In this document: positions 1 through 64,000 of the stretch, one piece after another | Position numbering within the stretch: position 1 is the first letter of the stretch | Layout of the letters: each line of letters starts with the position of its first letter | Source: Streptomyces sp. SM10 | GTDB taxonomy: Bacteria > Actinomycetota > Actinomycetes > Streptomycetales > Streptomycetaceae | Direction of reading: 5' to 3' | Length of the DNA: 64,000 nt | NCBI RefSeq assembly: GCF_002910915.1 | Contig: NZ_NEUF01000081.1 | Location: 1 to 64,000, forward strand | Program-made: the position numbers and the translations under genes | The notes under the pieces: model-generated | Seen by the model: the letters and a program-made list of their open reading frames with translations, nothing else | Told to the model about the DNA's origin: nothing | The model's database searches: none

Positions 1-953
1 CCCACGGCTCCCGCCGCCACCGAGCCCGCCTCGGCGGCCACCCGGCTGTCGGCCCCGAGGGCCCGGCAGCCGTCGCAGTAGGAGAGGCCGCGCGCGGGGA
101 CACCGGAGCGCTCGGCGAGGTGGGCGGGGCCGACCGTGCGGATCATGCGCAGCACCGGTGACTCCAGGGCCCGCCGGCGTACGGCGGCCCAGTCGTCGGT
201 GGCGAGGTGGCCGAGACGCAGGTGGGCGGGGGCGGGCCGCCGGTCCACGGTGTCCTGGTTGCAGCAGGCGAGCACCGTCCCGTCGAAGGCGACCACCGGC
301 CAGGCGGCCATGGCGCACGGGGACACCGCACCCGGCTCCGGGCCGGTGCGGGTGGCGGCGGCCCAGGACGCCGCCCGGCCGAACGGCCGCACCTCGTTGA
401 CCAGGGACGGCACCAGGCCGCCGAACTCCTCGTCCACGGCGCGGGTGATGCCGGCGAGATAGGGATCGTCCGTCCCCGTGCCGGTGAGATGGAAGCTCAC
501 CGCCGTGCCCGTCTCCCGGATCCGGTGCACGGCCCGGAACACCTCGGCGCGGGACACCTCCCGTTCGTGGTGGGCGTCCAGACTCGCGGAGAAGTGGTCC
601 ACGGACTCGACCGCCCGCAGGACCGGAGCCGGAATCCGCCGGGACCGTGCGAAGAACATGCCGCTGAGCAGCGCCGTACGCGATCCGGCGGCGCGGGCGC
701 GTGCGCTCAGCTCCTCCACGAGTGAGGGCAGCAGCAGAGGTTCGCCGCCGGTGAGCATGACGACGTCGGGTCGGTTCTCCGGGGTGAACGACTCCACGAA
801 GCGCACCAGTTGGCCGGGGTCGGGCTCCTCCCGTACGGCCGGGGACGATCCGGTCGAGCAGTGGGCGCAGCTCAGGGGGCAGCGCCGGGTGAGGCCGAGC
901 AGCAGGCCGGCGGCGGGGAAGGGCCGCCGGCCGACGAGTTCGCCGAGTTCCAT
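1..953 (-). CDS. Radical SAM/SPASM protein, 3' end beyond the window
   Basis: The reading frame is open from an ATG at 953 to the left edge (317 codons visible, no stop). A CxxxCxxC motif at Cys25, Cys29 and Cys32 is the radical SAM [4Fe-4S] ligand set, followed by a GGEPLLLP-type motif. Further on are a Cys, a CC pair near codons 230-231, LRLGHL, and CDGC near codons 296-299, the usual spacing of a SPASM auxiliary-cluster domain. SPASM proteins commonly modify ribosomal peptides. It diverges from the class III-type precursor gene at 1277, so peptide modification (thioether, epimerisation or C-C crosslink) is a reasonable inference. The substrate is not shown by sequence, and what lies further left is not visible. 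No frameshift: all Cys codons are in one frame. Confidence 0.85.
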   Translation of the reverse strand, partial: MELGELVGRRPFPAAGLLLGLTRRCPLSCAHCSTGSSPAVREEPDPGQLVRFVESFTPENRPDVVMLTGGEPLLLPSLVEELSARARAAGSRTALLSGMFFARSRRIPAPVLRAVESVDHFSASLDAHHEREVSRAEVFRAVHRIRETGTAVSFHLTGTGTDDPYLAGITRAVDEEFGGLVPSLVNEVRPFGRAASWAAATRTGPEPGAVSPCAMAAWPVVAFDGTVLACCNQDTVDRRPAPAHLRLGHLATDDWAAVRRRALESPVLRMIRTVGPAHLAERSGVPARGLSYCDGCRALGADSRVAAEAGSVAAGAV

Positions 954-1276
954 GCGGGGCCGCCTCCTTCAGAGGGCCGGGGCGCGTCGGGCGCGTACCC
1001 AGGCTCACCCGCGCCGGTTCGGCGCCGGTCCACGGCCGCTTCAGGAGCGGTATGGGCCCAGCTCACCGGCCCCGCCGGACCGCGCCGGAGGCACGCTCCC
1101 GGTCCGCGGACACACCCCGAACTGGCCCGATACCAAAGCCATACCGGCGCTGAAGCGTCTACCAGGCCGGCCCTCCTAACTTTCTCGGCAACGGCAGGCA
1201 ACAGCCCGCCGCACCGGACCGCGGGGCATCCCGCCGGCCCCGGGACCAGCGCAGTGACGAGTGGACGGAGACCACC
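954..1276. promoter_or_regulatory. Divergent promoter region of the radical SAM and precursor genes
   Basis: This 323-bp stretch has no gene. ATACC occurs at 1130-1134 and again at 1141-1145, so the start-to-start spacing is 11 bp, one helical turn; SARP activators typically bind heptamer direct repeats at this spacing. A TAACTT at 1177-1182 could be a -10 for the rightward precursor transcript. The ribosome binding site of the precursor, GGACGGAG, lies at 1264-1271. The link to the SARP gene at 5705-7609 is inference. Confidence 0.35.
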
Positions 1277-1435
1277 ATGTCCGAGAACACCAAGCCCGCC
1301 GCCGACGACAACAACGAGGAGACCCCCGAGGTCGAGGCACACTCCGTGCTGGACCTCCAGGAGACGGCCGCCCAGGAGAAGGACGTGGCCGGCAGCTGCG
1401 TCAGCGTGATCAGCGTCGTCCTGGACGCCAACTGA
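1277..1435 (+). CDS. Class III-like lanthipeptide precursor, 52 aa
   Basis: The ATG at 1277 follows GGACGGAG by a short spacer. The peptide has an acidic leader (residues 1-39) containing VLDLQ at 24-28, the hydrophobic recognition motif of class III precursors (LFDLQ or LLDLQ in the SapB/AmfS group). The probable core begins after Gly39: SCVSVISVVLDAN. It has three Ser (40, 43, 46) and a single Cys at 41. In most lanthipeptides, and in the labionin motif SxxSxxxC, the Cys is C-terminal to the Ser it joins; here two of the three Ser lie after it. The motif sits unusually deep in the leader (normally near the N terminus). The LanKC gene downstream and the exporter between them support the assignment. 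The mature structure is unknown. Confidence 0.8.
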   Translation: MSENTKPAADDNNEETPEVEAHSVLDLQETAAQEKDVAGSCVSVISVVLDAN

Positions 1436-1451
1436 CCGGACGCACCCGGAC

Positions 1452-1492
1452 GGTGCCACGGAGGTCGAGGCAGGACCTCCCGCCGTGGCGCC
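1452..1492 (+). terminator. Imperfect hairpin after the precursor gene
   Basis: GCCACGG and an AGGTC arm pair with GACCT and CCGTGGC further on, giving an interrupted stem 17 nt after the precursor stop. It stands just before a stronger hairpin (1510-1539), so the two may act together in ending or slowing transcription after the precursor gene. Confidence 0.4.
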
Positions 1493-1509
1493 AGGCCGGC
1501 CGGTGACGT

Positions 1510-1539
1510 GGGGCGGCTCCGTTTCGACGGAGCCGCCCC
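1510..1539 (+). terminator. Perfect 13-bp hairpin with UUCG tetraloop (partial terminator)
   Basis: GGGGCGGCTCCGT (1510-1522), loop TTCG (1523-1526) and ACGGAGCCGCCCC (1527-1539) form a fully paired, GC-rich stem with the very stable UUCG loop. There is no U-tract, which is usual in Streptomyces. Its position between the precursor and the exporter suggests attenuation or 3'-end protection, so the peptide mRNA would exceed the enzyme mRNA. That role is inferred. Confidence 0.7.
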
Positions 1540-1637
1540 GCCGCTGCTTCCGGCCGGTGCCGTCCGCGGGCCCCGGGCCCGGACGGGCACGGCACGCACC
1601 CCTCGCTCACGCCCCCGACCATCACCGGGAGTTCACC

Positions 1638-3032
1638 ATGACCACGCCGCTGCGCGGCAACAGGGATTTCCGGCTGCTCTGGCTGAGCGGCCTCTTCGCG
1701 GTGCTGGGCGGGCAGATGAGCGCCCTCGCCCTCCCCCTGCTGGTGCTCAAGGAGACCGGCTCCGCGGTGCAGGCCGGCGCCGTCGGCACGGTGTCCGTGG
1801 GAGCCGTGCTGATCGCCATGCTGCCCGGCGGGGTGATGTCGGACCGCGTCGAGCGCCGCCGGCTGATGAGGCTCTGCGACGTCGGCAGCCTGACCGTCGT
1901 CACGGCGCTCGCCACGGCCGTCTGGTTCGGGCACGCCCCCATGGCGCTCGTCCTGCTCGTCGCCGCCGCGGGTGCGGTCATCAGCAGCGTCTACGGGCCG
2001 GCCGCCTTCGGCCTCATGCGCGCCGTCGTCCCGGCCGACGAGATGGGCACCGCCACCGCACGGCTGCAGGCACGCACCCAGACGGCGAGGCTGGTCGGAC
2101 CGCTCGTCGGGGGCGCGCTCTTCGGTATCCACCCGGCCCTGCCGTTCGCGGCCGAGGCCCTGGGCCTGCTGCTGTCGACGATCTGCGTGGCCCTCGTCCG
2201 CACCCGCTCCCGCGCCCGGAAGAGGGCGGGCGCGGTGTTCACCCGGGAGGAACTCACCGCCGGCCTGGCGTACCTGTGGCGGATCCCCTACCTGCGTACG
2301 GTCCTTCTGGTCTTCGGCCTGGGCATGAACTTCGCGTTCGGGGCCCTCACCTTCACCGCGCTGACCGCGTTCTCCGAGGGAGGGCGTTCCGGGGTCGGCG
2401 GCGGCTTCGTCATCACCTGCGTGTCCGCCGGGGCGCTGGGCGGGGCACTGCTCGCGCCGCGCATGCGGCCCGACCGGCGCACCCGCTCGCTGATCCTGGC
2501 GACCTGCTGGACCTGTGTGCTGGCCGCCGGGGTGATGGCCTGGATCAGCCGGCCGCTGGTCGCCGGGTTGATGTGCGCGCTCTGCATGTGCCTGTCCACG
2601 ATCGCCAGCATCGGCTTCCTGTCCACCCTCCTGGTCGTTACCCCGGAGGAGAAGGTGGGCAGGGTGCAGAGCGCGGCCGGCTTCCTGTCCTCGATGGTCC
2701 AGCCGCTCGGACCGCTGGCCGGGGGAATCCTGCTGTCGGCCTTCGGCGTCCGCTGGGCCTTCGCCCTGACCGGCTGCGTGCTGGCCGCGTCGGCCCTCGT
2801 GGTCACCTTCGCCCCGTCCGCACGGGAGACCCCGTCCCGGGAACCGGCGGACCCCACCGGCCGGGAGGAACCGGCCGAGGGCCCAGCGCGGGAGCCGGCC
2901 GACGTTCCTGCCCCGGAACCCGCCGCGGTGCGTCAGCCGGAGCCGGCCACCGGCCCCGCACCCGCCGGCCCCGACCCCGCACCCGTCGGCCCCGCACCCG
3001 CCGGTGCGAACCGTGCCGCTCCCGGCGACTGA
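1638..3032 (+). CDS. MFS transporter, likely peptide exporter
   Basis: A 464-residue major facilitator with about 12 hydrophobic segments and the motif-A-like loop GGVMSDRVERRR after the second segment. The ATG at 1638 was chosen because the mature MFS pattern (NRDFRLLWLSG) begins right after it. The last about 65 residues form an unusual Pro/Ala/Glu-rich cytoplasmic tail with repeated PAP/EPA units, absent from typical MFS proteins. The gene lies between the lanthipeptide precursor and LanKC, so export of the product or self-resistance is inferred. Class III clusters more often carry ABC exporters, so an MFS here is less common. Confidence 0.85.
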   Translation: MTTPLRGNRDFRLLWLSGLFAVLGGQMSALALPLLVLKETGSAVQAGAVGTVSVGAVLIAMLPGGVMSDRVERRRLMRLCDVGSLTVVTALATAVWFGHAPMALVLLVAAAGAVISSVYGPAAFGLMRAVVPADEMGTATARLQARTQTARLVGPLVGGALFGIHPALPFAAEALGLLLSTICVALVRTRSRARKRAGAVFTREELTAGLAYLWRIPYLRTVLLVFGLGMNFAFGALTFTALTAFSEGGRSGVGGGFVITCVSAGALGGALLAPRMRPDRRTRSLILATCWTCVLAAGVMAWISRPLVAGLMCALCMCLSTIASIGFLSTLLVVTPEEKVGRVQSAAGFLSSMVQPLGPLAGGILLSAFGVRWAFALTGCVLAASALVVTFAPSARETPSREPADPTGREEPAEGPAREPADVPAPEPAAVRQPEPATGPAPAGPDPAPVGPAPAGANRAAPGD

Positions 3033-3135
3033 ACCGCGCGGCCGGAGACGGAACGGGACGCCCCGAGGCGCGTCCGCAGCCACCGCCCGCCCCGCGCCCG
3101 CAGGGCCGGCGGGCTTCGAGAAGAGAGAGCCGAGC

Positions 3136-5718
3136 GTGCCACGCATCCAGGAGACCCCGCTCTACTGCCTCGCCGACCGCACGTACTACGACGTCCCGGC
3201 CCGGCTGCCCGACGAGGAGTCCCGCTACCCGCTCGACACCCAACCGCCCCCGCCCGGCTGGCGGCGCGGGACCGCGGGGCTGTGGACCTCACTCGTGCCC
3301 GAGCACGGCGAACCGGCCGAGCAGGGCTGGAAGATCCATGTCTCCACCGTCCCTGAGGAGGCGGAGAAGACCCTGCGGGACACCGCGGACATCTGCCTGA
3401 GCCACGGTGTCCCGTTCAAGTTCCTTCGCAGCGCACGGGCGTTGAGACTGATGGCGGACAAGCACATGAACCGCAGCGGCGCGGGTAAGTTCATCGCGGT
3501 CTACCCGCCCGACGAGACCGTGTTCCTGACGCTGGCCGATGAGCTCACCCACGCGCTGGCGGGGCGCCGGGGTCCCTACGTCCTCAGTGACCTGCGGATC
3601 GGCGACGCCCCGGTGTACACGCGCTACGGCGCCTACCTGCCGCGCTGGTGCACCGACGCCGAGGGCCGCCGGGTGCCGGCCCTGCGCGCCCCCTCCGGCG
3701 AACTGGTCCCGGACGAACGCGGTGTGGTGTTCCGGGTGCCCGAGTGGGTCGAGGTCCCCCCGGCCCTGCGACCGCACCTCGCGGCACGCGCCGCCGCCCG
3801 TGACGACACCTTCCCCTACACGGTCGTCGAGGCCCTCCAGTTCTCCAACGCGGGCGGGATCTACCTCGCCAGGCACCGGGAGACCGGACAGCGCGTGGTG
3901 CTCCGGGAAGCGCGCCCGCACTCCGGACTCGACGCGTCGGGCGACGACGCCGTCACCCGGCTCCACCGCGAGCACCGGGCGCTGACCGCGCTGGCCGGGC
4001 TGGAGTGCGTGCCCGAGGTGTACGGCGTCCGGACCGTCTGGGAGCACCACTTCCTGATCGAGGAGCACATCGAGGGGAACACGCTGCTCGACGAGATCGT
4101 CGCCCGGTTCGCCCTGGTGCGCGGCGCGGTGACCGCGGAGGAACTCGCCCCCTACGTCGCATGGACCGACGCGGTGGCGGGCGAGCTCTCCCGGGCACTG
4201 GACGCGATCCACGCCCGCGGTCTGCGCTTCGGTGATCTGCACCCCTCCAACATCATCGTCCGGCCCGACGGACGCGTCGTCCTCGTCGACTTCGAGTACG
4301 CCACCGCACTCGACGACGTGGACACCCCGCTGGCCGGCGGTCAGGGACTTCAGGCGCCCCAGGGCACCCCCGGCGCCGAGGCCGACGCCTACGCGCTCTG
4401 GGCGACCTGGCTCACCATGCTGATGCCGGTCATGGAGATGGCCGGACTGGAGAGGGCCAAAGCCCTCACCCTGGAACGCTGGGCACGCCGACGCTACGGA
4501 CTGGCGGCCGACGCGGGACCACGCCGCCCGGCACTGCTCCACGGGCTGGACGCCTCGCGGCGGCGCGAGGCCCAGGTGTCCGCCCTGTTCGAGGGGGTGG
4601 ACGTGGACTGGGCGGGCATCCGCGCCGGGCTGCTGGCGGGCATCCACGCCGGAGCCACGCCCGGACGGGCGGACCGCCTCTTCCCCGGGGGTCCGGGGCT
4701 CTTCGCCACGGGCGGCAGCGACCTCGCGAACGGTGCGGCCGGTGTCCTCTACGCCCTGCACCGGACCGGTGCGCCCGTTCCCGACGAGTGGACCGACTGG
4801 CTCGCGGCGGCGGCGTCGCGCAGGGACCCCGCCGATCCCGGCGGCCTCTTCGAGGGGCTGCCGGGCACGGCCCTCGTGCTCTGCCTCCTCGGCCGCACCG
4901 GCCAGGGGCGTGAGCTGTGGGACCGCGCCCTGTCCGCCGCGCCCCCGGCCGCGTCGGCGGACCTGCTCACCGGGCGCGCGGGCATCGCCCTCGCCGCCCT
5001 CCGCACGGCCCGGGCGTGCGGCACGGCCCCGGACGGCCCGCTGACCGACCTCGCCCTGAGCACCGCCCGTGACCTGGACCGGCTGGTGCGGGGCGAGCCG
5101 GTGGACGGCCTGCGCCTCCCGGAGTCCGCGGGGCTCCTGCACGGCCTGAGCGGAGCCGCCCTGCTCCATCTGGAACTGCACGCGCTGACCGGCGAGGCCT
5201 GGCTGCTGCGGGCCGCCCGCGCCGCCCTGGAGCGCGAGGCCGGACACCTCGTCCCCATGCAGGACGGCACGCTCCAGGTGAAGGACGGCCGACGCCATCT
5301 GCTCTACCTCGACCAGGGCAGCTCGGGGGTCGCGCTGGTGGCCCAGGCGTACACCGCCCGGCACGAGGACGCCGCCCTGAGCGCCCTCATCCCCCGGGTG
5401 GGCAAGGGCTGCGCCATGGAGTTCGTCCGTGAACCGGGGCTGTTCACCGGGCGCGCGGGCCTCGTGGCCGCCGCGGGCCAGCTCGACCCCGCGACCCGCA
5501 CCGGGCCCGGGGTCCTGGCCTCCGTACGCAACCTCTCCTGGCACCTGATCGCCCAGGAGGACCGGCTGCTCGTCCCGGGCGCGACCCTGCGGCGCTGCTC
5601 CGCCGACCTCGCCACCGGCGCCGCCGGACTGCTGCTGGGGCTGGACTTCCTGTCCCCCGGCCGCGACGGGGCGCGGGGGACGGCCCCCGGTCTGCTGGAG
5701 CTGCTCACCCTCGGCTGA
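3136..5718 (+). CDS. Class III lanthionine synthetase LanKC
   Basis: This 860-residue trifunctional enzyme would phosphorylate Ser/Thr, eliminate phosphate and cyclise. The GTG at 3136 follows a GAGAAGAGAGAG stretch. An N-terminal lyase-like domain (about 1-210) starts with ETPLYCLADRTYYD. The kinase domain (about 230-420) has GDLHPSN with catalytic Asp367 and Asn372, and DFE at 385-387. The C-terminal LanC-like domain (about 500-860) has no visible zinc Cys/CHG ligands, as expected for class III. Oddity: the usual ATP-binding lysine in the VVLKEARP-type strand reads VVLREARP (Arg257). If that lysine matters, kinase activity or substrate use may differ. The stop overlaps the converging SARP gene by 14 bp. 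Confidence 0.92.
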   Translation: MPRIQETPLYCLADRTYYDVPARLPDEESRYPLDTQPPPPGWRRGTAGLWTSLVPEHGEPAEQGWKIHVSTVPEEAEKTLRDTADICLSHGVPFKFLRSARALRLMADKHMNRSGAGKFIAVYPPDETVFLTLADELTHALAGRRGPYVLSDLRIGDAPVYTRYGAYLPRWCTDAEGRRVPALRAPSGELVPDERGVVFRVPEWVEVPPALRPHLAARAAARDDTFPYTVVEALQFSNAGGIYLARHRETGQRVVLREARPHSGLDASGDDAVTRLHREHRALTALAGLECVPEVYGVRTVWEHHFLIEEHIEGNTLLDEIVARFALVRGAVTAEELAPYVAWTDAVAGELSRALDAIHARGLRFGDLHPSNIIVRPDGRVVLVDFEYATALDDVDTPLAGGQGLQAPQGTPGAEADAYALWATWLTMLMPVMEMAGLERAKALTLERWARRRYGLAADAGPRRPALLHGLDASRRREAQVSALFEGVDVDWAGIRAGLLAGIHAGATPGRADRLFPGGPGLFATGGSDLANGAAGVLYALHRTGAPVPDEWTDWLAAAASRRDPADPGGLFEGLPGTALVLCLLGRTGQGRELWDRALSAAPPAASADLLTGRAGIALAALRTARACGTAPDGPLTDLALSTARDLDRLVRGEPVDGLRLPESAGLLHGLSGAALLHLELHALTGEAWLLRAARAALEREAGHLVPMQDGTLQVKDGRRHLLYLDQGSSGVALVAQAYTARHEDAALSALIPRVGKGCAMEFVREPGLFTGRAGLVAAAGQLDPATRTGPGVLASVRNLSWHLIAQEDRLLVPGATLRRCSADLATGAAGLLLGLDFLSPGRDGARGTAPGLLELLTLG

Positions 5719-7609
5719 GCGGGAGGGCGGCCTCCCGGGAGCCCAGAGGAGCCCGCCTGCCACTGCTGTCCGCCCCCGCGTGCTCGGCGGCGTACAGACA
5801 GAGCAGGCGGGGCACCTCGTAGCGCACGGCGTGTGCCGTGACCTCACCTGGCGGGGAGGTCACGGCACCCGAGCCGATCAACGACTCGACGCTGCGGATG
5901 GCCTCCCGCTCCGGGCAGCCCAGCGCCTCCATCGCCCGCTCCAGGGTGAATCCGCCGTCGCCCGCGAGCACGGCCAGCCGTGTCAGCGCGCGGCGGTCCT
6001 CTGCGTTCAGGTCCTGCCAGCCCGCCGAGATCCGGGAGCGCACGGACACGTCCCCGGCCACCAGTTCGTCCAGTGCCGAGGGAGTGTCGTCGAGCCGGGC
6101 CGCGTACTCCGCCAGCGGGAGATGCCGCAGCACCGCCAGCCGCATGCCGCTCACCACCACCGCCAGGGGCAGCGCCCCGCAGGCACGGACGACACGGAGC
6201 GCCGCCGCGGGGTCCGAGCACAGCCGGTCGGTCCCGATCAGTCTGCCCAGCAGTTCCAGGGCCTCGCCGTCCTCGGGCGCGGCCAGTGCGACCCGGTGCA
6301 CGGGTGCGAGGCCCGCCAACTGCCCCCGGGCCGTGAGCAGTACCGAGGACCGGCCCGACCTCGGCAGCAGCCCGCGCACCGACGCCTCGTCCGCCACGTC
6401 GTCCAGGACGATCAGGGCACGGTGCTCCGAGAGCCAGTTCTGCCAGGTGTTCTCGGCCTCCGTGACGTCGGGCCGTCCCGGGCCGGTCACGCCGCACAGC
6501 CTTCCCAGCTCGTCCAGCACGTCGGCCCTGGTGCGGGGCGTGCCGTCCTCCCGCCGGGCCCGGACATGGACCCGGCCGTCCGGGAACCGGTCCGCGAGCA
6601 GGTGCGCCGCCCGCACGGCCACCGCCGACTTCCCCACCCCGGCCGGGCCGGACACGATCAGCACCGCTCCCTCCGGGCCGCCCGACACGTCCAGCAGCCG
6701 GGCCAGTTCGTCCTCGCGGCCGGTGAAGTGCCGGCTGTCCGCGGGCAGCGAGACACCGGAGGCGGCGCTCCCGGCCGTGCCGGAGCGGGACGCGGGGCGC
6801 CTGCCGAGCACCGACCTGTAGAGCGCCGCCATCGCCGGGCTCGGCTCCAGGCCCAGCTCCCTGGCCAGCAGCTGGCGGTAGTCGTCGTACACCGCCAGCG
6901 CCTCCGCCTGCCGGCCCGTCTGGTGCAGTGAGTTCATCCAGGCCGCGCGGAGCCGCTCACGGAACGGGTGACGCTCCACCAGGTCCCGCAGCCCGTCCAC
7001 GGCTACGGCTGCCCGGCCGGTCTCGATCTCCGCCTCGGCCCAGTCCTCGTAGACCGTCAGGCAGCGGGCCTCCAGCCGCTCGGCCTCCTCCGCCACCCCG
7101 GCGGAGTCCCGCAGGTCGTGCAGCGGCGGGCGCTCCCCCCAGAGGTCCAGCGCCTCCCTCAGCAGCCGCGCGGTGGTCCGCAGGTCCCCCCGCTCCCCGG
7201 CGGCCCGGCCCGCGCGGGCCAGTGCCCGGAAGCGCAGGGTGTCCAGCTCGTTCTCCTCCACCCGCAGCCGGTAGCCGCCGCAGCCGTGCACCACCCGGTC
7301 GCCCCCGTCGCCCGGCGCGAACAGCGAGCGCGCCGCGCTGACGTAGACCTGGAGGTTCTTGCGCGCGGTACGGGGCGGCCCCTCGGGCCACACCACGTCG
7401 GTCAGCACGTCCACCGGTACGGGGGTGTTGGGGCGGGACAGCAGGGTGGCCAGGACGAGGCGCTGCTTGCGCGGGCCGAGCGGCAGCGGTACACCGCCCG
7501 CCTCGGCCGAGAGCGGTCCCAGCAGCGAGAAGTACACCGTGCCGGAGGAACCGGAGGAACCGGAGGAGCCGGGGGAACCAGGGAAAGCAGTCGTGGAGGG
7601 GCGGGTCAT
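5705..7609 (-). CDS. SARP/AfsR-type regulator with NB-ARC ATPase domain
   Basis: A 634-residue activator. After a short Gly/Ser-rich start come an OmpR-like winged helix (about 25-110; LLGPL, RKQRLVLATLL), a bacterial transcriptional activation domain (about 120-265) and an NB-ARC NTPase with Walker A GPAGVGKSAVA and LIVLDDV. The C terminus is short and lacks a TPR array, so it is medium-sized for the family. The ATG at 7609 is taken because the winged helix starts soon after. Codons for GSSGSSGSSG come from a 9-bp tandem repeat. SARPs usually activate neighbouring biosynthetic operons by binding direct repeats, so it probably controls the lanthipeptide genes. It is the last gene of the minus-strand block headed by lanM. 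Confidence 0.9.
   Translation of the reverse strand: MTRPSTTAFPGSPGSSGSSGSSGTVYFSLLGPLSAEAGGVPLPLGPRKQRLVLATLLSRPNTPVPVDVLTDVVWPEGPPRTARKNLQVYVSAARSLFAPGDGGDRVVHGCGGYRLRVEENELDTLRFRALARAGRAAGERGDLRTTARLLREALDLWGERPPLHDLRDSAGVAEEAERLEARCLTVYEDWAEAEIETGRAAVAVDGLRDLVERHPFRERLRAAWMNSLHQTGRQAEALAVYDDYRQLLARELGLEPSPAMAALYRSVLGRRPASRSGTAGSAASGVSLPADSRHFTGREDELARLLDVSGGPEGAVLIVSGPAGVGKSAVAVRAAHLLADRFPDGRVHVRARREDGTPRTRADVLDELGRLCGVTGPGRPDVTEAENTWQNWLSEHRALIVLDDVADEASVRGLLPRSGRSSVLLTARGQLAGLAPVHRVALAAPEDGEALELLGRLIGTDRLCSDPAAALRVVRACGALPLAVVVSGMRLAVLRHLPLAEYAARLDDTPSALDELVAGDVSVRSRISAGWQDLNAEDRRALTRLAVLAGDGGFTLERAMEALGCPEREAIRSVESLIGSGAVTSPPGEVTAHAVRYEVPRLLCLYAAEHAGADSSGRRAPLGSREAALPLSRG
7535..7585 (-). 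repeat. 9-bp tandem repeat coding the Gly/Ser start of the SARP protein
   Basis: On the plus strand the unit CCGGAGGAA recurs about four to five times with minor changes, read on the minus strand as repeated Gly-Ser-Ser. Such a slippage-prone run at a protein N terminus can vary in length without breaking the frame. Confidence 0.7.
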
Positions 7610-7801
7610 CAGCGGGGCCTCCTGGTCGGGGGAGGAGCGGCAAGCTGTGCCGTACACCGGGTGATCCTGCCGCGATACGGAACGGGGCACATCCGTACCG
7701 GGCCCGCATCTTCCGGGGCGCGTACCCGCACCTTCTCCCCCCGGCCCCCATGCCGTGGGGAGGTTCCCCCCATCCAAGCGCCCGCCGGGGGCGCCGTCCG
7801 C

Positions 7802-10717
7802 TCAGGGCTGGTCGGTGACGCACTCCGCGGCGAATTCGCACAGCGCCGTACGGTTGGCCCGGCCCGTCTTGCTGAGCAGGCTGGCCAGGTGCTTCTCCAC
7901 CGTGCGGGGCGAGATGGACAGCCGCTGGGCTATCTGCTGGTTGCCCGGCCGCTCCGGCAGCAGGACGAACACTTCGTACTCGCGCGGGGTCACCCCGTTC
8001 GTCCGCAGGGACGACGGAATCCGGTCACGGCCCCCGCGCCGCTGGGTCACGCTCACCCCCGCCTGCCTCAGGACGGCCCGGCAGGCCGACGCCGCGGGCT
8101 GCACCCCGGCGGCGTAGAAGTACTCCTCCGCGGTGCGCAGCCACACGACCGGCTCGCCCCATCCATCGGCGAACGCCGCCTCCGCGACCAGCCGCAGGCC
8201 GAGGTGGCGGGCCACCGGGAAGGCGGCGGACCGGGTGTGGAAGGCGGCCATCCGCCGTTCGGCGCCCGTCCGGTCGCCCTCCCGGCCGAGCAGCACGGCC
8301 GCCGCCAGCTCCAGGAACTGCCGGTTCCAGGCCAGGGCGGCACCGGAGGTCCCGGCCACCGCCTCGTACTCGCCGGGCGCCGCCTCACCCGCCAGCACCC
8401 TCAGCAGCGGGCGCAGCCCGTAGCGGCCGCTCAGGTAGTAGTAGCTCGGGTGGTCGTGCTCCCAGGCCAGGGACGCGTCCAGATCGGCCAGGGCCCGCGG
8501 GCGGTCCTCGTCCAGGAGTGCCCCGAGGGCCCCGCAGAAGCCGAGCTGGAGGGGCACCAGGGCGGACTGCTCCCCTCCGGCCCTGCGGAAGGCGGCCAGC
8601 GCCCGGTCCTTCTCCCGCCGTCGGCCGCGGTGCGCCGCGGTGGCGGCCCCGGCCAGCAGCAGGTACCGGTGGGCGCCGTGGTTGCCGATCCTGGCGCTGG
8701 CCTCCACCGACCGTCCGGTGATCTCCTCCGCCTCGTCCCACCGGGCGCACATCACCGCGTTCATCGCGAGGAGTCCGTCGACCGTCTGGGCCAGCAGCAG
8801 GGAACCGAGCTCCGCGGCCGCCGCGCGAGCGGAGTGCAGCCGGCCCGCGTCTCCGGTCCGCATGAAGCCGTTGACCCCCAGACGCACCAGCGCCTCGACC
8901 CGCCACAGGGGGAGCGCGTGTTCGGTGGAGAGGGTGAGCATCCGTTCCAGGCAGGCGTCGGCGGCGTCGAAGCCCCTCTCCCGGGAGAGCAGCGCCAGCA
9001 ACTGCCAGGCCTGGCAGGCCACGACCGGAAGCCCTTCGGCCTCGGCGGTCTCCGCGGCCTCGCGGGCGGCCCGCTCGACGACAGCCGGGTCCCGGCGTTC
9101 CTCGCCGGGGAGCAGCGAGAGGTGGCCGTCGACCACGGTGAGCGAGGCATCGTGCGCCGGGGACGGCTCCGGCCCGAACAGGCTGCGGGCAGAGGTAATC
9201 TGACGGGCCGTATCGGCCGCGCGCTCCGCCATGACCGCCACCCAGGCGATCTTGATGTGGGCCTCCCCGCGCCGGACTGCGGCCTCCGAGCGCGCCGGGA
9301 CCGGGGACAGGGAGTCGGCCAGCGCCAGAGCGCCGTCCAGGTCTCCGCCCTCCGCCCTGGCCACCGCGAGGGACTCGGTGACGGCGGCGAGGTCGGCCTC
9401 CGCGGCCAGGGAGAGGGAACGCTCCAGCAGGACCACGGCCGAGCCGTGCGAACCCGAGGCGAGCATCCGGCGCCCCGCCTCCGCGAACTGGCGTGCGGCG
9501 CCCGCCCGGTTGCCGGCGGCGAGCTCCAGCGACGCCACGAGCTGGCGCCGGTCCTCGTCGAGCGGCTCCCCGGACCGCTCCACGGCCGTCGCCGCACGCC
9601 GGGCCAGCGCGGCGCGCTCCGCCGGTGCGAGCGAGGAGACCAGCGCCTCCGCGGTGAGGGCGTGCCGGAAGGTGTAGCGGTCGGGGGCCGCTCCGTCCGG
9701 GGCGATGACACCCGTCTCGACGGCGGATCTCAGGTGGGTGAACAGAGCCCGGTCCTCCAGGCCGGTGACGGTCTGGAGGACCGGTACGGAGAACTGGCTG
9801 CCCAGGGTCGCCGCCGTCAGCAGCAGGTCCCGCACCGGCTCGTCCATCCGGTCGAGCCGGTGCGACCAGCTCCGCAGGATGCGCGACGGCAGGGTCCCGT
9901 CCGGCTGCTCGGCCGTCTCCCAGCCGTCCTCGGTGCGCCGCAGCCTGCCCGTGTCCAGCAGATCGTCCAGCAGCACCTCGACGAGGTAGGGATTGCCCGC
10001 CGCGCGCTCGACCAGCCGCTGCTGGAGCGCCTCGGGTATCCGCTCGGGCGGGGTGTCCAGACAGGCGCCGGTCAGGGCCCGCACCTCGGCGTCGCCGAGC
10101 CCTCGTAACTCCGTCACCGCCGCCGTGTGCCGCTGCTCGGCAGAGCGTACGAGGTCCAGTGCCGCCCCCGGTTCGGGGCGCAGGGTGCCCAGCAGCAGGA
10201 CGGGCAGGTCCGCCAGGTTGTCGATGACGTACTCGACCACCGCGACGGTCTCCGTGTCGCAGTCGTGCAGGTCCTCCAGCAGCATCACGCAGCCGCCGTC
10301 CCGGCCCAGGACCGACAGCAGGCGCAGCAGGGCCTCGGCCAGCTCGACCACGGTCTCCGAGTAGCCGGAGGACGTCCCGCTCCGCCACTCGGGCACCAGC
10401 CGGGCCAACGCCGGGTGGTACGGCACCAGTTCCGGGTCGGTCGGGGTGCCCGCCGCCCGGAAGTGGGACGAGAGGGCCTCCACCAGAGGGCGGAAGGGGA
10501 CGACCAGGCCGGTGGAACCGGCCCGCCCCCGCAGCACCGGCATCCCCAGTCCGTAGGCCCGGTAGGCGCACTCGCCCACCAGACGGGACTTGCCGATCCC
10601 CGCTTCACCGACGAGGAACAGCGCGCGCCCCGAACGCCGACGTGCGGCGTCCAGGGCGCTGCTCAGCAGGCCGATCTCCTCGTCACGTCCGACGACGACC
10701 GGCGAATTCGCACGCAT
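7802..10717 (-). CDS. LAL-family LuxR regulator with AAA ATPase domain
   Basis: A 971-residue large ATP-binding LuxR regulator. Walker A GEAGIGKSR lies at 37-45, VMLLEDLHDCD is the Walker B region, a long helical TPR-like middle follows, and the C-terminal LuxR helix-turn-helix spans about 905-965 (TPREYEVFVLL, NQQIAQRLSISPRTVEKHLASLL). The gene starts 80 bp after the cysteine-free precursor and is followed 192 bp later by the SARP gene. LAL proteins commonly act as pathway activators of secondary metabolite clusters, so two layers of control (LAL and SARP) appear dedicated to this locus. The effector is unknown. Confidence 0.92.
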   Translation of the reverse strand: MRANSPVVVGRDEEIGLLSSALDAARRRSGRALFLVGEAGIGKSRLVGECAYRAYGLGMPVLRGRAGSTGLVVPFRPLVEALSSHFRAAGTPTDPELVPYHPALARLVPEWRSGTSSGYSETVVELAEALLRLLSVLGRDGGCVMLLEDLHDCDTETVAVVEYVIDNLADLPVLLLGTLRPEPGAALDLVRSAEQRHTAAVTELRGLGDAEVRALTGACLDTPPERIPEALQQRLVERAAGNPYLVEVLLDDLLDTGRLRRTEDGWETAEQPDGTLPSRILRSWSHRLDRMDEPVRDLLLTAATLGSQFSVPVLQTVTGLEDRALFTHLRSAVETGVIAPDGAAPDRYTFRHALTAEALVSSLAPAERAALARRAATAVERSGEPLDEDRRQLVASLELAAGNRAGAARQFAEAGRRMLASGSHGSAVVLLERSLSLAAEADLAAVTESLAVARAEGGDLDGALALADSLSPVPARSEAAVRRGEAHIKIAWVAVMAERAADTARQITSARSLFGPEPSPAHDASLTVVDGHLSLLPGEERRDPAVVERAAREAAETAEAEGLPVVACQAWQLLALLSRERGFDAADACLERMLTLSTEHALPLWRVEALVRLGVNGFMRTGDAGRLHSARAAAAELGSLLLAQTVDGLLAMNAVMCARWDEAEEITGRSVEASARIGNHGAHRYLLLAGAATAAHRGRRREKDRALAAFRRAGGEQSALVPLQLGFCGALGALLDEDRPRALADLDASLAWEHDHPSYYYLSGRYGLRPLLRVLAGEAAPGEYEAVAGTSGAALAWNRQFLELAAAVLLGREGDRTGAERRMAAFHTRSAAFPVARHLGLRLVAEAAFADGWGEPVVWLRTAEEYFYAAGVQPAASACRAVLRQAGVSVTQRRGGRDRIPSSLRTNGVTPREYEVFVLLPERPGNQQIAQRLSISPRTVEKHLASLLSKTGRANRTALCEFAAECVTDQP

Positions 10718-10797
10718 GGCCGCAGGCTACTGGAGCCGTACAGAGTGCGGCAGTGGGCATCTTTCCGCCCATGATCGGGTGTAACGGCAGGAAAGGA

Positions 10798-10992
10798 CTA
10801 AACAATCGTGAAGGTGGTCCACGGGAACTCGTCGCCGGGGCCCGTCTCGCCCTCGGCGGATCTGAGGAGTCTGCTCCGCAGCCCCAGCCCGCCGCTGATG
10901 CCGAGCGATATGCGGCCGGCGGGGTGTTCGGTGCCGCCCGCGTGCGCCGCCGTGGTGTCCGTGTACCCGTTGGATTCGCTGATCTGTGTCAT
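10798..10992 (-). CDS. Putative LanM substrate: 64-aa precursor lacking cysteine
   Basis: The ATG at 10992 is 11 nt after the lanM stop, with GAGG just upstream, so the gene is almost certainly cotranscribed with lanM. The peptide has two Gly-Gly sites (19-20 and 34-35), a basic stretch LRSRLLRS (38-45) and a C terminus DEFPWTTFTIV rich in Thr. It has no Cys, so ordinary (methyl)lanthionine rings cannot form within it. Possible outcomes are dehydroamino acids only, reduction to D-residues, addition of an external thiol, or use by another enzyme. The precursor role rests on size, position and Gly-Gly sites; no family match is recognised. Confidence 0.6.
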   Translation of the reverse strand: MTQISESNGYTDTTAAHAGGTEHPAGRISLGISGGLGLRSRLLRSAEGETGPGDEFPWTTFTIV

Positions 10993-11003
10993 CTCTGCCT
11001 CGT

Positions 11004-14159
<3,156 letters not shown>

Positions 14160-14274
14160 CGCGTTCACCTCCCCTGCCGGGGAGGCCCCTGTGGTTCTCC
14201 CCGTGACCATCCTGGGGGGAGGCGACGGCCCGCACATGGGGGAGTTCCCCCCATCTTTCGATCCGTCGCACCGC

Positions 14275-14406
14275 GGCCGTACGGGGCCTACCCGTCTCGG
14301 CGGGGCGGCCGCACGGGGCGTACCCAGCTCAGCGGGCGGTCGACAGCACGGGGCGCACCCCGCTCAGCGGGCCGGCCGTACGGGCCACACCCCCCTCAGC
14401 GGGACG
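14275..14406. repeat. Four degenerate tandem copies of an about 33-bp unit
   Basis: The unit reads roughly GGCCGTACGGGGCSTACCC followed by RGCTCAGCGGG. Copies start near 14275, 14307, 14339 and 14374. The last one runs into the 3' end of the LacI gene and supplies its stop. The run lies between lanM and the LacI gene at the apparent edge of the lanthipeptide cluster. Its function is unknown; recombination scar, protein site or terminator array are all possible. Confidence 0.7.
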
Positions 14407-15460
14407 GCGGCGCCGTCGATCCGCGTTCCATGAGCTCCGCGTCGATGGTCGCCACGCCACTCGGAGGGGGCGTCTCCTTGCCCATCGCGAGCCGCCCGGC
14501 CCGCGCCCCCGCCTCGAAGAGCGGCAGTCGTACGGTCGTCAGGGCCGGCACGGCGTCCACCGCGAACGGCAGGTCGTCGAAGCCCGCCACCGAGACGTCC
14601 TCGGGGATGCGGAGCCCCCGCTCCCGGACCGCCGCGCAGGCACCCAGCGCCACGGTGTCGTTGGCGGCGACGACGGCCGTCACCTCGGGTTCGCGGCGCA
14701 GGAGTTCGAGCGTGGCGTCGTAGCCGGAGCTCCGGTCGTACGGGCCGTGCACGGTGACGCTCTCCTCGTCCCCGTAGAGCCCCGCCGCCTTCATGGCCTC
14801 CCGGTGGCCCTCCAGCCGGTGCCGGGTCGTGGTGCGCTCCAGGGGTCCCGCGACGTAGCCGATGCGCCGGTGTCCCAGGGCGATCAGGTGCTCGGTGAGG
14901 CGCCTGGCACCGCCCCGGTTGTCGAAGGCCAGCGCGGCGGTCACCGCGTCGGTGTCCTGCAGCGGGGGGCGCCCGCAGAAGACGATCCGGGTACCGGCGT
15001 CCGCGAGTCTGGCCAGCTTCGCCGCCATCGCCGCCTGGTGCGCCGGGTCCTCCAGCGCACCGCCGGTGAGGACGACGGCCGCGGCGCGCTGGCGCTGCAG
15101 GAGGGTGAGGTAGGTGAGTTCGCGCTCGGGGGAGCCGCCGGTGTTGCAGACGACGGCGAGTTTCTCGCCGCCCCCGCGGCCCGACCCGTCGCCCGGACCG
15201 CCGATCTCGCTCTGCGCGGCCCCGGCCATGATGCCGAAGAACGGGTCGGCGATGTCGTTGACGAGGATGCCCACCAGATCGGACGTGGCGGCGGCGAGCG
15301 AGCTGGCCGGTCCGTTCAGTACGTAGTCCAGGTCGTCCACCGCGCGCAGGACCCGCTCCCGGGTGGACGAGGCCACCGGGTAGTTGCCGTTCAGGACACG
15401 GGACACGGTGGCCGGGGACACCCGGGCGCGGGCCGCAACGTCCGCCAGGGTGACTGTCAT
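14396..15460 (-). CDS. LacI-family transcriptional repressor
   Basis: A 354-residue regulator. The N-terminal helix-turn-helix (TLADVAARARVSPATVSRVLNG, quoted in parts: TLADVAARARVS then PATVSRVLNG) with hinge helix spans residues 3-60, followed by a periplasmic-binding-like sensor (about 60-345) with VGILVNDIADPFF. ATG 15460 has GGAGGAG upstream. It is divergent from the oxidoreductase/DUF993/isomerase operon, with a typical AAGCGCTT operator between them, so local repression released by a sugar or sugar-derived ligand is likely. An insertion with SGRGGGEK-like residues near position 90 is longer than usual. The last codons fall within a tandem repeat. Confidence 0.92.
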   Translation of the reverse strand: MTVTLADVAARARVSPATVSRVLNGNYPVASSTRERVLRAVDDLDYVLNGPASSLAAATSDLVGILVNDIADPFFGIMAGAAQSEIGGPGDGSGRGGGEKLAVVCNTGGSPERELTYLTLLQRQRAAAVVLTGGALEDPAHQAAMAAKLARLADAGTRIVFCGRPPLQDTDAVTAALAFDNRGGARRLTEHLIALGHRRIGYVAGPLERTTTRHRLEGHREAMKAAGLYGDEESVTVHGPYDRSSGYDATLELLRREPEVTAVVAANDTVALGACAAVRERGLRIPEDVSVAGFDDLPFAVDAVPALTTVRLPLFEAGARAGRLAMGKETPPPSGVATIDAELMERGSTAPPSR

Positions 15461-15494
15461 CGCTCTCCTCCGAGGAGTTCTGGCGCGGCCCCTC

Positions 15495-15548
15495 TTGTCC
15501 GGGCCACTGTCGGCAGGCTAGCGTCATACCGCATAGAAAGCGCTTGCT
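15495..15548 (+). promoter_or_regulatory. LacI-type operator and probable operon promoter
   Basis: AAGCGCTT at 15538-15545, inside GAAAGCGCTTGC, is the classic central-CG palindrome of LacI-family sites. TTGTCC (15495-15500) and TAGCGT (15519-15524), 18 bp apart, could be -35 and -10 of the rightward operon, which would put the operator just past the start of transcription. The operator is convincing; the promoter hexamers are weaker. Confidence 0.65.
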
Positions 15549-15571
15549 ACGGCTGTATGGAGGGAACTTTC

Positions 15572-16723
15572 GTGACACGCAGGACAGTGCGCATCGCCAT
15601 GAACGGCGTCACGGGACGCATGGGATACCGGCAGCACCTGGTGCGCTCGATCCTCGCGATCCGCGAGCAGGGCGGCCTCGACCTCGGCGGCGGAGAGGTG
15701 CTGTGGCCCGAGCCCGTGCTCGTCGGCCGCCGCGCCCACGCGCTGGAGGCGCTCGCCGCGCAGCACGGCCTCACCGAGTGGTCCACCGACCTCGACGCGG
15801 TGCTCGCCGACGAGTCGATCGACATCTACTTCGACGCCCAGGTCACCTCGGCCCGCGTCGAGGCGATCAAGAAGGCGATCGCCGCCGGCAAGCACATCTA
15901 CACCGAGAAGCCCACCGCCACCGACGTCGAGGGCGCGCTCGAACTGGCCCGTCTGGCCCGCGACGCGGGCATCAAGCACGGCGTCGTCCAGGACAAGATC
16001 TTCCTCCCGGGCCTGCTCAAGCTGAAGCGCCTCATCGACGGCGGCTTCTTCGGCGAGATCCTCTCCGTGCGCGGCGAGTTCGGCTACTGGGTCTTCGAAG
16101 GCGACTGGCAGGACGCCCAGCGCCCCTCGTGGAACTACCGCGCGCAGGACGGCGGCGGCATCGTCGTCGACATGTTCCCGCACTGGGAGTACGTCCTGCA
16201 CGAGCTGTTCGGTCAGGTCACGAGCGTCTCGGCACACGTCCAGACGCACATCCCGCAGCGCTGGGACGAGCACGGCAAGCCCTACGCCGCCACCGCCGAC
16301 GACGCCGCGTACGGCACCTTCCAGCTGGCCGGCGGCACCGTCGCCCAGATCAACTCCTCCTGGGCGGTCCGCGTCAACCGCGACGAGCTCGTCGAGTTCC
16401 AGGTCGACGGCACCCACGGCTCCGCCGTCGCGGGCCTGCGCAACTGCCGCGTCCAGCACCGCTCGGCCACCCCCAAGCCGGTCTGGAACCCGGACCTCCC
16501 GGTCACCGAGCCCTTCCGCGACCAGTGGCAGGAAGTCCCCGACAACGCCGAGTTCGACAACGGCTTCAAGGCCCAGTGGGAGCTCTTCCTGCGCCACATC
16601 GTCCTCGACGAGCCCTACACCTGGGACCTGATGGCCGGCGCCCGGGGCGTCCAGCTCGCCGAGCTCGGCCTCAGGTCCTCGGCCGAGGGCCGCCGCTTCG
16701 ACGTACCGGAGCTGAGCCTGTGA
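15572..16723 (+). CDS. Gfo/Idh/MocA family NAD(P)-dependent oxidoreductase
   Basis: A 383-residue sugar or cyclitol dehydrogenase-like protein. The N-terminal Rossmann fold has VRIAMNGVTGRMGYRQH as a variant of the GxGxxG dinucleotide loop. EKPTATD at about residues 114-120 holds the conserved catalytic Lys of this family, and the C-terminal alpha/beta domain carries the substrate site. GTG 15572 was preferred over ATG 15557 because GGAGGG lies 7 nt before it. It is the first gene of a coupled operon (GTGA overlap with the next). With the isomerase and DUF993 protein it probably oxidises an unusual sugar or glycoside; the substrate cannot be read from sequence. Confidence 0.88.
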   Translation: MTRRTVRIAMNGVTGRMGYRQHLVRSILAIREQGGLDLGGGEVLWPEPVLVGRRAHALEALAAQHGLTEWSTDLDAVLADESIDIYFDAQVTSARVEAIKKAIAAGKHIYTEKPTATDVEGALELARLARDAGIKHGVVQDKIFLPGLLKLKRLIDGGFFGEILSVRGEFGYWVFEGDWQDAQRPSWNYRAQDGGGIVVDMFPHWEYVLHELFGQVTSVSAHVQTHIPQRWDEHGKPYAATADDAAYGTFQLAGGTVAQINSSWAVRVNRDELVEFQVDGTHGSAVAGLRNCRVQHRSATPKPVWNPDLPVTEPFRDQWQEVPDNAEFDNGFKAQWELFLRHIVLDEPYTWDLMAGARGVQLAELGLRSSAEGRRFDVPELSL

Positions 16724-17862
16724 CCATCCACCTGCCGCAGGGCCTCTACGAACCCCGCGCCACCCCGCTCGACCTGGCACCGTCCCGGGCTCCCCTCGCC
16801 TCGCGTACGGTCTTCTCCGCCGCCCACGTCGTCGCCGACCCGTACGCCGACATCAGCCCCGACGACCCCGTCGCCGTCGACTGGGACGCCACCCTCGCCT
16901 TCCGCCGCCACCTGTGGTCGCACGGTCTGGGCGTCGCCGAGGCCATGGACACCGCCCAGCGCGGCATGGGCCTCGACTGGGCCGGAGCGGCGGAGCTGAT
17001 CCGCCGCTCGGCCGCCGAGGCGAAGTCCGTGGGCGGAGCGATCGCCTGCGGCGTCGGCACCGACCAGCTCACCGGCCCCGCGACGCTCCCCGAGGTGCGC
17101 GCGGCGTACGAGGAGCAGCTCGCGCTGGTCGAGGAGAGCGGCGCACAGGCCATCCTGATGGCCTCCCGCGCGCTGGCCGCCGCGGCGAACGGCCCCGAGG
17201 ACTACCAGGAGCTGTACGCCCATCTCCTGCGCCAGGCCGCGGAGCCGGTGGTCCTGCACTGGCTCGGCCCGATGTTCGACCCGGCGCTGGAGGGTTACTG
17301 GGGGAGCGCGGACCTCGACGCCGCGACGGACACCTTCCTGAAGGTCATCTCGGAGCATCCGGACAAGGTCGACGGCATCAAGATCTCGCTCCTGGACGCC
17401 GAGCGCGAGATCGACGTACGCCGCCGGCTGCCCAGCGGGGTGCGCTGTTACACCGGCGACGACTTCAACTACCCGGAGCTGATCGCGGGCGACGACCGCG
17501 GCTTCAGCCACGCGCTGCTCGGCATCTTCGACCCGCTCGGGCCGCTCGCCGCCCACGCGGTGCGGGTCCTGGACACCGGGGACGTCCAGGGGTTCCGCGA
17601 CCTCCTCGACCCCACGGTCGAGCTGTCGCGCCACCTCTTCAGGGCCCCGACCCGTTTCTACAAGACGGGCGTGGTGTTCCTCGCCTGGCTCGCGGGCCAC
17701 CAGGACCACTTCACGATGGTCGGCGGTCTCCAGTCAGCCCGCTCGCTGCCGCACCTGGCGAAGGCGTACGAACTGGCCGACCGCCTCGGCCTGTTCCCGG
17801 ACCCCGAGCTGGCCGAGTCGCGCATGCGCGCGCTGCTGAGCGTGCGCGGAGGAAGCCGATGA
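16720..17862 (+). CDS. DUF993 (dihydrodipicolinate synthase-like) protein
   Basis: A 380-residue probable (beta/alpha)8 aldolase-like enzyme of the DUF993 group. GTG 16720 overlaps the preceding stop (GTGA). Conserved-looking stretches are FSAAHVVADPYAD, VLHWLGPMFDP and GIKISLLDAE. The Lys in VDGIKISLLD sits where Schiff-base aldolases of the DHDPS fold keep theirs, but this is only a pattern judgement. The family has no settled reaction. Placement between an oxidoreductase and a sugar isomerase fits a retro-aldol or dehydration step in a sugar-acid or ketosugar route. Confidence 0.82.
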   Translation: MTIHLPQGLYEPRATPLDLAPSRAPLASRTVFSAAHVVADPYADISPDDPVAVDWDATLAFRRHLWSHGLGVAEAMDTAQRGMGLDWAGAAELIRRSAAEAKSVGGAIACGVGTDQLTGPATLPEVRAAYEEQLALVEESGAQAILMASRALAAAANGPEDYQELYAHLLRQAAEPVVLHWLGPMFDPALEGYWGSADLDAATDTFLKVISEHPDKVDGIKISLLDAEREIDVRRRLPSGVRCYTGDDFNYPELIAGDDRGFSHALLGIFDPLGPLAAHAVRVLDTGDVQGFRDLLDPTVELSRHLFRAPTRFYKTGVVFLAWLAGHQDHFTMVGGLQSARSLPHLAKAYELADRLGLFPDPELAESRMRALLSVRGGSR

Positions 17863-18692
17863 GTGCCGAGCTGTCCCGCCTGTCCATCAACCAGGAGACG
17901 GTCCGGCAGCTCTCCCTGCCGGAGCTCGTCGAGGGCTGCGCCAAGGCCGGCATCGGGCAGGTCGGCCTGTGGCGGGCGCCCGTCCAGGAGTACGGCGTCG
18001 AGCGCGCCGGGCGGCTGATGGAGGATGCGGGCCTCACCGTCACCAGCCTCTGCCGCGGCGGATTCCTCACGGCGTCCGATCCGGCGGAGCGGGCCCGCGC
18101 CCTGGACGACAACCGGGCCGCGGTCGACGAGGCCGCGGGGGTGAACACCGATACCCTGGTCCTGGTCTCCGGCGGGCTGCCCGAGGGGGACAAGGACCTG
18201 TTCGGCGCCCGCGACCGGATCGCCGACGCGCTGGCGGAGCTGGCCCCGTACGCGGCCGAGCGGGGTGTGCGCCTCGCGATCGAGCCGCTGCACCCGATGT
18301 TCGCCTCGGACCGCTGTGTCGTCTCCACCCTCTCCCAGGCCCTGGACCTCGCGGAGCGCTTCCCCGCCGAGCAGGTCGGGGTGGTCGTCGACGCCTACCA
18401 CATCTGGTGGGACGACCAGGTGGCCGTGCAGATCGCGCGGGCGGGAGCGGGCGGCCGGATCCACTCCTTCCAGCTGGCCGACTGGATCACCCCGCTTCCG
18501 GCGGGAGTTCTGGTGGGCCGTGGCCAACTGGGCGACGGATGCGTCGACTTCCGGACGATGCGCCGACAGGTCGAGGCGACCGGCTTCGACGGGCCGATCG
18601 AGGTGGAGATCTTCAACGAGGGCCTCTGGGCCCGCGACGGCGCGGAAGTGATCGCCGAAGTCGCCGCCCGATACCTGGAACACGCCTGCTGA
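17859..18692 (+). CDS. Sugar phosphate isomerase/epimerase (xylose isomerase-like TIM barrel)
   Basis: A 277-residue AP-endonuclease-2-type TIM barrel. ATG 17859 overlaps the DUF993 stop (ATGA). Likely metal ligands lie in LAIEPLHPMF (Glu), VVDAYHIWWDD (Asp and His), and VEIFNEGLW (Glu), the usual order for the family. It is the last gene of the LacI-controlled operon. Together the three genes look like a small catabolic cassette of the kind used for keto-sugars; the precise substrate is not recognised. Confidence 0.88.
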   Translation: MSAELSRLSINQETVRQLSLPELVEGCAKAGIGQVGLWRAPVQEYGVERAGRLMEDAGLTVTSLCRGGFLTASDPAERARALDDNRAAVDEAAGVNTDTLVLVSGGLPEGDKDLFGARDRIADALAELAPYAAERGVRLAIEPLHPMFASDRCVVSTLSQALDLAERFPAEQVGVVVDAYHIWWDDQVAVQIARAGAGGRIHSFQLADWITPLPAGVLVGRGQLGDGCVDFRTMRRQVEATGFDGPIEVEIFNEGLWARDGAEVIAEVAARYLEHAC

Positions 18693-19059
18693 GAGGCGCC
18701 CGGACAGGCGGAGGCAAAGAAATCGCAAAGGCGTGCAACCTTTGCGCACCTTCCCCGGTCGTACTCAGCGTCGGGACTTCCGGGGAGGGGTCCGGGGGGA
18801 TCGGGAAGCCCGACGGAGGGGGAAAGCGAGGGGGGTCCGGCCTGTGGGCCGGGCCCCATTCCGCGTTCGACGGGGCTTTCCGCGCGCCGGGTTCAGGCGC
18901 CCTCCCTGGTGCGATGTCCGGCGTGGTGCGGGATCTACGGCGGCTGCTCTTCCTTTCCGGTCCTCTCGAAGAAGCCGGAGGGGTAGTACTCGGCGACAAG
19001 GTGTACCGACAGTGGTTTCCTCGCCCTGTTCGGGCTTCCTGGGTCCTTGTCATGACGGG
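18693..19059 (+). promoter_or_regulatory. Intergenic region with an orphan ECF-sigma-like promoter
   Basis: GCAAAGG (18725-18731) and CCTTTGC (18739-18745) form a 7-bp inverted repeat. Inside it GCAACC (18735-18740), then 17 bp, then GTCGTA (18758-18763), resembles -35/-10 elements used by SigE-type ECF sigma factors in Streptomyces. It would transcribe rightward, but the next gene is on the other strand. A 49-codon frame (18914-19063) lies downstream without a good ribosome site. No other feature was seen. Confidence 0.45.
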
Positions 19060-20100
19060 CTAACTCCGTCGTCGGGGGCGACCGGCCGTGCTCTTCGGGG
19101 CTTTACCGGCCGACGACCCGGCTCTGCCGCCCGTCTTCTTCGCGGGCGCGGTCTTCCTGGCGGCCGTCTTCTTCGCAGCGGTCTTCTTGGCAGCGGTCCT
19201 CTCGGCCGGGGGCCGGGCGGCCTTCTTGGCGGGAGCCGACTTCTTTGCGGGTGGCGCCTTTCCAGCGGCGTCCTTGCGAGGGGCGGCCCGGCGCCGACGC
19301 CGAGCGGGCGGAGGCTTCTCCTCCTCGTCCTCTTCCCCGGGTTCCGCGCTCTCCTCGTCCTCGTCCTCGTCCGCCGACGACGTCTCGTTCTCCTTGCCGA
19401 GGAGGCCGAGCACGCGTCCCCCGATCGCGTCGGCCAGGGACCCCGCACCCCGGTCGGCCACGGCGGTCGGGATGTCTTCGGCCGCGGCGCCCGCATCGGA
19501 CCCCACGGCGTCCACCGCGTCACCGGCACCTGCGCCGACCTCCGCCGCCGCGGTCCCGGCGCCCTCACCGACGGTTTCCACCGCGGACCCGGCGCCCTCT
19601 CCCACGGTTTCCACCGCGGAACCCGCGCCCCGGCCCACATCCTTGACGGCTCCGCCGGCGCCCTCACCGAGTTCGCCGACGGCTCTGCCTGTCCCGCTGC
19701 CGATCTCCTCGACGGCCGAGCCCACTCCGCGCGTCAGTTGTTCGAGGATCTGGGGATTGCGGTCGATCGTCTGCAGGACCCGGGCAAGGATGGTCGCCAC
19801 GTTGTGCAGCCGCACCTTGAGCTGCGCCTCGACATCGACCCCGGTCAGATCCAGCTGGACCCGGCCGAGCTGCACATCGGCCCCGACGTTCAGTTTGAGC
19901 AGGTCCAGTACCTCGGCCTGGAGGGAGACGCGGGCTCTGAGGTTTTCGACCTCCAGACCGAGTTCGTCCAGATGAAGGTTCGGTACATCCAGGAACACGT
20001 CCGACGGGCCTTCGGCGCCCGTGTCGTTGTCGGGAACGACGACCCCGTAGGAGCGGTCCGAACCCTGCCTGTCGTTGTCTGCGCTGTCGGCGTTGGGCAT
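19060..20100 (-). CDS. Histone-tail-like protein with hendecad repeats and acidic and lysine-rich segments
   Basis: A 346-residue protein of four visible parts. Residues 32-125 form a folded-looking amphipathic beta/helical domain (DVFLDVPNLHLDELGLEVEN onward), which resembles a conserved actinobacterial hypothetical family. Residues 133-209 are seven 11-residue repeats of the form VGEGAGSAVET. Residues 243-262 are nearly all Asp/Glu. Residues 266-346 are Lys/Ala/Arg/Pro-rich with repeated AAKKT, like bacterial histone H1 or Lsr2/HU tails. DNA or polyphosphate binding by the tail is inferred. ATG 20100 was taken as the start because the protein keeps a normal acidic N terminus from there. No close neighbour explains its job. 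Confidence 0.8.
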   Translation of the reverse strand: MPNADSADNDRQGSDRSYGVVVPDNDTGAEGPSDVFLDVPNLHLDELGLEVENLRARVSLQAEVLDLLKLNVGADVQLGRVQLDLTGVDVEAQLKVRLHNVATILARVLQTIDRNPQILEQLTRGVGSAVEEIGSGTGRAVGELGEGAGGAVKDVGRGAGSAVETVGEGAGSAVETVGEGAGTAAAEVGAGAGDAVDAVGSDAGAAAEDIPTAVADRGAGSLADAIGGRVLGLLGKENETSSADEDEDEESAEPGEEDEEEKPPPARRRRRAAPRKDAAGKAPPAKKSAPAKKAARPPAERTAAKKTAAKKTAARKTAPAKKTGGRAGSSAGKAPKSTAGRPRRRS

Positions 20101-20241
20101 TCCTCGCGCACATCCTCTTTCGGCACGGTGACCCCCACCCAGTGTTGAACGGAGTGAGCGGCGACGCAATCGCCGCCGGAACCGGCCCGCCGCGCAATGT
20201 CACGGTCCTGGACGGCCCGCCCGGAAGGGGGGTCGGGGCAC

Positions 20242-20622
20242 TCAGTTGCCGAAGTCGCGGCGTGCGGACTCGATATGGCCGATGTGCTGATGGGTCCAGT
20301 CACACATCAGGTCCACGGTCTGCCGCAGCCCCCGTCCCGGCTCCGTCAGCCGGTACTCCACACGCGGCGGCACGGTGGGGTACACCGTCCGCTCGGCCAG
20401 CCCGTTGCGCTCCAGCATCCGCAGGTTCTGGGTGAGCATCTTGTGGCTGATGCCGTCGACGGCGCTCCGGACCTCGCTGAAGCGCAGGGTGCGCTCCCCG
20501 AGGGCCTCGATGATCAGCAGCGCCCACTTGTTGGCGACGTCGGAGAAGATCTCCCGGGCGAGCGAGTCCGCACGCCTCAGATCGGCCTGCTCCTCCGGCG
20601 AGCCGCTGAACTGCTTGGTCAC
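20242..20622 (-). CDS. HxlR-family winged-helix regulator
   Basis: A 126-residue regulator typical in size for HxlR (about 110-130). It contains VANKWALLIIEALGERTLRF, EVRSAVDGISHKMLTQNLR (the recognition helix region) and PRVEYRLTEPGRGL, the wing. The GTG start at 20622 has GGGGAA upstream. The HxlR motif cysteine near the N terminus used in some redox/aldehyde sensors is absent. It diverges from the RidA-family gene, with a near-palindrome between them, so it probably controls that gene. Confidence 0.92.
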   Translation of the reverse strand: MTKQFSGSPEEQADLRRADSLAREIFSDVANKWALLIIEALGERTLRFSEVRSAVDGISHKMLTQNLRMLERNGLAERTVYPTVPPRVEYRLTEPGRGLRQTVDLMCDWTHQHIGHIESARRDFGN

Positions 20623-20682
20623 CTTCTGGTTCCCCTGTCACCGAAAAGTGCGTTCTTCCACGTCAGCGCCACACTCTCCTAC

Positions 20683-20697
20683 GGTTCCCGGGTAACC
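20683..20697. promoter_or_regulatory. Near-palindromic candidate HxlR operator
   Basis: GGTTCCCGGGTAACC is a 15-bp near-perfect inverted repeat in the 127-bp gap between hxlR and the RidA gene. Position and symmetry suggest a binding site for the adjacent regulator; this has not been shown. Confidence 0.45.
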
Positions 20698-20749
20698 ACA
20701 AGAGAGCACAGGCCGGCCGCGGTCGTGTGCGGCGAGAAAGGTGAGCAGC

Positions 20750-21157
20750 ATGGCCGTCACCCTGGTGAACCCCGAAGGACTTCCGGAGATCGACGCCTAC
20801 CACCAGGTGTCGGTCGCGACCGGTTCGAAGCTCGTCTTCCTGGCGGGCCAGGTCGCCTGGGACGCCGACGGCGTCACCGTCGGCGAGGGCGATCTGGCCG
20901 CACAGGTCGAGCGGTGCTACCTCAACATCGCCACGGCACTCGCCGGAGTCGGTGCCTCCTTCGCCGACGTGGTGAAGGTGACGGTCCACGTCGTCGACTG
21001 GACCCCCGACAAGATGCCCCAGTTCCTGGACGGGGTGGACCGGGCGTCCGCGAAGCTCGGCGCCACACCGGTTCCGCCGGGCACACTGCTGGGCGTCGCG
21101 TCTCTCGACGTGCCCGAGCACCTCGTGGAGGTGGAAGCCGTCGCGGTCATCGACTGA
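20750..21157 (+). CDS. RidA/YjgF family protein
   Basis: A 135-residue member of the YjgF/YER057c/UK114 family, which typically hydrolyses reactive enamine/imine intermediates or related deaminase products. It has VFLAGQVAWDADG, QVERCYLNIATALAGVGASF and a C-terminal RidA-like LVEVEAVAVI. In the archetypal RidA a conserved Arg near the C terminus binds the imino acid; here the local sequence is PPGTLLGVASLDVPEHLVEV without an obvious Arg, so this is a divergent Rid subgroup. ATG 20750 is preferred over GTG 20741 because AGAAAGG is 8 nt upstream. It overlaps the converging methyltransferase gene by 11 bp. Confidence 0.88.
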   Translation: MAVTLVNPEGLPEIDAYHQVSVATGSKLVFLAGQVAWDADGVTVGEGDLAAQVERCYLNIATALAGVGASFADVVKVTVHVVDWTPDKMPQFLDGVDRASAKLGATPVPPGTLLGVASLDVPEHLVEVEAVAVID

Positions 21158-21899
21158 GAGTGCCCGCACCCTCCGGCTTCCGGAACAGCGCCGTCCAGAG
21201 GAAGTCCTCGCCGAACCGGGGGGAGTCGGCCGGCTCGTCCCGCATCCGGCGCAACTCCACCTCCTCCAGCTCGCCGAAGATCAGGCGCAGGGACTCCGGC
21301 GTGTAGGCCAGCCCCCCGTGCAGTTCCGCCGTGCCGTAGAGCTCCGCGTCGGGCAGCTCGGATCCCATGGAGCCCGAGGCGAAGCAGGTGAGGGCCAGGT
21401 GCCCGCCGGGAGCGAGGACACGGTCCACGAGGGCGAGGTAGCCGACGCGGCGGTGCGGCGGCAGGTGGTGGAAGCAGCCCGAGTCGTGGATCAGGTCGTA
21501 CGGTCCCTCCGGTGCGCCCTCGCCCGGGGCGAAGACGTCACCGCAGCGGAAGCGGATGTCCGCCCCGGCCTCGGTGGCCCGCTCCTCGGCCCAGGCCAGC
21601 GCCCCGGGCGACAGGTCCACGGCATCGACCTCGAAGCCGGCCGAGGCGAGATACAACGCGTTGCGCCCGGGCCCGCAGCCGACGTCGAGGGCGCGTCCCG
21701 GGATGATCAGCACGCGCTCGACGTACGACACGAGGCTCTCGTCCGGCTTCGCCACGAAGAACGGCACGGGCCTGGACCGGACCTCGTAGAACCCGTCCCA
21801 CCAGTCGGTCCCCTGCTCGGTCCACCGGTCGGCATCCGGCGCGAACAGGCCGTCCATGAGCCGCATGACATCGTCCACCGAGCGTATGTTCCGGTCCAT
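21147..21899 (-). CDS. Class I SAM-dependent methyltransferase
   Basis: A 250-residue methyltransferase. Motif I ALDVGCGPGRNALYLA, an acidic end of strand 2 (VDAVDLSP), and LIHDSGCFHHLPPHRR as motif IV region are visible. The N terminus (DRWTEQGTDWWDGFYEVRSR, WWDGFY-type) resembles thiopurine- or tellurite-type methyltransferases, which act on small molecules. ATG 21899 was chosen since the conserved N-terminal part follows immediately. The gene converges on ridA with an 11-bp overlap. The substrate is unknown. Confidence 0.88.
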   Translation of the reverse strand: MDRNIRSVDDVMRLMDGLFAPDADRWTEQGTDWWDGFYEVRSRPVPFFVAKPDESLVSYVERVLIIPGRALDVGCGPGRNALYLASAGFEVDAVDLSPGALAWAEERATEAGADIRFRCGDVFAPGEGAPEGPYDLIHDSGCFHHLPPHRRVGYLALVDRVLAPGGHLALTCFASGSMGSELPDAELYGTAELHGGLAYTPESLRLIFGELEEVELRRMRDEPADSPRFGEDFLWTALFRKPEGAGTLSR

Positions 21900-22382
21900 C
21901 CGGAGCCCCCTTCCCGAGGTGTCGATTCTAGGTGAGAAAGAGGAATCACCCCAGGTCAGAGGTGTTGCGGCGGGGTCGTGGGCGGGCTGCTGCGAGTGTC
22001 TCGCGCAGAGGCGGGACGGGGAGCGCCGGAGGGGGCCTGGACCGCCCCGAACAGCCCGCCGAGGGGCCTGAAGGGGGCACGGAGCGGGGCGCCGAGGCGG
22101 GTTTCCCGGCCCCTTCCACGCGTCCTGTCGCGGAATGCCGGGGCGCGGCCCCGTGCCGCGCGGACGTCGTGCGGGGGGACAGGTCTCCCCGCGGACGCGG
22201 ACGCGTAGGCGCGGGCGGAGGCGGAAGGGGAGTGAGGGCGGGAGCCGGACGCCCGGGCCGGTCACTGCTGGTGTCCTCGCCGGGCGGGACCGAGAATGCG
22301 CGGGCAGGGGCATCGGTGGGCCCCCGCGGGCGTCAGGGCGGGACCGGACGACCGCGACCGCACGGGAAGAAGAGGGAGAGGC
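21900..22382. other. Intergenic region without a recognisable gene
   Basis: This 483-bp GC-rich stretch lies between the divergent methyltransferase and serine hydrolase genes. Frames crossing it show skewed Gly/Arg/Pro composition and no family pattern. Only the ribosome binding site GGGAGAGG just before 22383 is evident. It presumably holds both promoters. Confidence 0.6.
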
Positions 22383-23540
22383 ATGTTGACGAGCGACCGC
22401 GAGGCCGGTGAAGGCACGGTGCACGGGCAGGTGCACGACGGATTCGAAGGCGTGCGGGAGGCGTTCGCCCACGTCGTGCGGGAGCAACCGCAGCCGACCG
22501 GGCAGCAGTTGGCGGTCTACAGCGACGGGGTGCGCGTCGTGGACCTCTGGGCCGGTCCAGGGGTGGACGGGGACACCCTGACCGGGGTGTTCTCGGTGAG
22601 CAAGGGCGCCGCGTACATCGTCGTGGCCCTGCTCGTCCAGGACGGAGTGCTCGACCTGGACCGCACGGTGTCCTCGTACTGGCCCGAGTTCGGTCAGGCC
22701 GGCAAGGAGCGGATCACGCTTCGGCAACTGCTCGCCCACCAGGCAGGTGTGGTCGGCGTCGACGACGTCTTCACGATCGAGGAGCTGGCCGACGACCGGC
22801 TGATGGCCGGGCGCCTCGCCGCGCAGGCCCCCTACTGGACGCCCGGTACGGCGTTCGGCTACCACGGCCTCGTCATCGCCGCGCTCGCGGGCGAGGTCGT
22901 CCGCAGGGCCACCGGCCGGAGCCTGCAGGACTGGTGGGAGCTGCGTGTGCGGGCTCCGCGCGGCGCCGACTTCTTCCTGGGGCTGCCCGAGGAACTGGAC
23001 GCGCGCTACCTGCCCGTGACCCCTGCGGTGCCTGAACCGGGGGCCGAGGAGCCCGAGCCGGAGTCGCGGAAGCTGCTGGACATAGCCTTCAGTACCGCTC
23101 ACCTGCCGGACCTGTCCGTCTTCCCGAACTTCCGGCTCACGAGGGCTCTCGGCCAGGGCTCGGCGGGCGGCGTGGCCTCCGCCCGGGGCGCGGCCGCCGC
23201 CTTCGCGGCGGTCATCGGCGTCCTCGACGGCAGCCCGGCGCTGCTCGACCCGGACACGATCGAGACGTTCACCCGGATCCACTCGGAGGGCACCGACCTG
23301 GTGGGTGGTGACGAGAGCCGCTTCGCCCTGGGATTCCAGGTCCTCGACGCCCGTTACGACGTACTGGGCGCGGACGCCTTCGGCCACGGGGGAGCGGCCG
23401 GTGCCATGGCGTTCGCGAGTCCCGCCCGGGGCTTCGCCTACGGGTACGTCCGGAGCCGGTTCGCCCTCGGGGACAGCGCGGACAAGGAGAACACCATGAT
23501 GATCGGCGAAGTGGTCGCGGCGGTCCGCGGCCGGAAGTAG
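22383..23540 (+). CDS. Serine hydrolase, class C beta-lactamase fold
   Basis: A 385-residue penicillin-binding-like hydrolase (beta-lactamase superfamily, EstB/LACTB type). The nucleophile motif is SVSK (Ser71, Lys74), with a Tyr motif FGYHG in place of YxN and FGHGG in place of the KTG box, the pattern of esterases in this fold rather than true beta-lactamases. No signal peptide is seen, so it is probably cytoplasmic. ATG 22383 has GGGAGAGG 6 nt upstream. A hairpin terminator follows the stop. The substrate is unknown. Confidence 0.88.
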   Translation: MLTSDREAGEGTVHGQVHDGFEGVREAFAHVVREQPQPTGQQLAVYSDGVRVVDLWAGPGVDGDTLTGVFSVSKGAAYIVVALLVQDGVLDLDRTVSSYWPEFGQAGKERITLRQLLAHQAGVVGVDDVFTIEELADDRLMAGRLAAQAPYWTPGTAFGYHGLVIAALAGEVVRRATGRSLQDWWELRVRAPRGADFFLGLPEELDARYLPVTPAVPEPGAEEPEPESRKLLDIAFSTAHLPDLSVFPNFRLTRALGQGSAGGVASARGAAAAFAAVIGVLDGSPALLDPDTIETFTRIHSEGTDLVGGDESRFALGFQVLDARYDVLGADAFGHGGAAGAMAFASPARGFAYGYVRSRFALGDSADKENTMMIGEVVAAVRGRK

Positions 23541-23552
23541 CCACGTACGGCG

Positions 23553-23590
23553 GGCGGGCGGCGAGGTGACCTCGGACCGCGCCGCCCGCC
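23553..23590 (+). terminator. Hairpin terminator after the serine hydrolase
   Basis: GGCGGGCGGCG (23553-23563) pairs perfectly with CGCCGCCCGCC (23580-23590). The loop itself contains a short GGT/ACC pairing. It begins 13 nt after the stop codon. Confidence 0.65.
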
Positions 23591-23648
23591 GGGGCCACCA
23601 GAAGCCGAGCGTCAGCACCGACGTCAGTGCCGGCCGGCCCGATTCACC

Positions 23649-23861
23649 ATGACCGACGACAGAGAGAAGGAAACACCGTCCGGGTACCTCAGGGCACAGC
23701 GGGCCGGCGGGCTCGCGATGGTCCACGGCCTCGAGGTCACCGTCCTGCGCCGGATCCTCCTGCACATGATCGAGGAGACCGCGCGCCACGCCGGCCACCT
23801 CGACATCGTCCGCGAGCTGCTCGACGGACGGACCGGTTGGGGCCGCGCCAGGGCCTCCGGC
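23649..23861 (+). pseudogene. DinB/DUF664 mycothiol-transferase remnant with internal deletion
   Basis: The frame starts like a full DUF664 protein (MTDDREKETPSGYLRAQRA) and after about 30 residues jumps straight to the family's C terminus (ILLHMIEETARHAGHLDIVR then ELLDGRTG). The intervening about 90-100 residues, with most of the helical bundle and metal ligands, are missing, and no stop follows where the family ends. The missing block is therefore an in-frame internal deletion plus loss of the 3' end. The end coordinate is approximate. The product, if made, could not form the four-helix DinB fold. Confidence 0.75.
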
Positions 23862-23918
23862 TTGGATCACGCCGGGCTCGCGGGGCCTGGCCCGGACGAA
23901 AGACCCCGGGCGGGCCGG

Positions 23919-24254
23919 TCACCACGTGTCGCCGACGCGCACCTTGTCCCATCGGCTCTTCGAGATGCACAACTCGTGCTCGTCGTCGTTGAGTTCGATC
24001 TGCCAGCACTCCGGCTCGCGGTGCGATACGCGCTTGGTGCCCGTCTTCACCGTGCGGCAGGACCGCTTGCTGTCGCCGTTGCTCCGCTTCGTCGTGCACG
24101 TGCGCTTGGTGACCGGCTCGGTGCTCCACGTCGTGCGGGCCGCCTTGTGCTCCTTCTCCGTGATCGTGCCGTGCACGTCGTCGCTCCCGCAGGCGGCCAG
24201 GAGCAGTACGGCGACGGGTATGGCGGCCAAGGCGGCGATCCTGCGGACAGGCAT
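23919..24254 (-). CDS. Small cysteine-containing lipoprotein, unknown function
   Basis: A 111-residue lipoprotein. The signal peptide has Arg4-Arg5, a hydrophobic core and lipobox LLAAC with Cys22 as the lipidation site. The mature part is small and basic with four further Cys residues in CTTKR, SCRT, ECWQIEL and LCISKS contexts, which could form two disulfides. The C-terminal HELCISKSRWDKVRVGDTW resembles DUF-type domains of actinobacterial secreted proteins. No function is assigned. It is divergent from the recD2 gene. Confidence 0.82.
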   Translation of the reverse strand: MPVRRIAALAAIPVAVLLLAACGSDDVHGTITEKEHKAARTTWSTEPVTKRTCTTKRSNGDSKRSCRTVKTGTKRVSHREPECWQIELNDDEHELCISKSRWDKVRVGDTW

Positions 24255-24454
24255 GGGTGAAGTCCTCTGCGGCGAAGAGTGGCGCCGGGGCCGGACGGGG
24301 GCTGGGCGACGGCGTGGGGGCAGATCGCAGCATAGGGACGCCTCCGCGCCCGGACCAGGGCGGGTGGCACATCCGCCCGTATTCGTCCTCGCAGGGCCTC
24401 CCCGACGGTCGGCGTCCCGGCGGACTGTCAGCCGGGACCGGTACCGTCGGCACC

Positions 24455-26686
24455 ATGTCCAACTCCGCCGTGCTCGAAGGCGTCCTGGAGCGCATCACCT
24501 ACGCCAACGAGGAGAACGGCTACACCGTCGCCCGTGTCGACACCGGACGGGGTGCGGGTGATCTGCTCACCGTCGTCGGGTCGCTGCTCGGTGCGCAGCC
24601 GGGCGAGTCCCTGCGGATGGAGGGGCGTTGGGCCTCGCACCCGCAGTTCGGCAAACAGTTCCAGGTCGACAACTACACGACGATCCTCCCGGCGACCATC
24701 CAGGGCATCCGCCGCTATCTCGGCTCGGGGCTGATCAAGGGCATCGGGCCGGTCATGGCCGACCGCATCACCACCCACTTCGGCGTCGACACCCTCGACA
24801 TCATCGAGCAGCATCCGAAGCGGCTGGTCGAGGTCCCGGGACTCGGTCCGAAGCGGACGAAGATGATCGCCGCCGCCTGGGAGGAGCAGAAGGCGATCAA
24901 GGAGGTCATGGTCTTCCTCCAGAGCGTCGGCGTCTCCACCTCCATCGCGGTCCGCATCTACAAGAAGTACGAGGACGCCTCGATCTCCGTCGTGAGGAAC
25001 CAGCCCTACCGGCTGGCCGCCGACGTCTGGGGCATCGGATTCCTCACCGCCGACCGCATCGCCCAGGCCGTCGGCATCCCGCACGACAGTCCCGAGCGGG
25101 TCAAGGCCGGACTCCAGTACGCCCTGTCGCAGTCCACGGACCAGGGGCACTGTTTCCTCCCCGAGGAGCGGCTGATCGCCGACGGGGTGAAGCTGCTCCA
25201 GGTCGACACCGGGCTCGTCATCGACTGCCTGGCCGAGCTGGCCGAGGATCCGGAGGGCGTCGTACGGGAGAAGGTGCCCGGCCCCGAGGACGGGCAGCCG
25301 GTCACCGCCGTCTACCTGGTCCCCTTCCACCGGGCCGAGATCGCCCTGGCCGCCCAGGTGCAGCGCCTGCTGCGGACGCCGGAGGACCGGATGCCGGCCT
25401 TCCAGGACGTCGACTGGGACAAGGCTCTGGCCTGGCTCGCGCGGCGTACGGGGGCGACGCTCGCCCCCGAGCAGGAGGCGGCCGTCCGGCTCGCGCTCAG
25501 CAGGAAGGTCGCCGTCCTCACCGGAGGCCCCGGCTGCGGGAAGTCGTTCACCGTGCGCTCCGTGATCGAGCTGGCCCGCGCCCGGAACGCGAAGGTGGTG
25601 CTCGCCGCCCCCACCGGGCGGGCCGCGAAACGGCTCTCGGAGCTGACCGGTGCCGAAGCCTCCACTGTGCACCGGCTCCTGGAGCTGAAGCCCGGAGGGG
25701 ATGCCGCTTACGACCGTGAACGGCCGCTGGACGCCGATCTGGTCGTCGTCGACGAGGCCTCGATGCTCGATCTGCTCCTCGCCAACAAGCTGATCAAGGC
25801 CGTGGCACCCGGTGCCCATCTCCTGCTGGTCGGTGATGTCGACCAGCTGCCCTCGGTCGGTGCCGGGGAGGTGCTGAGGGATCTGCTCGCGGAGGGCGGG
25901 CCCGTTCCCGCGGTGCGGCTGACCACCGTCTTCCGGCAGGCGCAGAAGTCGGGCGTCGTCACCAACGCCCACCGGATCAACTCCGGTGTGCCGCCGCTCA
26001 CCGAGGGGCTGGACGACTTCTTCCTGTTCGTGGAGGACGAGACGGAGGACGCCGGCGTGCTCGCCGTCGATGTCGCGGCACGGCGCATCCCCGCCAAGTT
26101 CGGCCTGAACCCCCGCCGTGACGTGCAGGTCCTCGCCCCGATGCACCGCGGACCGGCCGGTGCGGGACATCTCAACGGACTGCTCCAGCAGGCCATCACC
26201 CCAGGCCGTCCCGGCCTGCCGGAGAAGCGGTTCGGCGGCCGGGTCTTCCGGGTGGGCGACAAGGTGACGCAGATCAGGAACAACTACGACAAGGGGGAAA
26301 ACGGGGTCTTCAACGGTACCGTCGGTGTCGTCACCGCTCTCGACCCGGACGAGCAGAAGCTGACGGTCCTGACCGACGAGGACGAGGAGATCGTCTACGA
26401 CTTCGACGAACTGGACGAACTGGCCCATGCCTACGCGATGACCATCCACCGCTCCCAGGGCAGCGAATATCCGGCGGTCGTCATCCCCGTCACCACCAGT
26501 GCCTGGATGATGCTCCAGCGGAACCTGCTGTACACCGCCGTGACCAGGGCCAAGAAGCTCGTCGTACTGGTCGGTTCGCGCAAGGCCATCGGGCAGGCGG
26601 TCCGCACGGTTTCCGCTGGCAGGCGCTGTACGGGACTGGACTTCCGGCTCCGTGGCGGCACGGCCGGAGAGGTCCCGGAAAAATGA
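24455..26686 (+). CDS. RecD2-like SF1B ATP-dependent DNA helicase
   Basis: A 743-residue 5'-3' helicase. An N-terminal OB-like and helix-hairpin-helix region (LIKGIGPVMADRI, VEVPGLGPKR) precedes Walker A GGPGCGKS (357-364), Walker B VVVDEAS, GDVDQLPSVG (motif III), TTVFRQ (motif IV), and TIHRSQGSEY with LYTAVTRAKK (motifs V-VI). This long N terminus distinguishes RecD2 from the RecD subunit of RecBCD. ATG 24455 begins the conserved N-terminal SNSAVLEGVLERITY. It acts alone in repair and fork processing in other bacteria. It is followed by gltA. Confidence 0.93.
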   Translation: MSNSAVLEGVLERITYANEENGYTVARVDTGRGAGDLLTVVGSLLGAQPGESLRMEGRWASHPQFGKQFQVDNYTTILPATIQGIRRYLGSGLIKGIGPVMADRITTHFGVDTLDIIEQHPKRLVEVPGLGPKRTKMIAAAWEEQKAIKEVMVFLQSVGVSTSIAVRIYKKYEDASISVVRNQPYRLAADVWGIGFLTADRIAQAVGIPHDSPERVKAGLQYALSQSTDQGHCFLPEERLIADGVKLLQVDTGLVIDCLAELAEDPEGVVREKVPGPEDGQPVTAVYLVPFHRAEIALAAQVQRLLRTPEDRMPAFQDVDWDKALAWLARRTGATLAPEQEAAVRLALSRKVAVLTGGPGCGKSFTVRSVIELARARNAKVVLAAPTGRAAKRLSELTGAEASTVHRLLELKPGGDAAYDRERPLDADLVVVDEASMLDLLLANKLIKAVAPGAHLLLVGDVDQLPSVGAGEVLRDLLAEGGPVPAVRLTTVFRQAQKSGVVTNAHRINSGVPPLTEGLDDFFLFVEDETEDAGVLAVDVAARRIPAKFGLNPRRDVQVLAPMHRGPAGAGHLNGLLQQAITPGRPGLPEKRFGGRVFRVGDKVTQIRNNYDKGENGVFNGTVGVVTALDPDEQKLTVLTDEDEEIVYDFDELDELAHAYAMTIHRSQGSEYPAVVIPVTTSAWMMLQRNLLYTAVTRAKKLVVLVGSRKAIGQAVRTVSAGRRCTGLDFRLRGGTAGEVPEK

Positions 26687-26755
26687 TCGATCAAAACGGT
26701 GGGAAACATCACTGAGCCCTTCCGGAACCGGGATCCAGGGGGCAGGATGAGAAAG

Positions 26756-26784
26756 TTGACGGCACTCAGTGCCGCCAGTAGGTC
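26756..26784 (+). promoter_or_regulatory. Candidate vegetative promoter of citrate synthase
   Basis: TTGACG (26756-26761), 17 bp, then TAGGTC (26779-26784) fits a HrdB-type promoter, giving a leader of about 90 nt before the gltA start at 26885. Confidence 0.55.
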
Positions 26785-26884
26785 CAATGGACGACCCCGA
26801 GTGCACTCTCCTGAGCCAAATGGGGGAGGGTGGAGAACAGTCAGGGCACCTCGAAGAAGAGGCACTACGTCGGTGAGGGATGAC

Positions 26885-28183
26885 GTGAGCGAGCACACCA
26901 ACAACGCTGTAGTACTGCGGTACGGCGATGACGAGTACACCTACCCGGTGATCGACAGCACCGTCGGCGACAAGGGCTTCGATATCGGGAAGCTCCGGGC
27001 CAATACGGGCCTGGTCACGCTGGACAGCGGATACGGCAACACGGCCGCGTATAAATCCGCCATCACCTACCTCGACGGCGAGCAGGGCATCCTGCGGTAC
27101 CGCGGCTACCCGATCGAGCAGCTCGCCGAGAGCTCGACGTTCCTCGAGGTCGCGTACACGCTGATCAACGGTGACCTTCCCAAGGTCGACGAGCTGTCGG
27201 CCTTCAAGAACGAGATCACCCAGCACACGCTGCTGCACGAGGACGTCAAGCGCTTCTTCGACGGCTTCCCGCGCGACGCGCACCCGATGGCCATGCTGTC
27301 CTCGGTCGTCAGCGCCCTGTCGACGTTCTACCAGGACAGCCACAACCCGTTCGACGAGGAGCAGCGTCACCTCTCGACGATCCGGCTGCTGGCCAAGCTC
27401 CCGACGATCGCGGCGTACGCGTACAAGAAGTCGATCGGTCACCCGTTCGTCTACCCGCGCAACGACCTCGGCTACGTCGAGAACTTCCTGCGCATGACGT
27501 TCTCCGTCCCGGCTCAGGAGTACGTGCCGGACCCGGTCGTCGTCTCGGCGCTCGAGAAGCTGCTCATTCTGCACGCGGACCACGAGCAGAACTGTTCGAC
27601 CTCCACCGTGCGTCTGGTCGGCTCCTCGCAGGCGAACATGTTCGCCTCGATCTCCGCCGGCATCTCGGCCCTGTGGGGCCCGCTGCACGGCGGCGCCAAC
27701 CAGTCGGTCCTGGAGATGCTCGAGGGCATCCAGGCCAACGGCGGCGACGTCGACTCCTTCATCCAGAAGGTGAAGAACAAGGAGGACGGCGTCCGCCTGA
27801 TGGGCTTCGGCCACCGGGTGTACAAGTCCTTCGACCCGCGCGCAAAGATCATCAAGGCTGCCGCCCACGATGTGCTGTCCTCGCTCGGCAAGTCCGACGA
27901 ACTGCTCGACATCGCGCTCAAGCTGGAGGAGCACGCGCTCAGCGACGAGTACTTCGTCTCGCGCAACCTCTACCCCAACGTGGACTTCTACACGGGTCTG
28001 ATCTACCGCGCCATGGGCTTCCCGACCGAGATGTTCACCGTGCTGTTCGCGCTCGGCCGCCTCCCCGGCTGGATCGCCCAGTGGCACGAGATGATCAAGG
28101 AGCCGGGATCGCGCATCGGCCGCCCGCGCCAGATCTACACCGGCGAGGTCCTGCGCGACTTCGTCCCGGTCGAGGGCCGCTGA
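26885..28183 (+). CDS. gltA: Citrate synthase
   Basis: A 432-residue type II citrate synthase, the first step of the TCA cycle (oxaloacetate plus acetyl-CoA). The catalytic His motifs are present (LHGGANQSVLEML and MGFGHRVYKSFDPRAKI), and the C-terminal GRPRQIYTG is the oxaloacetate-binding end. The start is a GTG at 26885, VSEHTNNAVVLRYGDDEYTY (first 20 residues), with GAGGGA upstream; longer in-frame extensions lack family similarity. Length and N-terminal beta region match the hexameric bacterial form. A separate promoter lies upstream and a hairpin terminator downstream, so it is monocistronic. Confidence 0.95.
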   Translation: MSEHTNNAVVLRYGDDEYTYPVIDSTVGDKGFDIGKLRANTGLVTLDSGYGNTAAYKSAITYLDGEQGILRYRGYPIEQLAESSTFLEVAYTLINGDLPKVDELSAFKNEITQHTLLHEDVKRFFDGFPRDAHPMAMLSSVVSALSTFYQDSHNPFDEEQRHLSTIRLLAKLPTIAAYAYKKSIGHPFVYPRNDLGYVENFLRMTFSVPAQEYVPDPVVVSALEKLLILHADHEQNCSTSTVRLVGSSQANMFASISAGISALWGPLHGGANQSVLEMLEGIQANGGDVDSFIQKVKNKEDGVRLMGFGHRVYKSFDPRAKIIKAAAHDVLSSLGKSDELLDIALKLEEHALSDEYFVSRNLYPNVDFYTGLIYRAMGFPTEMFTVLFALGRLPGWIAQWHEMIKEPGSRIGRPRQIYTGEVLRDFVPVEGR

Positions 28184-28390
28184 AGCCCTTAGCGCCGCTT
28201 GCTGCACCCCGGCCGATCCGGCCGGGCATCCTTCGCCCCGCGTACCGCGCTCGTACAGCCAGAGCGCGGTGTCCGGGGCGATTCGGCGTTCAGGGTGCGT
28301 GGGGCACTCCGGGCGCTCCGGCGCCTGCCCTGCGCCCGCTCTGCGGAACCGTAGCCCCGGGCGCACTCATGACGCGTTCGTGGCACAAGA

Positions 28391-28439
28391 GAAACGCCCC
28401 GCCGTCGATCCCCCCACGGGTCGACGGACAGGGCGTTTC
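28391..28439 (+). terminator. Hairpin terminator downstream of gltA
   Basis: GAAACGCCC and CCGTCGA on the left pair with TCGACGG and GGGCGTTTC on the right, with small internal loops. It is about 210 nt after the gltA stop. Confidence 0.7.
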
Positions 28440-28599
28440 CCATATCCCGGAGCGGATTCCCCCCACGGGATCCGGCCGGGCGTCTGAAGGGAGCCTGAAC
28501 TCCCGTTGTTTTTCAGGTGGTGCGTATTCAGTTCGGTCCTGCTGTGCGGCTGCCGGGGTACGTACGCACGGGAGGGCCGCTCAAAGCTCCCCGGTGCAC

Positions 28600-28745
28600 G
28601 TGCCCCGGCCGACACCTGCCAGGAGCGTCCCCCAAGACACTCCATCGGACGTCCCCCAAGACATCCTTGGCATCGCACTCTTAGACTCACCAACTCATCA
28701 GATGGTTACCCTCAAATCGGTGTGATCTAAGTCTCTTTGTGGAAA
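28600..28745. other. AT-rich intergenic segment with a 14-bp direct repeat and long inverted repeat
   Basis: CGTCCCCCAAGACA occurs at 28626-28639 and 28650-28663 (24-bp period). Further on, CTTAGACTCACC (from 28680) pairs with GGTGTGATCTAAG (to 28731) around a loop of about 25 nt. This is the most AT-rich part of the window. Read on the minus strand it lies just after the copA stop, so a terminator is one explanation. No gene was recognised. Confidence 0.5.
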
Positions 28746-31187
28746 TTATGTGAAGGAGCGCAACCTCAGGCTGTTCGTCACGACGAAGACCGACGAGAAC
28801 GCCATCGCCGCACCCGCGATCATGGGGCTGAGCAGCCCGAACGCAGCCAAAGGCAGTGCGGCCACGTTGTAGCCGAAGGCCCAGAAGAGGTTGCTTCTGA
28901 TGGTGGACAGAGTACGCCTCGACAGGCGGATGGCGTCAGCCACAACCGTGAGATCTCCACGAACCAGCGTGAGGTCGCCCGCTTCGATCGCCGCGTCGGT
29001 CCCGGTGCCCATCGCCAGGCCGAGATCGGCCACCGCCAGCGCCGCCGCGTCGTTGACGCCGTCGCCGACCATGGCGACGGACCGCCCCTCGGCCTGGAGG
29101 CGCCGCACGACCTCGGCCTTGGTCTCCGGCAGGACCTCCGCGTGGACCTCTTCGATGCCCACCGCGTGAGCCACGGCGTCGGCCGCCGCCCGGTTGTCGC
29201 CGGTCAGGAGAATCGGGTCCAGGCCCAGCGCGCGGAGCTCCGAGACCGCCTCCGCGCTGGTCTCCTTCACCGTGTCGGCCACCTCCAGCACACCCCTGGC
29301 CTCGCCGTCCCAGGCCACGACGACCGTCGTACGGCCCCCGTCCGCCGCCTCGGCCAGCGCGTCGGCCAGGGAGGGCGGGAGGGTGATGCCGTCGCCGGTG
29401 AGGAGCTGAGGCCTGCCGGCCACCACGTGGTGCCCCTCCACCGTGCCGCGCACCCCGAGGCCGGGGACGTCGGTGAAGTCCACCGGTGTGGGCAGTGGCG
29501 TGCCCGTGCGGGCGGCCGCTCCGGCGGCGACCGCCCGGGCCACGGGATGCGCCGAGGCGTGTTCGAGGGCGCCTGCGAGGCGGAGAACGTCGGACTCGGC
29601 GGTGCCGGGCAGGGTGTGGACGCGCCCGAGCGTCATACGGCCGGTGGTGACCGTGCCGGTCTTGTCGAGGACCACCGTGTCGATCCTCCGCGCCGTCTCC
29701 AGGACTTCGGGGCCCTTGATGAGGATGCCGAGCTGGGCACCGCGCCCGGTGCCGGCCATGAGGGCGGTGGGCGTGGCGAGGCCCAGGGCGCAGGGGCAGG
29801 CGATGATCAGCACGGCCACGGCGGCGGTGAACGAGGCCGTGACGTCGTCGGTGGCGAACAGCTGGGCGACCAGCGTCCCCAGGGCGATCAGCAGCACCAC
29901 GGGGACGAAGACCGCGGAGACCCGGTCCGCGAGGCGCTGGGCGGCGGCCTTGCCGTTCTGGGCGTCCTCGACGAGCGCGGCGATCCGGGCCAGCTGGGTG
30001 TCGGAGCCCACCCGGGTCGCCTCGACGACCAGCCGTCCTGACACGTTGAGGGTGGCCCCCGTGACGGTGTCGCCCGGGGCCACGTCCACCGGGAGGGACT
30101 CCCCGGTGAGCATGGAGGTGTCGACGGCCGAGCGGCCGTCGAGGACGGTGCCGTCGGTGGCGATCTTCTCGCCGGGCCGCACGACGAAACGGTCGCCGAC
30201 GACGAGCCGGCCGACGGGGACGCGTACCTCCACGGACTCCGCCGCCCCCTGGGGTGACGCCGAGGATCCGGTGCTCTGTCCCGCTCCCGGACGGAGGACC
30301 GTGACGTCCCGCGCACCGAGGTGGAGCAGCGCGCGCAGGGCGGAGCCGGCCTTCCGCTTCGCCTTGGCCTCCAGGTACCGGCCGAGCAGGATGAAGATGA
30401 TCACCCCGGCCGCCACCTCCAGGTAGATGGCGGATGCGGGGGCTGACCGGGAGGCGGTCACCTCGAAGCCGTGCCGCATCCCGGGGGCGCCCGCGTCGCC
30501 GAGGAACAGGGCCCACACCGACCAGCAGAAGGCCGCCAGCGTCCCGATGGAGACCAGGGTGTCCATCGTCGCGGCGCCGTGCCGCAGGTTCTTCCACGCG
30601 GCCCGGTGGAAGGGCAGCCCGCCCCAGACGACGACGGGGGAGGCGAGGGTGAGGGAGAGCCACTGCCAGTTGTCGAACTGGAGGGCGGGGACCATGGCCA
30701 TCAGGACCACCGGCACGGCGAGCACCGCCGAGACCAGGAGGCGCTGCCGGAGGGCGGCGAGGGCCTCGCCGGCCGTGCGGTCGGCCGCGTCGCGGGGGTC
30801 GTCGGCCTCGTCCTCGCCGTCCGCCCAGCCCTCGCTGTCCGCCTCGCGGAGGCCGCCGGTGTCGCCGTCCCGGCCCGCGGGGGTGGCGAGCGGGGGGCGG
30901 TCGTCCTCGGAGGGCCGGGAGGGCGCCGCGGGTGCGGGGCGGGCGACGGGCGTGGCCGTGTAGCCGGTCTTCTCGACGGTGGCGACGAGGTCCTCGAGCG
31001 TGGTTCCGGATCCGTAGGAGACGCGGGCCTTCTCGATCGCGTAGTTGACGGTGGCGGTGACCCCGTCCATCCGGTTGAGCTTCTTCTCGACGCGGGCCGC
31101 GCACGAGGCGCAGGTCATCCCGCCGATCGTGAGCTCGGCGTCGGAGGCCTCCGTCGCCGGGGCCTCGGCTGCCGTGGTGCTGGCCAT
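28746..31187 (-). CDS. copA: P1B-type copper-exporting ATPase
   Basis: An 813-residue P1B ATPase pumping Cu(I) out of the cytoplasm. There is one N-terminal heavy-metal domain with [14 protein letters not shown] (Cys26, Cys29), an acidic/Gly-rich linker (about 85-150), then membrane segments with the CPC metal-transfer motif ([13 protein letters not shown]). The actuator loop TGES, phosphorylation site DKTGTVTTG, the HP motif SAHPVARA and hinge [10 protein letters not shown] are all present. ATG 31187 was chosen for the GGAG upstream and the HMA domain after it. It lies 367 bp after copZ in the same direction. Confidence 0.95.
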
Positions 31188-31554
31188 GTGTGCGGACTCC
31201 AGGATCGAGCAGTCGGGCCGTTCCCCACCAGTATCCGCTTCTCCGGTGAGGGACCGGCGCGACGTGGGACGTCGGCCCGACGTGGGCGGGCACCGGCCGT
31301 GCGGGCTGTCGGGAACCCGTGCGGGGGCTGTCGCGGCCGGGCGGCCTCCTGGCGCGCGGGAGTGCGCACCGGTGGCGGGCCTCGGCCCGGCCGTGTGCGC
31401 CCTCCCCGCGGTGGTGCGGCCTTCACTCCCGCTGGTGTGGCCTCGCGCCGGTGGCGCGGGCCTCGTGGTGCTCACGCCGCTGGTGCGGGTGCGTGCCGGG
31501 TGGTGCTGCGGGGGCGTCGCCGGCGTCGGCGCCGCCCGTCCTGGGGCGTCCGGG
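31188..31554. other. Spacer between copZ and copA
   Basis: This 367-bp stretch has no gene that could be supported. It is repetitive in part (GGTGCGGG/GGTGGCGCGGG-like strings). It may contain a separate copA promoter; no clear hexamers or second copper operator were seen. Confidence 0.4.
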
Positions 31555-31860
31555 TCAGGCGCGGCCGACGAGCTCGTAGCCCGCCTCGTCGACGGCGGCG
31601 CGTACGGCTTCGTCGGTCAGCGGCGCCGCGGAGGCGACGGTCACCCGGCCGGTGGCGGCCTCCGCCTTCACCGAGGTCACCCCTTCGAGCCCGGAGATCT
31701 CCTCGGAGACAGCACCCTCGCAGTGACCGCAGGTCATGCCCTTGACCTCGTACACCGTGGTGACGCCGCCGACCTGGACGTCGGTCGCCGCGTCGGTGCG
31801 GGAACCGGTGGACGAGCAGCAGGAGCCGGCGGTCCGGGGGGTGTCGGTTTCGGCGGTCAT
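31555..31860 (-). CDS. copZ: Heavy-metal-associated (CopZ-type) copper chaperone
   Basis: A 101-residue protein whose C-terminal 65 residues are one HMA domain with the metal motif GMTCGHC, a ferredoxin-like fold. Unlike standard about 68-residue CopZ, it has an N-terminal extension of about 35 residues with CCSS that might provide extra metal ligands. ATG 31860 begins the extension. It precedes copA on the same strand, and a CsoR-type operator lies 90 bp upstream. It would carry Cu(I) to CopA. Confidence 0.92.
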
Positions 31861-31948
31861 GGCGTTCTCCTCTTCGCAGGCGCGTGTAGGTGCGACGGAT
31901 GCGGCGCGAGGGGCGCCGTGGTGCCCGGTGCGCCTGTCCGTACGGACG

Positions 31949-31969
31949 AGTATACCCCTAGGGGGTATC
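31949..31969 (-). promoter_or_regulatory. CsoR-type copper operator overlapping the copZ promoter
   Basis: ATACCCCTAGGGGGTAT (31952-31968) matches the copper-responsive CsoR pseudo-palindrome (TACCCC..GGGGTA). On the minus strand TATACT (31949-31954) could be the copZ -10, so the bound repressor would cover it. The regulator gene csoR itself is not in this window. The site also contains the tetR stop codon. Confidence 0.8.
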
Positions 31970-32686
31970 GATCCTCCTGGCGGGTGCCCCGTCGGGCGTG
32001 TCGCACACCAGGGGCTCCAGGTAGCGGTGGATCACGGTCTTCAACTCGCGGATGTACGCCTCCCGTTCGGCACCCTCGCGCTCCATGATCAGGTCCAGGC
32101 CGGCCTTGAAGAGGACGAAGGACATCTCGGCGGTGCGGGTCGCCCGGTCCGGCGGCAGCTCCGGCAGGAAGGCGCGCAGGAGCTGCTCGGTCCGGGTGAG
32201 CATGGTGGCGTGCACGGCGTCGTGCTCGCGGGAGATCACGCCGGGGATCTCGGACCCGTGGGTGAGGACGGCGAAGGCCGGGTTCTCGCAGTTGAAGGCG
32301 ATCAGTGGGTCGAGTACCGCGTCCAGCATCCTGTCGAGCGGCAGTTCGACGTGGCTGACGACGAACGCGGCGCCGTAGGTCTCCCGCCAGCGCTTCATGA
32401 GGCGTTCGCCGAGCTCGATGGCGATCGCTTCCTTGTTGGGGAAGAACTGGTAGAGCGTCCCTGGTGAGACGCCCGCCTCGCGGGCGATGGCGTTGGTGCT
32501 GGCGGCGTTGTACCCGCTGGCGCTGAAGACGTCGGCGGCGGCTTCGAGCAGCTGGGCGATGCGGGCCTCGCCGCGCGCCTGCCGGCGGCGCGGCCTGCCG
32601 GCTGCACCGCTACCCGTCTCCGGGCTCTCCTCCGCGCGGCCGCTCTGTGCGGTTGTGGCGGCCTCTTCCGCTCTGCCCTCCGGCAC
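31958..32686 (-). CDS. TetR-family repressor, probable regulator of the MMPL exporter
   Basis: A 242-residue regulator. After a disordered start with RRRQARGEARIAQLLEAAAD come the TetR helix-turn-helix (SGYNAASTNAIAREAGVSPG, then TLYQFFPNKEAI) and a helical ligand-binding domain. GTG 32686 was chosen because GGGGA lies 6 nt upstream; the upstream ATG at 32740 would place the coding start inside the operator between the divergent promoters. It faces the MMPL gene across a palindrome typical of TetR autoregulation. The C-terminal end runs into a copper operator. Confidence 0.88.
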   Translation of the reverse strand: MPEGRAEEAATTAQSGRAEESPETGSGAAGRPRRRQARGEARIAQLLEAAADVFSASGYNAASTNAIAREAGVSPGTLYQFFPNKEAIAIELGERLMKRWRETYGAAFVVSHVELPLDRMLDAVLDPLIAFNCENPAFAVLTHGSEIPGVISREHDAVHATMLTRTEQLLRAFLPELPPDRATRTAEMSFVLFKAGLDLIMEREGAEREAYIRELKTVIHRYLEPLVCDTPDGAPARRIDTP

Positions 32687-32713
32687 GGTCCATCCCCAGC
32701 TCTCAAGACGCGG

Positions 32714-32743
32714 TTGACAAATGCGAGAGGTCGCTCGCATTCT
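32714..32743 (+). promoter_or_regulatory. MMPL promoter with TetR operator between its -35 and -10
   Basis: TTGACA (32714-32719) is followed 18 bp later by CATTCT (32738-32743). The spacer is almost filled by the perfect inverted repeat AATGCGAG-N6-CTCGCATT (32720-32741). A bound repressor would block polymerase, and the same site could control tetR on the other strand. Confidence 0.75.
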
Positions 32744-32844
32744 GATGAAACGCGAGCGAGTACTCGTGTTTGCCGAGTGTACGTGGCAATGGCCGACCCA
32801 TGCTGCCTTGTGCTGCCCGGGTCCCGGTGGAGGGGCACCGCACC

Positions 32845-35103
32845 ATGTCCGAATTCAGCAGCGCTGGGAGCGTTGGGGGGTGGACCCGCTTCGTCACCGC
32901 GCGCCCACGGCTGGCCCTGCTGGCCGCCTTGGTGGTCACCGCACTCGCCGTGTTCGCGGGCAGTGGAGTGGCGGACCGGATGGGCAGCGGCGGCTGGGAG
33001 GCGCCCGATGCCGAGTCGACGTACACGACCCGGACGCTGGAGCGGGAGTTCCCCGACTCGCAGCCCAATCTCCTCCTCCTCGTCGACAGCGGCAGTGCCC
33101 CGGTCGACGACCCCGCGGTGGCCGCCGAGGCGTCCCGGCTCGTCGAGCGGCTGTCGGCCGAGCCCGGGATCACCGGCGTCGGTTCGTACTGGCAGACGAA
33201 GTCCCCCGCCCTCCGTTCCGCGGACGGGCACGAGGCGATCGTCGCCGCCCGGATCGGAGGCGACGAGAAGGGGGCGGGAGACGTCCTCGACCGGATAGCT
33301 CCCGTCTACGGGGGCGTCCACGGCCCGGTGGAGGTCTCCGTCGGGGGCCCCGTCGCCGTACAGCACGAGATGCAGAGCATCATCCAGGAGGACCTCCTGC
33401 GGGCCGAGCTCATCGCCCTGCCGGTGACCCTGGTGCTGCTGGTCATGGTCTTCGGCAGCGCCATCGCCGCTCTGCTGCCCCTCGCCGTCGGAATCGTCGC
33501 GATCCTCGGCACCAACGCGGTGCTGCGCGGCATCACCGAGTTCACCGATGTCTCGGTCTTCGCCCAGAATCTCACCACCGCGCTGGGCCTCGGACTCGCC
33601 ATCGACTACGCCCTCTTCATCGTGCGCCGGTTCCGGGAGGAGCTCGCCGCCGGGGCGGAGACCAGCGTGGCGATCGGCACGACCCTGCGCACGGCGGGGC
33701 GCACCGTGCTCTTCTCCGCTCTGACGGTGGCGGTCTCCCTGGCCGCGATGATGGTGTTCCCCCAGTACTTCCTGAGGTCCTTCGCCTACGCGGGCATCGC
33801 GGTGGTGCTGCTGGCCGCCGCCGCTGCCCTGGTCCTGCTGCCGGCCGCGCTGATGCTGCTCGGTCACCGGGTGAATTCGCTGGATCTGCGCCGGCTGCTG
33901 CGCCGTCGCGGGACAGCGGGCTCCGGCACGGGGTCCGAAGCTGCGCCGGCCGAGGGCTCGGGCAGAGGGTGGGCCCGCCTCTCGGCGCTCGTGATGCGCA
34001 GGGCCCCTGTGTTCGCCGTCGTCACCTCGGTCGGGCTCGTGCTCCTCGGGCTTCCCTTCCTCGGGGTGAAGTTCGGTACGGCGGACGACCGGCAACTGCC
34101 GGCCACGGCGGAGTCCCGCGTCGTCCAGGAGCACATACGGGAAGGCTTCCCCGGCAGTCCCGGCGGCGGACTCGAAGTGCTCGCGCAAGGGGTGGCGACC
34201 ACCGGCCGGTACGCCGACTTCCGGGAACGGATCGCGGCGCTGCCCGGAGTGCGCCGTGTCGAGGGCCCCGTCATGGGGGACGGTGCCGCGTACTACGAGG
34301 TCCTGCCCGAAGGAGAGGCCGTCGGGCAGGGCGCACAGGATCTGGTCCGGGAGCTGCGGGCCGAGCCGGCTCCCTTCGACACCTCGGTCACCGGAGCCGC
34401 GGCCGTCCTGGTCGACTCGAAGGAGGCCATAGCCGACCGGCTGCCCTGGGCGGTGGGGATCATCGTCGTGGTGACGCTGCTGCTCGTCTTCCTGTTGACC
34501 GGCAGCGTTCTGATACCGCTCCAGGCGGTCGTCCTCAACGCACTCAGCCTGACGGCGATGTTCGGAGCGGTGGTCTGGGTCTTCCAGGACGGCAACCTGT
34601 CCGGGGTCCTCTCCTTCACCAGCACCGGTGACATCGAGACGACCCTGCCCGTACTGATGTTCTGCGTCGCCTTCGGTCTCTCCATGGACTACGGGGTGTT
34701 CCTGCTCTCCCGGATCAAGGAGGAGTACGACCGGACCGGTGACCACGCGCACTCGGTGACCTTCGGGCTGCGCCGCACCGGCGGGCTGATCACTGCGGCG
34801 GCGGTCATCCTGGCGGTGGTGATGGTGGCCATCGGCACCTCGCGGGTGACCAACACGAAGATGCTGGGGCTCGGGATCGCCCTGGCTGTGCTGATGGACG
34901 CCATGGTGGTGCGCAGCCTGCTGGTGCCGGCCGTGATGAAGCTGATGGGCCGGGTCACCTGGTGGGCTCCCGCACCCCTTCGCGCCTTCCACCAGCGGTT
35001 CGGACTGAGCGAGGGGGAACCGGCACCGGCGGGAGGACGGGACGCCGAGGCGATACCCGAGGCCGGCGACCAGGAGCGGGACAGGGTCGCTGCCGGGGCG
35101 TAG
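32845..35103 (+). CDS. MMPL/RND-family membrane transporter
   Basis: A 752-residue transporter with two repeats of the RND topology, each with a large extracellular loop followed by a bundle of membrane helices. Typical stretches are VSVFAQNLTTALGLGLAIDY then ALFIVRRFREE, and the second-half FCVAFGLSMDYGVFLLSRIK. Asp-Tyr pairs in those helices are the proton-relay signature of MmpL proteins. ATG 32845 has GGAGGGG upstream. It probably exports a lipid or a toxic hydrophobic compound, under the divergent TetR repressor. The C-terminal tail is short and cytoplasmic. Confidence 0.92.
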   Translation: MSEFSSAGSVGGWTRFVTARPRLALLAALVVTALAVFAGSGVADRMGSGGWEAPDAESTYTTRTLEREFPDSQPNLLLLVDSGSAPVDDPAVAAEASRLVERLSAEPGITGVGSYWQTKSPALRSADGHEAIVAARIGGDEKGAGDVLDRIAPVYGGVHGPVEVSVGGPVAVQHEMQSIIQEDLLRAELIALPVTLVLLVMVFGSAIAALLPLAVGIVAILGTNAVLRGITEFTDVSVFAQNLTTALGLGLAIDYALFIVRRFREELAAGAETSVAIGTTLRTAGRTVLFSALTVAVSLAAMMVFPQYFLRSFAYAGIAVVLLAAAAALVLLPAALMLLGHRVNSLDLRRLLRRRGTAGSGTGSEAAPAEGSGRGWARLSALVMRRAPVFAVVTSVGLVLLGLPFLGVKFGTADDRQLPATAESRVVQEHIREGFPGSPGGGLEVLAQGVATTGRYADFRERIAALPGVRRVEGPVMGDGAAYYEVLPEGEAVGQGAQDLVRELRAEPAPFDTSVTGAAAVLVDSKEAIADRLPWAVGIIVVVTLLLVFLLTGSVLIPLQAVVLNALSLTAMFGAVVWVFQDGNLSGVLSFTSTGDIETTLPVLMFCVAFGLSMDYGVFLLSRIKEEYDRTGDHAHSVTFGLRRTGGLITAAAVILAVVMVAIGTSRVTNTKMLGLGIALAVLMDAMVVRSLLVPAVMKLMGRVTWWAPAPLRAFHQRFGLSEGEPAPAGGRDAEAIPEAGDQERDRVAAGA

Positions 35104-35223
35104 ATTCTCCGGACCGAGGGGCCGTAGGCCGAGGTGCCGGGCCAGGGCGTCCGACGGCGGTGTCGGGTCAAGGGGCCGGATGGCGGCCGGACGGCGCGAG
35201 CCGGATCACGGAAGGCGGGACGG

Positions 35224-36276
35224 ATGCGGGCAGTGGTGTTCGAGGAGTTCGGGCAGGAGGCCCGGGTCCGGGAGGTCCCGGACCCCGCCACCTCGGCCGG
35301 GGGAGTCGTGGTGAGGGTCGAGGCCACCGGGCTGTGCCGGAGCGACTGGCACGGCTGGATGGGTCACGACCCCGGCATCACCCTCCCGCACGTACCCGGG
35401 CACGAACTCGCGGGAGTGGTCGAGGAGGTGGGCTCCGGCGTGGACAACTGGCGCGCCGGCGACCGCGTCACCGTGCCGTTCGTCTGCGCCTGCGGCCGGT
35501 GTGACGCCTGCGCGGCCGGAGCCCAGCAGGTCTGTGAAGTGCAGACCCAGCCGGGCTTCACCCACTGGGGCTCCTTCGCCGAGTACGTGGCACTGGATCA
35601 GGCCGACGTCAATCTGGTCGCGGTCCCCGACGGGCTGTCGTCCGCCACGGCGGCCGGACTCGGATGTCGCTTCGCCACGGCGTTCCGTGCCGTGGTGGGA
35701 CAGGGGCGGGTGGCTCCGGGCGAGTGGGTCGCCGTGCACGGCTGCGGCGGGGTCGGGCTGTCGGCCGTCATGATCGCGGTGGCCTGCGGAGCCCAGGTCG
35801 TCGCCGTGGACGTCTCGCGTCAGGCTCTGGAGCTGGCCCGGGCGTTCGGTGCGACCGCGTGCGTGGACGCCTCCGAACACCCCGCCGGCGCGGACGAGGC
35901 CGTACGCGAGCTGACCGGCGGAGGGGCGCATCTGTCGCTCGACGCGCTGGGCTCCCCGGTCACCTGCGCCGCCTCGGTGCGGAGCCTGCGGTGGCAGGGC
36001 CGCCATGTCCAGGTCGGGCTGTTGCCGCCGGCGGCCGGTGACCCGGTCGTGCCGATGGCGCGCGTGATCGGACTGGAGCTGGAGATCCTCGGAAGCCACG
36101 GCATGGCTGCCCACGCCTACCCGCCGATGATGGACATGGTCCGGTCGGGCGCCCTGCGCCCCGATCTGCTGGTGACCTCGACCATCGGCCTGGACGCCGC
36201 CCCGGCGGCCCTCGCCGCGATGGGCACCGCGCCCGGAGCAGGCGTCACCGTCATCGAACCGGCGAAGGAGGCCTGA
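35224..36276 (+). CDS. Zinc-dependent alcohol dehydrogenase family protein
   Basis: A 350-residue medium-chain dehydrogenase/reductase. The catalytic-zinc ligands are Cys38 and the GHE at 59-61, and the structural zinc set is Cys90, Cys93, Cys96 and Cys104 (CACGRCDAC and a following VC). The cofactor motif GCGGVGLS fits the NAD(P) Rossmann loop. ATG 35224 gives the usual N terminus [10 protein letters not shown]. It would oxidise an alcohol or reduce an aldehyde; the substrate is not predictable. The gap of 120 bp after the MMPL gene does not prove an operon. Confidence 0.93.
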
Positions 36277-36295
36277 GCCCGGGGGGCCTTGGGGA

Positions 36296-36487
36296 TCAAC
36301 GGCCCCGGTTGCTGGGCCTGGACGCGATCCACGCGAGGACGGTGTCCACGTACCAGTGGGGCTTCCCGTTCCGGACGTCGTCAGGAGGGGGAAGGAGCCC
36401 GTGCTTGCGGTACGACCGGATCGTGTCCGGCTGCACGCCGATGTGCGCTGCAATGTCCTTGTACGACCAGAGTGTTCGGTCCGCCAT
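36296..36487 (-). CDS. Small MerR/AlpA-like helix-turn-helix protein
   Basis: A 63-residue DNA-binding protein. LWSYKDIAAHIGVQPDTIR forms a helix-turn-helix and KPHWYVDTVLAWIASRPSNRGR (in parts: KPHWYVDTVLAWIA) a wing and C-terminal helix, as in excisionase or AlpA-type proteins. ATG 36487 has GAGAGG about 8 nt upstream; the GTG at 36496 leaves no room for a ribosome site. It stands alone between the dehydrogenase and the inositol locus, with no integrase nearby, so a host regulatory role is more likely than excision. Confidence 0.82.
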   Translation of the reverse strand: MADRTLWSYKDIAAHIGVQPDTIRSYRKHGLLPPPDDVRNGKPHWYVDTVLAWIASRPSNRGR

Positions 36488-36652
36488 GAATGACACCTCT
36501 CTGTACGTCCGTGCGCCTCTGTCCGGTGAACGAGAGGTCCCCGGGCCGGGCAGGGGGCGTCGCGAGCCCGTGACACAGACTCAGCGGAACGCGGACATAC
36601 GTGACGGAGGGGTGACGGCTGGGGCGGAAGTGAGTCAGGGGATCGGGGAGGC

Positions 36653-37579
36653 TCAGGAGGATGGGCGCGCGGGTCCGCAGATGCGGAGGAACTCGCGGGT
36701 GCGGCGTGCGATGGGCAGCGGCTTGTCGGGCGGGCACGGATACATGTCCTGCTCCACGATGGCGAAGAGGTCGGTGCCCAGGGCGCGCGCGGCATCCAGT
36801 ACGGGTTCCAGCGCGGGCACACCGCCCGGCGGCTCGCACATCACGCCGCGTGCGACGGCCGGACCGAACGGCACCTCGTTCTCCACGACATCGGCGAGCA
36901 CCACCGGGTCGACCTGCTTGAGGTGCAGATAGCCGATCCGTTCCCCGTAGGTCCTGATGAGCTTCACACTGTCCCCGCCGCAGTACGCGTAGTGCCCGGT
37001 GTCGAGGCAGAGGGAGACGAGGTCCGGGTCGGTGGCGTCGAGAAAGCGGTCGACGTTCTCCTCGGTGTCGATGTGCGTGTCCGCGTGCGGGTGCACCACG
37101 ATCCGGAGTCCGTACCGGTCCCGCACCTCGCGGGCCAGGCGCTCCGTCTGGGTGGTGAGATCGCGCCACTGGGCCGCGGTGAGCGTGCGGTCCTCCAGCA
37201 TCTCGCCCGTCCTGTCGTCCCGCCAGAACGACGGGATGACCACTAGGTGCCCGGCGCCCATCGCCCGGGTGAGTGCCGCGATGTCCGCGACATGCTCCCA
37301 TGTCCGGTCCCAGACGGAGGGGCCGTGGTGCAATCCGGTGAAGACGGTGCCCGCGGAGACGGCGAGGTTCCGTCGGGCGGTCTCGTCGGCGAGCCGGGCG
37401 GGGTCGGTCGGCAGATAGCCGTGGGGGCCGAGCTCGATCCACTCGTAGCCCGCCTCGGAGACCTCGTCGAGGAATCGCTCCCAGGGCACCTGCTGCGGAT
37501 CGTCGGGGAACCACACGCCCCACGAATCGGGTGCCGAACCGATGCGGATGCGGGTCGGAGAAGGTACGGAGGAGGTCAT
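36653..37579 (-). CDS. Sugar phosphate isomerase/epimerase, IolE-like
   Basis: A 308-residue xylose-isomerase-type TIM barrel. The start IRIGSAPDSWGVWFPDDP is typical of actinobacterial proteins found beside inositol genes and annotated as inosose dehydratase (IolE) or isomerase. Likely metal ligands lie in VSAGTVFTG, IVVHPHADTHI, LCLDTGHYAYCG and YLHLKQVD, followed by EQDMYPC. ATG 37579 has GGAGGG upstream. It is divergent from iolC across a shared promoter region. The name iolE is left blank because family similarity alone does not separate dehydratase from isomerase. Confidence 0.82.
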   Translation of the reverse strand: MTSSVPSPTRIRIGSAPDSWGVWFPDDPQQVPWERFLDEVSEAGYEWIELGPHGYLPTDPARLADETARRNLAVSAGTVFTGLHHGPSVWDRTWEHVADIAALTRAMGAGHLVVIPSFWRDDRTGEMLEDRTLTAAQWRDLTTQTERLAREVRDRYGLRIVVHPHADTHIDTEENVDRFLDATDPDLVSLCLDTGHYAYCGGDSVKLIRTYGERIGYLHLKQVDPVVLADVVENEVPFGPAVARGVMCEPPGGVPALEPVLDAARALGTDLFAIVEQDMYPCPPDKPLPIARRTREFLRICGPARPSS

Positions 37580-37611
37580 ATCGCCCACCCTCCAGCCCGT
37601 CAGAAGGAGTG

Positions 37612-37672
37612 TCAAGAGTTCGTCCGAATGTCCGGACAAAGTGTTGACAGGGTTTCGGGTGGGAGCTAGACC
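37612..37672 (+). promoter_or_regulatory. iol promoter with palindromic operator
   Basis: TTGACA (37644-37649), 17 bp, TAGACC (37667-37672) is a good vegetative promoter for iolC. Immediately upstream TGTCCGGACA (37629-37638) is a perfect 10-bp palindrome preceded by a related GTCCGAA, suggesting a repressor site serving both the iolC operon and the divergent isomerase. No regulator gene is adjacent. Confidence 0.65.
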
Positions 37673-37747
37673 TGGGAGCGGCCGTCCGGCCGTGGCCGAC
37701 CCCCGGGACGACGTGCCGGGCCGGAGCACCGGGTCGAAGGGATGCGT

Positions 37748-38860
37748 ATGCCTGAGCCGTACGACGTGATCACCATGGGGCGTATCGGGGTGGACATCTA
37801 CCCTCTGCAGACCGGTGTGCCGCTGGCCCAGGTCGAGACCTTCGGGAAGTTCCTCGGCGGCTCGCCGTCCAACGTGGCGGTGGCCGCCGCCCGGCTGGGA
37901 CGGCGCACGGCTGTGATCACCCGGACCGGCAGGGACGGCTTCGGTGACTACCTCCACCAGGCGCTGGAGGAGTTCGGGGTGGACGACCGCTGGGTGAGCG
38001 CCGTCGCCGCGTACCCGACCCCGGTCACCTTCTGCGAGATCTTCCCGCCCGACCACTTCCCGCTCTACTTCTACAGGCAGCCCAAGGCCCCCGATCTGGA
38101 GATCCACGCCGAGGAACTCGACCTGGAAGCGGTGCGGGCCGCACGGGTCTTCTGGATGACCGGCACCGGACTCTGCGCCGAACCCAGCCGCACCGCGACC
38201 CTCACCGCTCTCCGGGCCCGCAGCGCTGCCGCGGCGTCGCACGACACCACCGACCCTGCACGCCCCACCGACCCTGCACGCGCCACCGACCCTGCACGCG
38301 CCACGAGCCCCTCGCGTACCTCCGGCCCCTCACGGACCTCCCGCACCACGGTCTTCGACCTCGACTGGCGCCCCATGTTCTGGGGCGAGGGAAGGGACGG
38401 GCACGAAGGGAACGAAGAGGCCGCCCGGGCCCACTACCGCGAGGCGCTCGCCCACGCCACGGTCGCCGTCGGCAACCTCGACGAGTGCGAGATCGCCACG
38501 GGGGAACGCGAACCGCACGCGGCCGCCCGCGCCCTCCTCGCCGCAGGCCCCGAACTCGCCGTCGTCAAACAGGGACCGGCGGGCGTCCTCGCCGCCCACA
38601 AGGACGGGAGCATCGCCGAGATCCCGCCCCTCCCCGTCGACGTCGTCAACGGGCTGGGCGCCGGGGACGCCTTCGGCGGCGCCCTCTGCCACGGGCTCCT
38701 GAACGGCTGGGACACGGAGTACGTCATGCGCTACGCCAACGCGGCCGGGGCCATCGTCGCCTCCCGCCTCGCCTGTTCGTCCGCGATGCCGTTCTCGCAC
38801 GAGGTCGAACAGGCCCTCGCCGCAGGGGCGGTCGGCGCCTCAGCGGGAACCACCCCGTGA
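37748..38860 (+). CDS. iolC: 5-dehydro-2-deoxygluconokinase
   Basis: A 370-residue PfkB-family sugar kinase that phosphorylates the open-ring intermediate of myo-inositol breakdown. It shows GGSPSNVAVAAARLG (substrate-binding), VKQGPAGVL, and NGLGAGDAFGGALCHG with the catalytic Asp of GAGD. The start YDVITMGRIGVDIYPLQ is highly characteristic of IolC. ATG 37748 was chosen for AAGGG at the right distance. Residues about 167-185 are a low-complexity insertion (DPARP/DPARA repeats) coded by an 18-bp tandem repeat, not found in normal IolC. The next gene overlaps by GTGA. Confidence 0.93.
   Translation: MPEPYDVITMGRIGVDIYPLQTGVPLAQVETFGKFLGGSPSNVAVAAARLGRRTAVITRTGRDGFGDYLHQALEEFGVDDRWVSAVAAYPTPVTFCEIFPPDHFPLYFYRQPKAPDLEIHAEELDLEAVRAARVFWMTGTGLCAEPSRTATLTALRARSAAAASHDTTDPARPTDPARATDPARATSPSRTSGPSRTSRTTVFDLDWRPMFWGEGRDGHEGNEEAARAHYREALAHATVAVGNLDECEIATGEREPHAAARALLAAGPELAVVKQGPAGVLAAHKDGSIAEIPPLPVDVVNGLGAGDAFGGALCHGLLNGWDTEYVMRYANAAGAIVASRLACSSAMPFSHEVEQALAAGAVGASAGTTP
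38247..38300 (+). repeat. Three 18-bp tandem repeats inside iolC
   Basis: CCACCGACCCTGCACGCC and two near-identical copies run head-to-tail at 38247-38264, 38265-38282 and 38283-38300. They code for Pro/Thr-Asp-Pro-Ala-Arg units in a surface insertion. Being multiples of three, copy changes preserve the frame. Confidence 0.9.
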
Positions 38861-39747
38861 CCCCGCCCGCGGCAGCCGGCGTCGCCGATCTCGTCCGGCT
38901 CCGCGCCCACCGCCCCGAGGCCGTCGCGGAGGCCGCCGCCCGCCGCCGCAGACGTCCCCTCGTGGGCCCCACCGGCCGCCTGATGATCATCGCGGCGGAC
39001 CACCCGGCACGCGGCGCCCTCGCCGTCGGCGACGACGACCTGGCCATGGCCGACCGCTTCGACCTGCTGGAGCGCCTCTGCCTCGCCCTCGCCCGCCCCG
39101 GCGTCGACGGGGTCCTCGCCGGAGCCGACGTCCTGGAGGACCTGCTGCTCCTCGGCGCGCTGGAGGGCAAGGTCGTCCTCGGCTCCATGAACCGCGGTGG
39201 ACTCGCGGGAGCCGCCTTCGAGCTGGACGACCGCTTCACCGGCCACCGCCCCGCCGACCTCGCCCGCCACGGCTACGACGCGGGCAAGCTCCTGCTGAGG
39301 ATCGACCACGACGACCCGGGCTCCCTGGACACCCTGCACACCGCCGCGCGGGCGGTGGACGAGATGGCCGCGCTCCGGCTCCCGGTCTTCATCGAGCCGT
39401 TTCTCTGCCACCGCACCTCCGACGGGCTCCGCACCGACCTGGGCGCCGCCGCCGTCACCACCTCCATCGCCATCGCCTCCGGCCTGGGCGGCACATCCGC
39501 GTACACCTGGCTCAAGGTCCCCGTCACCGACCGTCCCGGCGACATGGAGCGGGTGATGCGCGCCTCCACCCTCCCCGCCGTCCTCCTCGGCGGCGAGGTC
39601 GGGGGAGACCCGGACGGGGCCTACGAGAAGTGGCGCGGCGCGCTGCGGCTGCCGACCGTCCAGGGCCTGGTGGTCGGGCGGTCGCTGCTCTACCCCGCCG
39701 ACGGGGACGTGGCGGGCGCGGTCGACACGGCCGTGGGACTCCTGTGA
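38857..39747 (+). CDS. (beta/alpha)8 protein of the inositol operon (Cgl0159-type)
   Basis: A 296-residue aldolase-like barrel that in actinobacteria commonly sits next to iolC; in some other bacteria it is fused to the C terminus of IolC (DUF2090 region). GRLMIIAADHPARGAL starts the conserved part and LLLRIDHDDPGS and FIEPFLCHR follow. The GTG start overlaps the iolC stop. It may be the aldolase step of the pathway (splitting 2-deoxy-5-keto-gluconate 6-phosphate) instead of IolJ, but this is inferred from context. No lysine typical of class I aldolases was confirmed. Confidence 0.82.
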   Translation: MTPPAAAGVADLVRLRAHRPEAVAEAAARRRRRPLVGPTGRLMIIAADHPARGALAVGDDDLAMADRFDLLERLCLALARPGVDGVLAGADVLEDLLLLGALEGKVVLGSMNRGGLAGAAFELDDRFTGHRPADLARHGYDAGKLLLRIDHDDPGSLDTLHTAARAVDEMAALRLPVFIEPFLCHRTSDGLRTDLGAAAVTTSIAIASGLGGTSAYTWLKVPVTDRPGDMERVMRASTLPAVLLGGEVGGDPDGAYEKWRGALRLPTVQGLVVGRSLLYPADGDVAGAVDTAVGLL

Positions 39748-39776
39748 ACGGAGCGGAGGCGGGTAGGGATGGAGCC

Positions 39777-40661
39777 ATGACGACGACCGACGAGCAGCCG
39801 AGGCACCACCTCCGGGCCGGCCACGCGTCACGTGGCCCCTACGCCCTCGACATCGACCCCGGACGGGCCGGGTGGGAGCGGTCGAGCCTGCGCGTCCTGG
39901 AGCTCGAACCGGGCGGAGTTCATACCCTGGTAACCGGAGAGAGCGAATGGATCATCCTGCCGTTGTCCGGTGGCTGTACGGTGCAGGCGGCAGGTGAGAT
40001 CTTTGAACTGCTGGGCAGGAAGAACGTGTTCGGCGCAGTGACCGACTTCGCCTATGTCCCACGCGACGCACGCGCACAGATCGCCTCCGGCGCAGGAGGC
40101 CGCTTCGCCCTGGCAGGAGCGAAGTGCGAGCGACGACTCCCCGCTCGCTACGGCCCCGCGCCGGAGGTACCGGTCGAGCTCCGCGGCGCCGGCACCTGCT
40201 CCCGGCAGGTGAACAACTTCGCCGCCGCCGACACGTTCGAGTGTGACCGGCTCATCGCCGTCGAGGTCCTCACCCCCGGCGGGAACTGGTCCTCCTACCC
40301 GCCGCACAAGCACGACGAGCACCACCCCGGCACCGAGTCCGTCCTGGAGGAGATCTACTACTTCGAGGTCGAGGGCGACGGCCTCGGCTACCACCGGGTG
40401 TCACCCTCCCGCCCCGGCGGTACGGACGTCCTCGCCGAGGTCGCCACCGGCGACGCGGTCCTCATCCCCGACGGCTGGCACGGACCGTCCATCGCCCCGC
40501 CCGACCGCACCCTGTACTACCTGAACGTGATGGCGGGCCCCGGCGAGGAGCGCGAGTGGCTGATCCGCGACCATCCCGACCACCGCTGGATCCGCGACAC
40601 CTGGCCCGGCCGGCCCGTCGACCCACGCCTCCCGCTCCCCGGCCCGGAGGGCGCCTCGTGA
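39777..40661 (+). CDS. iolB: 5-deoxy-glucuronate isomerase
   Basis: A 294-residue bicupin enzyme converting 5-deoxy-D-glucuronate to 2-deoxy-5-keto-D-gluconate. The second cupin has PHKHDEHHPGTESVLEEIYY (20 residues), with His and Glu metal ligands, and DAVLIPDGWHGP completes the site. ATG 39777 gives the expected N terminus about 30 nt after the previous stop. A C-terminal RDHPDHRWIRDTW matches IolB ends. It overlaps iolD by GTGA. Confidence 0.94.
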   Translation: MTTTDEQPRHHLRAGHASRGPYALDIDPGRAGWERSSLRVLELEPGGVHTLVTGESEWIILPLSGGCTVQAAGEIFELLGRKNVFGAVTDFAYVPRDARAQIASGAGGRFALAGAKCERRLPARYGPAPEVPVELRGAGTCSRQVNNFAAADTFECDRLIAVEVLTPGGNWSSYPPHKHDEHHPGTESVLEEIYYFEVEGDGLGYHRVSPSRPGGTDVLAEVATGDAVLIPDGWHGPSIAPPDRTLYYLNVMAGPGEEREWLIRDHPDHRWIRDTWPGRPVDPRLPLPGPEGAS

Positions 40662-42571
40662 CCACACCGCGCACCGCGCCCGCCCCCGCGCGGAAGACCC
40701 GCAGGCTCACCACCGCCCAGGCCCTGATCGCCTTCCTCGCCCGCCAGTACACCGAACGCGACGGCCGGCGCCACCGCCTGATCGACGCCACCTGGGGCAT
40801 CTTCGGCCACGGCAACGTCGCCGGGATCGGGCAGGCGCTCGTCCAGGCCGGCCCCGCGATGCCCTACCTCCAGGGCCGCAGCGAACAGGCCATGGTGCAC
40901 GCCGCCGTCGGTTACGCCCGTCAGTCCGGCCGGCTCTCCGCCCACGCCGTCACCACCTCCATCGGCCCCGGCGCCACCAACCTCGTCACCGGTGCCGCGC
41001 TCGCCACCGTGAACCACCTGCCCGTGCTGCTCCTCCCCGGCGACACCTTCGCGGCCCGCCCCGCCGACCCGGTCCTCCAGCAGGTCGAAGTGCCCCACGC
41101 GGGCGACGTTTCGGTCAACGACTGCCTGCGCCCCGTCTCCCGCTACTTCGACCGGATCACCCGACCCGAGGCCCTGATCCCGGCCGCTCTCCAGGCCATG
41201 CGCACCCTCGCCGACCCGGCGGCCACCGGGGCCGTCACCCTCGCCCTGCCGCAGGACGTCCAGGCCGAGGCGTACGACTGGCCGGCGGAGTTCTTCGCGA
41301 CGCGCGTCTGGCACGTACGCAGGCCGGCCCCCGATCGTGACGAACTCGACCAGGCCGTCCGCGTGGTGCGCAGCGCACGCCGTCCCCTGATCGTCGCGGG
41401 CGGCGGTGTCCACCACAGCGGGGCCGAGGAGACCCTCGCCGCCTTCGCCGCAGCCACCCGCATCCCCGTCGCCTCCACCCAGGCCGGCAAGGGCTCGCTG
41501 CGCCATGACCACCCCGCCGACGTGGGCGGCATCGGCCACACCGGCACCGCCACGGCCGACGCGCTCGCCCGCGAGGCGGACCTGGTGATCGGGGTCGGCA
41601 CCCGCTACACCGACTTCACGACGGCCTCCGGCACTCTCTTCGCCGACCCGGCCGTCCGCTTCCTCAACCTCAACATCACCGGCTTCGACGCCCACAAGCT
41701 CGCCGCCCTCCCCCTCGTCGCGGACGCCCGCACCGCACTCGAAGCGCTCGGCGAGGCCCTCCGCACACAGGGGCACCACGTCGACCCCGCCTACGAGAGC
41801 GCGTACACCGAGGCCAAGGAGAGCTGGGAGCGGCGCGTCGACGCCGCGTACGCCACCCCCGACCCGGACGCCCGCCCCACCCAGGCGCAGGTCCTCGGGC
41901 TGCTGGACGAGCAGGTCACCGACGAGGACATCGTGATCAACGCGGCGGGCTCCCTCCCCGGCGACCTCCACAAGCTGTGGCGCGCCCGCTCCCCGCGCCA
42001 GTACCACGTCGAGTACGGCTACTCCTGCATGGGATACGAGATCCCCGCCGCCCTCGGGGTCCAGCTCGCCGCACCGGACCGGCCGGTCTGGGCACTCGTC
42101 GGCGACGGCACCTATCTGATGAACCCCACCGAGATCGTCACCGCCGTCCAGGAGGGCCTGCCGATCAAGCTCGTCATCCTGCAGAACCACGGATACGCGT
42201 CCATCGGCGGTCTCTCCGAGTCCGTCGGGGCCGAGCGCCTCGGCACCGCCTACCGCCACCGCACCGAGGACGGGGCCTTCACGGGCGCCCCGCTTCCCGT
42301 CGACCTCGCGGCCAACGCCGCCTCGCTCGGCATGCACGTCCTGCGGGCCGGCACGGTGGGTGAGCTGCGCGGGGCCCTCGCCGAGGCCCGGGGCGCCGAC
42401 CGCCCCACTTGTGTCTACGTCGAGACCGAAACGGCAGACACAGTGTCGGGCCCCCCTCCCGCACAGGCGTGGTGGGATGTTCCCGTAGCCGAAACCGCGA
42501 CCCGCACGTCAGCGGTCGAGGCGAGGAAAGAGTACGACCGGCAGATCGCAGCCCGACGCCGCCACCTGTGA
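40658..42571 (+). CDS. iolD: 3D-(3,5/4)-trihydroxycyclohexane-1,2-dione hydrolase
   Basis: A 637-residue thiamine-diphosphate enzyme that opens the cyclic dione ring of inositol catabolism. The ThDP glutamate lies in GRSEQAMVHAAVGYAR, a conserved TSIGPGATNL follows, and the pyrophosphate/Mg site is ALVGDGTYLMNPTEI. The GTG start overlaps the iolB stop; the protein begins with the typical LTTAQALIAFLARQY. Length and order are as in Bacillus IolD. Confidence 0.94.
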   Translation: MTTPRTAPAPARKTRRLTTAQALIAFLARQYTERDGRRHRLIDATWGIFGHGNVAGIGQALVQAGPAMPYLQGRSEQAMVHAAVGYARQSGRLSAHAVTTSIGPGATNLVTGAALATVNHLPVLLLPGDTFAARPADPVLQQVEVPHAGDVSVNDCLRPVSRYFDRITRPEALIPAALQAMRTLADPAATGAVTLALPQDVQAEAYDWPAEFFATRVWHVRRPAPDRDELDQAVRVVRSARRPLIVAGGGVHHSGAEETLAAFAAATRIPVASTQAGKGSLRHDHPADVGGIGHTGTATADALAREADLVIGVGTRYTDFTTASGTLFADPAVRFLNLNITGFDAHKLAALPLVADARTALEALGEALRTQGHHVDPAYESAYTEAKESWERRVDAAYATPDPDARPTQAQVLGLLDEQVTDEDIVINAAGSLPGDLHKLWRARSPRQYHVEYGYSCMGYEIPAALGVQLAAPDRPVWALVGDGTYLMNPTEIVTAVQEGLPIKLVILQNHGYASIGGLSESVGAERLGTAYRHRTEDGAFTGAPLPVDLAANAASLGMHVLRAGTVGELRGALAEARGADRPTCVYVETETADTVSGPPPAQAWWDVPVAETATRTSAVEARKEYDRQIAARRRHL

Positions 42572-42585
42572 AGGAGACCCCGTCA

Positions 42586-44085
<1,500 letters not shown>

Positions 44086-44100
44086 CCCGGCCCTTCCCCT

Positions 44101-44142
44101 CCCGCGGCCCCTGTCCTCTCGCGAGAGGACAGGGGCCGCGGG
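44101..44142 (+). terminator. Perfect 20-bp hairpin ending the iol operon
   Basis: CCCGCGGCCCCTGTCCTCTC (44101-44120) and its exact reverse complement (44123-44142) are separated by only GC. It begins 15 nt after the iolA stop. A stem this long and perfect can also form a cruciform in supercoiled DNA. Confidence 0.85.
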
Positions 44143-44364
44143 CGTCCGGGATGCTGGGATCGGGCCACCGCCACCGCCGGCCGGCGCCTCGTCCACCGGC
44201 TCGGCGTGGTCGCGGTCCTGGCCGAGGGGGCCAAGGCGCTGCGTCGCCTCGGTGTCCTCGCGGCGGCGCTCCGCCGCGCCGTCCGTAGCCGGCCCTGTGT
44301 CAAGTACTTCGGCCCCAGGCACAACGAACAGCAGCCGCGTCCTCACCGTCCTACGATTCCTCGC

Positions 44365-45309
44365 ATGCTGATTCACCGGACATTGCGGACGATCATCGTG
44401 ATCGCTCTGGCTTTCGCCGGAGCGATCGGGGGAGGTGCGGGGACCGCGGGGGCGGAGGGGAGGCCGTCCTCGCACGACCGGCAGTCGCTCTTCTTCAACC
44501 ACTCCTACGGAGTCCTCGACCGGGAGACCGCCGACGCCATCGAACACTCCGACTACCTGCGGGAGTTCGCCAACTTCCAGGTCCGCACCACGACCGGCGC
44601 CGACGGACAGACCTGGACAGGCCGCTATCTGATGGGGCGCGAGACCTATCTGGAACTGTTCGGAGTCGGTGACCTGGCTGGCCAGGACGGCACCCTGGGC
44701 TCCGCCGGGCTGGGCCTGTCGACCGAACGCGCGGGAGACCTGTCGACGGTCACCGAGCGGCTGGAGGAGGAAGGTGTCGCCGACCCCGTCGAGTTCCTCC
44801 AGACCCGGGACTTCGGAGACGGCGTGCCCGTGCCGTGGTTCGACGCCGTCCTCACCACCACCGCGTACGACGCCTTCGGAGCCTGGGCGATGGAGTACCG
44901 GCCGGAGTACTTCGCCGATCCCCGCAGCAACACCGAGCCGGCGAGCAGCCCCGGTGACGTCGGCCGGGAGCGCTACCTCTCCGACGACTACCGCGACCAC
45001 CTGATGCGGGACGTGACCTCCGTCCGCCTCGCGGTCACCGAGGGCGACCTGGCCGACACCGTTCCGCTGCTGCGGGCCGGCGGCTTCGCCGTCAGGACCG
45101 TGGCAGGTGGTGGCGTCGTCGCGGAGCGCGGCGGCATCACGATGCGGTTCGACGTCGTCCCGCGCGAACAGGCGGGGTTGCGGCGGGTCGGGATGTCACT
45201 CAACCGTCCCGTGACGGACCGGCACGTGGAGCGGCTCGGCCGGTCGGCTCTCACGGTCGGTCCTGGCAGCCGCGCCCTCTGGACGTTCGGCGCCAACGGC
45301 ACCCCTTAG
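44365..45309 (+). CDS. Secreted DUF5829-type protein
   Basis: A 314-residue exported protein. A Sec signal peptide (residues 1-28; basic start, hydrophobic core, then GTAGAE) is evident. The mature part has the family-typical FFNHSYGVLDRETADAIEHS (20 residues) and glyoxalase-like folds, with YDAFGAWAMEY in the middle. No catalytic residues can be named. ATG 44365 was chosen because the signal peptide starts there. A GC-rich hairpin follows. Confidence 0.82.
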   Translation: MLIHRTLRTIIVIALAFAGAIGGGAGTAGAEGRPSSHDRQSLFFNHSYGVLDRETADAIEHSDYLREFANFQVRTTTGADGQTWTGRYLMGRETYLELFGVGDLAGQDGTLGSAGLGLSTERAGDLSTVTERLEEEGVADPVEFLQTRDFGDGVPVPWFDAVLTTTAYDAFGAWAMEYRPEYFADPRSNTEPASSPGDVGRERYLSDDYRDHLMRDVTSVRLAVTEGDLADTVPLLRAGGFAVRTVAGGGVVAERGGITMRFDVVPREQAGLRRVGMSLNRPVTDRHVERLGRSALTVGPGSRALWTFGANGTP

Positions 45310-45313
45310 GCAG

Positions 45314-45342
45314 GGTGGGGCGCCCCCTGGAGGGGCGCACCC
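45314..45342 (+). terminator. Hairpin after the DUF5829 gene
   Basis: GCGCCCC, loop CTGGA, GGGGCGC is a 7-bp stem extended on both sides by GGG/CCC with one bulged A. It starts a few nt after the stop at 45309. Confidence 0.55.
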
Positions 45343-45417
45343 CCGAAGGGGCCTGCGAGAGAAACGGAACGGAAAACCCGTGGCCGGGCGCGCGGCACCC
45401 CCGTCATCCTGAGCTCC

Positions 45418-46014
45418 ATGACCGCACCGCAACACGAGATACGCGCCCTGCACACGGACACCACCGTCACCGTCTACCAGGCGTACCGGCCGGCCATCGG
45501 GCTGCCCGCCGCACGGGACGGGCGTTTCCCGTCCGCCTGGAAGCGCGACCGGATGACGTGGATCAAGCCGAGCTTCCTGTGGATGATGTATCGCTGCGGA
45601 TGGGGCACGAAGGAAGGCCAGGAGACCGTGCTGGCCGTGGAGATCACCCGCGAGGGCTTCGCCTGGGCCCTGGAGGGCGCCGAACTCTCGCACTACGTCA
45701 GGGGAGTGCACCCCGACCGGGCCACCTGGCAGCGTGACCTGCGCCGCAGCCCCACCCGCGTCCAGTGGGACCCTGAGCGCGACCTTCACCTGAACCCGCT
45801 GCCGTACCGCTCCCTCCAGCTCGGGCTGAGCGGCGAGGCGGCACGGCGGTACGCCGACGAGTGGACCGTGTCCCTCAGGGACGTCACTCCGCTCGCCCAC
45901 GAGATCCACGGCCTCGTCAGGGCCGGGGACACGGAAGGCGCGGCCCGGCTGCTCCCGGCGGAGACCCCGCTCGCCGGCCTCGGGGCGCCCCTGCCCGTAC
46001 CGGCGGGCCGGTGA
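45418..46014 (+). CDS. DUF4291 domain-containing protein
   Basis: A 198-residue cytoplasmic protein of unknown function. It carries the family signatures VYQAYRPAIGLPAA, RMTWIKPSFLWMMYRCGW and VQWDPERDLHLNPLPYRSLQ (20 residues). The conserved Arg, Lys and Trp residues suggest a nucleic-acid or nucleotide interaction, but no role is established. It ends in an overlap with the SDR remnant (stop at 46012-46014, GTG at 46011). Confidence 0.87.
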   Translation: MTAPQHEIRALHTDTTVTVYQAYRPAIGLPAARDGRFPSAWKRDRMTWIKPSFLWMMYRCGWGTKEGQETVLAVEITREGFAWALEGAELSHYVRGVHPDRATWQRDLRRSPTRVQWDPERDLHLNPLPYRSLQLGLSGEAARRYADEWTVSLRDVTPLAHEIHGLVRAGDTEGAARLLPAETPLAGLGAPLPVPAGR

Positions 46015-46223
46015 GCGCCGGGTCCCGCCCGACGGCCCTGGTCACGGGGGCCGGACGGGCTGCGGGGATCGCGGCTTCCCTGGTGCTGGACCTGGCCCGG
46101 CACACACCCCTGGGGCGCCTCAAGATGCCCCAGGACTGCGCGCATCCGGTCACCTTCCTCGGCCCGGCGGAAGGCGGCTTGATCAACGGCCGGCTGCTGC
46201 AGTGCGACGGCGGTCTCGCCTAG
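46011..46223 (+). pseudogene. Short-chain dehydrogenase remnant with internal deletion
   Basis: Seventy codons join an SDR N terminus (TALVTGAGRAAGIAASLV, the TGxxxGxG cofactor loop) directly to an SDR C terminus (HTPLGRLKMPQDCAHPVTFL, and INGRLLQCDGG). About 170-180 residues, including the catalytic Ser and YxxxK, are missing, and the frame is kept. It cannot be an active dehydrogenase. The start overlaps the DUF4291 stop, which may be part of the ancestral arrangement. Confidence 0.82.
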
Positions 46224-46244
46224 GGCCGGAGCGGCGTCGGCTGT

Positions 46245-46664
46245 TCAGCGGCCGGTGGTGAACTCCCAGGTCAGCATGGCGAACACCCCGTCGTCCGCCG
46301 CGCCCGCCGAGCGGTAGGTGGCGAGCGCCGCCTCGTTGCCGCGGTCCACGCCCACCCACACGTCGTAGCAGCCGCGCGCCCGGGCCTCGGCGAGCAGACC
46401 CTCCGTCAGCGCACGCCCGACGCCCCGGCGGCGGTGCCGCTTGTCGACGGAGAGCTCGTACAGGCACATCTCCGTTCCCTTGTCCGGGTGGAGCATCTCG
46501 ATGCCCGAGACGAAGCCCGCCGGGGCGCCGTCCACGTACGCGATCAGCATCAGATGGCCGCCCGCCGCCAGGAATCGGGCCGCCCACTCGGGGCGTGGCT
46601 CCGCGTCGTAGAGGTGGGCGGCGGCGAGTAGCTCGGCTGTGGTCGTGGCGGGGCGGATGTCCAT
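46245..46664 (-). CDS. GNAT-family N-acetyltransferase
   Basis: A 139-residue acetyltransferase. LYELSVDKRHRRRGVGRALT is the acetyl-CoA pyrophosphate loop (RRxxG/A motif), preceded by the beta-4 strand MCLYELSV. VWVGVDRGNEAALATYRSAG is motif B. The fold and length resemble aminoglycoside N3-acetyltransferase-like proteins, but the substrate is not assigned. ATG 46664 begins MDIRPATTTAELL. It diverges from the hydrolase/ABC fusion gene. Confidence 0.9.
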   Translation of the reverse strand: MDIRPATTTAELLAAAHLYDAEPRPEWAARFLAAGGHLMLIAYVDGAPAGFVSGIEMLHPDKGTEMCLYELSVDKRHRRRGVGRALTEGLLAEARARGCYDVWVGVDRGNEAALATYRSAGAADDGVFAMLTWEFTTGR

Positions 46665-46795
46665 GTACGGGCCTTTCGTGAGGCGGGTGTACCGCGTCCG
46701 GAGTACGGGGTGGTCATGACGTACCTCTCAGGGATGCGGGACACCTCACCCTGGCGGTATCCGGGAGCCGGGCGCGAGCCCCTTAGGGTCGAGTC

Positions 46796-49567
46796 ATGGA
46801 GAAACCGACTTCCCGGTGGCGGCACCGGCTGCCCCGCACCCCAGGCCGGTGGGCCGCGGTCGTCGCCGCCCTCGCCGTGCTCGTGGGTGCCGGTACCTGG
46901 ACCGCCGCCGCCGACGACAGCAAGCCGTCCGTGCACCGGCAGGACCGGATGATGAAGATGAACGGGGTGTCGGTCGACACCTCCTACTTCACCACCGGGG
47001 GCTCGGAACGCCGGCCGGCCGTCCTCATCGGCCACGGCTTCGGCGGCAGCAAGAACGACGTGCGTGCCCAGGCCGAGAAGCTGGCCGCCGACGGGTACGC
47101 CGTCATGACCTGGTCCGCCCGGGGCTTCGGGCGGACGACCGGGGAGATCACGCTCAACGCCCCCGACGCCGAGGTCAAGGACGTCTCCGGCCTCATCGAC
47201 TGGCTGGCCGAGCGCCCCGAGGTGGAGCTCGACGCGAAGGGCGACCCGCGCGTCGGAGTCACCGGGGCCTCCTACGGCGGCGCGATCTCGCTGCTCGCCG
47301 CCGGGTACGACGACCGGGTCGACGCCATCGCCCCGGTGATCAGCTACTGGAACCTCGCCGACGCGCTCTTCCCGGACGGGGTGTTCAAGAAGCTCTGGGC
47401 CGGGATCTTCGTCAGCTCCGGCGGCGGCTGCGAGCGGTTCTCGAAGCAGCTCTGCGAGATGTACGAGCGGGTCGCGGTCAGCGGCAAGCCGGACGCCGCC
47501 GCGCGGAAACTCCTGACGGAACGTTCCCCCGAGGCCGTGGCCGACCGCATCGACGCACCCGCACTGATCGTCCAGGGACAGAGCGACTCGCTCTTCCCGC
47601 TGAGCAACTCCGACGCCATGGCCAAGGCCGTCAAGGCCAACGGCGCTCCCGTCTCCGTCGACTGGATCGCCGGCGGCCACGACGGCGGTGACGACGAGGG
47701 CGACCGTGTCCAGGGCCGGGTCGGCGACTGGTTCGACCGGTATCTGAAGGAGGACAGGGGCGCCGACACCGGGCCGGGATTCCGTGTGACCCGGACCGGA
47801 GGCGTCGACTCCACCGACGGTGCCGCCCTGAAGCGCGGCGCGAGCAGCGCCACCTACCCCGGGCTCACCAGCGGCAGCCGGAAGATCGCCCTGACGGGCG
47901 CCGGTCAGCAGTCCGGTGCGGGGCAGCCCGGCATGACACCCGGCGGGCAGGACTCCTCCCAGGAGGCCCCCACGACCGGCGGACAGGGCGGCGGGGGCCG
48001 GAGCGCACCCGCCGACGGCCTGACGCAGACCTTCCGCAACCCCGCCGGGGCCAACCCGCCCTCCGTCTCCGCCGTCCCCGGCATCGGGGGCGGGCTCTCC
48101 CAGCTGTCCTCGCTCGGAGTCGGGCTCTCCCTCGACTTCCCCGGGCAGTACGCGCGCTTCGAATCGGCCCCGCTGAAGAACACCGTCCGCGTCACCGGAT
48201 CACCCACGGTCCGCGTGAGCGTGAAGGCCGACCAGGGCGACGCGGTGCTGTTCGGCAAGGTCTACGACGTGTCGCCGGACGGGAAGCAGCAGGTGCTGCC
48301 CTCCCAGCTCGTCTCCCCCTACCGGATCACACCCGAGGAGCAGGGCAGGCCCGTCGAGCTGGCCCTGCCCGCCGTCGACCACGAGGTCGAGGCCGGGCAC
48401 CGGCTCCGCCTCGTGCTCTCCGCCACCGACCTCGCCTACGCGTCGCCGGCCGAACCCGCGACGTACACCGTCTCCCTCGACGGGCCGCTGAGCGTGCCCA
48501 CCGCGCCCGACGTGAAGACCGCGGCCGCCACGCTTCCCTGGTGGACCTGGGGCCTCCCCGCCGCCGCGCTCGTCATCGCCGCCGCGCTCCTGCTCACCGC
48601 GCGCCGGCGCACCGCGACACCCGTCCCCGACCCGGCCCTGACCGAGGTGCCGCTGCAGATCACGGACCTGTCCAAGAAGTACGCGAAGTCCGCCGACCGG
48701 TACGCCGTGCGGGACCTCGGATTCCGCGTCGAGAAGGGGCAGGTCCTCGGACTCCTCGGACCGAACGGCGCGGGCAAGACCACCACCCTGCGCATGCTCA
48801 TGGGGCTCATCACCCCCGACGCCGGTGAGATCCGCGTCTTCGGGCACGCGATCCGCCCCGGGGCACCCGTGCTGTCCCGCGTGGGGTCCTTCGTCGAGGG
48901 CGCCGGCTTCCTCCCGCACCTGTCGGGCCGCTCCAACCTGGAGCTGTACTGGCAGGCCACCGGGCGCCCCGCCGGGGACGCCCACATCGACGAGGCCCTG
49001 GAGATCGCCGGACTCGGCGATGCCCTCGCCCGCGCCGTGCGCACCTACTCCCAGGGCATGCGTCAGCGCCTCGCCATCGCCCAGGCCATGCTCGGCATGC
49101 CGGACCTCCTCATCCTCGACGAACCGACCAACGGGCTGGACCCGCCCCAGATCCGCGAGATGCGCGACGTGATGATCCGCTACGCGGCCGGCGGCCGGAC
49201 CGTGATCGTCTCCAGCCACCTCCTCTCCGAGGTCGAACAGTCCTGCACCCACCTCGTGGTCATGGACCGCGGGCAGCTCGTCCAGGCCGGCCCCGTCGGC
49301 GAGATCACCGGCTCCGGCGACATGCTGCTCGTCACCACCGCCGGCGAGGTCGCCGAACCGGTCGTGGAGAAGGTGGCCGCGCTCCCGGGCATCGGCTCCG
49401 CCGTCCGCACGGACGACGGCCACGGCCTGCTGGTCCGCCTCGACGGTGCCACCGCCGCCCAGCTGGTCTCCGAACTGGTGCGCCTCGACGTGCCGGTGAC
49501 GGGCGTCGGGCCGCACCGCCGCCTGGAGGACGCCTTCCTCACCCTCATCTCCCAAGGATCCGCATGA
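46796..49567 (+). CDS. Fusion of extracellular alpha/beta hydrolase (S15/PepX-like) and ABC ATPase
   Basis: A 923-residue, two-function membrane protein. A membrane segment at about 19-39 exports the N-terminal half: an alpha/beta hydrolase with HGFGGSK and nucleophile elbow GASYG (about 157-161), a Gly/Gln-rich linker (about 365-400) and a jelly-roll PepX C-terminal domain. A second membrane segment at about 581-600 returns the chain to the cytoplasm, where an ABC ATPase has Walker A GPNGAGKTT (about 655), signature YSQGMRQ, and Walker B LLILDEPT. The next gene overlaps by ATGA and codes the permease. Substrate unknown; the hydrolase may act on what the transporter moves. Confidence 0.9.
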   Translation: MEKPTSRWRHRLPRTPGRWAAVVAALAVLVGAGTWTAAADDSKPSVHRQDRMMKMNGVSVDTSYFTTGGSERRPAVLIGHGFGGSKNDVRAQAEKLAADGYAVMTWSARGFGRTTGEITLNAPDAEVKDVSGLIDWLAERPEVELDAKGDPRVGVTGASYGGAISLLAAGYDDRVDAIAPVISYWNLADALFPDGVFKKLWAGIFVSSGGGCERFSKQLCEMYERVAVSGKPDAAARKLLTERSPEAVADRIDAPALIVQGQSDSLFPLSNSDAMAKAVKANGAPVSVDWIAGGHDGGDDEGDRVQGRVGDWFDRYLKEDRGADTGPGFRVTRTGGVDSTDGAALKRGASSATYPGLTSGSRKIALTGAGQQSGAGQPGMTPGGQDSSQEAPTTGGQGGGGRSAPADGLTQTFRNPAGANPPSVSAVPGIGGGLSQLSSLGVGLSLDFPGQYARFESAPLKNTVRVTGSPTVRVSVKADQGDAVLFGKVYDVSPDGKQQVLPSQLVSPYRITPEEQGRPVELALPAVDHEVEAGHRLRLVLSATDLAYASPAEPATYTVSLDGPLSVPTAPDVKTAAATLPWWTWGLPAAALVIAAALLLTARRRTATPVPDPALTEVPLQITDLSKKYAKSADRYAVRDLGFRVEKGQVLGLLGPNGAGKTTTLRMLMGLITPDAGEIRVFGHAIRPGAPVLSRVGSFVEGAGFLPHLSGRSNLELYWQATGRPAGDAHIDEALEIAGLGDALARAVRTYSQGMRQRLAIAQAMLGMPDLLILDEPTNGLDPPQIREMRDVMIRYAAGGRTVIVSSHLLSEVEQSCTHLVVMDRGQLVQAGPVGEITGSGDMLLVTTAGEVAEPVVEKVAALPGIGSAVRTDDGHGLLVRLDGATAAQLVSELVRLDVPVTGVGPHRRLEDAFLTLISQGSA

Positions 49568-50454
49568 GCTCCTCGACAGAGATCCAGGCCCTCGCCGAAG
49601 CCCCCGGATACCAGGCCCGCCGCACCCTGCCGCTCCGCGTGGAGGCGATGAGGCAGCTGCGCAGGAGGCGCACCCTCCTGATGGGCGGGGTGCTGGCGGC
49701 CCTGCCCTTCATCCTGATCATCGCCTTCGCCGTGGGCGGCACCCCCGGCGGCGGTGAAGGGGGTGGCGGCGGAGGCGGTTCGCGGATCAACCTCATGGAC
49801 GTGGCGACGGAGTCGGCGGCCAACTTCGCGGCGACCTGCCTGTTCGTCTCCGCCGGCTTCCTGCTCGTGGTGCCGGTGGCGCTGTTCTGCGGTGACACCG
49901 TGGCCTCCGAGGCGAGCTGGTCCTCGCTGCGCTACCTGCTCGCGGCCCCGGTGCCCCGGTCCAGGCTGCTGTGGAGCAAGCTCGTCGTGGCGCTCGGGTT
50001 CAGCCTCGCCGCGATGGTGCTCCTGCCGCTCGTCGCTCTGGGCGCGGGAGCCGCCGCGTACGGCTGGGGGCCGCTGAAGCTGCCCACCGGGGGTGCGCTC
50101 GCCACGTCCGACACCGTGCCGCGCCTCGCTCTCGTCGTCGCCTTCGTCTTCGTCTCCCAGCTCGTCACCGCCGGACTGGCGTTCTGGCTGTCGACGAAGA
50201 CGGACGCACCGCTGGGCGCGGTGGGCGGCGCGGTCGGGCTCACCATCGTCGGCAACGTCCTGGACGCGGTCACCGCGCTCGGGAGCTGGCGTGAATTCCT
50301 CCCTGCGCACTGGCAGTTCGCCTGGGCCGACGCCCTCCAGCCCGATCTCGAATGGGGAGGGATGGCCAAGGGCGCGGCCGTATCGGTGGCCTATGCCCTG
50401 ATCCTGTTCGCTCTGGCATTCCGGGGGTTCAGTCGTAAGGACATCGTGTCCTGA
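49564..50454 (+). CDS. ABC-2-type transporter permease
   Basis: A 296-residue membrane protein with about six hydrophobic segments and a Gly-rich extracellular stretch near residues 60-75 (GGGEGGGGGGGSR). It is coupled to the hydrolase/ATPase fusion by an ATGA overlap, so the two form one exporter. The N terminus is cytoplasmic with YQARRTLPLRVEAMRQLRRR (20 residues), typical of ABC-2 permeases that pair with short ATPases. Confidence 0.87.
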   Translation: MSSSTEIQALAEAPGYQARRTLPLRVEAMRQLRRRRTLLMGGVLAALPFILIIAFAVGGTPGGGEGGGGGGGSRINLMDVATESAANFAATCLFVSAGFLLVVPVALFCGDTVASEASWSSLRYLLAAPVPRSRLLWSKLVVALGFSLAAMVLLPLVALGAGAAAYGWGPLKLPTGGALATSDTVPRLALVVAFVFVSQLVTAGLAFWLSTKTDAPLGAVGGAVGLTIVGNVLDAVTALGSWREFLPAHWQFAWADALQPDLEWGGMAKGAAVSVAYALILFALAFRGFSRKDIVS

Positions 50455-50580
50455 CCTTGACGTTCCGCCACGTCAGCGCCCCTCGTTGCACCATCGAGAC
50501 GCTTCCGCAACGCTTCTGACGACTCCGCCCGGCCCCCTCACACGTCACATTCACAGATGTCGACGACGTGGGGGGTACGA

Positions 50581-52182
50581 ATGGAACGCAGGACGAGGAC
50601 CTATCGGGGCGCGCTGGCTCTGCTGCTGGGCGGTGTCCTGATCACGGGATGCGCCGCGTCGGGTGACGGCTCCGCGACATCGGCCGACCGCAGCACCGGC
50701 AAGGGCGGGCCGGCCGGGGGCAGGCAGCCCGCCCCCGGCGCCCCGTCCGCCGCACCCGGCCAGCGGGAGGGCCGGGGAAGCGAGGCGGAGCAGGGCACGG
50801 CCCGGGAGGACGTGGCGCCGGACTACCTGTCGACCTTCGCGCTCGACGTGGACACCGCCAGTTACGGATACGCCCGCCGCACCCTGGGCGACGGGCGGCT
50901 GCCCGCGGCCGACACGGTGCGCCCGGAGGAGTTCGTCAACAGCTTCCGCCAGGGCTACGAGCAGCCCGAGGGCAACGGCTTCTCCGTGAACGTCGACGGC
51001 GCCCGGCCCGGCGCGGGGGCAGCAGCCGACTGGTCACTCGTACGCGTCGGACTCGCCACCAGAACGGCCTCCGACACCGGTGAACGCCCTCCCGCCGCAC
51101 TCACCTTCGTCGTCGACACCTCCGGATCGATGGCCGAACCCGGCCGCCTCGACCTGGCGAAGACCTCGCTCACCATCCTCGCCGACGAGCTGCGCGACGA
51201 CGACTCCGTCTCCCTGGTGACCTTCAGCGGCCAGGCCGAGACCCGGCTGCCGATGACCCGTCTCCAGGGCAACCGCACCAAGATCAGGGACGCCATCGAG
51301 GAGATGGAACCCGCCGACTCCACCCATGTGGCGGCCGGCGTCGAGGTGGGCTACCGCGAAGCGGTCAAGGGCCACCGCGAGGGCGCCACCAACCGTGTCG
51401 TCCTGCTCTCCGACGCTCTCGCCAACACCGGTGAGACGGACGCCGACGCGATCCTGGAACGCATCGGTGACGCCCGCGAGGAGTACGGCATCACCCTGTT
51501 CGGCGTCGGGGTCGGCAGCGACTACGGCGACGCGCTGATGGAACGCCTCACCGACAAGGGCGACGGCAACACCACCTACATCGCCGACGAGGCCCAGGCG
51601 AGGAAGGTCTTCGTCGACCAGTTGCCCGCCCACGTCGAACTGCGCGCCCGGGACGCCAAGGCCCAGGTGGAGTTCGACCGCAAGACGGTCAAGCAGTTCC
51701 GGCTGATCGGCTACGAGGACCGCAAGGTCGCCGACGAGGACTTCCGCGATGACAGCGTCGACGGCGGCGAGGTCGGCCCCGGTCACACGGTGACCGCGCT
51801 CTACGCCGTGCGGCTCCGCGAGGGCGCCTCCGGACACGTGGCGACGGCGACGGTGCGCTGGCTGGACCCGAAGACGCGGAAGGCCCACGAGGAGACCGGG
51901 TCCGTGGAGACGGGCGCGATCGGCGGGAAGCTCTGGGACGGCGCCGGTGCGCGGCTCCAGGTGACGGCCGTGGCCGCGTACTTCGCGGACACTCTGCGCG
52001 GCGGCGACCTCCCTGGCACCCCCGCGCTCGGCACCCTCGCCTCCCGGGCACGGAAGCTGGCGGCCTCCACCGAGGACAGCTCGGTGGCGAAGCTCGCGAC
52101 GGCCATCGAACAGGCCGACCGGATCAGGAACGGAGCCGGCGACGAACCGCCGGGCGACGGGGGCGAGGGTGAGCTCGGCTGA
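50581..52182 (+). CDS. VWA-domain lipoprotein
   Basis: A 533-residue secreted lipoprotein. The signal peptide ends in LITGC with Cys24 lipidated. After a disordered linker comes an N-terminal YfbK-like region (YLSTFALDVDTASYGYARR, then VRPEEFVNSF), a von Willebrand A domain with the metal-site motif VVDTSGSMAEPGR (DxSxS), and a C-terminal DUF3520-like part. ATG 50581 follows GGGGG. VWA proteins bind ligands through the metal site; the partner is unknown. Separate from the upstream transporter by 126 bp. Confidence 0.9.
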   Translation: MERRTRTYRGALALLLGGVLITGCAASGDGSATSADRSTGKGGPAGGRQPAPGAPSAAPGQREGRGSEAEQGTAREDVAPDYLSTFALDVDTASYGYARRTLGDGRLPAADTVRPEEFVNSFRQGYEQPEGNGFSVNVDGARPGAGAAADWSLVRVGLATRTASDTGERPPAALTFVVDTSGSMAEPGRLDLAKTSLTILADELRDDDSVSLVTFSGQAETRLPMTRLQGNRTKIRDAIEEMEPADSTHVAAGVEVGYREAVKGHREGATNRVVLLSDALANTGETDADAILERIGDAREEYGITLFGVGVGSDYGDALMERLTDKGDGNTTYIADEAQARKVFVDQLPAHVELRARDAKAQVEFDRKTVKQFRLIGYEDRKVADEDFRDDSVDGGEVGPGHTVTALYAVRLREGASGHVATATVRWLDPKTRKAHEETGSVETGAIGGKLWDGAGARLQVTAVAAYFADTLRGGDLPGTPALGTLASRARKLAASTEDSSVAKLATAIEQADRIRNGAGDEPPGDGGEGELG

Positions 52183-52190
52183 GACGGCCG

Positions 52191-52228
52191 ACGGGCCCGG
52201 CAGCGGATCGTTCCGCCGCCGGGCCCGT
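52191..52228. terminator. Bidirectional hairpin between converging genes
   Basis: A 16-bp stem, ACGGGCCCGGCAGCGG and its complement with one mismatch, with loop ATCGTT (52207-52212), lies in the 78-bp gap between the VWA gene and the rhamnose mutarotase gene. It would end transcription from both sides. Confidence 0.8.
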
Positions 52229-52260
52229 TCTGTTCCCGCCACGTCCTCCCGGGCACCCGC

Positions 52261-52575
52261 TCAGGCCAGGTGGAACACCTCGGTCAGCGGGACCATCGCC
52301 TCGTCGGCGGCCTCCGACCGCTCGAAGAACTCGCCCATCTCCCGCTGCCACCGGGCGTTGACGTCCGTCGCCGCCATCGCCTCCCGGGCCGCGTCGAAGT
52401 CCTCCGTCTCCAGATAGCCGACCAGCAGGCCGTCCTCGCGCAGGAACAGCGAGTAGTTGTGCCAGCCCGCCTCCGACAGCGCGGCCAGCATGTCCGGCCA
52501 CACGGCGGCATGGCGCTCGCGGTACTCGTCCTTGCGGTCCTCACGGACCTTCAGCAGAAAGCAGACGCGCTGCAC
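52261..52575 (-). CDS. rhaM: L-rhamnose mutarotase
   Basis: A 104-residue ferredoxin-like fold enzyme interconverting alpha- and beta-L-rhamnose. RVCFLLKVREDRKDEYRERH (20 residues) with His, AALSEAGWHNYSLFLREDGL (20 residues) and ARWQREMGEFFE are typical, and the size is exactly that of RhaM/RhaU. The GTG start at 52575 has GGGGGA upstream. It is the last gene of the rhamnose import operon. The kinase and isomerase of the pathway are not nearby. Confidence 0.92.
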   Translation of the reverse strand: MQRVCFLLKVREDRKDEYRERHAAVWPDMLAALSEAGWHNYSLFLREDGLLVGYLETEDFDAAREAMAATDVNARWQREMGEFFERSEAADEAMVPLTEVFHLA

Positions 52576-52592
52576 GGAGCGGGTCCCCCTGA

Positions 52593-53678
52593 TCAGAAGT
52601 CGAAGGTGTCGATGTTCTTGGAGTCGAAGACCGTCGGCTCGCCGAGGATGACCTCGCCGTCCTTGCCGATCGTGTACTCGCCGAGCTTGCCCGCCTCGAA
52701 CTTCTCGCCCTCCGCGCCCGTGATCTGCCCCGACGCCAGCGCGGCGGCCGCGTACGACCCGAGGTAGCCCAGCTCCTGCGGGTTCCAGAGCGAGAACTGC
52801 TCGACGGTGCCGTCCTTGACGTACTTGCGCATCTGGTTCGGCGTGCCCAGCCCGTTGAGCACGACCTTGCCCTTGTACGAGGAGTCGCTCAGGTAGCGCG
52901 CCGCCGCGGCGATGCCGACCGTCGTGGGGGAGATGATGCCCTTGAGGTCGGGATAGGCCTGCATGAGGCCCTGCGTCTGCTGGAAGGACTTCTGGTCCGC
53001 GTCGTCGCCGTAGGCGACCTTGACCAGCTGCATGTCCTTGTACTCGGGGAGCTTCAGCTCCTCCTTCATGTACTCGATCCAGGTGTTCTGGTTCGTCGCG
53101 TTCTGGGTGGCCGACAGGATCGCGACCTTGCCCTTGTAGCCGATCTGCTCGCCGAGGTGCTGGACCAGGCTGCGGCCGATCTCCTCGGAGCTCGCCTGGT
53201 TGATGAAGAGCTGGCGGCAGTCCTTCGCCGTGTCCGAGTCGTAGGCGACGACCTTGATGTCCTTCTTCATCGCCTGCTTGAGCGGGCCGCACACCGCGTT
53301 CGGGTCGTTCGCCGCGATGAGGATGGCGTCCTGGCGCTGCTGGATCAGGGTGTTGATGTAGGAGACCTGCGAGGAGGCGTTCGCGTCGGACGGGCCGACC
53401 TCCTTGCCCGTGCCGCCGTACTCCTTCGCCGCCGCTATACCCGCCTCGTCGACGATCTTCTCGTACGGGTTGTTGATCTGCTTGGGCAGGAAGCCGAGCT
53501 TCAGCCCCTTCTTCAGCGGCGCGTCCGGGTCGGCCTTCGCGGAGCTGCCGGCCTTCGCGCCGCCGCTCTCCGCGCTGTCCTTCGTGGTGCCGGAACAGGC
53601 GGTGAGGGCCAGGGCGAGGGAGACGGCGGTGGCTGCGGTCGCGACGGCGCGGCGCCCAGCGGCATTGCGGAGCATCAT
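52593..53678 (-). CDS. rhaS: Rhamnose ABC transporter substrate-binding lipoprotein
   Basis: A 361-residue sugar-binding lipoprotein. The signal peptide ends in LTAC with Cys28 lipidated, followed by a Gly/Ser/Ala linker. The mature protein is a type I periplasmic-binding fold (GFLPKQINNPYEKIVDEAGI, 20 residues; AILIAANDPNAVC; NGLGTPNQMRKYV). Similarity to RhaS proteins, and the mutarotase next to it, point to L-rhamnose. Two adjacent ATG codons (53678 and 53675) are possible starts. It lies 18 bp before rhaM. Confidence 0.9.
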   Translation of the reverse strand: MMLRNAAGRRAVATAATAVSLALALTACSGTTKDSAESGGAKAGSSAKADPDAPLKKGLKLGFLPKQINNPYEKIVDEAGIAAAKEYGGTGKEVGPSDANASSQVSYINTLIQQRQDAILIAANDPNAVCGPLKQAMKKDIKVVAYDSDTAKDCRQLFINQASSEEIGRSLVQHLGEQIGYKGKVAILSATQNATNQNTWIEYMKEELKLPEYKDMQLVKVAYGDDADQKSFQQTQGLMQAYPDLKGIISPTTVGIAAAARYLSDSSYKGKVVLNGLGTPNQMRKYVKDGTVEQFSLWNPQELGYLGSYAAAALASGQITGAEGEKFEAGKLGEYTIGKDGEVILGEPTVFDSKNIDTFDF

Positions 53679-53719
53679 GGCGGCGTGTGCCTTTCGGGGA
53701 AGGGGAGGTGGGACGGGGA

Positions 53720-54772
53720 CTACTGCTGGGATGCGGGGGTGTTCGCGGCCCGCCTGTGCCGTCGTTCGACGACGGTGGCGATGACCCGCGGGGTCAGGAC
53801 GGACGCCACGAGCAGCAGCCCGGTCACGATGACCTGCACCTCGTTGGCGATGTCGTTGAGCGTGAGCAGGTTCTTCAGCAGACCGATCAGCAGGACACCG
53901 GCGACCGCGCCGAAGAGCGTGCCCTTCCCGCCGTCGAAGTCGATGCCGCCGAGCAGGACGGAGGCGATGACGAGCATCTCGAAGCCGAGTCCGTTGTCCG
54001 CGCGGGCACTTCCGTACCTGAGGGTGAAGACGATGCCGGCGAAGGCGGAGAACAGCCCGGTCACGACGAAGAGCAGCAGCTTGATCCGCTTGACCCGGAT
54101 GCCCGCGAAGTAGGCGGCCTCCTCCTGGGCGCCGATCGCGAAGAGGGAACGGCCGAACCCGGTGGCGTGCAGCACCACCGCGGTGACGGCGGCCAGGACG
54201 ACGAAGAGCAGCACCGGATAGGTGAGGAAGGTCCCGGGGACGGTCGTGGTGTCGACGGCCCAGTCCGCGTACACCCGGGGAAAGTCCGTCACCGCGTCGC
54301 TGCCGAGCGCCACCGAGGCCAGGCCACGGTAGAGCGCCAGGGTGCCGATCGTCACGGCCAGGGAAGGCAGACCCACCCTGGTGACCAGCCAGCCGTTGAG
54401 GAGACCGCCCGCGACGCCCACCAGGAGCACCACCGGCACGATCGACTCGAAGGCCCACCCGGCCTCCCACAGCGCGCCCGTCAGGGCGCTGCCCAGGCCC
54501 AGCATGGAGGCCACCGACAGGTCGACCTGCCCGGCGACGACCAGAAGCGTCATCGGCAGGGCGATGAGGGCGACCTCGGCGATGTCGTTGAAGGCGAACG
54601 CGAGGTTCTCGGTCGAGCCGAAACCCTCCGTGCTGCCCAGCCCGACGACGAGGACCGCCACCAGCAGCACACCGACCGCCGTGTCCCAGCGCAGCGCCAG
54701 ACTGCGCACCGGAGAGGCGTTCTTGGCGGCCCGCGGGGAGGAGGCCGGTTTCGTGTCAGGCGCCGTGGTCAT
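53720..54772 (-). CDS. rhaQ: Rhamnose ABC transporter permease
   Basis: A 350-residue inner-membrane permease of the RbsC/AraH type, with 8-10 hydrophobic segments and VDLSVASMLGLGSAL, the family motif following the third helix. LASVALGSDAVTDFPRVYAD marks the large loop. The start ATG 54772 overlaps the upstream permease stop by 17 bp, so both are translated from one mRNA. Confidence 0.87.
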   Translation of the reverse strand: MTTAPDTKPASSPRAAKNASPVRSLALRWDTAVGVLLVAVLVVGLGSTEGFGSTENLAFAFNDIAEVALIALPMTLLVVAGQVDLSVASMLGLGSALTGALWEAGWAFESIVPVVLLVGVAGGLLNGWLVTRVGLPSLAVTIGTLALYRGLASVALGSDAVTDFPRVYADWAVDTTTVPGTFLTYPVLLFVVLAAVTAVVLHATGFGRSLFAIGAQEEAAYFAGIRVKRIKLLLFVVTGLFSAFAGIVFTLRYGSARADNGLGFEMLVIASVLLGGIDFDGGKGTLFGAVAGVLLIGLLKNLLTLNDIANEVQVIVTGLLLVASVLTPRVIATVVERRHRRAANTPASQQ

Positions 54773-55808
54773 GACGGGCGTTCCTCTTCCTCAGTGCGGC
54801 GGTCATCCGCAGGTTCACGATCCGGTCGACGCTGATGGCCAGCAGCAGGAGGGCACCGGTGATCGCGCCCTGCCAGAAGGAGTCCACCTTCAGCACGACC
54901 AGGACGCTGCCGATGGTGGTGAGCAGCAGGGCGCCGAGCGCGGCGCCCCAGACCGTGCCCGTGCCGCCGGTGATCGCGACGCCGCCCACGACGACGGCGC
55001 TGACGACGGTCAGCTCCCAGCCGTGCGCGTTGTCCGCGACGACCGTGCCGAAGCGGGCCAGCCACAGCGCACCGGCGAAGCCCGCCACGGCCCCGGAGAA
55101 GGCGTACGCGGCGAGCACCCGGCGGCGGATCGGGATACCGGCGAGCCGGGCCGCCTCGGGGCTCGACCCGATGGCGTAGAGCTCACGTCCCGAGCGGTAG
55201 CCGCGCAGGAAGTAGGCGGTCGCCGCGAGCAGGACGACGGCGATGAGCGGCAGGTACGGGATGCCGAGCAGGCTGCCGCTGCCGAGCCCCAGGACGGCGT
55301 CCGGCACGTCGGATGCGCTGATCTGCTCGCCCTTGGCCCACCAGTAGTCGACGCCCTGGATGACGTAGAGCATGCCCAGCGTGACGACGAGCGCGGGGAC
55401 CCTGGCGAAGCTGACGAGCGCGCCCGATACCAGCCCGCAGACGACGCCGATGGCGATGCCGAGCAGCATCACCGTCAGCACACCGTGGTCGCTCCCCGCG
55501 ACGAACCTGCCGCAGGCGAAGGCGGAGAGACCGACGACGGAGCCGACGGACAGGTCGATGTTGCGCGTGATCACGACGGCGGACTGGCCGACCGCGAGCA
55601 GCACCAGGATCGACGCGTTGAGCAGCAGGTCCTTGATGCCCTGGTCGGACAGGAAGCGCGGGTTGGCGAGGTAGGTGCCGAGGATCAGCAGGACCAGCGC
55701 CCCGGCGATGGAGATCTCGCGCGCCCGGAAGACCGCGTCCATGAGCGAGGAGGCGCTGCGCTCCGGAGCCTTCGCGGCGCCCGGGGGGCTCTCGATGGTG
55801 GTGGTCAT
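54756..55808 (-). CDS. rhaP: Rhamnose ABC transporter permease
   Basis: A 350-residue permease related to the one downstream; together they form the membrane channel. It has 8-10 hydrophobic segments and [15 protein letters not shown], the same family motif. ATG 55808 overlaps the ATPase stop. The C-terminal end is rich in Arg/His. The label P versus Q follows gene order and is not independently tested. Confidence 0.87.
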
Positions 55809-57328
55809 GCCGCTGCCCTCTCGTCGCGTCCGGTGGCCGCGGCCATGACCGACTCCTCGGTGGCGCTCTCGCGGGGGATCTCGGCGACGAGCCGGCCCTC
55901 GTGCATCACGAGGACCCGGTCGGCCATGCCGATGACCTCGGGGAGGTCGGAGGAGATCATCAGGACGGCGAGGCCGTCCGCCGCGAGCGAGGAGAGCAGT
56001 CGGTGGACCTCCGCCTTGGTGCCGACGTCGATCCCGCGGGTCGGCTCGTCGACGATCAGGACGGCGGGGTCCGTCGCCAGCCACTTGGCCAGGACGACCT
56101 TCTGCTGGTTGCCGCCGGACAGCACGCCCACGGTGTCGGCCAGCCGGTTGTACTTCAGCTGGAGGCGCACCGCCCAGTCGGCGGCCCGGTCGTGTTCCAG
56201 CGCCCGGCTGACGAGCCCGCGCTTGCGGACCTCGCCCAGGCCGGTGAGGCCGATGTTGCGCTCGATCGACATATCCATGACCAGCCCCCGCTGGCGCCGG
56301 TCCTCGGGTACGAGCGCCAGCCCGGCGTCCATCGCGGCGGTCGGCGAACCAGGGCGCAGGACCGTGCCCGCGACCTTCACCTCGCCCGCGTCGGCGCGGT
56401 CGACGCCGAAGACCGCCTGGGCGACCTCGGTGCGCCCGGCACCGACGAGCCCGGCGAGCGCGACGATCTCGCCGCGGCGGACGTCGAAGGAGACGTCGCG
56501 GAAGACGCCCTCGCGGGTCAGTCGGCGCACCGACAGGGCGACCTCGCCGACCTCGGCGACCTGCTTGGGGTAGAGGGCGTCGAGATCACGGCCGACCATC
56601 CTGCGCACCAGGTCGTCCTCGGTGAGCCCCTCCAGCGGCTCGGAGGAGATCCACCGGCCGTCGCGCAGGGTCGTGACGCGCTGGCACAGCTCGAAGATCT
56701 CCCCCAGGCGGTGCGAGATGAACAGCACCGCCGCGCCCTCGGCCCGCAACGCCCGGACGACGGAGAAGAGCCGGGCGGTCTCGCTGCCGGTCAGGGCGGC
56801 GGTCGGCTCGTCCATGATCAGGACGCGGGCGTCGAAGGAGAGCGCCTTCGCGATCTCGACGATCTGCTGGTCGGCGATCGACAGTCCGCGGGCGGGCCGG
56901 TCCGGCGCCAGATCGACCCCGAGCCTGCGCATCAGCGTGGCCGTGGTCTCGTGCACGGCCCTGCGGTCGATCCGGCCCAGGGACCGCCGGGGCTGACGGC
57001 CCATGAAGATGTTCTCGGCGATGGACAGGTCGGGGAAGAGCGTCGGCTCCTGGTAGATGACGGCGATGCCGGCGTCGCGCGCGTCCGCCGGGCCGTGGAA
57101 GACGACGGGTCGGCCGTCGAGGAGTACCTCGCCGCTGTCCGGGCGGTGCACTCCTGCGAGGGCCTTGATCAGAGTCGACTTGCCGGCGCCGTTCTCACCG
57201 GCGAGTGCGTGGGCCTCGCCGGGGAACAGCTGCAGGGACACGTCCTGCAGGGCCCGTACGGCACCGAAGGACTTGCTCACGCCCTTCAGGGCCAGGACCG
57301 GGGCCGGGTCCGGGGCGGACTGCTTCAT
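55805..57328 (-). CDS. rhaT: Rhamnose ABC transporter ATP-binding protein (two ATPase domains)
   Basis: A 507-residue CUT2-type sugar ATPase containing two fused nucleotide-binding domains. The first half has Walker [10 protein letters not shown], signature LSIADQQ and Walker B VLIMDEPT; the second has [11 protein letters not shown] in place of Walker A, LSGGNQQ, and VLIVDEPT. The degenerate second P-loop is normal for the family. ATG 57328 starts the operon rhaTPQSM, which is preceded by a promoter with a LacI-type site. Confidence 0.9.
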
Positions 57329-57367
57329 GGGAGCTCCTCAGCGGTGGGACTGCCGCTCCACTCGCCG

Positions 57368-57423
57368 TGAAAGGTTTCAATGAGGTTGCTCGGAAGCTAA
57401 ACGGGGATTGCGGGCGCAGTCAA
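57368..57423 (-). promoter_or_regulatory. Promoter and LacI-type operator of the rhamnose operon
   Basis: On the minus strand TTGACT (57418-57423), 17 bp, TTAGCT (57395-57400) form the promoter. TGAAAGGTTTCA (57368-57379), a 12-bp inverted repeat at the start of transcription, is a plausible LacI-family site. The regulator is not in the window. Confidence 0.75.
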
Positions 57424-57495
57424 TGGGTTGATGGCGAAGAGTTCCAGGAAGGGCTGCGATGTACGGACCTGAATGCGGGGAATGCGTGGGCGCCC

Positions 57496-57545
57496 TTGAC
57501 AGTCTCCGCGGGGGCCACTATCTTCGCCGTTTTTGAATCGATTCA
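57496..57545 (+). promoter_or_regulatory. Orphan rightward promoter with a perfect LacI-type operator
   Basis: TTGACA (57496-57501), 17 bp, TATCTT (57519-57524), then TGAATCGATTCA (57534-57545), a perfect 12-bp palindrome similar to the rha operator. It faces away from rhaT, but downstream there is only a converging gene on the opposite strand. A divergent gene, such as other rhamnose genes, may have been lost. Confidence 0.7.
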
Positions 57546-57710
57546 TGACGTGATGACGCATCAGCCCGTGCGCGCGGATGCGCCGGAGGGGCCGGTTCAC
57601 CGCCCCGGCGTGAGACCGGGCGCGGCCGGATGGTCCGGTCCGAGGAGGACGACGAGCCCCGCCCGGCCCGGGACCGGGCGCCGGCCCGCGCGCCGGTGGA
57701 ATGGCCGCCC
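57546..57710. other. Intergenic stretch downstream of the orphan promoter
   Basis: No gene is supported. A frame from 57553 on the plus strand has skewed Arg/Pro/Gly composition and runs antisense into the next gene, so it is not believed. A 17-bp tandem repeat follows. Confidence 0.5.
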
Positions 57711-57778
57711 GGGATCCCCGCCGCTCCGGGATCCCCGCCGCTCCGGAATTCGGGCCGCTCCGGAATTCGGGCCGTTAC
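57711..57778. repeat. Four 17-bp tandem repeats
   Basis: GGGATCCCCGCCGCTCC occurs twice (57711-57727, 57728-57744), followed by two related units GGAATTCGGGCCGCTCC (57745-57761) and a variant (57762-57778). Each unit starts with a 6-bp palindrome. The last unit overlaps the stop codon of the phosphoribosyltransferase fusion gene. Confidence 0.9.
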
Positions 57779-59040
57779 GGGGAGAGGTGCGCGGTGAACC
57801 AGTCCCGGGCGAGGTCCGCGACCCGGTCCAGGGCGCCAGGCTCCTCGAACAGATGCGTGGCGTCCGGGACGACCTCCAGCCGGTTCTCGCAGTGCAGTGC
57901 CAGCTGCGCCTGACGGTTCAGGTCGATCACCGTGGTGTCGGCGCCGCCCACGACGAGCAGGGTCGGCGCCCGCACCAGGGACAGATCGGCCCCGGCGAGG
58001 TCGGGACGCCCACCGCGGGAGACCACGGCGCCGATGACCGAGTCCGACGCGGCGGCGGCCCGCAGCGCGGCCGCCGCCCCCGTGCTCGCCCCGAAGGCGC
58101 CGACCGGGAGGGCGACCCGGTTCCGCAGCCAGCGCGTGGTGTCCGCCAGCCGCCCGGCCAGCAGCCCGATGTCGAAGACGTTGGCGCGGTAGACCTCCTC
58201 GCCGGGCGTGAGCAGGTCGAAGAGCAGTGTGCCGAGGCCGGCGCGGTTGAGGGCGACGGCCACGGAACGGTTGCGCGGGCTGTTGCGGCTGCTGCCCGAA
58301 CCGTGGGCGAACACCACCACCGCCCCCGCGTCCGGAGGGAGGGTGAGATCCCCGGCGAGAGGCACCCCGCCCGCGTCCACCTCGACCTCCTCGGTCGTGA
58401 CGGTGCCTTGCGCGGCCCGCCCCAGCAGGGAGACGACCTCCTCGTCGGAGGTCTGGGAGAAGTCCCGGTACCACTCGCCCACGGCGGAGAACAGGCTCGG
58501 CGTGGAGAGGCACACCACCTCGTCCACGTCGTCGGCGAGCCGGGCGGCCACATCCGGCGAGGCGACCGGCACCGCCAGGGCGACATAGGAGGCGCCCTGC
58601 GCCCGGACCACCTGGCAGGCCGCCCGCGCGGTCGCCCCGGTGGCGACCCCGTCGTCCACCACGACGACGGCGCGCCCCTCCAGGGGCAGGCGGGGCCGCC
58701 CCTCGCGGTACACATGCGCCCGCCGCAGCAGCTCGGCCTCCTCGGTGCGCTCCACGGACACCACGTCGTCCGCGCGTACACCGGCGTGGCGGACGATCTC
58801 CTCGCTGATGACCCGGACCCCGTCCTCGCCGATGGCGCCGAACCCCAGCTCCGGGTGGGACGGCACCCCGAGCTTGCGGACGACGATCACATCGAGCGGG
58901 GCGCCGAGCTCCCGCGCCACCTCGTAGGCCACCGGGACGCCGCCGCGCGGCAGCCCCAGGACGACCGGGTCGCGCGGCTCCAGGTGGCGCAGTGCCGCGG
59001 CGAGCCGTCGCCCGGCATCCGTGCGGTCGGTGAACAGCAC
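57775..59040 (-). CDS. Phosphoribosyltransferase-alpha/beta hydrolase fusion
   Basis: A 421-residue two-domain protein. The N-terminal part (about 1-215) is a type I phosphoribosyltransferase with VVLGLPRGGVPVAYEVA and PRPP-loop VVVVDDGVATGATARAA. The C-terminal part (about 225-421) is a dienelactone-hydrolase-like domain with VFAHGSGSSRNSPRN, nucleophile elbow GASTG and a late THLFEEPGAL carrying the His. Such fusions occur in other actinobacteria, but the reaction is not known. The GTG start at 59040 has GGAGG about 9 nt upstream. Confidence 0.9.
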   Translation of the reverse strand: MLFTDRTDAGRRLAAALRHLEPRDPVVLGLPRGGVPVAYEVARELGAPLDVIVVRKLGVPSHPELGFGAIGEDGVRVISEEIVRHAGVRADDVVSVERTEEAELLRRAHVYREGRPRLPLEGRAVVVVDDGVATGATARAACQVVRAQGASYVALAVPVASPDVAARLADDVDEVVCLSTPSLFSAVGEWYRDFSQTSDEEVVSLLGRAAQGTVTTEEVEVDAGGVPLAGDLTLPPDAGAVVVFAHGSGSSRNSPRNRSVAVALNRAGLGTLLFDLLTPGEEVYRANVFDIGLLAGRLADTTRWLRNRVALPVGAFGASTGAAAALRAAAASDSVIGAVVSRGGRPDLAGADLSLVRAPTLLVVGGADTTVIDLNRQAQLALHCENRLEVVPDATHLFEEPGALDRVADLARDWFTAHLSP

Positions 59041-59106
59041 GGTGGTTCACCTCCAACGGGGGAAGAGCGGAACGCACACACACCCCCACCTTCGAAACAA
59101 TCCCAT

Positions 59107-59817
59107 GTGCGCTGGTTCGGCAAGTCGGGGACGGTCGGTCCTACGGGGCGGATCGGCGCGGTACTGATCGACATCGACGGCGTGCTCACGGTGTCCTGGG
59201 AGCCGCTGCCCGGCGCCGTCGAGGCCATGGAGCGGCTGCGTGCCGCGGACGTCCCCCTGGCGCTGGTCACCAACACCACCTCCCGGACGCGTGCCCGTAT
59301 CGCCCGGCGGCTCGCGGACGCGGGCTTCCCCGTCGGCCCCGACGACATCCGCACCGCGCCCGCCGTCACCGCAGCCCACCTGCGCGAGCACCATCCGGAG
59401 GCGCGGTGCCCGCTGATCAGCGCCGGTGACGTACGCGATGACCTGCCGGGCGTGGACCTGGTCGAGGAGGAGGACGCCGGGGGAGCCGTGCCCGACGGGC
59501 TCGACCTCGACACCGGGGCCTTCCTGCTCGGCCTGGAGCGGGCGGCGGGGACCGAAGCCGTCGTCACGGGCAAGCCGTCCGGCGCCTTCTTCGCCACCGC
59601 CCTGGCCCACCTCGGCGCCGAGCCGGCAGGGGTGCTGATGGCCGGCGACGACATCGACACGGATGTGCTGGCCGCCCAGGGCCACGGCATCACCGGGGTG
59701 TTGGTCAGGACGGGCAAGTACCGGCCGGAGACCCGCGCGGCGGCCGACGGCACCCCGGACCACGTCGTGGACACGTTCGCGGACGTGCCCGCACTCGTGG
59801 AGCGGCTGGGGCGCTGA
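59107..59817 (+). CDS. HAD-superfamily sugar/nucleotide phosphatase-like protein
   Basis: A 236-residue haloacid-dehalogenase hydrolase of the NagD/LHPP type: LIDIDGVLTVSWEPLPGAVE as motif I with its two Asp residues, LVTNTTSRTRARI as motif II (Thr), a Lys in VVTGKPSGAFF, and MAGDDIDTDVLAAQ as motif IV (Asp). No good start exists: the GTG at 59107 is the first in frame, but lacks a clear ribosome site. It is divergent from the fusion gene, 66 bp away. Confidence 0.8.
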   Translation: MRWFGKSGTVGPTGRIGAVLIDIDGVLTVSWEPLPGAVEAMERLRAADVPLALVTNTTSRTRARIARRLADAGFPVGPDDIRTAPAVTAAHLREHHPEARCPLISAGDVRDDLPGVDLVEEEDAGGAVPDGLDLDTGAFLLGLERAAGTEAVVTGKPSGAFFATALAHLGAEPAGVLMAGDDIDTDVLAAQGHGITGVLVRTGKYRPETRAAADGTPDHVVDTFADVPALVERLGR

Positions 59818-59930
59818 CTTCACGCGCCGGTGCGAACGCGAGAACACGCTGGCATGTGAACGTGCCGACGCATCACGGTGCTTACGCCTGCGCTACGCCG
59901 CACTCGCTACGGTGCTGCGGGCTGCGGAAA

Positions 59931-59952
59931 AGGCCCTCCTGGGGGAGGGCCT
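59931..59952 (-). terminator. Intrinsic terminator of tRNA-Arg
   Basis: AGGCCCTCC and GGAGGGCCT pair perfectly around a 4-nt loop; read on the minus strand the stem is followed by TTTT, giving a textbook rho-independent terminator 20 nt beyond the tRNA. Confidence 0.85.
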
Positions 59953-59971
59953 CACCGTGGTGCGATCGGTG

Positions 59972-60044
59972 CGCCCCCGGCAGGACTCGAACCTGCGGCC
60001 AAGCGCTTAGAAGGCGCCTGCTCTATCCACTGAGCTACGGGGGC
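59972..60044 (-). tRNA. tRNA-Arg, anticodon UCU
   Basis: Read on the minus strand: acceptor stem GCCCCCG/CGGGGGC, D-arm GCTC/GAGC, anticodon stem GGCGC with loop CTTCTAA (anticodon UCU), T-arm GCAGG-TTCGAGT-CCTGC. Length 73 nt without the CCA, which is not encoded here. It reads AGA, a rare codon at this GC. No integrase or repeated 3' end nearby was seen, so the tRNA is not an occupied attachment site here. Confidence 0.95.
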
Positions 60045-60363
60045 CGGGTGTCCGGCCTGGTGTCCCGGAAGGCGCTGGTTCAAGCCATCCGTGACCTTGC
60101 GGGGACAAGGATAGGGCTCAGATCGCCTCGTCCCGGTTGCTTCACCTGCGTGGCACGATGTGGAGGTTCGGTGAAGCGAACCGATAATCGCAGGTAGGTG
60201 CGATTCGCGCATCGCTTTTCACGCCTCACGCCCCGGGTGTTGTGCACTCGTTATGCCTGCGCCCCACTCGTCCCCTCTGTCCCCTGGAGCGGATTCGCCG
60301 CGCAGAGGGGCTTATACGCTTCAAAAAGGCGTCAAAATTGGGCATTCTTCACATGTGGTAACC
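60045..60363 (+). promoter_or_regulatory. Region upstream of dynA with inverted repeat and GATAAT
   Basis: GGTTCG (60165-60170) and CGAACC (60177-60182) form an inverted repeat directly followed by GATAAT (60183-60188), a possible -10. The 175 nt from there to the dynA start include an A-rich stretch at 60322-60327. Regulator sites of sporulation proteins could not be assigned from the sequence. Confidence 0.45.
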
Positions 60364-62007
60364 ATGGATGTACGGCCCCAGCTCATCGACGCACTTTCCG
60401 CCCTGCGCGACCGTGTCGCTGCCGTGCGTCTTCCACTTCCGCTGCCGGGGGCCCCACGCGCCCGGCAGACGCGGACCGAACTCCTCGCCCAGCTCGACGA
60501 CTACCTCGTACCCCGCCTCAAGGATCCCGAGGCACCGCTGCTCGCGGTGATCGGGGGGTCCACCGGCGCGGGCAAGTCGACCCTGGTCAACTCCCTGGTG
60601 GGGTGCCGGGTCAGTGAGGCCGGCGTGCTCCGGCCCACGACGCGCACTCCCGTGCTCGTCTGCCACCCGGACGACCACCACTGGTTCGCCGGGGTGCGGG
60701 TCCTGCCGCAGCTGACCCGCGTCTGGCTGCCTCCGGGGCGGGTCCCGGACCCGGACGGGCTCGACCACCTCGGCGTCGACGGCGAGCGGGACGACACCGT
60801 GCTGCGGGTGGAGACCGCGGCGACCCTGCCCCGCGGGCTCGCGCTCCTGGACGCTCCCGACATCGACTCCCTCGTCGTACGGAACCGGGTCCTGGCCGCC
60901 GAACTCGTCTGCGCCGCCGACGTATGGGTCATGGTGACCACCGCGTCCCGGTACGCGGACGCCGTGCCGTGGCATCTGCTGCGCACGGCCAAGGAGTACG
61001 ACGCCTCGCTGGTCACCGTCCTGGACCGGGTGCCGCACCAGGTGATCGGCGAGGTGTCCCGGCAGTACGCGGCCCTGCTCACCCGGGCCGGGCTTGGCGA
61101 GGTGCCCCGCTTCACCATCCCGGAACTGCCGGAGTCCGCGGGCGGCGGCAGCGGGCTGCTGCCCACCACCGCCGTCGCACCCCTGCGCGCCTGGCTCACC
61201 CACCGGGCGCAGGACCCTGCGGCCCGTCAGCAGGCCGTGGGACGCACGGCGTCCGGGGTCATCGACTCGCTCAACGTACGGATGCCCGAGCTCGCCGGGG
61301 CGGTGGCCGCCCAGTACGCGGCGGCCGTGCGGCTGACCGGTGTGGTCGAGGAGGCGTACGGGAAGGAACTGTCGCGCGTGCGGCGGCGGCTCCGTGACGG
61401 CGCGGTGCTCGCCGGCGGCGCCCGCACCCGGTGGCGCGGATATCCGCTGTACAGCACCGCGGGAGAGCTGTTGGACGCCCTGGTGGAGAGCCTGGTGGCC
61501 TTGCTGCAGTGCGCGGTGGCGGCGTCCGACGAGCAGATCCGGACGACCTGGCAGCGCGAGCCGGCCGCCGGGAACTTCCGATTCGAGGAGGCCGGCCGGG
61601 AGGCGGGCGGCTGGGGGCCCGCCGAGGACATCCAGGGCCGGATCGGCATGGCCGTACGGCGCTGGCGGCGGGTCCTGGAGGAACTGGCCGAGGAGGAGGC
61701 GCGGCTGCTCGAACGCAACGCCGCACCCGACGCCGAGACGGTGGCCGCTCTGCTGGCCGCCGCCCTCCTCGGCGGACGCCGCGCCAGGGGGGCCGGGGAG
61801 CAGCTCGCCGAACGGATCGGGGCCCAGGGGGCGCTGCGCCTGCGCGACAAGGGCGGGGCCCTGCTCACCAGTTGCCTCGACCAGGTCATGCACGGCGAAC
61901 GCGACCGGCGGCTCGCCCCTCTGGACGCCCTCGAAGTCGCGCCCGAGCCGCAGGCCGAACTCATCGCCGCGCTGTCCGTACTGCAGAAGGAGAGGTGGCA
62001 GCGATGA
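60364..62007 (+). CDS. dynA: Dynamin-like GTPase of sporulation septation, soluble partner
   Basis: A 547-residue large GTPase. The P-loop is GGSTGAGKS (64-72), the switch region [10 protein letters not shown] with a conserved Thr, the G3-like [11 protein letters not shown], and G4-like TVLDRV. No membrane segment is seen. In Streptomyces, DynA and DynB are encoded together and stabilise FtsZ rings during sporulation (published for S. venezuelae); assignment here rests on P-loop type, length, gene order and the membrane partner. ATG 60364 has no strong ribosome site. It overlaps dynB by ATGA. Confidence 0.85.
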
Positions 62008-63950
62008 CTGCCGTCACTGACCAGGGCCGGGATCAGGGGCAGGGGCCCGAGCGGGAGAGCGCGGAGGAACCCGGGAAGGGCGAGGGGCGGCGCTGGGACG
62101 ACGGGCTGATCGCGCGCCGCGCCGCCGAGGCGGCGCAGGAGGGCGCGGAGAGCGCGCCGGTTCCCCGGGACGAGCCGGGGCCCCAGGTCGAGGCGTACGG
62201 ACTGCCCGGCAGTCCGCTGCGGCCCCGGCTGGACGCCCTGCGCGAACTGGTCGGGCTCTCCCGCGCCCGGCTCGACGGGGACACCCTCGCCGAGGCGGGG
62301 CGCGTGCTCGACGAGGCGTCGGCGCGCCAGCGGCTCTCCTCCCGGCACACGGTCGTCGCCATCGCCGGAGCCACCGGCAGCGGGAAGTCCACCCTCTTCA
62401 ACGCGCTCGCGGGCGTCCAGATCTCCGACACCGGGCTGCGCAGGCCGACCACCTCGGCCCCCATCGCCTGCAGCTGGACCGACGGTGCGGCCGGGCTGCT
62501 CGACCGGCTGGCGATCCCCGGCCGGCTGCGGCGCCGGCCGGTGCAGGGCGGCACGGCCACCGACGAGGCGCTCCAGGGGCTCGTCCTGGTGGACCTGCCC
62601 GACCACGACTCGGCGGCGACCGGGCACCGGGACCAGGTGGACCGGGTGCTGGCCCTGGTCGACGCGGTGATCTGGGTCGTCGACCCGGAGAAATACGCCG
62701 ACGCTGCCCTGCACGAGCGCTATCTGCGACCGCTCGCCGGGCACGCCGAGATCTCCTTCGTCGTGCTCAACCAGATCGACCGGCTCTCCGGCGAGGCCGC
62801 CGACCTGGTCCTGGACGATCTGCGCCGGCTGCTCGACGAGGACGGCATGGCCGTCGGGGAGCACGGCGAACCGGGTGCCACGGTCATGCCCCTGTCCGCG
62901 CTGAGCGGCGCCGGCGTGGGCGACCTGCGCGAGCTGCTCGGCAGGTTCGTCCAGGCCCGTACGGCGGCGGCCCGCAGGCTCTCCGCCGACGTGGACGCGG
63001 CCGCGGCCCGGCTCAGGCCGGTGTATGTCGCCGAGGGCAGGCCGGGGCTGGGGGAGCGGGCTCGCGAGGAGTTCACCGACCGGCTCGCCGAAGCCGTCGG
63101 CGCCGCAGCGGCCGGGCAGGCGTCCGAGCGCGAGTGGCGCAGGAACGCGGGGCGCGCCTGCGGGACGCCGTGGCTGCGGCTCTGGCGCTGGTACGAGTCC
63201 ACCCGGCAGCTGGGCGGCCTCGACCTGATGGCGCAGGCCCTCGCGCCGCCGGAGGAGGAGCTCACCGCCCGGCAGCGGGTGGAGCAGGCCGTGCGGAAGC
63301 TGGCGGACGACGCGGTGGACGGACTGCCCACGCCGTGGGCGCAGGCCGTGCGGGAGGCGGCGGTGAACGGGGCGAAGGGACTGCCTGAGGCACTGGACGG
63401 GCTGGCGCGGAACGCACAGGCGGGAGCCCCCGGCCGCGGCCGCGGGGGGAGCGGGGACACCGCGTCCACCCCGGTGGGAAGGAGCGGGAAGGACTCGGCG
63501 AAGGGCGCCGGAAAGCGTGGCTCCGGCCCCTCGGGCACGGCCCCGGTCCCGTCCGCGGCCGCCCAGGGAGGGCGCCCCGCCAGGCCGCCGCGCCCGGCGT
63601 GGTGGCCTGCGGCGGTGCTCGCGCAGGCCTCGATGACGCTGCTTCAGATCTTCGGCGGGCTGTGGCTGCTGGGCCAGATCGTGGGCGTGCTCGAACCGGG
63701 CCTGCTGATCCCGGCCCTGCTGATGCTGGCCGGGGTGGTCGGGGGACCACTCGTCGAGTGGGCGTGCGCCGCCGCCGCGCGCGGGCCGGCCCGCAGGTAC
63801 GGGCAGGAGGCGGAACGGCGTCTCCGCGAGGCCGCCGCCGGCTGCGGCCGGGCCAGGGTCCTCGACCCGGTGGCGGCGGAGCTGGCGCGCTACCGGGAGG
63901 TGCGGGAGCGGTACGTGGCGGTGACGGAGTTCTCCACAACCGGCGGGTAA
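62004..63950 (+). CDS. dynB: Dynamin-like GTPase of sporulation septation, membrane partner
   Basis: A 648-residue GTPase. After a disordered acidic start come the P-loop GATGSGKS (122-129), switch [12 protein letters not shown]3 [10 protein letters not shown] and G4 LNQIDRL. Near residues 540-600 are two hydrophobic segments separated by a short loop, placing the C-terminal helix back in the cytoplasm, as in membrane-bound DynB. A Gly/Ser/Pro-rich linker (about 475-535) precedes them. The gene is coupled to dynA, and the sequence after 63950 shows no gene within the window. Confidence 0.87.
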
Positions 63951-64000
63951 TCCACAGGCCCCGGCAGGATTCCCGGCTTCCGTCCAGCATGGTGTGCAGC

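Follow-up and report, generated by a model that had tools for sequence, protein, structure and literature searches.

Labionin-forming class III lanthipeptides, of which labyrinthopeptin is an example, derive from precursors of the SxxSxxxC type. The Cys can also come first: in cinnamycin and in ring A of mersacidin, a Cys precedes its Ser or Thr partner and the thioether is directed toward a C-terminal dehydro residue. Dehydration in class III systems follows a phosphorylation and elimination logic, and the absence of zinc ligands from the cyclase is a trait of their synthetases (PMC10604976). Composition is an imperfect guide to the product, as certain class III enzymes form lanthionine, not labionin, from SxxSxxxC (PMC7268733). 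The closest described system to the locus considered here is 'subfamily C', six Streptomyces peptides of classes II and III recognised in a 2024 survey (R Soc Open Sci; PMC11251773), each with one Cys in a C.S..S motif described as 'reverse-labionin'-like. Clusters of this subfamily combine a LanKC, a LanM and a second, Cys-free peptide, for which a two-peptide complex was suggested; the survey was of sequences, without chemistry. In a literature search, the term 'reverse-labionin' was met in that paper only.

The window, meaning the whole 64,000 nucleotide stretch of Streptomyces sp. SM10 that was analysed, begins at base 1 of contig C71, where the contig end truncates a radical SAM gene (Table 1). 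Its lanthipeptide cluster fits every feature stated for subfamily C: the precursor, LanA, belongs to a lineage with a single Cys in CxSxxS (55 of 55 distinct precursors), and a LanM and a Cys-free peptide are found in the same cluster. The reverse-labionin-like layout is therefore already known.

A Cys-first precursor and its synthetase

Small ORFs were called on codon bias and motifs. That of LanA, preceded by a GGAG ribosome site approximately 8 bases upstream of its ATG, translates as MSENTKPAADDNNEETPEVEAHSVLDLQETAAQEKDVAGSCVSVISVVLDAN. The leader contains EVEAHSVLDLQ, with the LxLQ-type motif SVLDLQ, and is followed by the core region G-S-C-V-S-V-I-S-V-V-L-D-A-N. The precursor had no match in searches of Pfam and NCBIfam, and strings from its core and leader had no text match in the literature search. 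The first-pass annotation had described a class III-type precursor with its only Cys ahead of two Ser residues and directly after a third. The LxLQ-type leader and a LanKC two genes downstream bear out the class, and the translation bears out the arrangement: the sole Cys is residue 41, with Ser40 before it, Ser43 and Ser46 after it, and neither Cys, Ser nor Thr C-terminal to Ser46. Numbering this Cys as 'core position 2' presumes cleavage after Gly39, which is a guess at the site; Gly occupies the position in 53 of the 55 lineage precursors.

Table 1. Features of the lanthipeptide cluster and its surroundings, in window coordinates
Feature	Coordinates	Strand	Basis or remark
Radical SAM enzyme	3..953	-	Truncated by contig end; divergent from LanA; partner of aroma-sacti peptide
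LanA, class III precursor, 52 aa	1277..1435	+	Translation, leader motif, conserved core
MFS exporter between LanA and LanKC	1638..3032	+	Present at almost all LanA loci
LanKC, class III lanthionine synthetase (lyase, kinase, cyclase)	3136..5718	+	GTG start; NF038151, RamC_N
SARP/AfsR-type regulator	5705..7609	-	BTAD, NB-ARC
Large AAA-LuxR regulator	7802..10717	-	S. griseus-type clusters; absent from Kitasatospora-type loci
LanA2, Cys-free precursor of linked LanM, optional part	10798..10992	-	C-terminus ...DEFPWTTFTIV
LanM, class II lanthionine synthetase, optional part	11004..14237	-	TIGR03897, 669 bits

The synthetase scores 841 bits against NF038151 (cut-off 575) and has RamC_N, Pkinase and LANC_like domains in Pfam, with intact kinase motifs. 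Alignment to solved class III chains places YLDQGSSG and PGLFTG where its cyclase would have zinc ligands, so that these ligands are lacking. The lyase, kinase and cyclase domains, the zinc-free cyclase and the LxLQ-type leader together place the system in class III. In a 53-row LanKC tree, the synthetases that accompany CxSxxS precursors form one clade with support of 100/100, and the nearest row outside it, L186, joins at 98/91. The L186 LanKC adjoins two Cys-free, Thr-rich peptides (5262 and 5396; ...TTSTVTVTTVVTII and ...TVTTVTVTTISTII). Beside the PGLF loop of the cyclase, four residues ahead of the loop Phe (F770), Glu766 is present in all 18 CxSxxS synthetases compared, the residue being mostly Gln or others elsewhere.

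Conservation of the CxSxxS layout

Precursors were gathered by the leader motif alone, ignoring the core; the scan used a closer alignment, one including distant relatives having given no usable block. The precursor is present in 21 of the 392 genomes of the genus panel, and a scan of contigs from named genomes found 43 loci, among them S. griseus, S. globisporus, S. anulatus, Streptomyces sp. SirexAA-E and Kitasatospora, the cluster being carried by numerous Streptomyces of the S. griseus group. Of the 57 distinct precursors collected, 55 contain CxSxxS with no Cys besides the one in the motif, and in every one of these lineage precursors C41, S43 and S46 are invariant. None has a Cys after the second Ser, so the labionin motif SxxSx2-5C does not occur in the lineage, and 34 of the 55 lack any Ser or Thr beyond S46. 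Six Kitasatospora-type loci preserve the gene order LanA-MFS-LanKC, and their cores, of the form DG[SNL]CFSLISYV, retain CxSxxS. The Cys-first layout of LanA is not due to chance.

The first-pass annotation had set this layout apart from SxxSxxxC and named two ways in which it might mislead, namely that a C-terminal Cys had been lost here by mutation or that the frame is not translated. The distinction stands, as a conserved property of the lineage, and no homologue among the 55 has a C-terminal Cys. Nor is the frame idle: pooled pairwise NG86 dN/dS across the leader blocks is 0.085, indicating strong purifying selection and therefore that the LanA frame is translated and kept. The core block, with a dN/dS of 0.81, has x positions that vary freely among mostly hydrophobic residues, while the Cys and two Ser are fixed. 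The same annotation had remarked on three Ser residues spaced SxxSxxS; this is true of the window copy but not of the family, in which position 40 is N in 32 precursors, S in 20, and A, L or T in one each. As Ser40 is not conserved, the trio is incidental to the window copy and not the design of the family, and a role for Ser40 as a necessary ring partner is ruled out by the range of residues found there. Since C41, S43 and S46 are invariant and position 40 is free, what selection maintains is a single Cys together with a Ser pair spaced SxxS, the residues that make up a labionin unit.

Tandem duplication of LanA was observed in the S. globisporus group (L114-L118, L120, L122, L124 and L127-L129), the copies differing in their linkers and sharing the same CxSxxS.

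Two relatives with the leader motif carry a C-terminal Cys: one ends ...GKSTASIVC (G003), and the other, ...DELISTVSLGEC, contains ...ISTVSLGEC (G361). Their SxxS aligns column for column with Ser43 and Ser46, with the Cys on the opposite side, and their LanKCs are distant, at approximately 32% identity and in a separate clade of the tree. The other class III precursors identified are mostly of the form SxxSx2-5C, in a motif survey that is partial, several other LanKCs having yielded no precursor. The LanKC of G271 adjoins peptides with two Cys. Beside the distant LanKC of G183 (L066 6421) lies a single-Cys peptide (L066:6149-6337) that is also Cys-first, ...FCISASWSDWSIHTA / ...AAFCISASWSDWSIHTA.

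Proposed ring chemistry

The two Ser residues that never vary both follow the Cys, and because Ser43 and Ser46 are the only constant Ser, a ring from the Cys must run C-terminally. A ring toward a C-terminal dehydroalanine, one of two uses of the Cys put forward by the first-pass annotation, thus remains the best reading. We tentatively favour, at a little short of even confidence, a scheme in which LanA is a substrate of LanKC, is dehydrated at Ser43 and Ser46, and has its ring closed by Cys41 in a reverse labionin-type arrangement. LanKC would bind the leader at EVEAHSVLDLQ, phosphorylate both Ser and eliminate the phosphate to give dehydroalanines; the thiol of Cys41 would then attack a C-terminally placed dehydroalanine, the reverse of the direction in known class III rings. 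Most probably, Cys41 would add to Dha43 and the resulting enolate at residue 43 to Dha46, generating a 'reverse labionin' that comprises a C-x-S thioether ring and an S-x-x-S carbon ring with a quaternary carbon at residue 43. A protease, perhaps the linked S8 enzyme, would cut off the leader, probably close to Gly39, and the MFS pump would export the product. It is possible, if a shade more doubtful, that the clade as a whole makes a new crosslinked amino acid of this kind through a zinc-free cyclase with switched ring polarity.

The reason for favouring a labionin-type product is that both Ser, spaced SxxS, have been retained. The comparison of sequences is consistent with this on several counts: all 55 precursors have exactly one Cys with S43 and S46 so spaced; the LanKC is a class III enzyme of a monophyletic clade; LanA-MFS-LanKC is retained in the Kitasatospora-type loci; and the two relatives with distant LanKCs align at SxxS with the Cys on the other side. 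Against it, a thioether between a Cys and a Dha two residues apart would be small and unusual, and the formation of plain lanthionine from SxxSxxxC in class III (PMC7268733) means that composition is no proof of a carbon-carbon bond.

This last point lends itself to a second outcome, which we consider less likely: both Ser dehydrated, Cys41 joined to Dha46 (or Dha43) in a reverse lanthionine, and the other residue left as dehydroalanine, with no carbon-carbon bond. Conservation of C41, S43 and S46 fits such a product equally, and other classes provide precedents for a Cys that precedes Ser or Thr ('occasionally C*[ST]'; PMC11251773). A plain lanthionine, however, needs one Ser, whereas both are invariant and at the spacing typical of labionin. 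More improbable is that the Ser residues are dehydrated or unmodified and the Cys stays free for a disulphide, metal binding or acylation; a Cys beside the likely new N-terminus could serve such other roles, but the partner LanKC is conserved, as is an SxxS pair at a constant distance from the Cys, which speaks against it.

The linked LanM

S. griseus-type clusters link a LanM and a Cys-free peptide, typically with DLP[WF]TT[MF]T a few residues from its end. They thereby lend some colour to a two-peptide product, in which LanM would handle LanA2, and LanA would act with the Cys-free LanA2 or be joined to it through its Cys. This we regard as very improbable, since the CxSxxS core is retained where a close LanM is missing. 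A close copy is absent from five of the six Kitasatospora-type genomes, of which three (G763, G765, G767) have matches of 37-38%, one (G768) a partial match of 45% and one no match, the sixth, K. xanthocidica (G764), having a LanM of 54% on contig C37; at E<=1e-20 neither G766 nor G769 had a match to LanM. A close LanM is therefore no general need for the layout, and this distribution led to the rejection of both LanM and a two-peptide product as requirements. LanM and LanA2 look dispensable for LanA.

The radical SAM enzyme and the aroma-sacti peptide

The other use of the Cys suggested by the first-pass annotation was a sactipeptide-type bond, in which the neighbouring radical SAM enzyme would bond the sulphur of the Cys to an alpha carbon. 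The enzyme is encoded in each of the 21 genomes of the genus panel that carry LanA, nearly always as the divergent neighbour of LanA; it matched no named family above its cut-off. Its usual partner, however, is a different peptide, with an aroma-sacti domain (NF045560), found in all 52 panel genomes that have the enzyme. In 46 of 52 loci the peptide follows the enzyme on the same strand, at a distance of 0.85-2.2 kb, and 26 of these 46 are without LanA. The window's own genome has this peptide at C3:881-1021, on a contig whose first gene is the one that would be expected to follow the radical SAM gene. Conversely, the six Kitasatospora-type loci have the CxSxxS precursor and LanKC, and neither the radical SAM enzyme, its helper nor the aroma-sacti peptide was found in them (locus L138 being short). 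The six whole genomes, which may be incomplete, had no radical SAM homologue at E<=1e-10, the same query having matched 52 genomes of the panel as a positive control. Sactipeptides require a radical SAM maturase with the precursor, and here six CxSxxS loci are without one. As LanA and LanKC persist without it, the Cys-first layout is independent of the radical SAM enzyme, and use of the Cys by that enzyme, a reading with next to no probability in our estimation, was rejected on the pattern of co-occurrence.

The aroma-sacti operon (window 3-953; C3:881-1021; L061:12318-18594) occurs in many genomes without LanKC genes. It comprises the radical SAM enzyme, a helper that by eye resembles a heme-oxygenase-like protein and the Cys-free peptide, which ends ...PEVQAHGEIAGGALF, together with a cyclase/AAA protein, a protease of family S8 and a GAF-like protein. 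The motif EV[EQ]AH is common to the leader of LanA, the aroma-sacti peptide (L030:393) and a peptide at locus L141 (L141:9001), a relative by leader that is without LxLQ and has no LanKC beside it. The contexts of EV[EQ]AH have in common the S8 protease and the cyclase gene, and the motif may for this reason be a shared recognition site.

Comparison with known systems

Beyond the published description of subfamily C (PMC11251773), the present analysis adds a set of 55 precursors, a Kitasatospora-type branch that lacks the radical SAM enzyme and, for the most part, a close LanM, a monophyletic LanKC clade, the freedom of position 40, and evidence against a role for the radical SAM enzyme. If the ring exists as proposed, class III cyclases would be able to act in either direction about a Ser-x-x-Ser pair that stays in place, and the change of ring direction would be marked by one LanKC branch. 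Polarity in metal-free lanthionine cyclases could then be tested through swaps of residues or cores between related enzymes, and the product would add a small carbon-sulphur scaffold to those known. Possible producers are available among the Streptomyces of the S. griseus group, many of which have the cluster.

Like the labionin-forming class III systems, such as that of labyrinthopeptin, the window system has a LanKC without zinc ligands, an LxLQ-type leader and an SxxS pair; unlike them, its Cys lies two residues before the first Ser, whereas theirs follows the second. Sactipeptide clusters of the aroma-sacti type (NF045560) are alike in that their peptide and radical SAM enzyme adjoin the LanA cluster, but there the enzyme pairs with its own Cys-free peptide, and the LanA lineage survives without it. 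With cinnamycin and mersacidin, the window system shares the order of Cys before Ser; those peptides, however, are the work of class II enzymes with zinc cyclases and contain several Cys, in contrast to the zinc-free LanKC and single Cys found here.
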